Source: Solirubrobacteraceae bacterium
GTDB taxonomy: Bacteria > Actinomycetota > Thermoleophilia > Solirubrobacterales > Solirubrobacteraceae
Reading direction: 5' to 3'
Length of the DNA: 32,131 bases
NCBI GenBank assembly: GCA_017882375.1
Contig: JADGPP010000034.1
Location: forward strand, 1 to 32,131
Part shown: positions 1 through 32,131 of the stretch, in pieces
Layout: each line of letters starts with the position of its first letter
Position numbering within the stretch: position 1 is the stretch's first letter
Notes under the pieces: model-generated
Database searches by the model: none
The model's input: only the letters and a program-made list of their open reading frames with translations
Told to the model about the DNA's origin: nothing
Made by a program: the position numbers and the translations under genes

Positions 1-76
1 CGCAACTCCTCCTGAGCAGCCTGCGGCAACCGCCTCGCGTCACGCTCCATGCCGCAGACACTACCAGCTCTGCCCG

Positions 77-355
77 CTATTTACTACGACGGATTAGTAT
101 GAGCGCGGCCAGGCACACGGCAGCCGCCAACAGGCCAAGCGCCGTGTTGACCTTCATCGATTCTGCGTCCAGCCCGATGCTCTTCAGAGCGTCGAGTCCG
201 GCCAGCCATCCGCTCAGCACGGTCACCCCGATCGCCGCGACCGACACAGCGCACAGTCGGCTCGCCTTCACAAAGCGCTCCGTCATCGCTGGATCGACAG
301 CAAAGGATGCGAGCCCGTCGACGTGCGCGGGATCGGAAGGGGGCGTATGTGACAT
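77..355 (-). CDS. Small two-helix membrane protein resembling the N-terminal module of sensor kinases
   Basis: A 92-residue protein. Residues about 33-53 and 70-88 are hydrophobic and look like two transmembrane helices. Between them is a short linker containing SMKVNTALGLL. A loop of the form 'SMKPNTALGL' between two helices is, from memory, common at the N-terminus of bacterial sensor histidine kinases and diguanylate cyclases. Here the protein ends in basic residues (RRSK) right after the second helix, with no PAS, kinase or GGDEF domain. It is either a stand-alone descendant of that module or a truncated sensor. A strong AGGAGG lies upstream but only 1 nt from the ATG, which is closer than usual, so the start is not secure. 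The downstream 76 bp to the window edge show no continuation. Function unknown. Confidence 0.55.
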   Translation of the reverse strand: MSHTPPSDPAHVDGLASFAVDPAMTERFVKASRLCAVSVAAIGVTVLSGWLAGLDALKSIGLDAESMKVNTALGLLAAAVCLAALILIRRSK

Positions 356-667
356 TCCTCCTAAGGTGATCGTCAGACCGGGCTCGATGCCTTAGCGGGG
401 GGCTCAACAGCCAACCTGCTCGATCGCTGTGCACGTCTCGCTCGATTCCCCGGCCAAACCGCTGCGCTTGGCTTCCGTACCTGCGACCGAGCTACCCGGG
501 TGCCCTCCGGTTAACGCAGGCGAGGGCTCACGTTTCACGCCGGATGATGAACGGACCGGCTGGCCCGCTGCGGCTGGGTCACGGACGTAGCGGTACCGCC
601 CCGTCCTTTTCACATCCCACGCCGGCCCGTGCACCCGATCGCTCAGTCGAACCCACGAGATCGGTCA
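356..667. other. Intergenic region with one imperfect hairpin, no gene seen
   Basis: About 310 bases between the small membrane protein (its 5' side) and the end of the hydrolase gene. No open frame here has convincing coding character. Positions 480-520 can fold into an interrupted stem: CCTGCG pairs with CGCAGG, then ACCG pairs with CGGT, with ACCCGGGT inside. It would sit in the 5' leader of the minus-strand gene at 77-355. No known riboswitch consensus could be matched. Confidence 0.3.
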
Positions 668-1867
668 TCACGCGCCGAATCCCACGCCGCGCATGAATGC
701 GAGCATCTCCTCGAGGTAGACGCCGCGGTTGAAATGCAGCACGTGGTTGCCCGGAAACCAATGGAGGCGGCAGCGACCCCAATGCTCCCAGAGCATGCGG
801 CTCTGCTCGGGCGGTGCAAGGCGGTCGGCCAGGCCGCCGATGATCATCCGGCGCTCGGGTGCGATCAGCGGCTTGTAGGTCAGCGGGCTATGCACCGCGA
901 GCGCTTGGTCGAACTCGTCGCGCCCGACGCGCGCCAGCTGCGCCCCGGCGGCGACGAGCAGGTTCGCGGGGAACCACTGGCGTATCAGCGGGCCTATGCT
1001 CACCACCGGCGCGTTGGGGATCGACAGCGCGAGGCGGTCGTCGACCTCCGCCAATAGCGCCGCGACGTAGCCGCCAAGCGATAGGCCGGTGACGGCGACC
1101 TGTTCGACCCCCTGCGCCATGAGGTTGTCGACGAAGACGCGGAAGTCGTATACGGCTTGGAAGATCGCCTCGTTGAGGTGCGCGAGGCCGTGCGCGAACA
1201 GACCCCAGCCGCTGAACGGCACCGACTTCGGCTGACGCTCGCCGTGGAACGGGAGCACGTAGAGGAGGATGTCGTAGCCGTGGCCGTACAGCCACGGCAG
1301 GTTGAAGAATGCGCTGTTGAGCCAGTACGGCGAGGCGCCGAAGCCGTGGATCACGCATAGCGTCGGGCGGGGACCGTCGTCGTGGCACCAGCGCTGGGCC
1401 CACGCGGTGTGATTCTCCGAAAAGCCGGCGTAGGAGTCCCGCACGGCCGGGTTGATAGCCGCGAACGGGCTGTCGAAGCGCAGCATCTCGACGTGTCCAC
1501 CGGGAGGGCGGAACGCGAAGCGCGGGGCGGGGAGCGTCGTCACCGGCACGTCCGCCGCGGGAGCCGGGAACGCGGCCTGCGGATCAGCGGCCTCGGCGAG
1601 CTTCTGGTAGAACGCGAGCCGCGGTCGCTCCCGGCGAACGTTGCCCGGCAGGGCCCACGTCAGGATCGGGACCGATAGGACGGACGCGACCGCCGTGCGC
1701 AGGAGCGTGTCGGTCGCGGCCGAACCCCGCACCACGAGGCGCGTCGAGCACGACAGCCCGGAGAGCCCTGGCCGGCCCTCGACCGCCGCCGCGCCCTCTG
1801 TCTCGAGGTCATCCAACGCCGGGGCCGCGCCAATGATGGCGGCGATGCTTCTCTCCAGTGCTTCCAT
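668..1867 (-). CDS. Alpha/beta hydrolase (ABHD18-like lipase/esterase)
   Basis: A 399-residue serine hydrolase. The core begins near residue 168 with the oxyanion-hole motif HGFG (174-177). The nucleophile elbow is GLSLGG with Ser263. A likely acid is the Asp in GGLADRLAPP and the likely histidine is in GNHVLHF near the C-terminus. The spacing and the 'LPFHGER' segment resemble the ABHD18 group of alpha/beta hydrolases; substrate unknown, probably an ester or lipid. The N-terminal 160 residues are a less conserved cap or lead-in with no clear signal peptide. The start is ATG with AGGAG 7 nt upstream. That AGGAG overlaps the stop of a 33-codon ORF, so the two are probably translationally coupled. 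It is transcribed divergently from a thiolase gene. Confidence 0.85.
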   Translation of the reverse strand: MEALERSIAAIIGAAPALDDLETEGAAAVEGRPGLSGLSCSTRLVVRGSAATDTLLRTAVASVLSVPILTWALPGNVRRERPRLAFYQKLAEAADPQAAFPAPAADVPVTTLPAPRFAFRPPGGHVEMLRFDSPFAAINPAVRDSYAGFSENHTAWAQRWCHDDGPRPTLCVIHGFGASPYWLNSAFFNLPWLYGHGYDILLYVLPFHGERQPKSVPFSGWGLFAHGLAHLNEAIFQAVYDFRVFVDNLMAQGVEQVAVTGLSLGGYVAALLAEVDDRLALSIPNAPVVSIGPLIRQWFPANLLVAAGAQLARVGRDEFDQALAVHSPLTYKPLIAPERRMIIGGLADRLAPPEQSRMLWEHWGRCRLHWFPGNHVLHFNRGVYLEEMLAFMRGVGFGA

Positions 1868-1879
1868 GCCGAGATGCTC

Positions 1880-1981
1880 CTAGCCGGTCTCGGCGAGACC
1901 GTCGGTGATGACGACCTGGGTGAGAGGGTCGTGGCGGCGGTGCATGCTCGGCGACGCCGTCGGGACGTCGTCAAGGTACAT
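1880..1981 (-). CDS. Possible 33-residue small protein preceding the hydrolase
   Basis: An ORF of 34 codons (ATG to TAG) reading [20 protein letters not shown] at its N-terminus. It has the G/C-rich third positions of its neighbours. Its stop is merged with the Shine-Dalgarno sequence of the hydrolase (TAGGAG), as in a translationally coupled pair. Seven bases upstream of its ATG is TAGGGT, which fits the leaderless promoter pattern seen elsewhere in this window, so this may be the true first cistron of the minus-strand unit. The sequence was not recognised as any family. The alternative is that it is an untranslated or regulatory leader of the hydrolase mRNA. Confidence 0.45.
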
Positions 1982-1988
1982 GGCGGAC

Positions 1989-1994
1989 ACCCTA
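1989..1994 (-). promoter_or_regulatory. Candidate -10 element of a leaderless minus-strand promoter
   Basis: Read on the minus strand this is TAGGGT, 7 nt before the ATG at 1981. A TANNNT hexamer about 7-8 nt before the start codon is the usual arrangement for leaderless actinobacterial transcripts. No clear -35 was seen; the operator-like palindrome at 1999-2020 occupies the space immediately upstream. Confidence 0.45.
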
Positions 1995-1998
1995 ACAG

Positions 1999-2020
1999 AA
2001 ATCAATCAATCGAATGATTT
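1999..2020. promoter_or_regulatory. Imperfect 22-bp palindrome, probable TetR-type operator
   Basis: The outer arms AAATCA and TGATTT are exact inverted repeats. Over the whole 22 bp, 18 positions are symmetric. The element is markedly AT-rich in a GC-rich surrounding and lies between two divergent candidate -10 elements, one for the hydrolase unit and one for the thiolase-tetR unit. The TetR regulator encoded at 3267-3959, in the same transcript as the thiolase, is the natural candidate to bind here. That link is inferred. Confidence 0.55.
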
Positions 2021-2025
2021 GTTGC

Positions 2026-2031
2026 TAGGCT
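2026..2031 (+). promoter_or_regulatory. Candidate -10 element (TAGGCT) of a leaderless promoter for the thiolase
   Basis: TAGGCT is separated by 8 nt from the GTG at 2040. There is no Shine-Dalgarno sequence in those 8 nt (GCCTCCCC follows the hexamer). This argues for transcription starting at or next to the GTG and decides the chosen start. The operator palindrome covers the -35 region, so a bound repressor would block this promoter. Confidence 0.5.
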
Positions 2032-2039
2032 GCCTCCCC

Positions 2040-3257
2040 GTGGACAGCAAGAGCAGCAAGAACAGGGTCTTTGTCGTCGGCGTCGGGATGACGAAGTTCG
2101 AGAAGCCGGGCAGCCGCGAATGGGACTACCCGGACATGGCGCGCGAAGCCGGGACCAACGCGCTTAAGGATGCCGGCATCTCCTTCGAGGAGATCGAGGA
2201 GGCGTTCGCCGGCTATGTGTACGGCGACTCGTGTGCGGGCGAGCGCGCGGTGTACGAGCTCGGCATGACCGGGATCCCGATCTACAACGTCAACAACAAC
2301 TGCTCCACCGGCTCGACCGCACTCTACGGCGCGGCGCGCTCGATCCGCGGCGGGCTGGCCGAGTGCACGCTCGCGATCGGCTTCGAGAAGATGGAGAAGG
2401 GGTCGCTCGGCGCGAAGTTCAGCGACCGCGAGCAGCCCACGATCCGCCACTTTGCCAAGCTCGGCGAGCTCTTCGAGTTCGAGGCCGCGCCGCCCGCGGC
2501 GATGATGTTCGGCATGGCCGGCCGCGAGCACATGCAGAAGTACGGCTCCACGTTCGAGCACTTCGCATGGATCGGCTACAAGAACCACAAGCACTCGGTC
2601 AACAACCCCTACGCCCAGTTCCAGGACGCCTACTCTCTCGATGAGATCAAGGCCGCGCCGATGATCTACGAGCCGCTCACGAAGTTGCAGTGCTCACCGA
2701 CGTCGGATGGGTCGGGCGCGGCGATCCTCGCCTCCGAGCGGTTCGTCGATGGGCACGGCCTCTGGGATCGCGCCGTGGAGATCGTGGGCCAGTCGATGGT
2801 GACCGACATGACGTCGAGCTTCGAGGACAAGTCGGCGATCAGCATCGTCGGTGGGAAGATGACCGCCCGCGCCGCCCGCGATGTCTACGAGCAGGCCGGC
2901 GTCGGGCCCGAGGACGTGAACGTCGTAGAGCTGCACGACTGCTTCAGCGCCAACGAGCTCATCACCTACGAGGCGCTTGGTCTGTGCGGCGAGGGCGAGG
3001 GCCACAGGCTCGTCGAGTCCGAGGCCACCACCTACGGTGGCAGCGGCCCGGTCGTCAATCCTTCGGGTGGCCTGATCTCCAAGGGTCATCCGCTCGGCGC
3101 AACCGGGCTCGCGCAGTGCTCGGAGCTCACCTGGCAGCTGCGTGGCGAGGCGCAGGAGCGCCAGGTCGAAGGCGCGAAGGTCGCGCTGCAGCACAACATC
3201 GGCATCGGCGGCGCCGCGGTCGTGACGATGTACCGGCCGGCGTGGGATACGCCGTAG
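2040..3257 (+). CDS. Thiolase family protein, SCP-x/lipid-transfer type
   Basis: A 405-residue acetyl-CoA acetyltransferase-like enzyme of the non-decarboxylating thiolase superfamily, subgroup often named lipid-transfer protein or SCP-x thiolase. It would cleave 3-ketoacyl-CoA (fatty acid or sterol side chain) to a shortened acyl-CoA plus acetyl- or propionyl-CoA. The nucleophilic cysteine is in NNNCSTGS (about residue 88). A conserved His is in ELHDCFS, and the C-terminal motif is [14 protein letters not shown]. The frame is open upstream to 1905, but GTG 2040 was chosen because homology-like sequence ([13 protein letters not shown]) begins there and a TANNNT element sits 8 nt before it; ATG 1980 is the alternative. 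The gene is followed after 9 nt by a TetR gene in the same direction. Confidence 0.88.
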
Positions 3258-3266
3258 GGATCGCAT

Positions 3267-3959
3267 ATGCCGGTCGCGTCTGAGAAGAAGACCACGCGCG
3301 AGCGCCGCACGCAGGCCGAGCGGCGCGCCGCCTCACGCGCCGCTCTGCTAGACGCCGCCGTCGACTGCCTGGTGGAGGATGGCTACGCCAACCTCACCAC
3401 TCGCCGCGTGGCCGAGCGGGCCGGCGTCTCACAGGGCACGCAGATGCACTACTTCCCAACCAAGACGCAGTTCCTCACCGAGGCGATCCGCCACGTCACA
3501 CAGCGGTTCGCGCGAGAGGCGCTCGCGCGAACCGATCTGCGCGAGCTCGACGAGACCCGGCGCCGCGAGGCGATCCTCGACGAGCTGTGGCGCATCCACA
3601 ACGGCCCGGTCTTCCAGGCTACGCTGGAGCTCTGGATTGCCGCACGCACCGACCCCGACCTGTCCGAGGCGATGCGCGAGCTCGAGCGCGACGTCACGAA
3701 GCTGATGCTCGGCGGCGCCGCCGAGCTGTTCCCTGAGCGCCGGGGCGATTCGAACTTCCGTGTCTACCTCGACGCGACGCTCGCGCTGATCCGCGGGCTG
3801 GCAATGACGACGCCCGTCGACGGCTCGAAGGCCGTCGAGCGCCGCTGGCGGGCGATCAAGCCGCACCTGCTCGCGTTCGTCGGGTCATACGCGTCAGTGA
3901 CGCGAGACGCGCCTATGACGGATCGCCGTGACGCGGCCGTCGTCGGACGCGACAGCTGA
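3267..3959 (+). CDS. TetR/AcrR family transcriptional regulator
   Basis: A 230-residue regulator. The N-terminal helix-turn-helix spans about residues 20-75, including LLDAAVDCLVEDGYANLTTR and the recognition-helix region VSQGTQMHYFPTK. The C-terminal ligand domain is all-helical and not assignable to a subfamily. It lies 9 nt downstream of the thiolase gene, so the two are probably cotranscribed. It is the best candidate to bind the palindrome at 1999-2020 and to control both divergent units, with an acyl-CoA or the free lipid as effector; this is inference from position. The last 20 residues after YASVTRD look poorly conserved. Confidence 0.87.
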   Translation: MPVASEKKTTRERRTQAERRAASRAALLDAAVDCLVEDGYANLTTRRVAERAGVSQGTQMHYFPTKTQFLTEAIRHVTQRFAREALARTDLRELDETRRREAILDELWRIHNGPVFQATLELWIAARTDPDLSEAMRELERDVTKLMLGGAAELFPERRGDSNFRVYLDATLALIRGLAMTTPVDGSKAVERRWRAIKPHLLAFVGSYASVTRDAPMTDRRDAAVVGRDS

Positions 3960-3965
3960 AGCGCG

Positions 3966-3997
3966 CACCACGATTTTCAGGGACCGTTGACTGGGCC
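3966..3997. repeat. Repeat copy A: short tRNA-Phe-derived core plus non-tRNA flank
   Basis: CACCACGATTTTCAGGGAC (3966-3984) is identical to 28231-28249 apart from the flanks. Resemblance continues through ACTGGGCC, which is also present at 28255-28262. The complement of the first 15 bases equals the anticodon loop and 3' anticodon stem of the tRNA-Phe fragment at 28204-28245. The T-arm side is absent here. It begins 6 nt after the tetR stop codon. It is probably an attachment-site scar or an attP-like relic. Confidence 0.6.
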
Positions 3998-4399
3998 GGG
4001 CAAGGCGGCAAACGCCCCGGCAATCGGCGGCCAGCTCACCTGCGGCCGGGGCCTTCGGCCTGCGGTACTGGTGAACGCTCGGGGAGCTCATCCTCAGACC
4101 CGACGAAGACCGAGCCGTTGACGAGCAGGATCGCGCCGTCCGTCAGGGCTACGGGGTGTTCGTCCAGTAGCCTGCAGCGTCAGCTTGGGCTATCCCCAAA
4201 GCGACCGTCGGTCGCCTTGCAAATCGTCGGGATGATCGTCGGGGCGGATGGTCGCCTCCCGCGCGGGAAGTGGCCCAGCGCGTTGGCGTCGATGCGCCGG
4301 CACAGCGCAAGGCAGAGCTTGCCCCGTCGAGCATCGTTCATGATCACCCTAGCCGCCGGCCTCAGCAGCGTCGGCGTCTCAACGCTGCATGATCCGCCC
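3998..4399. other. Intergenic region, no confident gene
   Basis: About 400 bases between repeat copy A and the promoter of the acyl-CoA dehydrogenase. A minus-strand open stretch from about 4171 to 4036 has coding-like third positions but no start codon, and could be a gene remnant. No terminator with a T-run was found after the tetR gene, although a GCCCGGC-rich segment lies at 3990-4020. Confidence 0.3.
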
Positions 4400-4415
4400 C
4401 TGCTGCCGGCAGCAG
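4400..4415. promoter_or_regulatory. Perfect 16-bp palindrome, probable operator
   Basis: CTGCTGCCGGCAGCAG is its own reverse complement. It ends 2 nt before the candidate -10 hexamer of the acyl-CoA dehydrogenase promoter. The position suits a repressor site. Because it has no loop it is a better DNA-binding site than an RNA hairpin. The regulator is unknown. Confidence 0.5.
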
Positions 4416-4417
4416 GA

Positions 4418-4423
4418 TACGCT
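4418..4423 (+). promoter_or_regulatory. Candidate -10 element (TACGCT) of a leaderless promoter
   Basis: TACGCT is followed by 8 nt and then the ATG at 4432, the same spacing as for the thiolase gene. The 8 nt (CACCTCTG) contain no Shine-Dalgarno sequence. This supports the ATG at 4432 as the start. Confidence 0.5.
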
Positions 4424-4431
4424 CACCTCTG

Positions 4432-5637
4432 ATGCCGGTGGACTTCTCCCTCACCGACGAGCAGCGCGAGATCCAGGCGCTCGCGCATGAGTTCGCGCGA
4501 CGCGAGATCAGGCCGGTCGCGGCCGAGTACGACGCGCGCGAGGAGATGCCCTGGCCGGTGCTCGAGAAGGCAGCGCGCGTTGGCCTGCTGAGCTACGGCC
4601 TTCCGGAAGAGTACGGCGGCGGCGGTGTCACCGACGGCATCGTCGGCATCACGAACTTCCTCGTCACCGAGGAGCTCGCCTGGGGCTGCGCGGCGATCGC
4701 GACGGAGATCGGCTCGAGCAGCTACGCGGCCGGGCCGATCCTCGCGTTCGGCAGCGAGGAGCAGAAGCGCCGCTACCTGCCGCGCTTCTGCGACCCCGAG
4801 GCGGTCAGGCTCGGCGCCCTGTGCCTGACCGAGCCACAGGCCGGCTCCGACATCTCGGCGATCGCCACCACGGCGCGGCAGGCTGGCGAGGCGTGGGTGC
4901 TGGACGGACGTAAGCAGTTCATCACCAACGGCGGCATCGCGGACGTGCACGTCGTCTTCGCACGGGTCCCCGAAGAGGGCGGGACGGCCGCCTTCATCGT
5001 CGAGGGCGGCACGCCGGGCCTGACCATGGGCCGCAAGGAGCGCAAGCTCGGCATGCGTGCCTCGCACACCGCGGAGGTCGTGCTCGAGGACTGCCTGGTG
5101 CCGCTCCAGAACCGGCTCGAGACGCGGCTCGCCGCGGGCACGCCGGCGGCGGAAGGCGCCCGCTCCGGCGAGGAGCTGTCGGGCGCCGCGACCGCGCTGA
5201 CCCTCCTGCAGTACTCGCGTATGACGTTCGCCGCCGCCGCGCTCGGCCTCGCGCGCGCGGCCTTCGAGTACGCGCGCGACTACGCGCTGCAGCGCACGAC
5301 GTTCGGCGTGCCAATCGCACGCCACCAGCTGATCGCCGCCAAGCTCGCGCAGATGGCGATGGAGATCGAGGCCGCCCGGGCGCTGCTCTGGCGGGCTGGC
5401 TGGCTCGCGTTCTCCGGCCGCCCGCTGGCCCTCGCCGAGGGCTCGATGGCCAAGTGCATGGCCGCCGACGTCGCGGTTCGCTCCTGCGAGGAGGCCGTCC
5501 AGATCCTCGGCGGCCACGGCTACGTCCGGGACCACCCCGTCGAGAAGTGGTACCGCGACGCCAAGCTCTACCAGATCTGGGAGGGCACGAACGAGATCCA
5601 GCGCCTCGTGATCGCGCGGGCGATCACGAGGCGCTGA
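4432..5637 (+). CDS. Acyl-CoA dehydrogenase
   Basis: A 401-residue FAD-dependent acyl-CoA dehydrogenase that introduces the 2,3-double bond into acyl-CoA, passing electrons to an electron-transfer flavoprotein. The helical N-terminal domain starts at PVDFSLTDEQREIQALAHEF. The flavin-binding signature LCLTEPQAGSDIS lies near residue 130. The C-terminal domain carries the QILGGHGYVRDHPVEKWYRD signature and the IWEGTNEIQR motif, whose Glu384 is at the catalytic-base position of medium/short-chain enzymes. The length is normal. An insertion-like stretch (ETRLAAGTPAAEGARSGEEL, near 226-245) is Ala/Gly-rich. The gene stands alone behind its own promoter; the next gene is 217 nt downstream. Chain-length preference cannot be read from the sequence. 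Confidence 0.92.
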   Translation: MPVDFSLTDEQREIQALAHEFARREIRPVAAEYDAREEMPWPVLEKAARVGLLSYGLPEEYGGGGVTDGIVGITNFLVTEELAWGCAAIATEIGSSSYAAGPILAFGSEEQKRRYLPRFCDPEAVRLGALCLTEPQAGSDISAIATTARQAGEAWVLDGRKQFITNGGIADVHVVFARVPEEGGTAAFIVEGGTPGLTMGRKERKLGMRASHTAEVVLEDCLVPLQNRLETRLAAGTPAAEGARSGEELSGAATALTLLQYSRMTFAAAALGLARAAFEYARDYALQRTTFGVPIARHQLIAAKLAQMAMEIEAARALLWRAGWLAFSGRPLALAEGSMAKCMAADVAVRSCEEAVQILGGHGYVRDHPVEKWYRDAKLYQIWEGTNEIQRLVIARAITRR

Positions 5638-5711
5638 CCCCGGGGATCCGCGTCGAACTCGGCGAGCAGCAGGGACCGCGCGCCGCCGGATGTCCATCGC
5701 GGGTGGCGCGA

Positions 5712-5747
5712 ACCTCCCGACCGGCCGGCCCTTGGGGCCGGGGAGGT
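5712..5747 (+). terminator. GC-rich stem-loop after the acyl-CoA dehydrogenase
   Basis: Outer arms ACCTCC and GGAGGT enclose an inner 7-bp stem CCGGCCC/GGGCCGG with a TTG loop. There is a bulge of about seven bases on the left arm. No T-run follows, so it may be a U-less actinobacterial terminator or a processing hairpin. It lies between the acyl-CoA dehydrogenase and the PaaK-like gene. Confidence 0.4.
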
Positions 5748-5854
5748 CCCAGCAAGGCTGCGTTAGGAGCTCTGTCCGCGCAGCTGATCGCGCGCCGTCC
5801 CCCGGCCAGCAGATAGAAGCTAGGCTGACGCTCCGGCGTCCGGGGCAAAGTGGC

Positions 5855-7246
5855 ATGCGAGCCAGCTACACGATCAAGCGCCTGACCGACACGACTCGCG
5901 GTCTGCGCGCGGAGCGCCAGGGGCGCGCAGCCGAGGGTTGGTCGCGCGAGCGCCTCGAGGCCCATCAGCGCCAGAAGCTGCAGGACCTGGTTCGGCACGC
6001 AGTCGCGCGATCGCCGTTCTACCGCGAGCATCTGCGGGGCGTCGATCTCTCCCGGCCGGTGGAGCTCGGCGAGCTGCCGCCGGTGAGCAAGGCGACGCTG
6101 ATGAGTCGCTTCGAGGACTGGGTGACCGATCCGCGGCTGTCGCTGGCGCTGGTGGAGCAGCACCTGGAGACGCTCGAGTGCGACGACTACCTGCTCGGCG
6201 GGTACCGCGCGATGGCGACCGGTGGCAGTACCGGCACACGGGGATTGTTCATCTTCTCCCGGGGTGAGTGGTCCGCGCTGCTCGGGCTGATGTTTCGCCT
6301 ACTCAAGGGCATGGGCGTCGTGCCGCGCCTGCCCCGCATGCGCTTGGCCGCGATCGGCGCTCCGAGCGCCCTGCACATGACCTACCGGCTGTCGGAGAGC
6401 GTCGATATCGGGCTATACCGGCGCCGACAGCTGGCGGCCACTCTGCCTGTCCTACGCCTGGTCGCTGCTCTCAACGACCACCAGCCCGACTACGTCAACG
6501 TCTATCCGTCCGTCGGCGCACTGCTCGCCGAGGAGCAGCTGGAAGGCCGGCTGCGCATCTCGCCGTCAGTCGTCTCGACCTCGAGCGAGGTTTGCACCGA
6601 GGAGATGCGCGAGCGCATGCGCTTGGCCTGGAGCTTGGAGCCCTACGACTTCTATGGCGCCACGGACGGGCTGTGGGGGACCAGCTGCGCCGAGCATCGC
6701 GGGATCCACTTCGCCGAAGACCACACGCTCGTCGAGGTGGTCGACTCCAGCGGCCGGCCGGTGGAGCCCGGCCAGTCCGGCGCCAAGCTGCTGATCACCA
6801 ACCTGTTCATGCGCACGCAGCCGATCATCCGGTACGAGATCACGGATATCGTGCGGATCGAGCCCGAGCCCTGTCCCTGTGGCCGTCCCTTCCGGCTGGT
6901 CGCGGCGGTCGAGGGTCGCAGCGACGACATCCTGCAGCTCGCCGGCGACGGCGGGCAACCCGTCACGCTGCATCCGCTGGTGCTGCGCAGCCCGCTGGCG
7001 CGGCTGGGCGGCGCGCGCCAGTACCAGGTCATCCAGCGTCAGGACGGCCTGACCATCCGGCTGGTGCCCCGCGAGTCCGCAGATGCGGGGACCGTGGCGG
7101 AGGAGGCGCGCCAGGCCGTCAGGAGGGCGCTGGCCCAAGCAGGTGCGGGCTCGACACCCGTGCGGGTCGAGCTCGCCGGCTCGCTCGAGCGCGACGACAC
7201 CGCCGGCGGCAAGCTGAAGCTCGTCCGCTCTGAGCTCGCCCGCTAG
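5855..7246 (+). CDS. PaaK-like phenylacetate-CoA ligase family protein
   Basis: A 463-residue adenylate-forming enzyme of the phenylacetate-CoA ligase/F390 synthetase family. These enzymes activate a carboxylate with ATP, usually for transfer to CoA. The family opening (RHAVARSPFYREHL, about 47-60) is followed by PPVSKATLM. The P-loop is ATGGSTGTRG (121-130). Later motifs are FYGATDGLWG, IRYEITD and a CPCGRP segment. It ends with a small C-terminal domain containing GGKLKLVRSE. The frame is open upstream to 5690, but ATG 5855 fits the family start. A TAGGCT hexamer at 5821-5826 could be its -10, giving a leader of about 20 nt. Substrate (aromatic or fatty acid) is not determined. Tandem position after an acyl-CoA dehydrogenase suggests carboxylic-acid catabolism. 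Confidence 0.85.
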   Translation: MRASYTIKRLTDTTRGLRAERQGRAAEGWSRERLEAHQRQKLQDLVRHAVARSPFYREHLRGVDLSRPVELGELPPVSKATLMSRFEDWVTDPRLSLALVEQHLETLECDDYLLGGYRAMATGGSTGTRGLFIFSRGEWSALLGLMFRLLKGMGVVPRLPRMRLAAIGAPSALHMTYRLSESVDIGLYRRRQLAATLPVLRLVAALNDHQPDYVNVYPSVGALLAEEQLEGRLRISPSVVSTSSEVCTEEMRERMRLAWSLEPYDFYGATDGLWGTSCAEHRGIHFAEDHTLVEVVDSSGRPVEPGQSGAKLLITNLFMRTQPIIRYEITDIVRIEPEPCPCGRPFRLVAAVEGRSDDILQLAGDGGQPVTLHPLVLRSPLARLGGARQYQVIQRQDGLTIRLVPRESADAGTVAEEARQAVRRALAQAGAGSTPVRVELAGSLERDDTAGGKLKLVRSELAR

Positions 7247-7258
7247 CGCGGGCAGCGC

Positions 7259-7284
7259 TCGAACTGGGACACCACGATCTTCAG
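7259..7284 (-). repeat. Repeat copy C: degenerate tRNA-Phe 3' fragment
   Basis: Read on the minus strand, CTGAAGATCGTGGTGTCCC and then AGTTCGAG follow the tRNA-Phe fragment at 28204-28245, with one substitution in the anticodon loop and a one-base deletion plus one substitution near the T-stem. The part beyond the anticodon loop does not match copies A or B. So copy C keeps the tRNA side while copy A keeps the other side. It starts 12 nt after the PaaK-like gene. Confidence 0.5.
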
Positions 7285-7335
7285 TAGGCCCCAAGAACCC
7301 CCTTGAAGAAACCGACTTGCAGGACTTCTACCGGT

Positions 7336-7377
7336 AGGCGCTCCGGCTGACGTGAGAGGCGCTCCGGCTGACGTGAG
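7336..7377. repeat. Perfect 21-bp tandem duplication
   Basis: Bases 7336-7356 and 7357-7377 are identical 21-mers, each beginning AGGCGCTCC and ending GACGTGAG. They lie in non-coding DNA 90 nt downstream of the PaaK-like gene. 21 is a multiple of three, but each copy carries an in-frame stop in the frame that opens after it. Confidence 0.85.
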
Positions 7378-7847
7378 CGCCTCACCGTCGAGCTCGACGA
7401 CGAGCACCCAATCCTCGTCCCTCAACTCGACCGCGACGTCAGCGATGTGACTGGACTCGTCGCGGTCCAGCGCTACCTCGTCGCCCGCGGCGCGAGCGAT
7501 CGGCGCTGCTGGCCGAGCAGGCGTTCTGAGAAGTCGCGCGGCGACTTTGGTCGCGCAGCGGCGAGCTGCGCCCCATCAGGTTGGTGCCTGTAGCGTCGAG
7601 GAGAAGGTTCATCGACGTCGGTGCGGGTGCGGCATCGCGCACCTTTGCATGAGGGGGGATATTCATCACCCGTGGTCACCGACGGACCGATCCGGCTCGC
7701 GAAGGCTAACTGCGGGCAAGCCGCGATGCGCTTGCGGGACGCTGCGGATGGCGGTGCACACGCGGGTGAGGATGATGGGCGCCATGGTGTTCGAGGATCG
7801 CCGCTCGGCGGCAAGGTGAGCGGCGGGTGGCGTGCATGCCGGCCGTG
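7378..7847. other. Intergenic region, possible decayed coding sequence
   Basis: About 470 bases without a confident gene, ahead of the acyl-CoA synthetase operon. From 7372 a plus-strand frame without a start codon reads LTVELDDEHPILVPQLDRDV and continues for about 40 more codons. Its character weakens after about 7500. It may be a fragment of a lost gene next to the duplication. No promoter for the following operon could be pinned down. Confidence 0.3.
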
Positions 7848-7853
7848 AGAGGA
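7848..7853 (+). promoter_or_regulatory. Ribosome binding site deciding the acyl-CoA synthetase start
   Basis: AGAGGA lies 8 nt before the ATG at 7862. It favours that ATG over the in-frame ATG at 7832, which has no such sequence. Confidence 0.5.
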
Positions 7854-7861
7854 TTGGGGTG

Positions 7862-9658
7862 ATGGTGGACCAGGCGCTGGGGCATACGATCGGCAAACGG
7901 CCGGGTGGGAGCGTTGCGCCGAACATGGCCGACTACGACCAGGCCAGGGCGCGGTTCTCGTGGGCGGCGGCCAGGGAAGAGCTCGCCGGCCTGCCCGGCG
8001 GCGGCGTGAACATCGCCCACGAGGCGGTCGATCGCCACCTGGGGGGGCCGCTGGCGGGAACGCCCGCGCTGCGCCTTCTCGGCAAACGGGGCGACGTCCG
8101 GGAGCTCACCTACGCACAGCTTGGGCAGGAAACCGACCGTTTCGCCAACGTCCTGCGGGTGCTCGGCGTCAGGCGCGGCGAGCGCGTCTTCGTGCTCGCC
8201 GGGCGGATTCCCGAGCTGTATGTCGCGGCGCTGGGGACGCTCAAGCACGGCAGCGTCTTCTCACCCTTGTTCTCCGCGTTCGGCCCCGAGCCGATCGAGC
8301 AACGCCTACGGCTCGGCGATGCACGGGTGTTGGTCACCACGCCGGCGCTCTACTCCCGCAAGGTGGCGCAGCTGCGCGATCGGCTTCCCGAGCTGGCCCA
8401 CGTTCTGCTGGTCGGGGATGAGCAGGAGATCGCCGGAATCCCGGGCGTCGAGGACTTCCGCGGGTTGATGCGCTCGGTCGATGACTCATGCGAGATCGCA
8501 GCCACCGCTGCGGAGGACGTCGCGCTGCTGCACTTCACCAGCGGAACGACCGGGATGCCGAAGGGCGCGGTCCACGTGCACGAGGCGGCCGTCGCCCATC
8601 GCGCCACGGGCCGCATCGTGCTCGACCTGCACGAGCGAGACGTGTTCTGGTGCACCGCCGATCCGGGTTGGGTCACGGGAACCTCCTACGGGATCATCGC
8701 GCCGTTGACTCTGGGCGTGACGAGCATCGTCGACGAAGCCGAGTTCGACGCCGATCGCTGGTATCGCATCCTTCAGGACGAGCGCGTGACCGTGTGGTAC
8801 ACGGCGCCGACGGCGCTGCGGATGTTGATGCGGATCGGCGCCGAGGTGGCGCGCGAGTACGACCTGAGCGCCCTGCGGTTCATCGCAAGCGTCGGAGAGC
8901 CGCTCAACCCCGAGGTCGTCGAATGGGGCCGTGAGGCGTTTGGCATGCCGGTGCACGACAACTGGTGGCAGACCGAGACGGGCGGGATCATGATCGCCAA
9001 CTACCGCTCGATGGATGTCAGGCCCGGATCGATGGGCCGTCCGCTCCCGGGGATCGAGGCGGCCGTCGCGCGACGCGACGCCAACGGCCGAGCCGTGCTG
9101 CGCGGTGACGGCAGCCTCGAGCTGGTGGAGTCGCCCGAGGAGCAGGGCGAGCTCGTGCTGCGCCCGGGCTGGCCTTCGATGTTCCGCGGCTACCTCGGCG
9201 AGCAGGCGCGCTACCAACGGTGCTTCGCCGGCGGCTGGTACCTGACCGGCGACCTCGTGCGCCGTGACGCCGACGGCTACTTCTGGTTCGTCGGCCGGGG
9301 CGATGACGTGATCAAGTCGGCCGGGCATTTGATCGGTCCATTCGAGGTGGAGAGCGCACTGCTTGCGCATCCGGCTGTCGCCGAGGCGGGCGTGATCGGC
9401 AAGCCGGACCCGGTGGCCGGGGAAGTCGTCAAGGCGTTCGTCGCGCTGAAGCCCGGCCACGAGCCGGACGAGGAGCTGCGCAGGGAGCTGCTCGGCTTCG
9501 CCCGTCAGCGACTGGGGGCGGCGGTCGCGCCGCGCGAGATCGAGATCGTCTCGAGCGTGCCACGCAATCGCAGCGGCAAGATCATGCGCCGGCTCTTGAA
9601 GGCGCGCGAGCTCGGCCTGCCCGAGGGGGACATCTCGACGCTGGAAGGCGGCTCATGA
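7862..9658 (+). CDS. Acyl-CoA synthetase, AcsA-like (AMP-binding)
   Basis: A 598-residue AMP-forming ligase that activates acetate or another short/medium acid to its CoA thioester. The ATP-binding P-loop is [15 protein letters not shown]. Further family motifs are [15 protein letters not shown], the A5-type WWQTETGG and [20 protein letters not shown]. The C-terminal lysine motif is [13 protein letters not shown]. The organisation resembles Bacillus AcsA more than the longer Acs. The conserved WWQTETG supports short-chain acids, but branched or medium acids cannot be excluded. Its stop overlaps the E1-alpha start by 4 nt (ATGA). It is therefore the first gene of an operon with 2-oxoacid dehydrogenase subunits, so both routes would feed the same acyl-CoA pool. 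Confidence 0.9.
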
Positions 9659-10641
9659 GCGGGGAGCGGCCGCCGGAGCGCGAGCACGGACTGCACCTGC
9701 TGCTGCAGATGCTGCGGGTGCGTCGCTTCGAGGAGAGGTGCGTCGAGCTCTACAGCGCGGCGAAGATCCGCGGCTTCATGCACCTCTGCATCGGCGAGGA
9801 GGCCGTCGCCGTCGGCGTGATGGAGGCGCTGCAGCCGGAGGACGCGGTCGTGGCGACCTATCGCGAGCACGGCCACGCGCTCGTGCGAGGCGTATCGGCC
9901 GCAGCGGTCATGGCAGAGATGTACGGAAAGCTCGAGGGGTGCTCGCGCGGGCGCGGTGGCTCGATGCACCTGTTCGACGCGGCGACGCGCTTCTGCGGGG
10001 GCAACGCGATCGTCGGCGGCGGGCTGCCGCTCGCGGTCGGCTTGGCGCTCGCCGACAAACTGCAGGGCCACAAACGTGTGACGGCCTGCTTCTTCGGCGA
10101 CGGAGCGGTGGCCGAGGGCGAGTTCCACGAGTCGATGAACCTCGCCGCACTTTGGCGTCTGCCGGTGCTGTTCTGCTGCGAAAACAACCTCTATGCGATG
10201 GGCACGCGGATCGAGCGCTACGAGTCCGAGACCAACCTCGCGCTGAAGGCGGCAAGCTATGAGATTCCGGCGTGGTCGGTCGATGGGATGGACGTGCTCG
10301 CCGTCGAGGATGCCGCGCGCAAGGCCGCCGCCGAGGTTCGCGCGGGCGGGGCGCCCTGCTTTCTGGAGCTGCGCACCTATCGCTTTCGCGCGCACTCGAT
10401 GTACGACCCCGACCTCTACCGCCCCAAGGAGGAGATCGAGCGCTGGAAGCAGCACGACCCGATCTCGGCGCTCACAGCCCAGCTGCGGGAAGGCGGCGTG
10501 CTGAGAGACGGAGACATCGAGGAGCTCGAGCGCTCGGTCGCCGAGGAGATCGAGGCAGCGATCGGCTTTGCCGAGGCCGGGACACTCGAGCCGGTTGAGG
10601 ACCTCGAGCGCTTCGTCTACTCGGAGGGCCCGGCGGCGTGA
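9655..10641 (+). CDS. pdhA: 2-oxoacid (pyruvate-type) dehydrogenase E1 component, alpha subunit
   Basis: A 328-residue thiamine-diphosphate enzyme subunit. The ThDP/Mg motif starts at GDG (148-150) and ends with NN (177-178) in [31 protein letters not shown] is close to the pyruvate/acetoin dehydrogenase pattern. With the beta subunit it decarboxylates a 2-oxoacid and hands the acyl group to the E2 lipoyl arm. The phosphorylation-loop region [18 protein letters not shown] is present as in other E1-alpha chains. The start ATG overlaps the upstream stop and the stop overlaps the E1-beta GTG start, both by 4 nt. Pyruvate versus acetoin versus branched-chain substrate cannot be settled from motifs; pyruvate is the most likely reading. 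Confidence 0.88.
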
Positions 10642-11636
10642 GCGCATCTGCGACCGTGACCGTCAGCTACCGCGAGGCGATCCGCGAGTCGATCCGCGAG
10701 TCGATGCTGGCCGACCAGCGCGTGTTCCTGATGGGCGAGGACGTCGGCGCCTACGGTGGCTGCTTCGGCGTCAGCAAGGGACTACTCGAGGAGTTCGGTC
10801 CGGAGAGGATTCGCGACGCTCCGCTGTCCGAGTCCGCGTTCGTGGGCGCTGGGATCGGCGCAGCGATGGGGGGCATGCGTCCGATCGTCGAGGTGATGAC
10901 GATCAACTTCTGCCTGCTGGCGCTCGACCAGATCATCGACAACGCCGCGACGATCACGCACATGTCCGGCGGCCAGTTTCAGATTCCGTTGGTGATCCGC
11001 ATGACGACCGGCGCCGGGCGCCAGGTCGCCGCTCAGCACTCCCACAGCCTCGAGGGTTGGCTCGCGCACATCCCCGGCCTGAAGCTGCTCGCACCGGCGA
11101 CGCTCGCGGACGCGCGTGGGATGCTTGCCCCGGCGCTGGCCGATCCCAACCCGGTGCTGATCTTCGAGCACGGATCGCTCTACAACGTGGAGGGCGAGCT
11201 GCCTGCCGACGCCGGCGCGGTGGACATCGAGCACGCGGCCATCCGCCGGGCGGGGGGCGACGTGACGATCGTCGCCTATGGCGGGACGCTGACGACGGCC
11301 CTCGCTGCCGCCGACGAGCTCGCTGCCGGCGGGATCGAGGCCGAGGTGATCGACCTGCGCGTGCTGCGCCCGCTGGACGATGCGGCGGTGATCGAGTCGG
11401 TCACGCGGACCCATCGCGCCGTGATCGTCGATGAGGGATGGCGCTCGGGCAGCCTCGCTGCGGAGGTCAGCGCGCGCATCATGGAGCAGGCCTTCTACGA
11501 GCTCGACTCCCCGGTCGCCCGGGTCTGCTCGGCCGAGGTGCCGATGCCCTATCCGCGCCATCTCGAGCAGGCGGCGCTCCCCCAGGCGAGCACTGTGGTC
11601 GCAGAGGTTCAACGCATGGCGCGCGCCAGTGGCTGA
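10638..11636 (+). CDS. pdhB: 2-oxoacid (pyruvate-type) dehydrogenase E1 component, beta subunit
   Basis: A 332-residue transketolase-like subunit that forms the active site with E1-alpha. Typical segments are [20 protein letters not shown], the catalytic region around [20 protein letters not shown], and [19 protein letters not shown]. The C-terminal domain carries [15 protein letters not shown]. The length is normal for the PdhB/AcoB family. It starts at GTG in a GTGA overlap with E1-alpha, and its end overlaps the E2 start by 8 nt. The set is translationally coupled. Confidence 0.9.
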
Positions 11637-12915
11637 CTTCCTGATGCCGTCGTTGGGTGCCGACATGGAGTACGGCACGCTGCTCGAGTGGCGCGTCGGA
11701 CCCGGCGACAACGTCAAGCGCGGCGACATCGTTGCGGTGATCGACACGAGCAAGGCCGAGATCGAAGTCGAGATCTTCCAGGACGGCGTGATCGGCCAGC
11801 TGCTCGTCACCGAGGGCACACGGGTACCCGTCGGGACTGCGCTGGCGACTGTGCGCGCCGGCGCGGGCGACGGCGCGCCGCCTCCGCCGCAGGCAAGCGA
11901 GCCGATCGCCGTGACACCTGCCCTGCAGGCCGAGACGCAGCCGCCAGCGCCCGCCGAGACGCCTGTGCCGCCGCCGCCGGCCGTCCCGCGGCCGCCGCAG
12001 GTGCACCGTCTGCGAGTCTCGCCGGTCGCGCGTCGGGCGGCCGAGCAGCTCGGCGTCGACCTGGCGAGCGTCGCGGGCAGCGGATCCGACGGGGCGATCA
12101 CAAAGGCCGATGTCGAGCGTGCGGCGGAGGCTGTCGCGCCGTCCGTGCCGCCGGCCACTCCGGCACGCGCGGTTCCCGAGTCCGCCTCGGCTCCCGCGCC
12201 GGCCCCGACTCCGATGCCACCGGGCGCAGCGCCCGCAGAGCCAGCGGACCGAGCGGCGGCGATGCGCCTTGCGATCGGCTCGCTGATGGCGCGCTCGAAG
12301 CGGGAGATACCGCACTACTACCTGCAGACGCAGATTGACATGAGCCGCGCGCTGGCCTGGCTGCAGGAGGAGAACCTCAGGCGGTCGGTTGCTGATCGCC
12401 TGCTGCCGTCAGCGCTCCTGCTGAGCGCCGTGGTCGAGGCGGTCGCAGCGATGCCGGCGATGAACGGGTTCTGGATCGACGACGCGTTTCGCCCGGCCGA
12501 GGGAGTCCACCTCGGAGTGGCCATCTCGCTGCGTGGCGGCGGCCTGATCGCGCCGGCGCTGCACGATGCCGACCACAAGAGCCTCGACGAGTTGATGGCC
12601 GGACTGCGTGACCTGGTGAAGCGGGCTCGGACCGGCAGGCTGCGCAGCTCGGAGATGTCTGATCCGTCGATCACGGTGACGAACCTCGGCGAGCAGGGGG
12701 TCGACCTGGTGCACGGCGTGATCTACCCGCCGCAGGTGGCGCTGGTCGGCTTTGGCGGTATCCGCGAGCAGCCATGGGCCGCGGACGGGATGATCGGCGC
12801 CCGGCCGGTCGTGATCGCGACGCTCGCGGCCGACCACCGCGCGAGCGACGGACACGCCGGCAGCCGCTTTCTCACCGAGATCGACCATCAATTGCAGGAG
12901 CCGGAGGAGCTATGA
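11629..12915 (+). CDS. pdhC: Dihydrolipoamide acyltransferase, E2 component
   Basis: A 428-residue E2. The lipoyl domain covers residues 1-76, with the attachment lysine Lys42 in [11 protein letters not shown] Pro/Ala-rich hinge follows. The E3/E1-binding domain is [20 protein letters not shown] and on to about 170, then a second Ala/Pro linker. The catalytic acyltransferase domain ends with HRASDG, the HxxxDG active-site motif. It transfers the acyl group from lipoate to CoA. GTG 11629 was chosen because the protein then begins ADFLMPSLG as lipoyl domains do. The frame is open further upstream, inside E1-beta, where it looks like shadow sequence. It has a single lipoyl domain. No E3 gene follows, so the dihydrolipoamide dehydrogenase must be encoded elsewhere. 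Confidence 0.9.
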
Positions 12916-13178
12916 ACCAGCAGGAGCTGCGCGACGTCGTGATCCGCGCCTTGACGGATGTCGCCCCGGATATCGACCCAGCCACGATCGATCCGGTGAC
13001 AGATCTGACCGAACAGTTGGACATCGACTCGATGGACTTTCTCAACATCGTCGTCGCCGTGCACAAGCAGACCGGGATCGAGATTCCCGAGCGCGACTAC
13101 CCGAAGCTGTTGACACTCGACGATGCGGTCGCCTATCTCCTCGCGGCAGAACAGCGGGGCGCCGGCGCGGACGCGTAA
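12912..13178 (+). CDS. Acyl carrier protein coupled to the dehydrogenase operon
   Basis: An 88-residue four-helix carrier protein. The phosphopantetheine attachment site is Ser40 in LDIDSMDF. It has the usual acidic helix 2 and a TGIEIPERDY segment before helix 3. ATGA overlap with the E2 stop makes it part of the dehydrogenase operon. It is not next to fatty-acid or polyketide synthase genes. Possible roles are donor of octanoyl groups for lipoylation of E2, or acceptor of an acyl group from the complex. Both are inference. The Ala/Gly-rich tail ends in the TAA that also forms part of a candidate promoter. Confidence 0.88.
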   Translation: MNQQELRDVVIRALTDVAPDIDPATIDPVTDLTEQLDIDSMDFLNIVVAVHKQTGIEIPERDYPKLLTLDDAVAYLLAAEQRGAGADA

Positions 13179-13181
13179 CCT
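13176..13181 (+). promoter_or_regulatory. Candidate -10 element (TAACCT) for the ATPase operon
   Basis: The hexamer includes the TAA stop of the ACP gene. It is followed by 8 nt and the GTG start of the first ATPase gene, the spacing seen at other leaderless starts here. No -35 match is evident in the GC-rich sequence upstream, so read-through from the dehydrogenase operon is equally possible. Confidence 0.35.
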
Positions 13182-13189
13182 GCGTACCA

Positions 13190-13618
13190 GTGACGCCTCT
13201 GGCCGAGCTCCTCGACCGACTGCGACGTCGGCGCCAGCCGCCCGGGCGCGCGGCCGTGACGGTGGGCGTGCCGGCGGCGGAGTCCGACATCGCCGCGGAG
13301 CTGGCGCCTCTGTTCGACCAGCTCGAGGAGATCGATGCCAAAGCGGCCGCGATCGTCGAGGCCGGCCGGTCCGAGGCGACGACGATCGAGCGAGACGGGC
13401 GGCGGGAGGCCCAGCGGATCCTGGAGCGTGCGGCCCGCGAGGCGGAGCTCGTCGCCGATCGACTGCGCCGCGAACGGCGGGAGGCGGCCGAGCGCGGCGC
13501 GCGTGCGATCCTCGCCGGCGCCGACGCCGACGCGACGCGCCTGCACGACCGGGCGGCGCAGGGGGCAGCGGCCGTCGTCGACGAGGCGTTGGGGCTACTC
13601 GTACGGGGGACCGGTTGA
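13190..13618 (+). CDS. V/A-type ATPase peripheral-stalk subunit (G/H-like)
   Basis: A 142-residue, charged, Ala/Glu/Arg-rich protein predicted to be a long coiled coil from about residue 45 to 125. It fits the peripheral-stalk partner of subunit E (named G or H in different systems), which lies first in Thermus-type operons. There are no catalytic motifs. GTG start; no good Shine-Dalgarno sequence; 11 nt after the ACP gene. The stop overlaps the TTG of the next gene. The assignment rests on composition plus position, since this subunit is poorly conserved. Confidence 0.7.
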   Translation: MTPLAELLDRLRRRRQPPGRAAVTVGVPAAESDIAAELAPLFDQLEEIDAKAAAIVEAGRSEATTIERDGRREAQRILERAAREAELVADRLRRERREAAERGARAILAGADADATRLHDRAAQGAAAVVDEALGLLVRGTG

Positions 13619-14527
13619 GAGCCGAGTGGATCGCGGGCACGCTGCGCGGCAGGCTGCTGCTCGCCCACCGTCTCGGCGACGAGCCTGCCCGCGAACTGGC
13701 CGCGCAGACATCCTTTGAGGAGGCTCAGCGTCTGCTGCTGGCAAGTCCCTACGGTCGTGACCTCGGCGCGGTCGCCGAGCTGGCGACGGCCCAGCGCGCC
13801 GTCGCCGCTGTCGCGCTCTGGCACCTGCGCATCCTCGCCGGCTGGCTGCCGCCGGACGGTGCCGTGCTGCTGCGCGCGCTCGCCGGCTGGTATGAGCTAG
13901 CCAACATCGAGCACCACGTCGCCTGGATCGTCACCGGGACGAGTCCGCCACCACCGTTCGAGCTTGGTGGCCTTGCCACCGTCTGGCCCCGCATCGAGCC
14001 GACGCGTAGCCTTGGCGAGGTCCGCTCGGTGCTCGCCGCATCGCCCTGGGGCGATCCGGCGGCCGAGGAGCCCGTTGGGCTGCATCTCGCACTGCGAGCC
14101 GGTTGGGCGCGCCGGGTCATCGATCAAGCGCCCGAGGCCCGCGAGTGGGCCCAGGCAGCGGTGGCGCTGTTCGTGGCGCGCGAGCTGCTGCTCGCCGGAG
14201 ATGAGGACCCGCACCGACTGCTGGCGCTACCGGGAGTTCGCGCGAGCTGGCTATCGCCGCCGAGTGTCCCGGAGCTTGCAGCGCACCTGCCCGCGAGGAT
14301 CCGCTGGGCGTTGCGCGACGTGGAGCAGCCCGAGGAGCTGTGGCGCGCCGAGCTCGGCTGGTGGCAGCGCGTCGAGGAGGACGCCCGGGTGCTGATGCGA
14401 CGCTCGCTCGGGTCGCCAGCGCTCGTGATCGGAACCGTGGCGCTGCTTGCGGTTGACGCCCAGCGAGCCGCCCGAGCGCTGGCGATCGCCGCGCTCGGCG
14501 GCGCGGAACGGACGCGGGAGCGCTCGG

Positions 14528-14541
<14 letters not shown>
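13615..14541 (+). CDS. V/A-type ATPase subunit C (AC39-like)
   Basis: A 308-residue helical protein matching the C/d (AC39) subunit, the funnel-shaped piece that joins the central rotor to the membrane ring. Recognisable are the repeated R/W-rich helices, e.g. LLRALAGWYELANIEHHVAW, and a C-terminal half repeating the pattern of the first. No catalytic motif is expected. The most likely start is TTG 13615 in a TTGA overlap with the previous stop, giving RAEWIAGTLRGRLLL. The frame upstream of that is shadow sequence. It is usually found after K and E; here it stands second, before subunit I. Confidence 0.75.
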
Positions 14542-16564
<2,023 letters not shown>

Positions 16565-16568
<4 letters not shown>

Positions 16569-17101
16569 GGCGCTTCCCCGACCACTCGGCGACCGATGCG
16601 GTCTCGGCCGGCGACCCTTGGGGCCCGGTGCGCCGCGCGGCTCTCGCGGATGCGCACGCCCAAGCCGACCGCCTGCCCGATCAGGCGCGCGAGTGCAGCG
16701 CAGCCGCGGTGGTCGCGGCCCGCCAACGCGCCGACGAGCTGCGCGAGGACTCGCTGGTCCAGGCACGACGGGCGGCCGATGCCGACGCCCAACGGGTGCT
16801 GTCCTCCGCGCGGGCCAGCGCCCGCGGGCTGCTGCTGTCGGCGCGCAGGGATGTCTACGGCGCCGTCGTTCGCGACCTCGCCGAGCAGGCGTCGAGCCGA
16901 CGCAACGACTATCAGGCGGCGACTGAGCAGCTAATCGGCGATGCGCGGCGACGCCTGGGAGAGGACGTCGACATCTCCGCCGCGCCGGACGGCGGGATCA
17001 TCGCCCGCGTTCCGGGACGCCAGATCGACTACTCGCTCTCGACCCAGGTGGGGCGCTGCCTGGCCCAACTGGGCGACGAGGTGGCAGCGTTGTGGAGTTG
17101 A
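16565..17101 (+). CDS. V/A-type ATPase subunit E (peripheral stalk)
   Basis: A 178-residue protein. The N-terminal two thirds (about 20-110) form an Ala/Arg/Glu-rich helix typical of the stalk. The C-terminal globular part includes GGIIARVPGRQIDYSLSTQV, resembling the E-subunit domain that caps the A/B hexamer. It would pair with the coiled-coil protein encoded at 13190. The GTG start overlaps the F stop by 4 nt. Its own end overlaps subunit A by 10 nt. In Thermus and Enterococcus operons E comes before C and F; here it follows F. Confidence 0.75.
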
Positions 17102-18819
17102 GCGCCGGCACGATCACACGCGTGAACGGGCCGATCGTCGAGGTCGCAGGTATGCGCCGCCTCGGCGTCGGCGAACTGGTGACGGTCGGATCGCGGCGGC
17201 TGCCGGGCGAGGTGCTCTCGCTGGCGAGCGGGGGGGCGACTGTGCAGGTCTACGAAGATACCTCCGGGCTGCGCCCCGGCGAGGCGATCGCGGCGACCGG
17301 GCATCCGCTCAGCGCCGAGCTGGGTCCCGGCCTGCTCGGCGGCGTCTTCGACGGCATGCTCCGGCGCCTGCAGGACGCCGGCTCCTGGCTCGAGCCGGGG
17401 ACCCTAGCCGGCGCGCTGGACCCCGAGCGGCGCTGGCGCTTCACACCGAGCGTTCGGGCCGGCGAAGACGTGGGCCCCCACCGCGTCCTCGGCACGGTGC
17501 CCGAGACCGACGCGATCACCTACCGCGTGCTCGTCCCGCACGAGCTCGCCGGCAAGGTCGAGATGATCGCCGACGAGGGCGAGTTCACCGTCGGCGAGGC
17601 AATCGCAACCGTCGCCGGACGCGAGATCACGCTCGCCCACAGATGGCCTGTGCGCCGCCCGCGGCCGGCCGCCGGCCGCCTGAGGTCCGGCCGGCCGCTG
17701 GTCACCGGTCAGCGCGCCGTCGACCTGCTGTTCCCGCTCTGTCACGGCAGCACCGCGGCGGTGCCGGGGGGGTTCGGCACCGGCAAGACGCTGCTGCTGC
17801 AGCAGATCGCGAAGTGGTGTGACGCCGACGTGATCGTCTACGTCGGCTGCGGCGAGCGCGGCAACGAGCTCGCCGAGTTGCTCGAGGACTTCGCCGAGCT
17901 CGAGGACCCGCGCAGCGGCCACCGTCTGATGGAGCGCACGGTCACGATCGTCAACACCTCCAACATGCCGCTGCTCGCGCGCGAGGCCAGCATCTACACG
18001 GGCGTGACGGTCGCCGAGCACTACCGCGACATGGGCTACGACGCCGTCGTCATCGCGGACTCGACCTCGCGCTGGGCGGAGGCGCTGCGCGAGTCGGCGG
18101 CGCGCACCGACGAGCTGCCCGCGGAGGAGGGCTATCCGCCGGAGCTGTCCTCGACGCTGGCGGCCTTCTACGAGCGCGCCGGGCGCTTCCGGACGCTGGG
18201 CGGCGAGGAGGCGTCGGTGACGATCCTCGGCGCCGTCTCGCCGCCCGGCGGGGACCTGGCCGAGCCGGTCACGGCACACACGCGGCGGTTCGTGCGGACC
18301 GTCTGGTCGCTCGACCGCCAGCTCGCCTACGCTCGCCATCATCCGGCAATCAGCTGGACCGACTCGTCCTCGCGCGACGCCGAGGCGGTAGCAGCGTGGG
18401 AGGCCGCCGAGGGCAACGCCGGCTGGGCCGGGCGGCGCCGGGAAGCCTTGCAGCTGCTGTTCGACGCCGAGCGGATCGCGTCGGTCGCTCAGCTGACGGG
18501 TGTCGAGAGCCTACCGGCCGCCGAGCGCGTCACGCTGATCTCAGCCATGCTGCTGCGCGAGGGGGTGCTCCAGCAGAGCGCGCTGAGCCTCAACGATCGC
18601 AACTGCGCACCTTCAAAGCAGGCCGCGCTGCTCGCGCTGGTGCTCGAAGTCCACCGAGCGCTGCTGGCGTCGGCGGGCCAGGGCACGGCGATCGAGCGCA
18701 TCGAAGCGCTCGACCTCTCCGACGTCGCGCGCATCCGCGACGAGTGCGCCCCCGATGACGTCGACGCCATTGCGCGGCTGCAGGCCGACATCCAGGGCCG
18801 CATCGGGCAGCTTGGATGA
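17092..18819 (+). CDS. atpA: V/A-type ATPase catalytic subunit A
   Basis: A 575-residue catalytic subunit that hydrolyses or synthesises ATP. The N-terminal barrel begins GTITRVNGPIVEVAG. The non-homologous insert typical of A subunits covers about residues 110-190. The Walker A motif is GGFGTGKT (226-233). The catalytic-glutamate region CGERGNELAELLEDF and the Walker B/switch segment VVIADSTSRWAEALRE are intact. The GTG start lies 10 nt inside the E gene. The motif set says V/A-type, not F-type beta. Base composition is the same as in the flanking genes, so there is no sign of recent transfer. Confidence 0.95.
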   Translation: MELSAGTITRVNGPIVEVAGMRRLGVGELVTVGSRRLPGEVLSLASGGATVQVYEDTSGLRPGEAIAATGHPLSAELGPGLLGGVFDGMLRRLQDAGSWLEPGTLAGALDPERRWRFTPSVRAGEDVGPHRVLGTVPETDAITYRVLVPHELAGKVEMIADEGEFTVGEAIATVAGREITLAHRWPVRRPRPAAGRLRSGRPLVTGQRAVDLLFPLCHGSTAAVPGGFGTGKTLLLQQIAKWCDADVIVYVGCGERGNELAELLEDFAELEDPRSGHRLMERTVTIVNTSNMPLLAREASIYTGVTVAEHYRDMGYDAVVIADSTSRWAEALRESAARTDELPAEEGYPPELSSTLAAFYERAGRFRTLGGEEASVTILGAVSPPGGDLAEPVTAHTRRFVRTVWSLDRQLAYARHHPAISWTDSSSRDAEAVAAWEAAEGNAGWAGRRREALQLLFDAERIASVAQLTGVESLPAAERVTLISAMLLREGVLQQSALSLNDRNCAPSKQAALLALVLEVHRALLASAGQGTAIERIEALDLSDVARIRDECAPDDVDAIARLQADIQGRIGQLG

Positions 18820-20273
18820 CCGCGGCACGCAAGCCGGATGAAGACCGGGGCGAGGATCCGGTGGAGCTGCCGCCGCAGCCGATCGAGTACAGCTCGACGA
18901 CCTCGATTCGTGGGCCGTTGATCGTCGTCGAGGGGGTCGAGGGCATCGGCTGGAACGAGGTCGCCGAGATCCGGCTGGCCAACGGCGAGGTGCGCCACGG
19001 CGTCGTCCTCGACGTCCACCTCGACCATGCGATCGTCGAGGTTCTCGAGGGCACTGCGGGCATGCGGCTGGACGGGGTGCGCACCGCGTTCGGCGGCGGT
19101 CCGATGAGCGTGCCGGTCACCGAAGACTGGCTCGGGCGGGTGTGCGACGGCCGCGGAGAGCCGCTAGACGAAGGCCCGCCGATCCTCGGCAGCCGGCGCC
19201 GCGAGATCACGGGCACGCCGATCAACCCCGCCGTGCGCATCCCGCCCAGCGAGCCGATCATCACCGGCATCAGCGCAATCGACGGGCTTGCGACACTCGT
19301 GCGCGGCCAGAAGCTGCCGATCTTCTCGGTCGGCGGCCTCCCGCACCTAGAGCTCGCCGCCCAGATCGCCGTCCAAGCCGACGTCGCGGGCGAGCCGTTC
19401 GCAGTCGTGTTCGCGGCGCTCGGGGTGACTCACGCCGACGCCGCGTCGGTACGGCAAACGCTCGAGGCGCGCGCCGGCGAGCGCGAGGCGGTGCTGTTCA
19501 TCAACACGGCCGACGATCCGGTCGTCGAGCGCCTAATGACCCCGCGGCTGGCGCTGACGGTCGCCGAGCACCTCGCCTTCGAGTGCGACCGGCATGTGCT
19601 CGTCCTGCTGGCCGATGTCACCAACTACGCGGAGGCACTGCGGCAGGTCTCGGCTGCCCGTGGGGAGGTTCCAACGCGGCGCGGCTACCCCGGCTACCTT
19701 TACAGCGACCTCGCCTCGCTCTTCGAGCGAGCCGGTCGCATGCGCGACCGCGCGGGGTCGGTGACGCTCGTGCCGGTGCTGACGATGCCCGCCGGCGACA
19801 TCACCCATCCGGTGCCCGACCTGACCGGCTACATCACCGAGGGCCAGCTCGTGCTTGCAAAGGACCTCCACGCGCGTGGCGTCTACCCGCCGCTGGACCT
19901 GATGGGGTCGCTGTCGCGCCTGATGCGCCGCGGAACCGGAGCGCACCTTACGCGCGAAGACCATCCCGAGCTCTCAGACCAGCTCTACGCCCTGACCGCC
20001 CGAGCACTCCAGGCGGCCGAGCTCGCCGAGATCGTCGGCGCCGATGCCCTGCCGGCCGCCGACCAGCGCCTGCTCACATTTCGCGCGACGCTCGAGCGCG
20101 AGTTCCTCAGCCAGGGGCAGGAGGAGGCCCGCACGCTCGAGACGACGCTCGACCTCGGCTGGCAGGTGGCCTCGCAGCTGCCGGCTGCCGAGCTGACGAT
20201 GGTCAGTCGCCAGACGCTTGCCGCGCGCTATCGAGCGAAGGAGGGCGATGCCGCGCACGGGCACGTCAGGTAA
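18816..20273 (+). CDS. atpB: V/A-type ATPase non-catalytic subunit B
   Basis: A 485-residue subunit forming the A3B3 hexamer. After an extra charged N-terminus of about 20 residues comes IEYSSTTSIRGPLIVVEGVE. The nucleotide-binding fold shows ISAIDGLATLVRGQKLPIFS and, in place of a Walker A loop, VGGLPHLELAAQIA, as expected for B subunits, which lack P-loop catalysis. LLADVTNYAEALRQVSAARG and RRGYPGYLYSDLASLFERAG are strongly conserved family signatures. ATGA overlap with subunit A; its last 26 nt overlap subunit D. Confidence 0.95.
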   Translation: MTAARKPDEDRGEDPVELPPQPIEYSSTTSIRGPLIVVEGVEGIGWNEVAEIRLANGEVRHGVVLDVHLDHAIVEVLEGTAGMRLDGVRTAFGGGPMSVPVTEDWLGRVCDGRGEPLDEGPPILGSRRREITGTPINPAVRIPPSEPIITGISAIDGLATLVRGQKLPIFSVGGLPHLELAAQIAVQADVAGEPFAVVFAALGVTHADAASVRQTLEARAGEREAVLFINTADDPVVERLMTPRLALTVAEHLAFECDRHVLVLLADVTNYAEALRQVSAARGEVPTRRGYPGYLYSDLASLFERAGRMRDRAGSVTLVPVLTMPAGDITHPVPDLTGYITEGQLVLAKDLHARGVYPPLDLMGSLSRLMRRGTGAHLTREDHPELSDQLYALTARALQAAELAEIVGADALPAADQRLLTFRATLEREFLSQGQEEARTLETTLDLGWQVASQLPAAELTMVSRQTLAARYRAKEGDAAHGHVR

Positions 20274-20868
20274 GGCCGCGCGGCTGGTCCTGCGCCGGCA
20301 GCTCGAGGTCGCGCGCCGGGGCGCGGAGCTGCTCTCACGCAAGCGCCAGGCGCTGCTGGTCGAGCAGCGCCGGCTGCGCGAGGTAGCGGCAGCGGCCACC
20401 GCCAAGTGGTCAGAGTCGGTCGCCGAGGCGGAACGCTGGCTCGCGCGCGCCGCGCTGCTCGACAGTGCCGGCGAGGCGGCGCGCGTCGCCTCCTACACGG
20501 AGCGCGTGCCGGAGCTGACGGTCGCCTGGGAGCCGCTGATGGGCATTGTCCGACCGCGCATCGCCGGCTTCGAGCAGGGCCCCGTGCCGCACATCTCCTC
20601 GCTGGGTGGGAGCTCGGCTCTGCATTATGCAGCGCTCGCCTACCGCCTGGCGACGCGAGCCGCCGCCGAGCAGGCCGCCGCGCAGATCGCACTCGAACGG
20701 GTCTCGCTCGAGCTCGTCACCGTCGCCCGCAGGACCCGTGCGATCGAGCGACGCTTGATCCCGCGGCACGAGTCCGACCTGGCCGCGCTCGAGCTGAGCC
20801 TCGAGGAGACCGAACGCGAGGAGGCCGGGCGACTGCGCCTGCTCGCCCGACGCCGCGAGGCACCCTGA
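20248..20868 (+). CDS. V/A-type ATPase subunit D (central rotor shaft)
   Basis: A 206-residue protein of two long helices, as expected for the rotor shaft inside the A3B3 hexamer. The N-terminal signature is LVLRRQLEVARRGAELLSRK. The C-terminal one is VTVARRTRAIERRLIPRHES, close to the conserved 'RRVNALE..iP' pattern of the family. ATG 20248 is chosen because AAGGAGGG lies just upstream, although only 2 nt away; the in-frame ATG at 20218 is deeper in subunit B. It is the last gene of the operon, and the terminator follows after 85 nt. Confidence 0.88.
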   Translation: MPRTGTSGKAARLVLRRQLEVARRGAELLSRKRQALLVEQRRLREVAAAATAKWSESVAEAERWLARAALLDSAGEAARVASYTERVPELTVAWEPLMGIVRPRIAGFEQGPVPHISSLGGSSALHYAALAYRLATRAAAEQAAAQIALERVSLELVTVARRTRAIERRLIPRHESDLAALELSLEETEREEAGRLRLLARRREAP

Positions 20869-21239
20869 GCCGCGCGCTTCAGGCATCGGCGGGGTCACGG
20901 ATCGGGCGCACTGCACGCCGATATCCGTGGTTGCCGGTGGTTACCGCTGGGTTAAGGACGTGGCGGGCCGCCCACGTCCTTTTCGCGGCGGGTGTAGCAG
21001 CACCCGGGCCCTAGCCACCAAGAGCGTCCGCGTAGCTTGCGCACCCCACGGGGATCAGGAGCGCGCGACTCTGCGAGCCCTCAGCGCGCATCCTCCTGCC
21101 GGCCATGCATGCTGAGCGACGACGGTGACCGGTCCCAGCTCCACGCGAACGCACAGCTCGTCGATGCCCTCGTGGCCACGCGGTCACCGCGCGGGAAGGG
21201 CTTACGTCGAGCTGCCAACCAAAAGCTGGACTGCGGTGC
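20869..21239. other. Intergenic region after the ATPase operon
   Basis: About 370 bases between the convergent ends of the ATPase operon and the ferredoxin gene. It contains the terminator at 20954-20984. The remainder shows no recognisable gene; a minus-strand open stretch from about 21190 to 21060 lacks a start and matches nothing known. Confidence 0.4.
20954..20984 (+). terminator. Intrinsic terminator of the ATPase operon
   Basis: A perfect 10-bp stem AAGGACGTGG / CCACGTCCTT with an 8-nt loop is followed directly by TTTC, giving four T residues in a row at 20980-20983. It is the clearest rho-independent terminator in the window. It is placed 85 nt after the subunit D stop. Confidence 0.85.
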
Positions 21240-21509
21240 TCATCTCTGAACGTGCCTGTAGTAGGAGGCGTTCTTCTCGATGTAGCGCTGCCACTCGGAC
21301 GGGACCTGGTCCTCGGGGGTGATCGCGTCGACGGGGCACGCCTCGACGCACGCGTCGCAGTCGATGCACTCCTCCGGGTCGATGTAGAGCTGCTCAGCTT
21401 CCTCGAACCCAGGCTCGTCCGGGGTTGGATGGATGCAGTCCACCGGGCAGACCTCCACGCACGACGTGTCCTTGGCGCCGATGCACGGCTCGTTGATCAC
21501 GTAAGTCAC
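21240..21509 (-). CDS. fdxA: 7Fe ferredoxin (FdxA-like)
   Basis: An 89-residue electron carrier with the cysteine pattern of [3Fe-4S][4Fe-4S] ferredoxins. The first group is Cys9, Cys17, Cys21 and Cys25 (CIGAKDTSCVEVCPVDC), where an Asp replaces the central cysteine of the 8Fe type. The second group is Cys48, Cys51, Cys54 and Cys58 (CIDCDACVEACP). The C-terminal tail EWQRYIEKNASYYRHV is typical of this family. GTG start with the excellent AGAAGGAGG 7 nt upstream. It is divergent from a regulator gene with a putative iron-sulfur site, so it may be a target of that regulator. Confidence 0.93.
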   Translation of the reverse strand: MTYVINEPCIGAKDTSCVEVCPVDCIHPTPDEPGFEEAEQLYIDPEECIDCDACVEACPVDAITPEDQVPSEWQRYIEKNASYYRHVQR

Positions 21510-21524
21510 CGACGGCCTCCTTCT

Positions 21525-21602
21525 GTGGTCTTTATTACATCTTTAGTGGGATAAACTCTACCATGCGTCCCTTGGTTTTCCTAGCATTACTGTGCAAAAC
21601 TC
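21525..21602. promoter_or_regulatory. AT-rich divergent promoter region, ferredoxin versus SufR-like regulator
   Basis: This stretch is clearly more AT-rich than its surroundings. On the minus strand TAGAGT (21560-21555) could serve as the -10 for the ferredoxin, leaving a leader of about 40 nt that carries its ribosome binding site. On the plus strand TACTGT (21588-21593) lies 9 nt before the TTG at 21603. An operator shared by both genes is likely here, but no clean palindrome was found. Confidence 0.5.
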
Positions 21603-22292
21603 TTGATCGTGATCGACCTCCCGCTCGCGACTTCTCCTGAGGACGCGCTGGCCCAGCCGACCAGGGCGCGCCTGTTCGAGCTGCTGGGCGAGCTCAAGCG
21701 TCCGGCCGGCACGGTCGAGCTCGCGGAGCGTCTCAGCCTTCATCCCAACGGCGTACGCGCGCACCTCGGACGCCTTGAGCGCGCCGGGCTGGTGACGCGC
21801 GCCCGCGCGCGCCGCGCGCGCGGTCGGCCGCGCGACGCGTGGACGATCGCATCTGACGCGCGACCGGGCGGGCGTGCGCCGCACGCCTACGCCGAGCTCG
21901 CCCGCTGGCTCGCCCGCTCGATGCGCTCCGGACCCGGCAGCCTGCGTGCTATCGAGGCCACCGGCCGTGAGATCGGAGGGGAGCTCGCATCGTCGGACGG
22001 AACGCTCGGCGAGGACGCGCTGCAGGGCACGCTGACCGCACTCGGCTTCCAGCCCGAGGTGCAGCTCCGCAAGGGCGATCGGCTCACGGTCCGCCTGGGC
22101 AACTGCCCCTACCGCGACGCCGTGCGAGAAAACCAGCCGGTCGTCTGCACACTGCACCGAGGCATCACCCGCGGTCTGCTCGACGTGCTCGACCCCCGGA
22201 CCAAGCTTGCCGGGTTCGTCCCGCACGACCCCGACAAGGCCGGCTGCCTTATCGAGCTCAGCGGGATCCACGCCGCGCCCGAGACGAAATGA
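21603..22292 (+). CDS. SufR-like winged-helix regulator with C-terminal cysteine (Fe-S) domain
   Basis: A 229-residue regulator. The N-terminal winged helix (about 15-82) has LSLHPNGVRAHLGRLERAGL and ends in GRPRDAW, as in the ArsR/DeoR-like SufR group. The C-terminal domain carries Cys168 in NCPY, Cys182 in VVCTLH and Cys215 in AGCLIEL, spaced like the iron-sulfur ligands of SufR-type regulators, with His185 nearby. By analogy it may sense iron-sulfur status, oxygen or nitric oxide. The start is TTG 21603 or GTG 21609; the latter is more usual. It overlaps a small membrane gene by 4 nt, and a hemerythrin follows. It is divergent from the ferredoxin. The family assignment is from pattern memory. 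Confidence 0.75.
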   Translation: MIVIDLPLATSPEDALAQPTRARLFELLGELKRPAGTVELAERLSLHPNGVRAHLGRLERAGLVTRARARRARGRPRDAWTIASDARPGGRAPHAYAELARWLARSMRSGPGSLRAIEATGREIGGELASSDGTLGEDALQGTLTALGFQPEVQLRKGDRLTVRLGNCPYRDAVRENQPVVCTLHRGITRGLLDVLDPRTKLAGFVPHDPDKAGCLIELSGIHAAPETK

Positions 22293-22501
22293 GCACCAGG
22301 CCGGGACACCACACGCCAACGGCAGTCCGGCGTTGGCGCCGACGGGCCTTCGCTCCCGAGGCACCCCGCCCGAGTGAACTGCTCGTGGCGTTCTTCCTGC
22401 TCGGCACTCCCGCAGCCGCGATCACGGCGGCCGTGGCGGGCCTGCTGGCGATCCGCGTGCTCGCGCTTGCGCTACGCGCCGTGGGACCCACAGCGTCATG
22501 A
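22289..22501 (+). CDS. Small single-helix membrane protein
   Basis: A 70-residue protein. The first 30 residues are strongly basic and include RRWRRRAF. The rest is one long hydrophobic segment (about 31-63), probably a transmembrane helix. ATGA overlaps on both sides couple it to the SufR-like regulator and to the hemerythrin, which is the main support that it is a real gene. No family recognised. It might anchor or accompany the hemerythrin at the membrane, but nothing in the sequence proves it. Confidence 0.6.
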   Translation: MSTRPGHHTPTAVRRWRRRAFAPEAPRPSELLVAFFLLGTPAAAITAAVAGLLAIRVLALALRAVGPTAS

Positions 22502-22926
22502 AGCGCCATCCCGCCCTCGTCCCCCTCTCGCGTGATCACCATCACGCGCTCGTGATCGCCCAGCGTCTGCGCCGCGCGACTGCCGAGACCGCCACGGAGA
22601 CAGTCCGGGCATTCCTCAGCCACTGGGACACCGAGGAGAAGCTGCACTTCCGCATCGAGGAGGAGCTTCTGCTCCCGGCCTATGCCGCTCACGGCGCGCC
22701 CGACCACCCGGCGATCATCCGCATGCTCCTCGACCACATACTTATCCGACGCGACGTGGTCCGGCTTGGCAGCACCCCGCCGCTCGAGCTGCTCCATGAC
22801 TTCGGAGCGCGACTCGCAGACCATGTCCAGCTCGAGGAGCACGAGGTCTTCCCCCTGATCGAGGCGACACTTCCCGAATCCGAGCTACAAGCGCTCGGCG
22901 ATCGCATACGCGACGCCACGCATTGA
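22498..22926 (+). CDS. Hemerythrin (HHE) domain protein
   Basis: A 142-residue four-helix protein with a complete set of di-iron ligand candidates: a histidine of RDHHHAL (14-16), His50 and Glu54 in HFRIEEE, His80 in LLDH, and His109 with Glu113 or Glu114 in HVQLEEHE. Such proteins bind oxygen or nitric oxide or take part in iron-sulfur repair. ATG overlaps the previous stop. The location behind a SufR-like regulator and opposite a ferredoxin suggests a response to oxidative or nitrosative damage. No signal peptide; cytoplasmic. Confidence 0.88.
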   Translation: MKRHPALVPLSRDHHHALVIAQRLRRATAETATETVRAFLSHWDTEEKLHFRIEEELLLPAYAAHGAPDHPAIIRMLLDHILIRRDVVRLGSTPPLELLHDFGARLADHVQLEEHEVFPLIEATLPESELQALGDRIRDATH

Positions 22927-23273
22927 CCTCGGGCGAGCACACCAGGATCCCCCAGCGTTCCGAGCGGCAAGACTCGCGACTCTCTGCGCGTTGACGACTG
23001 AGTCCGCGAGAAGCGGCGGCGGACAGCCGGTCGACGAGCAGGGCCCGATCGTGCTCCCGATAGGCGACAGTGGTCGGCGCGGTTCCCGCGCCGACCATCC
23101 ACCGACACGAGCGAAACCGGGCTTATGCGCCTACGGGCCCGTCGAGCGGTTGCGAGGAGCAACACCTCTGGTCTTGTAGCGAACGTAACAAAGTGGTAGA
23201 AGGGGGGTAGCCTGGGTCGAGGGTCACCCTCGACGTCAGTCGATCGGCGCCGACAAACGGATAGGAGACGGAA
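22927..23273. other. Intergenic region upstream of the lipase-like gene
   Basis: About 350 bases with no gene. It holds the strong hairpin at 23071-23097. Further on, a moderately AT-richer stretch at 23170-23205 (TTGTAGCGAACGTAACAAAG within it) is the likely promoter area. An AGGAG at 23263-23267 lies 6 nt before the ATG at 23274. Confidence 0.45.
23071..23097. terminator. Perfect 12-bp hairpin after the hemerythrin gene
   Basis: TGGTCGGCGCGG pairs exactly with CCGCGCCGACCA across a TTC loop. No T-run follows, so on either strand it would be a U-less terminator, or a protein or RNA-processing site. It lies 145 nt after the hemerythrin stop and 177 nt before the next gene. Confidence 0.5.
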
Positions 23274-24572
23274 ATGCCCAGCACCGACACGGCAACGGCC
23301 GGCATGGAGTCGACCAGCACCGGCGATGGCGTCGAGATCTCTGCGCCGAACGAGGTTCGGGCGCTGAGCGCCCTGGCTTTTGACGAGTTGCGCAGTTTCC
23401 CCGGCGCGATCCGCGACATGCACCTCGGCATCGCCGAGCGCGCCTTCCGTGGCGTGGGCCCGGCGGGTCGCCCGGTGCAGCTCATCCACGACGCGCTGTC
23501 GAGTCGCGCCTATGGCGCGATCGGCGCGGGCGCCTCAGCGCTCGGGAAGGCCGCCGACACGGCGATGGAGCGACGCGGGGTCGGCGAGCGGACCTCGCTG
23601 TCCACCACCCAGAAGGGCAGTTTCGGGCTCGCCGTGCTCAATGGCCTCATCGGGGACCGGCTGGAGCGCGAGGGCAGCGCGCTTGCCCAGGCCGCCTCAG
23701 CGCGGATGCACGGTGAGCGGATCGGGCTGAATGAGCCCTCGCTTCGCGACGCGTTCCCGCAGGCCACTCCTCGCCTGGCAGTCTTCATACACGGGCTGAC
23801 CGGGGATGAGTTCTGCTGGTCCTGGGGCGCCGAGGACGCGTATGGCGAACGGCTGGCCTCGGACCTCGACTGCACGGCGGTCTACCTGCGCTACAACAGC
23901 GGCCTGCACATCTCCGAAAACGGCCGCACGGTGGCGGCGCTGCTCGAGGAGCTCGTGGAGGCATGGCCGGTCGAGGTCGACCAGATCGCACTGGTCGGCC
24001 ACTCGATGGGCGGCCTGGTCGCGCGCAGCGCCGCCCATCAGGCGGATGAGCGCGACCACACCTGGGTACGGCACGTCCGGCATGTCGTCTCGCTGGGGAC
24101 CCCCCACCACGGTGCTCCCCTGGAGCAGGGGGCGCACCGGGCCGCGGTGGCGCTGCACAAGCTGCCCGAGACTCGGATGCTGGCAAGCTTCCTGAAAAAG
24201 CGCAGCGCCGGCATTCGCGACCTGCGCCACGGATCGCTGGTCGACGAGGACTGGCGGGGCCGCGACCCCGAGGCGCTGCGCGCGGTCGCCTGCCAGGAGG
24301 TGCCGCTGCTGCCAGGAGCAACCCACTGCTTCGTCTCAGCAACCATCACCCACGACCCGAAGCACCCGCTCGGACGCCTGCTCGGCGACATCCTCGTCCT
24401 GAAGCCCAGCGCCAGCGGCCAGAGCAAGACCCGGCGGATCCCCTTCCGCGACGAGCACGGACATCACATAGGAGGCACCCACCACCTCGCGCTGCTCAAC
24501 CACCCCGAGGTCTACGAGCGCCTCCAGGACTGGCTGGCAACGGCACCCCAGGCACTCGCCGCTCCCGCCTGA
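23274..24572 (+). CDS. PGAP1/lipase-like alpha/beta hydrolase
   Basis: A 432-residue serine hydrolase. The first 165 residues form a helical leader without a signal peptide. The hydrolase core starts at LAVFIHGLTGDEFCW. The nucleophile is Ser244 in VGHSMGGLVA. A conserved LGTPHHGAPLEQGA segment follows, typical of PGAP1-like and triacylglycerol-lipase-like enzymes. The likely catalytic histidine is in GTHHLALLNH near the C-terminus. The substrate is probably a lipid ester; the WS/DGAT gene downstream fits a role in storage-lipid turnover, by inference. ATG with AGGAG 6 nt upstream. Confidence 0.87.
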   Translation: MPSTDTATAGMESTSTGDGVEISAPNEVRALSALAFDELRSFPGAIRDMHLGIAERAFRGVGPAGRPVQLIHDALSSRAYGAIGAGASALGKAADTAMERRGVGERTSLSTTQKGSFGLAVLNGLIGDRLEREGSALAQAASARMHGERIGLNEPSLRDAFPQATPRLAVFIHGLTGDEFCWSWGAEDAYGERLASDLDCTAVYLRYNSGLHISENGRTVAALLEELVEAWPVEVDQIALVGHSMGGLVARSAAHQADERDHTWVRHVRHVVSLGTPHHGAPLEQGAHRAAVALHKLPETRMLASFLKKRSAGIRDLRHGSLVDEDWRGRDPEALRAVACQEVPLLPGATHCFVSATITHDPKHPLGRLLGDILVLKPSASGQSKTRRIPFRDEHGHHIGGTHHLALLNHPEVYERLQDWLATAPQALAAPA

Positions 24573-24607
24573 AGCTCGACGGGTCACCGAGCACGCTCGT
24601 TGGTCGT

Positions 24608-24634
24608 CCGGGCGCAAATGAGCAGGACGCCCGG
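24608..24634 (+). terminator. Possible terminator hairpin after the lipase-like gene
   Basis: CCGGGCG (24608-24614) pairs with CGCCCGG (24628-24634) across a 13-nt loop. TGTTT follows after a few bases. It is weaker than the terminator at 20954 but well placed, 36 nt beyond the stop. Confidence 0.4.
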
Positions 24635-24806
24635 GTGATCTGTTTGCGTAGCTTGAGCATGGCCACGTCCGAACTCTCTACGGATGGCACCGCCGGCGGG
24701 CCGGCCTATGGTCCTAGCTGAGGCGGTGGCAGGCGAGTGCTCGTCGATGGGCTTCCGTGAATGCAGTGGTGGCGGGACACACGTCCCGGGAAGGAGACAG
24801 ATTTCA

Positions 24807-25103
24807 ATGCCAGAGACCGAGGTTCGGGGCGGCGCAGTCGACCAGGCTGCCGAGCTCTCCGAGGAGGTGTTCGCGTCAGTCGAGTCGGGGCAGCGGGCTG
24901 CGATCGGGGCGGTGCGCAAATTCGTCGACACCGTCGACGAGAAGCTGCCGTCACTCGGCGATGAGCATCCGTCCAGGCGGCAAGACATCATCGACGCGGC
25001 GTTGGAGATGGCCGACCAGCTGGTTCACACCGAGTACGACTTCCTTCGCAAGGTCGCGCACAGTGCAGGCAAGGCGCTAGGCAGACCGGACGACGGGAAG
25101 TAG
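24807..25103 (+). CDS. 98-residue helical protein of unknown function, phasin-like candidate
   Basis: A short, soluble, helix-rich protein with heptad-like amphipathic stretches: AVDQAAELSEEVFASVESGQ, AAIGAVRKFVDTVDEKLP, and a C-terminal helix ending EYDFLRKVAHSAGKAL. No cysteines, no signal, no transmembrane helix. ATG with AAGGAGA 9 nt upstream. The repeated amphipathic pattern, and a location between a lipase-like gene and a WS/DGAT gene, would suit a lipid-droplet or granule surface protein. That is inference; the family was not identified. Separated from the WS/DGAT gene by a perfect hairpin at 25112-25144. Confidence 0.7.
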   Translation: MPETEVRGGAVDQAAELSEEVFASVESGQRAAIGAVRKFVDTVDEKLPSLGDEHPSRRQDIIDAALEMADQLVHTEYDFLRKVAHSAGKALGRPDDGK

Positions 25104-25111
25104 GGCGGCTT

Positions 25112-25144
25112 CTTGCGCGGCCGGCGCCGCGTCGGCCGCGCAAG
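25112..25144. terminator. Perfect 12-bp hairpin between the helical protein and WS/DGAT
   Basis: CTTGCGCGGCCG and CGGCCGCGCAAG are exact inverted repeats separated by 9 nt. It begins 9 nt after the stop of the upstream gene. There is no T-run. It may terminate or attenuate transcription, or protect the upstream message so that the small protein is made in excess over the acyltransferase. Confidence 0.55.
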
Positions 25145-25181
25145 GCTCAAAGCGGTCGACGCGGCGGCTTCCCTTCTTGCC

Positions 25182-26735
25182 ATGAGCGAGCACCTCACAC
25201 CCCTTGATGCGACGTTCCTCGAGCTCGAGGAGGTCGATGAGAGCGCACACATGCATACCGGCGTGATCATGGTCTTCGATCCTCAACCGCGCGGTGGTTC
25301 GCCGTCGCGCGAGGAAGTATGCCGGTACCTCGCGAGCCGGCTTGGGCAGCTGCCGCGCTACCGCCAGCGCCTGTCGGAGCCGCACACGGGCGGGATGTCG
25401 TGGCCCGAATGGCAGGACGATCCCGCATTTGACATCGGCAGGCACGTAGCCCGCGCGGCACTCCCCGCCCCCGGAGGCGATGAGGAGCTCGCGGAGTGGG
25501 CATCGGGCTTCTTCTCGCAGCGCTTGGATCGCCATCGGCCACTGTGGGAGATGGCGCTCGTCGAGGGGCTCGCCAACGGCAGATGGGCAATCGCCACCAA
25601 GACGCACCATTGCATGGTCGACGGTGTCGGCTCGGCGGACGTCGGCCACCTGCTGCTCGACACTACCGCGGACGCGGCGCCGGTTGATCCATCGTCGCCG
25701 TCCTTCGCGAGCGACGGGAGCGGCGCAGGCGCGCCCTCCTCTCTCGATGCCGACCGACCCACCTCCCACGCCCACCCCGCCACGCCCGGCTCGCTGGCTC
25801 GTCTGGCGCACGCATGGGCGGGACTGCTACCGGTCGACACCATGGTCCACGCCGCCGAGATGGGAACCCATGGGGTCCTTCACCCGCGTGACGCGCTGCG
25901 CAGTGCGAAAGCGGCGGTCGCCGTGATCGTGCGTGAGGAGCTGCGCGCGGCGCCGCGCACGAGTCTCAATCGGCCGATCGGCACGCTGCGCCGTTTCGAG
26001 GTCGTGCGCGTCCCGCTCGCGGACCTAAAGGAGATCAAGAACTCTCTCGGCGGCACGATCAACGATGTCGTACTCGCGGTCACCGCAAGCGGCCTCAGGG
26101 CGCTGCTCCAGTCGCGCGGCGAGGCACTGCCCGCGGGAGGGCTGCGAGCGATGGTCCCGATCAACGTCCGCGCTGCCGGGGAGCGCCTCGCACTGGGGAA
26201 CCGAGTCTCCTCGCTATACGTGGAGCTGCCTGTCGCGGAGGCGGATCCAGTGCTGCGCTATGGCGAAACCGTGGCCCGCTCGGACTCGCTGAAGTCCGAG
26301 GGACAACAGGCGCTGGGCACCACTGCCGTGATCGAGCTGGCAGGACTGGCGCCACCGGTAATCCATGCCACCATGGCGCAGGCCATCTACGCCACGCGGC
26401 TGTTCAACGTGACCGTCACCAACGTGCCCGGTCCTCAGCAGACGCTATACGCCTTGGGGGCGCCAATGCGCGAGGTCTATCCGCTTGTGCCGCTCGCCGC
26501 CGAGCACGCCGTCGGAGTTGCCGCGGCGAGCTATGACGGCAACGTGTTCTTCGGCGTGGTCGCCGACCGCGACGCGGTGCCAGACCTCGAGGTTCTGCTG
26601 AGCTCCCTGGCTGCCTCGGTCCAGGACCTTTTGTCTGCGGCCCGCTCGGACGGAGGGGTCTCAGCCGACGGCGCCCCTGGCGACTCGCGCCCCCGCCGAC
26701 CACGCGCGGCTCACGATGCGAACGGCGTGCGCTGA
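25182..26735 (+). CDS. Wax ester synthase / diacylglycerol acyltransferase (WS/DGAT)
   Basis: A 517-residue O-acyltransferase that esterifies fatty alcohols or diacylglycerol with acyl-CoA, making wax esters or triacylglycerol. The family opening is LTPLDATFLELE. The catalytic motif HHxxxDG is HHCMVDG (142-148). The second conserved block (NDVVLAV, with NVRAAGERLALGNRVSSLYV) and the NVPGPQQTLYALGAPMREVY segment are present. The enzyme would act at the membrane or lipid-droplet surface. ATG 25182 gives the family-typical start; the frame is open to 25113 without support. No Shine-Dalgarno sequence is visible. An Ala/Ser-rich insert lies around 165-205. Preference for wax ester or triacylglycerol cannot be read off. 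Confidence 0.92.
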   Translation: MSEHLTPLDATFLELEEVDESAHMHTGVIMVFDPQPRGGSPSREEVCRYLASRLGQLPRYRQRLSEPHTGGMSWPEWQDDPAFDIGRHVARAALPAPGGDEELAEWASGFFSQRLDRHRPLWEMALVEGLANGRWAIATKTHHCMVDGVGSADVGHLLLDTTADAAPVDPSSPSFASDGSGAGAPSSLDADRPTSHAHPATPGSLARLAHAWAGLLPVDTMVHAAEMGTHGVLHPRDALRSAKAAVAVIVREELRAAPRTSLNRPIGTLRRFEVVRVPLADLKEIKNSLGGTINDVVLAVTASGLRALLQSRGEALPAGGLRAMVPINVRAAGERLALGNRVSSLYVELPVAEADPVLRYGETVARSDSLKSEGQQALGTTAVIELAGLAPPVIHATMAQAIYATRLFNVTVTNVPGPQQTLYALGAPMREVYPLVPLAAEHAVGVAAASYDGNVFFGVVADRDAVPDLEVLLSSLAASVQDLLSAARSDGGVSADGAPGDSRPRRPRAAHDANGVR

Positions 26736-26838
26736 TCGCTCAGGCCAGCAGGCAACGCGCTCGGCTCAATGAAACCATCGGGCCTGAACGCCTGCTCACC
26801 GCCAACCTCGCCGATCGGCTGGGTCTCGGTTGTCGAAG

Positions 26839-28014
26839 TCATGCGTGCGTGGTCGGCGCCCGCCGAGCCGGAGGTGTCTTGCGTGCCCCACGGGTTGCGA
26901 CCTTCCTCGACTTGGTCGAAGCGGAGACTCGTGGAGCCCGACGGAGGGCATCGAACGCACGCGTGGCCCGCTCGTAGCCGTCCCGGATCAGCGCCGGCCA
27001 GCGACTGCGATCGATGAAGAGGTCATAGAAGGCAGGGCCGCGCAGGAGGCGGTGGTCGGCCGCGTCGATGATCGTGAGGCGGCTCCCGAGGGTCGCGCGC
27101 AGCCGGTTCGCGAACTCGAGCTGGACACCTTGCTCGGCCTGGCGGCTCGCTTTGAGAATGCCCATCCGCTTGTCCTGCCAGCCGGTGATGTCCTCCGGCT
27201 CAAGCTGGGGTGGAAGCATGAAGTTCACGCCGAAGACGTGGTCGAACCCGCCATCGCGCAGGATCGGCTCGGCGGGAAGAAGCTCGATGATCCCGCCGTC
27301 CACGTACAGGTGCCCGTCGACCTCGACGGACTCGATGAACAGAGGCAGCGCGATGGCGATGCGCACGAGCCGCCCGAGCGTCAGGTCCGGCTTGGAGGCG
27401 CTGCCGAAGTAGTCGACGGTCCCTCGGTCCATGTCGTAGACGATCGATTCGAGGGGCACGCCGAGCTCGCCCACCTTCAACGATCCAAAGCGCTCGTTGA
27501 AGGTACGTTCGATCGCCTCGCCCTTGGCGAGGCCGGTGAAGCCCTTCAACGCGGCGGCTGCGTAGCGAGGTACCTTCGCCCACTGGATGTCGAGATAGTC
27601 CTCCAGGTGCCACGAGAGCGAGAACTCGGTCATCTGCTCTGCGCTCATACCTGCCGCCCACATGGATCCCCAGATCGTCCCGCCGGAGCAGGCCGTGATC
27701 AGCGCCGGCTCGACGCCTGCCTCCTCGAACGCCCGCCGCACGCCGATGAGCGACACGCACGCCCCCGCCCCGCCGCCGGCGATCAGCGCCACGCGCCGGC
27801 CCTCGAACGCAGACACGGGACGTCGCCTGAACGGCGGAAAGACGTCAGTGTCCACGACCCCCGGGCGGTCCACAATCGGAAGCGGGAACAGTGCACGTCG
27901 AGCTCGCAAGAGGAACCGGGGGTCGATCGTCGCCTTGATCAGCTCGCCCCGCTCGCGCGCCCAGCCGAACCCCATCAGGACGTTGTACAGATCGAGGTCG
28001 AGACGACCGGCCAT
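26839..28014 (-). CDS. Patatin-like phospholipase with altered nucleophile elbow
   Basis: A 391-residue patatin-family acyl hydrolase. The oxyanion-hole loop AGGGAGACVS lies at about 79-88. The catalytic serine would be Ser110 in ACSGGTIWG, where the first Gly of GxSxG is Ala. The catalytic Asp is in the DGG of LYVDGGIIE. The C-terminus is a basic Arg/Lys/Ala tail. ATG 28014 was chosen because GAGGAG lies 9 nt upstream. The frame is open to 28332, but that extension crosses the tRNA-derived repeat at 28204-28245 and is unlikely to be coding; ATG 28146 is the other option. It faces the WS/DGAT gene tail to tail. It could release fatty acids from stored or membrane lipid. Confidence 0.85.
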   Translation of the reverse strand: MAGRLDLDLYNVLMGFGWARERGELIKATIDPRFLLRARRALFPLPIVDRPGVVDTDVFPPFRRRPVSAFEGRRVALIAGGGAGACVSLIGVRRAFEEAGVEPALITACSGGTIWGSMWAAGMSAEQMTEFSLSWHLEDYLDIQWAKVPRYAAAALKGFTGLAKGEAIERTFNERFGSLKVGELGVPLESIVYDMDRGTVDYFGSASKPDLTLGRLVRIAIALPLFIESVEVDGHLYVDGGIIELLPAEPILRDGGFDHVFGVNFMLPPQLEPEDITGWQDKRMGILKASRQAEQGVQLEFANRLRATLGSRLTIIDAADHRLLRGPAFYDLFIDRSRWPALIRDGYERATRAFDALRRAPRVSASTKSRKVATRGARKTPPARRAPTTHA

Positions 28015-28374
28015 CCCGTGATGCTCCTCGTCACCGTCGGCTGGCGTCAGCGCAGATTGCCGTGGACACGATTCGGAAAACCACTGTGGCGCGCGCTTCG
28101 CATCGACCTCGGTGGCCGTATCGGCTGGGGCGGGACTGGCGGACATCGGGCGAGTGCCCTGCGCGGCCGACCGGATCAATGAGTCTCGCAGGTACTTCTC
28201 GAATGGCGAGACCCGGACTCGAACCGGGGACACCACGATTTTCAGGGACGGGTAACTGGGCCAGCAAGAGCCCGACTGCCGGGCGCTCACGTGACGGCAC
28301 CACCTTCGGGGTAGCCCCGACCTCGGCTCCACCCAGGCAAACCCCGACGGGGCACATCGCCTGGCGGGCCTGCG
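28015..28374. other. Intergenic region between two patatin genes
   Basis: About 360 bases between the end of one minus-strand patatin gene and the start of the other. It holds the tRNA-Phe fragment (28204-28245) and its non-tRNA flank. Nothing else is recognised; the open frames here are shadows of the tRNA-like sequence. Confidence 0.45.
28204..28245 (-). pseudogene. 3' half of a tRNA-Phe gene (repeat copy B)
   Basis: On the minus strand the 42 bases start with CTGAAAA, an anticodon loop with GAA (Phe), followed by the 3' anticodon stem TCGTG, variable loop GTGTC, T arm CCCGG-TTCGAGT-CCGGG, acceptor 3' strand TCTCGCC and discriminator A. The 5' side of the anticodon stem should be CACGA but reads CGTCC, and no D arm or 5' acceptor strand is present. 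It is therefore not a functional tRNA. Such 3' tRNA halves are the usual product of integrase-mediated insertion. The adjacent bases 28246-28262 match the flank of copy A. Confidence 0.75.
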
Positions 28375-29409
28375 TCAGGCTCTGCGCGGTGGGGTCGGTG
28401 CTGCCGTCGCCGCTACGGACGTCGCCGCTACGGACGTCGCGGCGATGCCGGCCGCGTCGAGTACCGCGGCGGCGTGCTCCAACGCGAGCTGCCCGGCCGC
28501 CTCGAGGACAGCCGGGCGGCGCTCCAGCTGTCCGACCTCGGGTCCGCCGCGCGCCAGGCGCAGTCCGTAGACGAAAGGCGCGCCCGGGCCGGGCTCGCTG
28601 GTCGCGGCCGCGATCTCGCCCACGACGGTCTCGTAGTCGGAGGCGCGGCGGTGGTACAACTCGAGGAGCGCCGGGTTGAGCCTGCGCAGCCGGCGCTCGA
28701 TGATCCGGTTGGCGAGTCGCGGCGGGGGCGTACGCGAGACTCCGAGCGGCCGCGTCATCAGCACCAGTGCATGCGTCGCGCCGAGCCGCACCGCCACCTG
28801 ATGCGGGATCGCTTCGGCGAGCCCGCCGTCGAGCCACCGCCGCCCGCGGAACTCGACCGGCCCGCCGCCGATCCAGGGCATGCGGCTCGACGCCAGCAGG
28901 GCGCATCGCAGATCCTCCTCCGAGCGCAGGTCGGTGAGGTCACCGGCGAGCGCGGTGTCGACGTCGACCGCGATGCAGTGCAGGGGGATGCGGCTCGCCA
29001 CGGTCCTCGAATGGCGCGCGGCGTCGAGCCGCTCGTCGGCGTGGTCGAGCGTGAAGGCAACGTCGATCGCGGCGCGCCCGATCAGCAGCCGATACGGGTT
29101 GATGAAACGGCGCGTGGCGAACGAGGCGTGATAGGCCGCCAGGCAGCCCTCGACGACGCCGGCCAAGAACGCCGCAGCGTTGAGCGCTCCGGCCGACGTG
29201 CCAACGACAAGATCGAAGCAGTCGAGCAGTCGCCGGCGCTCCAGCGCACTCGCCATGCCCGCGGAGACGACCCCACGCATCCCGCCCCCCTCCAGCACGA
29301 GCGCAAGCCGGTGACCGTCCGCGCGCGCTCCGGGTCGCCTGCCATGCGTCGCGCGCTCGCGCAGCAGCGCCAGCACGGGATGTGACTCTGACACCGGGCA
29401 GACGATCAC
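28375..29409 (-). CDS. Patatin-like phospholipase
   Basis: A 344-residue patatin-family hydrolase with intact motifs: oxyanion loop EGGGMRG (40-46), nucleophile Ser72 in GTSAG (70-74), and the catalytic Asp in WLDGGLAEA. It has no signal peptide. GTG 29409 was chosen because it overlaps the amidase stop as GTGA; GTG 29394 (SESHPVLALL) is possible. A much longer open frame in the same register runs antisense-free through the amidase gene but is shadow sequence. The C-terminal tail is Ala/Thr/Pro-rich and contains a 15-bp tandem repeat. Similar bacterial proteins are annotated as esterases of the RssA/YjjU type; substrate unknown. Confidence 0.87.
   Translation of the reverse strand: MIVCPVSESHPVLALLRERATHGRRPGARADGHRLALVLEGGGMRGVVSAGMASALERRRLLDCFDLVVGTSAGALNAAAFLAGVVEGCLAAYHASFATRRFINPYRLLIGRAAIDVAFTLDHADERLDAARHSRTVASRIPLHCIAVDVDTALAGDLTDLRSEEDLRCALLASSRMPWIGGGPVEFRGRRWLDGGLAEAIPHQVAVRLGATHALVLMTRPLGVSRTPPPRLANRIIERRLRRLNPALLELYHRRASDYETVVGEIAAATSEPGPGAPFVYGLRLARGGPEVGQLERRPAVLEAAGQLALEHAAAVLDAAGIAATSVAATSVAATAAPTPPRRA
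28406..28435. repeat. 15-bp tandem repeat in the patatin C-terminal coding region
   Basis: GTCGCCGCTACGGAC occurs twice without a gap (28406-28420 and 28421-28435), with a partial third copy after it. It encodes the ATSVAATSVA run at the protein's C-terminus. The 15-bp unit keeps the frame, so copy-number changes would only lengthen the tail. Confidence 0.85.
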
Positions 29410-30845
29410 GCGTTTGGCGGAACCCAGCCGCCGAATACGCGCTCGAGCTCCATCGCGACGGCGATCGAGACGTGATCGCGCCCGGGCGCGGCCGCGACTT
29501 GCACCCCGAGCGGGAGCCCGCGGGAGCCGAGACCGAGGGGCACCTGCGTGACCGGGACGGCGGCGAGGTTGAAGACGGCCATTGGCTGAGACACATACAG
29601 GCGACCGTGGGTATGCCCGTGCCGCGGTACGACGTTCGCGAGCGGCGGGTGCAGGAGAACGCCGTCGCCGATCGTCTCCGCGATCTCGCGCGCATACGCG
29701 CGTCCCCAGGCGATCGCCTTGCTGACACGTCTTGGCGAGGAGAGGCGGTTCGCCTGCTCGAGCAGCGCAAACACCTTCAGCGGCACGGTGTGGGGACCGC
29801 CGCGGCGCAGCGATCTCCAGACCGTCAGCGGCTCTGCTCCCGCGTCCTCGAGGATCCCCGCCAGCGATGCGTTGCCGGCGTCGCTGAGTGCCGCCAGATA
29901 GGCCTCGCCAGCGAGGCGCATCTGCGGCAGGCGAATGCGCTCGAGCCGTGCTCCGGCCGCCGCCAGCGCACCCGCGGCACGCTCGCGCGCGGCGAGCAGC
30001 TCGCGCTTGATCGGCTGCACGAACGCTGACTCGCTGGTCAGCACCCGAAGTCCCTCGAGCGAGACGCTCGCGGGGTCGCCGAGCTGCGGGCCGCCGGCGA
30101 CGAGCGGGTCGGAGCCATCCGGTCCGGACAGGATCCGCAGCACCGGCATCAGGTCCTCGCCGCGGCGCGCCAGCGGGCCGAAGCCGAGCAGCCGCTTCGA
30201 CTCGCCGTGCGGGACCGGATAGGAGCCTGTGTGCGGCACCAGCCCATTCGAGGGCTTGTGCCCGAACACGCCGCAGAAGAAGGCCGGGATCCGAATCGAG
30301 CCGCCGATGTCCGACCCGAGCCCGAACGGAGACCCCCCGCTGCCGACCGCCGCACCCTCGCCACCGGACGAGCCGCCGGCCGCCCGCGAGGAGTCGTAGG
30401 GGGTGCTGGAGCGCCCGTACACGCGGTTGTCGGACTCGATCCACAGCGTCAGCTCGGAGATGTTGGTGAGGCCGAGCGGGATCGCGCCGGCGTCAATCAA
30501 CCGCTGCACGGTCGGCGCAGTCGTCTCAGCCCGGTGATCACGCCGCGCGACGAGCCCCGCGCAGTTCGGCATGCCCTTCAGCGCAAAGGACTCCTTGATC
30601 GTGCACGGCACCCCGAGCAGCGGCGGCAGCTCGCCATCGCCGCTGCTCGCGATGCGGGCGTCCGCGGCGTCAGCCTCGCGTCGCGCGGCGTCGAAACGCT
30701 CGACGGCGATCGCGCCGGTGCCGGGCTGGTAGCGCTCGCACATCTCGATGTGCGCCTCGACTACCTCCCGCGAAGAGACCTCGCCCTCGCGGATCGCGCG
30801 GGCGAGAGCCGTTGCCGAACGCTGCGTGAGTGGCGGGTCGCGCAC
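29406..30845 (-). CDS. Amidase (amidase-signature family)
   Basis: A 479-residue amide hydrolase with the Ser-cisSer-Lys triad. The lysine is in PCTIKESFALKG. The Gly/Ser-rich signature is AAGGSSGGEGAAVGSGGSPF, with the nucleophile in GSDIGGSIRIPA, followed by CGVFGHKPSNG. The family includes amidases, fatty-acid amide hydrolases and 6-aminohexanoate-type enzymes. The substrate is not predictable, but the coupled patatin makes a lipid amide or ester plausible. The frame opens at GTG 30878; GTG 30845 is preferred because the protein then begins RDPPLTQRSATALARAI like relatives, and TACGGT lies 6 nt upstream. The 3' end overlaps the patatin start. Confidence 0.9.
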   Translation of the reverse strand: MRDPPLTQRSATALARAIREGEVSSREVVEAHIEMCERYQPGTGAIAVERFDAARREADAADARIASSGDGELPPLLGVPCTIKESFALKGMPNCAGLVARRDHRAETTAPTVQRLIDAGAIPLGLTNISELTLWIESDNRVYGRSSTPYDSSRAAGGSSGGEGAAVGSGGSPFGLGSDIGGSIRIPAFFCGVFGHKPSNGLVPHTGSYPVPHGESKRLLGFGPLARRGEDLMPVLRILSGPDGSDPLVAGGPQLGDPASVSLEGLRVLTSESAFVQPIKRELLAARERAAGALAAAGARLERIRLPQMRLAGEAYLAALSDAGNASLAGILEDAGAEPLTVWRSLRRGGPHTVPLKVFALLEQANRLSSPRRVSKAIAWGRAYAREIAETIGDGVLLHPPLANVVPRHGHTHGRLYVSQPMAVFNLAAVPVTQVPLGLGSRGLPLGVQVAAAPGRDHVSIAVAMELERVFGGWVPPNA

Positions 30846-30851
30846 GATGCG

Positions 30852-30857
30852 ACCGTA
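30852..30857 (-). promoter_or_regulatory. Candidate -10 element for the amidase-patatin pair
   Basis: Read on the minus strand this is TACGGT, 6 nt before the GTG at 30845, with no Shine-Dalgarno sequence between. It follows the same leaderless arrangement as other starts in the window but at the short end of the spacing. Confidence 0.35.
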
Positions 30858-30936
30858 CACCAGGCGCGTAGGGCGCACCGCCTCTCAGCGCCGCACAAAT
30901 CGTCACGCAGACCGCAAAGCGGCGATCGGCACAGCT

Positions 30937-31833
30937 CTAAACCGGTCGCATGTGATCGTCCGCATACGCGGCGAGCGCTTCCGCCGTGTTGCCCCCGGGA
31001 CGCCGATGGAAGCGCTCGGCGGTCGTCGCACTGAAGTCCCTCAGCGCCTCGAGCAGCATCCAGGCGCGCAGCCGCGTACTCTCGGGCATGTCCGAGCTGG
31101 CGCCGCGCTCGGCGAGCTCGTATAGCCGCGGGGCGAGCGCCGCAAGCGCGAACCGCTCGTCGAGCTCGGTGAAGTAGTAGGAAATCGGGAAGCTCACGAG
31201 GTCGCGCTCCACCGCCACCAGACGCGATGTCAGCTCGGCGTAGATTCGCTCGACCGCCGCGGACTCGAGCCGCTCCAGCGCGACGCCGGTCCGCCGCTCG
31301 GCTTCGAGCAGCAGCGAAATCTCATATGCCAGCGAGCGCCGGCGCGAGAGCGCGGGATAGATCAAGAGCAGCCAAGAGATGCTGGCGCTCAGCAGCCCGA
31401 ACCCGAGCAACGCCTCAAGAGGGGCCACCACTCGCAGCCAGCCGGCGTGGGGGATCACGTCGGAGAACCCGACCGTCGTGATCGTCACAAGCGAGATGTG
31501 AAGGGACTCGACGAACGTACCGGGATGAACGGCCACCGCAGAGTGAAAATCGCTCTGGATGTGCGGCCAGAAGATCAGCGCCCAGCCGAGGATCAGCAGC
31601 GCGGCCCAACTGCCGATGACGATCAGCAGGGCGGTTGGCCCCGCGAGCGCAAACGCGCCGGGCCGCGCGTGGGCGAACTGGCGGAACGCAGCCCAGACGC
31701 TCCGCATGATCAGGCGGCCGAGCGTCCCCTTGCCCTCGGGGTGGAAGAGTGCGTCGAATACGTCGCGACCGGCGAGGGCGATGAGTCCGACGCCAAGCGC
31801 GCTGACCGCGACGGTGGGCAGCGTGGACACCAC
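30937..31833 (-). CDS. Two-transmembrane potassium-channel-like protein
   Basis: A protein of about 298 residues. Hydrophobic helices lie near 5-25, 62-90 and 125-155. Between the last two is a pore loop with the selectivity-filter-like sequence TITTVGFSDVIP, close to TVGYGD of K+ channels but with Phe-Ser instead of Tyr-Gly. The C-terminal 140 residues are cytoplasmic and helical, with no RCK/TrkA nucleotide-binding fold recognised. It may conduct potassium or another monovalent cation. TTG 31839, GTG 31833 and GTG 31830 are all possible starts; TAGCTT at 31843-31838 lies 4 to 7 nt before the two GTG codons. Divergent from the TetR gene at 32047. Confidence 0.82.
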   Translation of the reverse strand: MVSTLPTVAVSALGVGLIALAGRDVFDALFHPEGKGTLGRLIMRSVWAAFRQFAHARPGAFALAGPTALLIVIGSWAALLILGWALIFWPHIQSDFHSAVAVHPGTFVESLHISLVTITTVGFSDVIPHAGWLRVVAPLEALLGFGLLSASISWLLLIYPALSRRRSLAYEISLLLEAERRTGVALERLESAAVERIYAELTSRLVAVERDLVSFPISYYFTELDERFALAALAPRLYELAERGASSDMPESTRLRAWMLLEALRDFSATTAERFHRRPGGNTAEALAAYADDHMRPV

Positions 31834-31837
31834 GGCC

Positions 31838-31843
31838 AAGCTA
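31838..31843 (-). promoter_or_regulatory. Candidate -10 element for the channel gene
   Basis: Minus-strand TAGCTT lies 4 nt before GTG 31833 and 7 nt before GTG 31830. The 7-nt spacing to 31830 fits the leaderless pattern best. There is no Shine-Dalgarno sequence for any of the possible starts. Confidence 0.35.
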
Positions 31844-32000
31844 ACAGACAGGCCGAGCGGGCGGAACGCGTGATGGTCGATCGTCGATCGCGGAGCAGCC
31901 GAGCGGACCTGTAGGTACCAAAAACGCCGTCTTCATGCTGCGAGCTTGCCGCCCATATGCCCGTAAGGGCCCGCGCGAGGCTCGTGTCGAGCTTGATTCG

Positions 32001-32013
32001 TAACTAATAGTTA
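32001..32013. promoter_or_regulatory. Perfect palindromic operator upstream of a TetR gene
   Basis: TAACTA-A-TAGTTA is an exact inverted repeat with a single central base, followed by a second small one (GACT-TAG-AGTC, 32014-32024). Both are AT-rich against the background and overlap the -35 region of the TetR promoter. Autoregulation by the encoded TetR is likely, and control of the divergent channel gene is possible. Confidence 0.6.
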
Positions 32014-32040
32014 GACTTAGAGTCGGACTTTCGGTATGAT
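32011..32040 (+). promoter_or_regulatory. Promoter of the TetR gene: TTAGAC - 18 nt - TATGAT
   Basis: TATGAT (32035-32040) is a near-perfect -10 hexamer, and TTAGAC (32011-32016) is a possible -35 with an 18-nt gap. The start codon GTG follows the -10 after only 6 nt, so the transcript has almost no leader. This is the best promoter match in the window. Confidence 0.65.
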
Positions 32041-32046
32041 CTGGCA

Positions 32047-32131
32047 GTGCCTGCCACGCAAAGCCGGCAGCGTTCCACGCGTCGCGAACGTCATCGCGCT
32101 CGGGAGCGGGCGATCGTCGCCACCACCCGCG
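32047..32131 (+). CDS. TetR family regulator, N-terminal fragment (runs off the window)
   Basis: GTG starts a frame reading PATQSRQRSTRRERHRARER and then AIVATTR, open to the end of the window. A basic leader followed by 'RERAIVAATRALF' is the usual beginning of TetR-family proteins, just before the helix-turn-helix. Only 28 residues are visible, so the family call is tentative. It is supported by the palindromic operator directly upstream. Confidence 0.6.
   Translation, partial: MPATQSRQRSTRRERHRARERAIVATTR

What the first reader, a model, noticed from the sequence alone, without database searches (positions are those of the whole stretch)
23274..26735. Lipid-storage cluster with a candidate droplet-coating small protein
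A PGAP1/lipase-like hydrolase, a 98-residue amphipathic-helix protein and WS/DGAT lie in one direction, with a patatin facing them. The small protein has a strong ribosome binding site and is followed by a perfect hairpin, which would suit high expression of a structural protein compared with the enzyme. A new phasin-like lipid-droplet protein is possible.
Basis: inference. Interest (0 to 1): 0.5.

Follow-up and report, generated by a model that had tools for sequence, protein, structure and literature searches.

The report
Phasin-like coat protein beside fat-synthesis gene
A small two-helix protein encoded next to a fat-storage enzyme in a soil actinobacterium is a distant relative of proteins encoded beside bacterial bioplastic-making enzymes, which makes it a good but untested candidate for the coat of bacterial fat droplets.

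Summary
In detail: a PGAP1-like hydrolase (23274-24572), a 98-residue protein (24807-25103) and WS/DGAT (25182-26735) lie on the + strand; a patatin (26839-28332) faces them. The small protein has no Pfam match and belongs to an unnamed actinobacterial family, with seven matches (one partial) in this genome. It is predicted as two long helices. Its profile matches, both ways and with clean reversed controls, small proteins beside PHA synthase (PhaC): in 11 of 11 phylum genomes holding both (one window-type genome set aside) the two lie within 2.3 kb. The window's genome has no PhaC_N hit but 11-13 WS/DGAT matches; of 38 carriers of the window-type family tested, 29 lack PhaC_N and 38 have WS/DGAT. 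WS/DGAT lies within 2.3 kb in 5 of 39 synteny groups (p 7e-4; 4 of 39, p 0.005, without a fragment), one holding 26 Mycobacterium loci. Many members carry Lys/Ala-rich tails as PhaF and MLDS do; the window copy has none. Weak Pfam Phasin_2 matches are an artefact: reversed sequences match more often. Best reading: a phasin-like coat of neutral-lipid droplets, related to proteins of PHA loci. Droplet binding is inferred; 34 of 39 synteny groups have no WS/DGAT nearby.

The parts
24807..25103 (+). 98-residue two-helix protein, the candidate droplet coat (start ATG 24807)
25182..26735 (+). WS/DGAT wax ester synthase / diacylglycerol acyltransferase, 517 aa
   Evidence: a 90% identical homologue directly downstream of the small gene in L066 and a 79% identical one beside a family gene in L009
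23274..24572 (+). PGAP1-like alpha/beta hydrolase (lipase-like), 432 aa
   Evidence: 70% identical homologue next to the family gene and near WS/DGAT in L074, in another orientation
26839..28332 (-). patatin-like lipid hydrolase facing the three genes (gene start uncertain; my own gene caller prefers 28014)
   Evidence: 72% identical homologue, cut by the contig end, 1 kb from another family copy in L009
25113..25143 (+). perfect 11-bp inverted repeat between the small gene and WS/DGAT; function unknown, no T-run

Best explanation
The 98-residue protein is a phasin-like structural protein that coats triacylglycerol or wax-ester droplets. SHOWN: it belongs to an actinobacterial family with a core of about 80 residues, predicted as two long helices; the family is homologous to small proteins encoded beside PHA synthase; the carriers of the window type that were tested have WS/DGAT, most lack PhaC_N, and WS/DGAT is a neighbour more often than chance would give. 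INFERRED: the helices lie on the droplet surface with their apolar faces toward the lipid, the protein is made in step with WS/DGAT, limits coalescence and sets droplet number, and the neighbouring hydrolase and patatin mobilise the lipid. Paralogues with Lys/Ala-rich tails may also tether droplets to DNA, as PhaF and MLDS tails bind DNA; the window copy lacks the tail and would be a plain coat.
For: Homology to PhaC-linked proteins: hhalign 98.5%, E 3.7e-15 over 77 columns, against 1.3% for the reversed and under 1% for ten column-shuffled controls; HMMER both ways 10 of 10 and 37 of 37 at E 1e-3, reversed 0 of 10 and 0 of 37 (best reversed E 0.094 and 0.0014). In 381 phylum genomes the PhaC-linked profile matched 23 and PhaC_N 44, 12 in common, Fisher p 7e-7; without the two genomes whose match is window-type (G000, G596), 11 of 21 have PhaC_N (p 1.8e-6) and in 11 of 11 the two matches lie on one contig 374-2275 bp apart. 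Window-type family: no PhaC_N hit in the own genome (96% complete); 11 of 13 carriers in the order and 18 of 25 genomes chosen from those behind the 63 named loci lack it, against WS/DGAT in 13 of 13 and 25 of 25. WS/DGAT within 2.3 kb in 33 of 88 loci and in 5 of 39 synteny groups, p 6.5e-4 at a chance rate of 1.8%. In the genus, the 5 carriers have more WS/DGAT matches than the 19 others (p 0.001).
Against: 34 of 39 synteny groups have no WS/DGAT within 2.3 kb; one of the five that do rests on a 37-bit fragment (L077), and without it p is 0.005. The family is patchy (13 strong of 232 genomes in the order; 12 of 396 in the phylum at E 1e-5, distant members included), so most genomes with WS/DGAT do without it. 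WS/DGAT is in 227 of 232 order genomes, so mere co-occurrence says little. One close member lies 3 kb from PhaC (L072). Some carriers of PhaC-linked members also have WS/DGAT (G531, G604, G273). The Pfam Phasin_2 weak matches count for nothing: reversed cores match in 20 of 37 against 6 of 37 forward. Foldseek finds nothing specific, and the model is only pLDDT 72.5, pTM 0.43. PF07167 may miss class III/IV PHA synthases (recalled, not tested).
Confidence: 0.68

Rival explanations
1. It is an ordinary PHA-granule phasin and its place beside WS/DGAT is incidental.
For: The homologous branch lies beside PhaC in 11 of 11 genomes with both; one close member (L072) is 3 kb from PhaC; PhaC_N is found in 7 of 25 genomes of named loci and in G106 and G156 of the 13 carriers in the order.
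Against: No PhaC_N hit in the own genome or in the four other same-genus carriers, none in 29 of 38 tested carriers; the tree sets the PhaC-linked branch apart (99/98), though it has few columns and long branches; WS/DGAT adjacency beyond chance.
Confidence: 0.1
2. It is a soluble helical partner or chaperone of WS/DGAT or of the lipases (a regulator or scaffold of the enzyme), not a coat.
For: Direct adjacency to WS/DGAT in several arrangements; small acidic helical protein (net charge -8).
Against: Most loci have the gene without WS/DGAT within 2.3 kb (55 of 88); seven matches in one genome fit a structural protein better than a dedicated partner; homologues go with a different enzyme, PhaC.
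Confidence: 0.12
3. It is a nucleoid- or stress-associated protein; the basic-tailed paralogues bind DNA and the lipid neighbours are a side issue.
For: Tails of net charge up to +40 in a same-genus member (L030) and +25 in an Acidimicrobiaceae member (L126); 2 of 41 members match the histone H1-like family HC2; many loci lie beside other genes such as lipocalin, GGDEF or kinase.
Against: The window copy, and the mycobacterial copies measured, have no such tail; the conserved part is the helical core, and that core is shared with the PhaC-linked branch.
Confidence: 0.08

Closest known systems
Phasins of PHA granules (Pfam PF05597, PF09361, PF09602, PF09650; PhaP, PhaF)
   Same: Small amphipathic helical proteins encoded beside the storage-polymer synthase; PhaF-like basic tails in many members
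   Different: No match above any phasin model's cut-off; weak Phasin_2 matches fail the reversed control; 29 of 38 tested carriers of the window type lack PhaC_N, and the window copy lies beside WS/DGAT
MLDS / TadA / HBHA, lipid-droplet proteins of Rhodococcus and Mycobacterium
   Same: Actinobacterial helical proteins with Lys/Ala PAKKA-type tails tied to TAG droplets; HBHA-like genes (label recalled) have as neighbour an XRE regulator of the same family as the one beside PhaC-linked relatives
   Different: HBHA-like proteins show no detectable homology to either profile (E 0.09-1 or nothing); no such regulator was found in the window's genome; the window protein is about half the length, and tails are N-terminal in Solirubrobacterales
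GA14 phasin of Rhodococcus ruber
   Same: Small actinobacterial PHA-granule protein (PMC5658603, passages read); that it is encoded near PhaC is recalled
   Different: Described as binding through two hydrophobic C-terminal patches; sequence not available here, not compared

Membership tests
Phasin (Pfam phasin families) | Match to PF05597, PF09361, PF09602 or PF09650 above the curated cut-off | tested here: not met
   Window protein: no match at E 1. Members: only weak PF09361 matches (15 of 41, best E 0.0026; 6 of 37 cores), exceeded by reversed sequences (20 of 37, best 0.00029)
Phasin (functional sense) | Small, mostly helical, amphipathic protein | tested here: met
   two helices, pLDDT 72.5; family-average moment: helix 1 0 of 3000 shuffles, helix 2 134 of 3000; single sequence borderline
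Phasin (functional sense) | Encoded with a storage-inclusion synthase | tested here: met
   Window: WS/DGAT begins 78 bp downstream. Family: WS/DGAT in 5 of 39 synteny groups, PhaC in 2 of 39. PhaC-linked branch: 11 of 11 genomes with both
Phasin (functional sense) | Binds the surface of the inclusion and changes its size or number | not testable with these tools
   Needs microscopy and droplet proteomics
MLDS/TadA/HBHA family | Detectable sequence homology to HBHA-like proteins | tested here: not met
   HBHA-like neighbours of the regulator score E 0.09-1 or nothing with both profiles. MLDS and TadA sequences themselves were not available
MLDS/TadA/HBHA family | Lys-rich PAKKA-type tail that binds DNA | tested here: not met
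   Window copy has no tail (11 residues before the core, net -1); present in other members, for example L126, L118, L030
MLDS/TadA/HBHA family | XRE regulator beside the coat gene (MLDSR) | tested here: not met
   No match at 1e-15 in G000; found beside many PhaC-linked relatives (one checked with Pfam)

The most novel reading that the evidence does not exclude
One actinobacterial superfamily of two-helix coat proteins serves both kinds of storage inclusion: one branch coats PHA granules, with PhaC and an MLDSR-like regulator beside it, and the other has moved to triacylglycerol/wax-ester droplets in bacteria that mostly lack PhaC, has duplicated (seven matches in the window's genome) and has gained or lost basic DNA-tethering tails.
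Probability: 0.45. Interest if true: 0.72.

Novelty: new variant of a known kind. Interest (0 to 1): 0.58.

Why it matters
Few coat proteins of bacterial neutral-lipid droplets are known (MLDS, TadA/HBHA, PspA and PPE15 are those named in the passages I read). A phasin-related coat would link the plastic-granule and the fat-droplet worlds by descent and supply an actinobacterial phasin family that the databases lack; the RHA1 storage paper left open which small genes near PhaC are phasins (PMC2667194, passage read). It could also give a small natural tag for oil bodies. It is directly testable in laboratory mycobacteria or Rhodococcus.

Tried and rejected
Pfam Phasin_2 similarity: at first the most-hit family (15 of 41); rejected after reversed cores matched it more often; the PhaC-linked relatives hardly match it either (1 of 10, E 0.13). 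NCBIfam phasin_2 at E 0.1 dismissed likewise. PDB sequence searches returned mostly designed helical bundles. Foldseek against the PDB: best E 1.2, unspecific helices. Presence of WS/DGAT in the order: 227 of 232, uninformative. One search's 32 of 232 includes many 25-residue matches inside frames of 400 residues and more; I counted the 13 genomes with E under 1e-10 and dropped 19, among them G007 (E 5e-7), which counts as a non-carrier in the genus comparison. Homology to HBHA: tested, not found. Terminator reading of the hairpin: no T-run, a competing stem, stem imperfect in the relative. The patatin and the PGAP1-like hydrolase are not constant partners: one other locus each among those searched.

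Literature: searches listed no paper on a phasin-like protein beside WS/DGAT in Actinomycetota; PMC10351704 mentions a putative phasin on one pseudomonadotal WS/DGAT scaffold (passages). The library holds open-licence papers only, so this is weak evidence of absence. Of the papers used I saw passages (PMC5504291, PMC5658603, PMC10351704, PMC2667194) or abstract and passages (PMC10699116), none whole. Recalled, not seen here: that the phasin PhaP1 goes to TAG inclusions in Rhodococcus and Mycobacterium when expressed there; that the neighbour of hbhA in M. tuberculosis is Rv0474; the label HBHA for the proteins.

Limits of the counts: genes and synteny groups come from my own gene caller and blastp, and the 1.8% chance rate is estimated from WS/DGAT counts per genome. 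The 88 loci include three places held twice (L088/L162, L089/L163, L091/L167) and ten loci of the PhaC-linked branch. WS/DGAT counts scored at most 10 candidates in most genomes. The tree has few columns, 22 of 50 inner branches open and long branches. The PhaC-linked alignment was recruited by the family profile, so searches are not independent of that recruitment; the PhaC adjacency is.
Full report
WHAT IS THERE. On the + strand lie a PGAP1-like hydrolase (23274-24572), a 98-residue protein (24807-25103) and WS/DGAT (25182-26735); a patatin (26839-28332) and a second patatin (28375-29376) lie on the other strand. The gap between the small gene and WS/DGAT is 78 bp and holds a perfect 11-bp inverted repeat without a T-run. 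The window is one contig of a 3.57-Mb, 96%-complete genome; the closest named match is in a Solirubrobacteraceae metagenome assembly, 95% identical.

THE FAMILY. The window protein has no Pfam match. The own genome holds seven matches, one of them partial, on five contigs. In the order, 13 of 232 genomes have a match under 1e-10. A scan of a collection of 84,980 species genomes gave 63 loci in Solirubrobacterales, Mycobacterium, Mycolicibacterium, Nocardia, Blastococcus, Acidimicrobiaceae and a few other Actinomycetota; that scan works through two short patterns and must miss members. The core is about 80 residues. AlphaFold gives two long helices (4-46, 55-92) with pLDDT 72.5 and pTM 0.43; a hairpin is the likely arrangement, but I did not inspect the packing. 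In the family average, helix 1 is strongly amphipathic (0 of 3000 shuffles) and helix 2 weakly (134 of 3000). Many members carry a Lys/Arg/Ala-rich tail: N-terminal and of net charge +4 to +40 in most Solirubrobacterales members measured (about 0 in L072 and L089, -5 in L006), C-terminal in two of four Acidimicrobiaceae members measured (L118 +16, L126 +25) (sequences). The window copy, its relative L066 and the mycobacterial copies measured have none (net -3 to +3).

LINK TO PHA. The profile found matches in 12 of 396 phylum genomes. Four of these carry window-type members (G000, G269, G582, G596). In six of the other eight (G273, G316, G446, G531, G540, G604) a distant member lies within 1.3 kb of PHA synthase; PhaC_N was confirmed with Pfam in the two scanned, L156 and L151 (1e-61, 2e-62), and an XRE-type regulator in the one scanned, L156. 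Profile to profile, the window family and the distant members align over 77 columns at 98.5%; the reversed and ten shuffled controls give 1.3% and under 1%, and HMMER searches both ways find 10 of 10 and 37 of 37 forward and no reversed sequence at E 1e-3. With the distant profile, 23 of 381 genomes match and 44 have PhaC_N, 12 in common (Fisher p 7e-7). Without the two genomes whose match is window-type, 11 of 21 have PhaC_N, and in 11 of 11 the two matches lie on one contig, 374 to 2275 bp apart. By contrast, the weak Phasin_2 matches are not evidence, because reversed cores match more often.

LINK TO NEUTRAL LIPID. The own genome has no PhaC_N hit and 11 to 13 WS/DGAT matches, some of them fragments. 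Of 13 carriers in the order 11 lack PhaC_N; of 25 genomes that I chose from those behind the 63 named loci, 18 lack it; WS/DGAT is in 13 of 13 and 25 of 25. WS/DGAT is in 227 of 232 genomes of the order, so its presence there says little. Of the 36 genomes, three have none (G316, G540, G446), and all three carry PhaC-linked members; but three other PhaC-linked carriers have one to five (G531, G604, G273). Within the genus, carriers have 11, 9, 8, 5 and 4 WS/DGAT matches against 1 to 6 in the 19 others (p 0.001). WS/DGAT lies within 2.3 kb of a family gene in 33 of 88 loci and in 30 of the 63 named ones. Twenty-six of these are one conserved Mycobacterium arrangement: WS/DGAT, an alpha/beta hydrolase, then the family gene divergently. 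Collapsed to synteny groups it is 5 of 39, where about 1.8% each is expected (p 6.5e-4; 4 of 39, p 0.005, without the fragment in L077). L068 and L074 repeat the theme in other orientations, L074 with a 70% identical PGAP1-like hydrolase. In other loci the neighbours are mixed: acyltransferase, lipocalin, GGDEF, kinase, antiporter.

MECHANISM. Amphipathic helices lying on the inclusion are the proposed mode for phasins, and PhaF adds a basic AAKP-repeat domain that binds DNA (PMC5658603, passages). In Rhodococcus, MLDS binds DNA through PAKKA motifs (PMC5504291, passages). The family has the same two modules, a helical core and an optional basic tail. I infer that the window copy is a tail-less coat for TAG or wax-ester droplets made by the neighbouring WS/DGAT, with hydrolase and patatin as candidates for mobilisation. 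None of the droplet steps is shown.

RELATION TO MLDS/HBHA. The XRE regulator beside PhaC-linked relatives has a strong match in 19 of 21 genomes searched; not in the window's genome nor in G624. In the five other genomes with a match no such neighbour was seen. MLDSR, the regulator of MLDS, is likewise a short XRE protein in one operon with its coat gene (PMC5504291, passages). HBHA-like proteins are not detectably homologous to the family. So the regulator, not the coat sequence, is the shared element.

VERDICT. A real, unnamed family, homologous to PhaC-linked proteins and tied by context to neutral-lipid storage. It is not a member of the Pfam phasin families and not an HBHA/MLDS, but it most likely works like a phasin on fat droplets.

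Noticed in passing
L009 228-927; L091 1481-2276; L166 6195-7120: Tandem pairs of family genes in three genomes; one of each pair has a C-terminal tail of the VDVDVNVDVD kind. Meaning unknown.
   Followed up: no
L215, L216, L217, L219, L222, L223 (genomes G283, G407, G256, G241, G267, G294): Genomes without a PhaC_N match that have relatives of the PhaC-linked branch, with Lys/Ala tails, beside the same XRE regulator: perhaps a further droplet-coat group.
   Followed up: partly
   Followed up: partly
L214 946-1770 (G415): About 150 residues of AAKEQ-type repeats before a phasin-like domain.
   Followed up: no
L089 5779-6264: Family core behind an extra N-terminal domain; one of the 41 members scanned matches DUF1508, most likely this one.
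   Followed up: no
window 25101-25165: Two mutually exclusive strong stems between the small gene and WS/DGAT; could be an attenuator or chance in GC-rich DNA.
   Followed up: partly
window 17092-20273: Genes for the two large subunits of a V/A-type ATP synthase (PF00006, PF22919).
   Followed up: no
window 668-1867: An alpha/beta hydrolase on the - strand, about 32% identical to the hydrolase between WS/DGAT and the family gene in Mycobacterium.
   Followed up: partly
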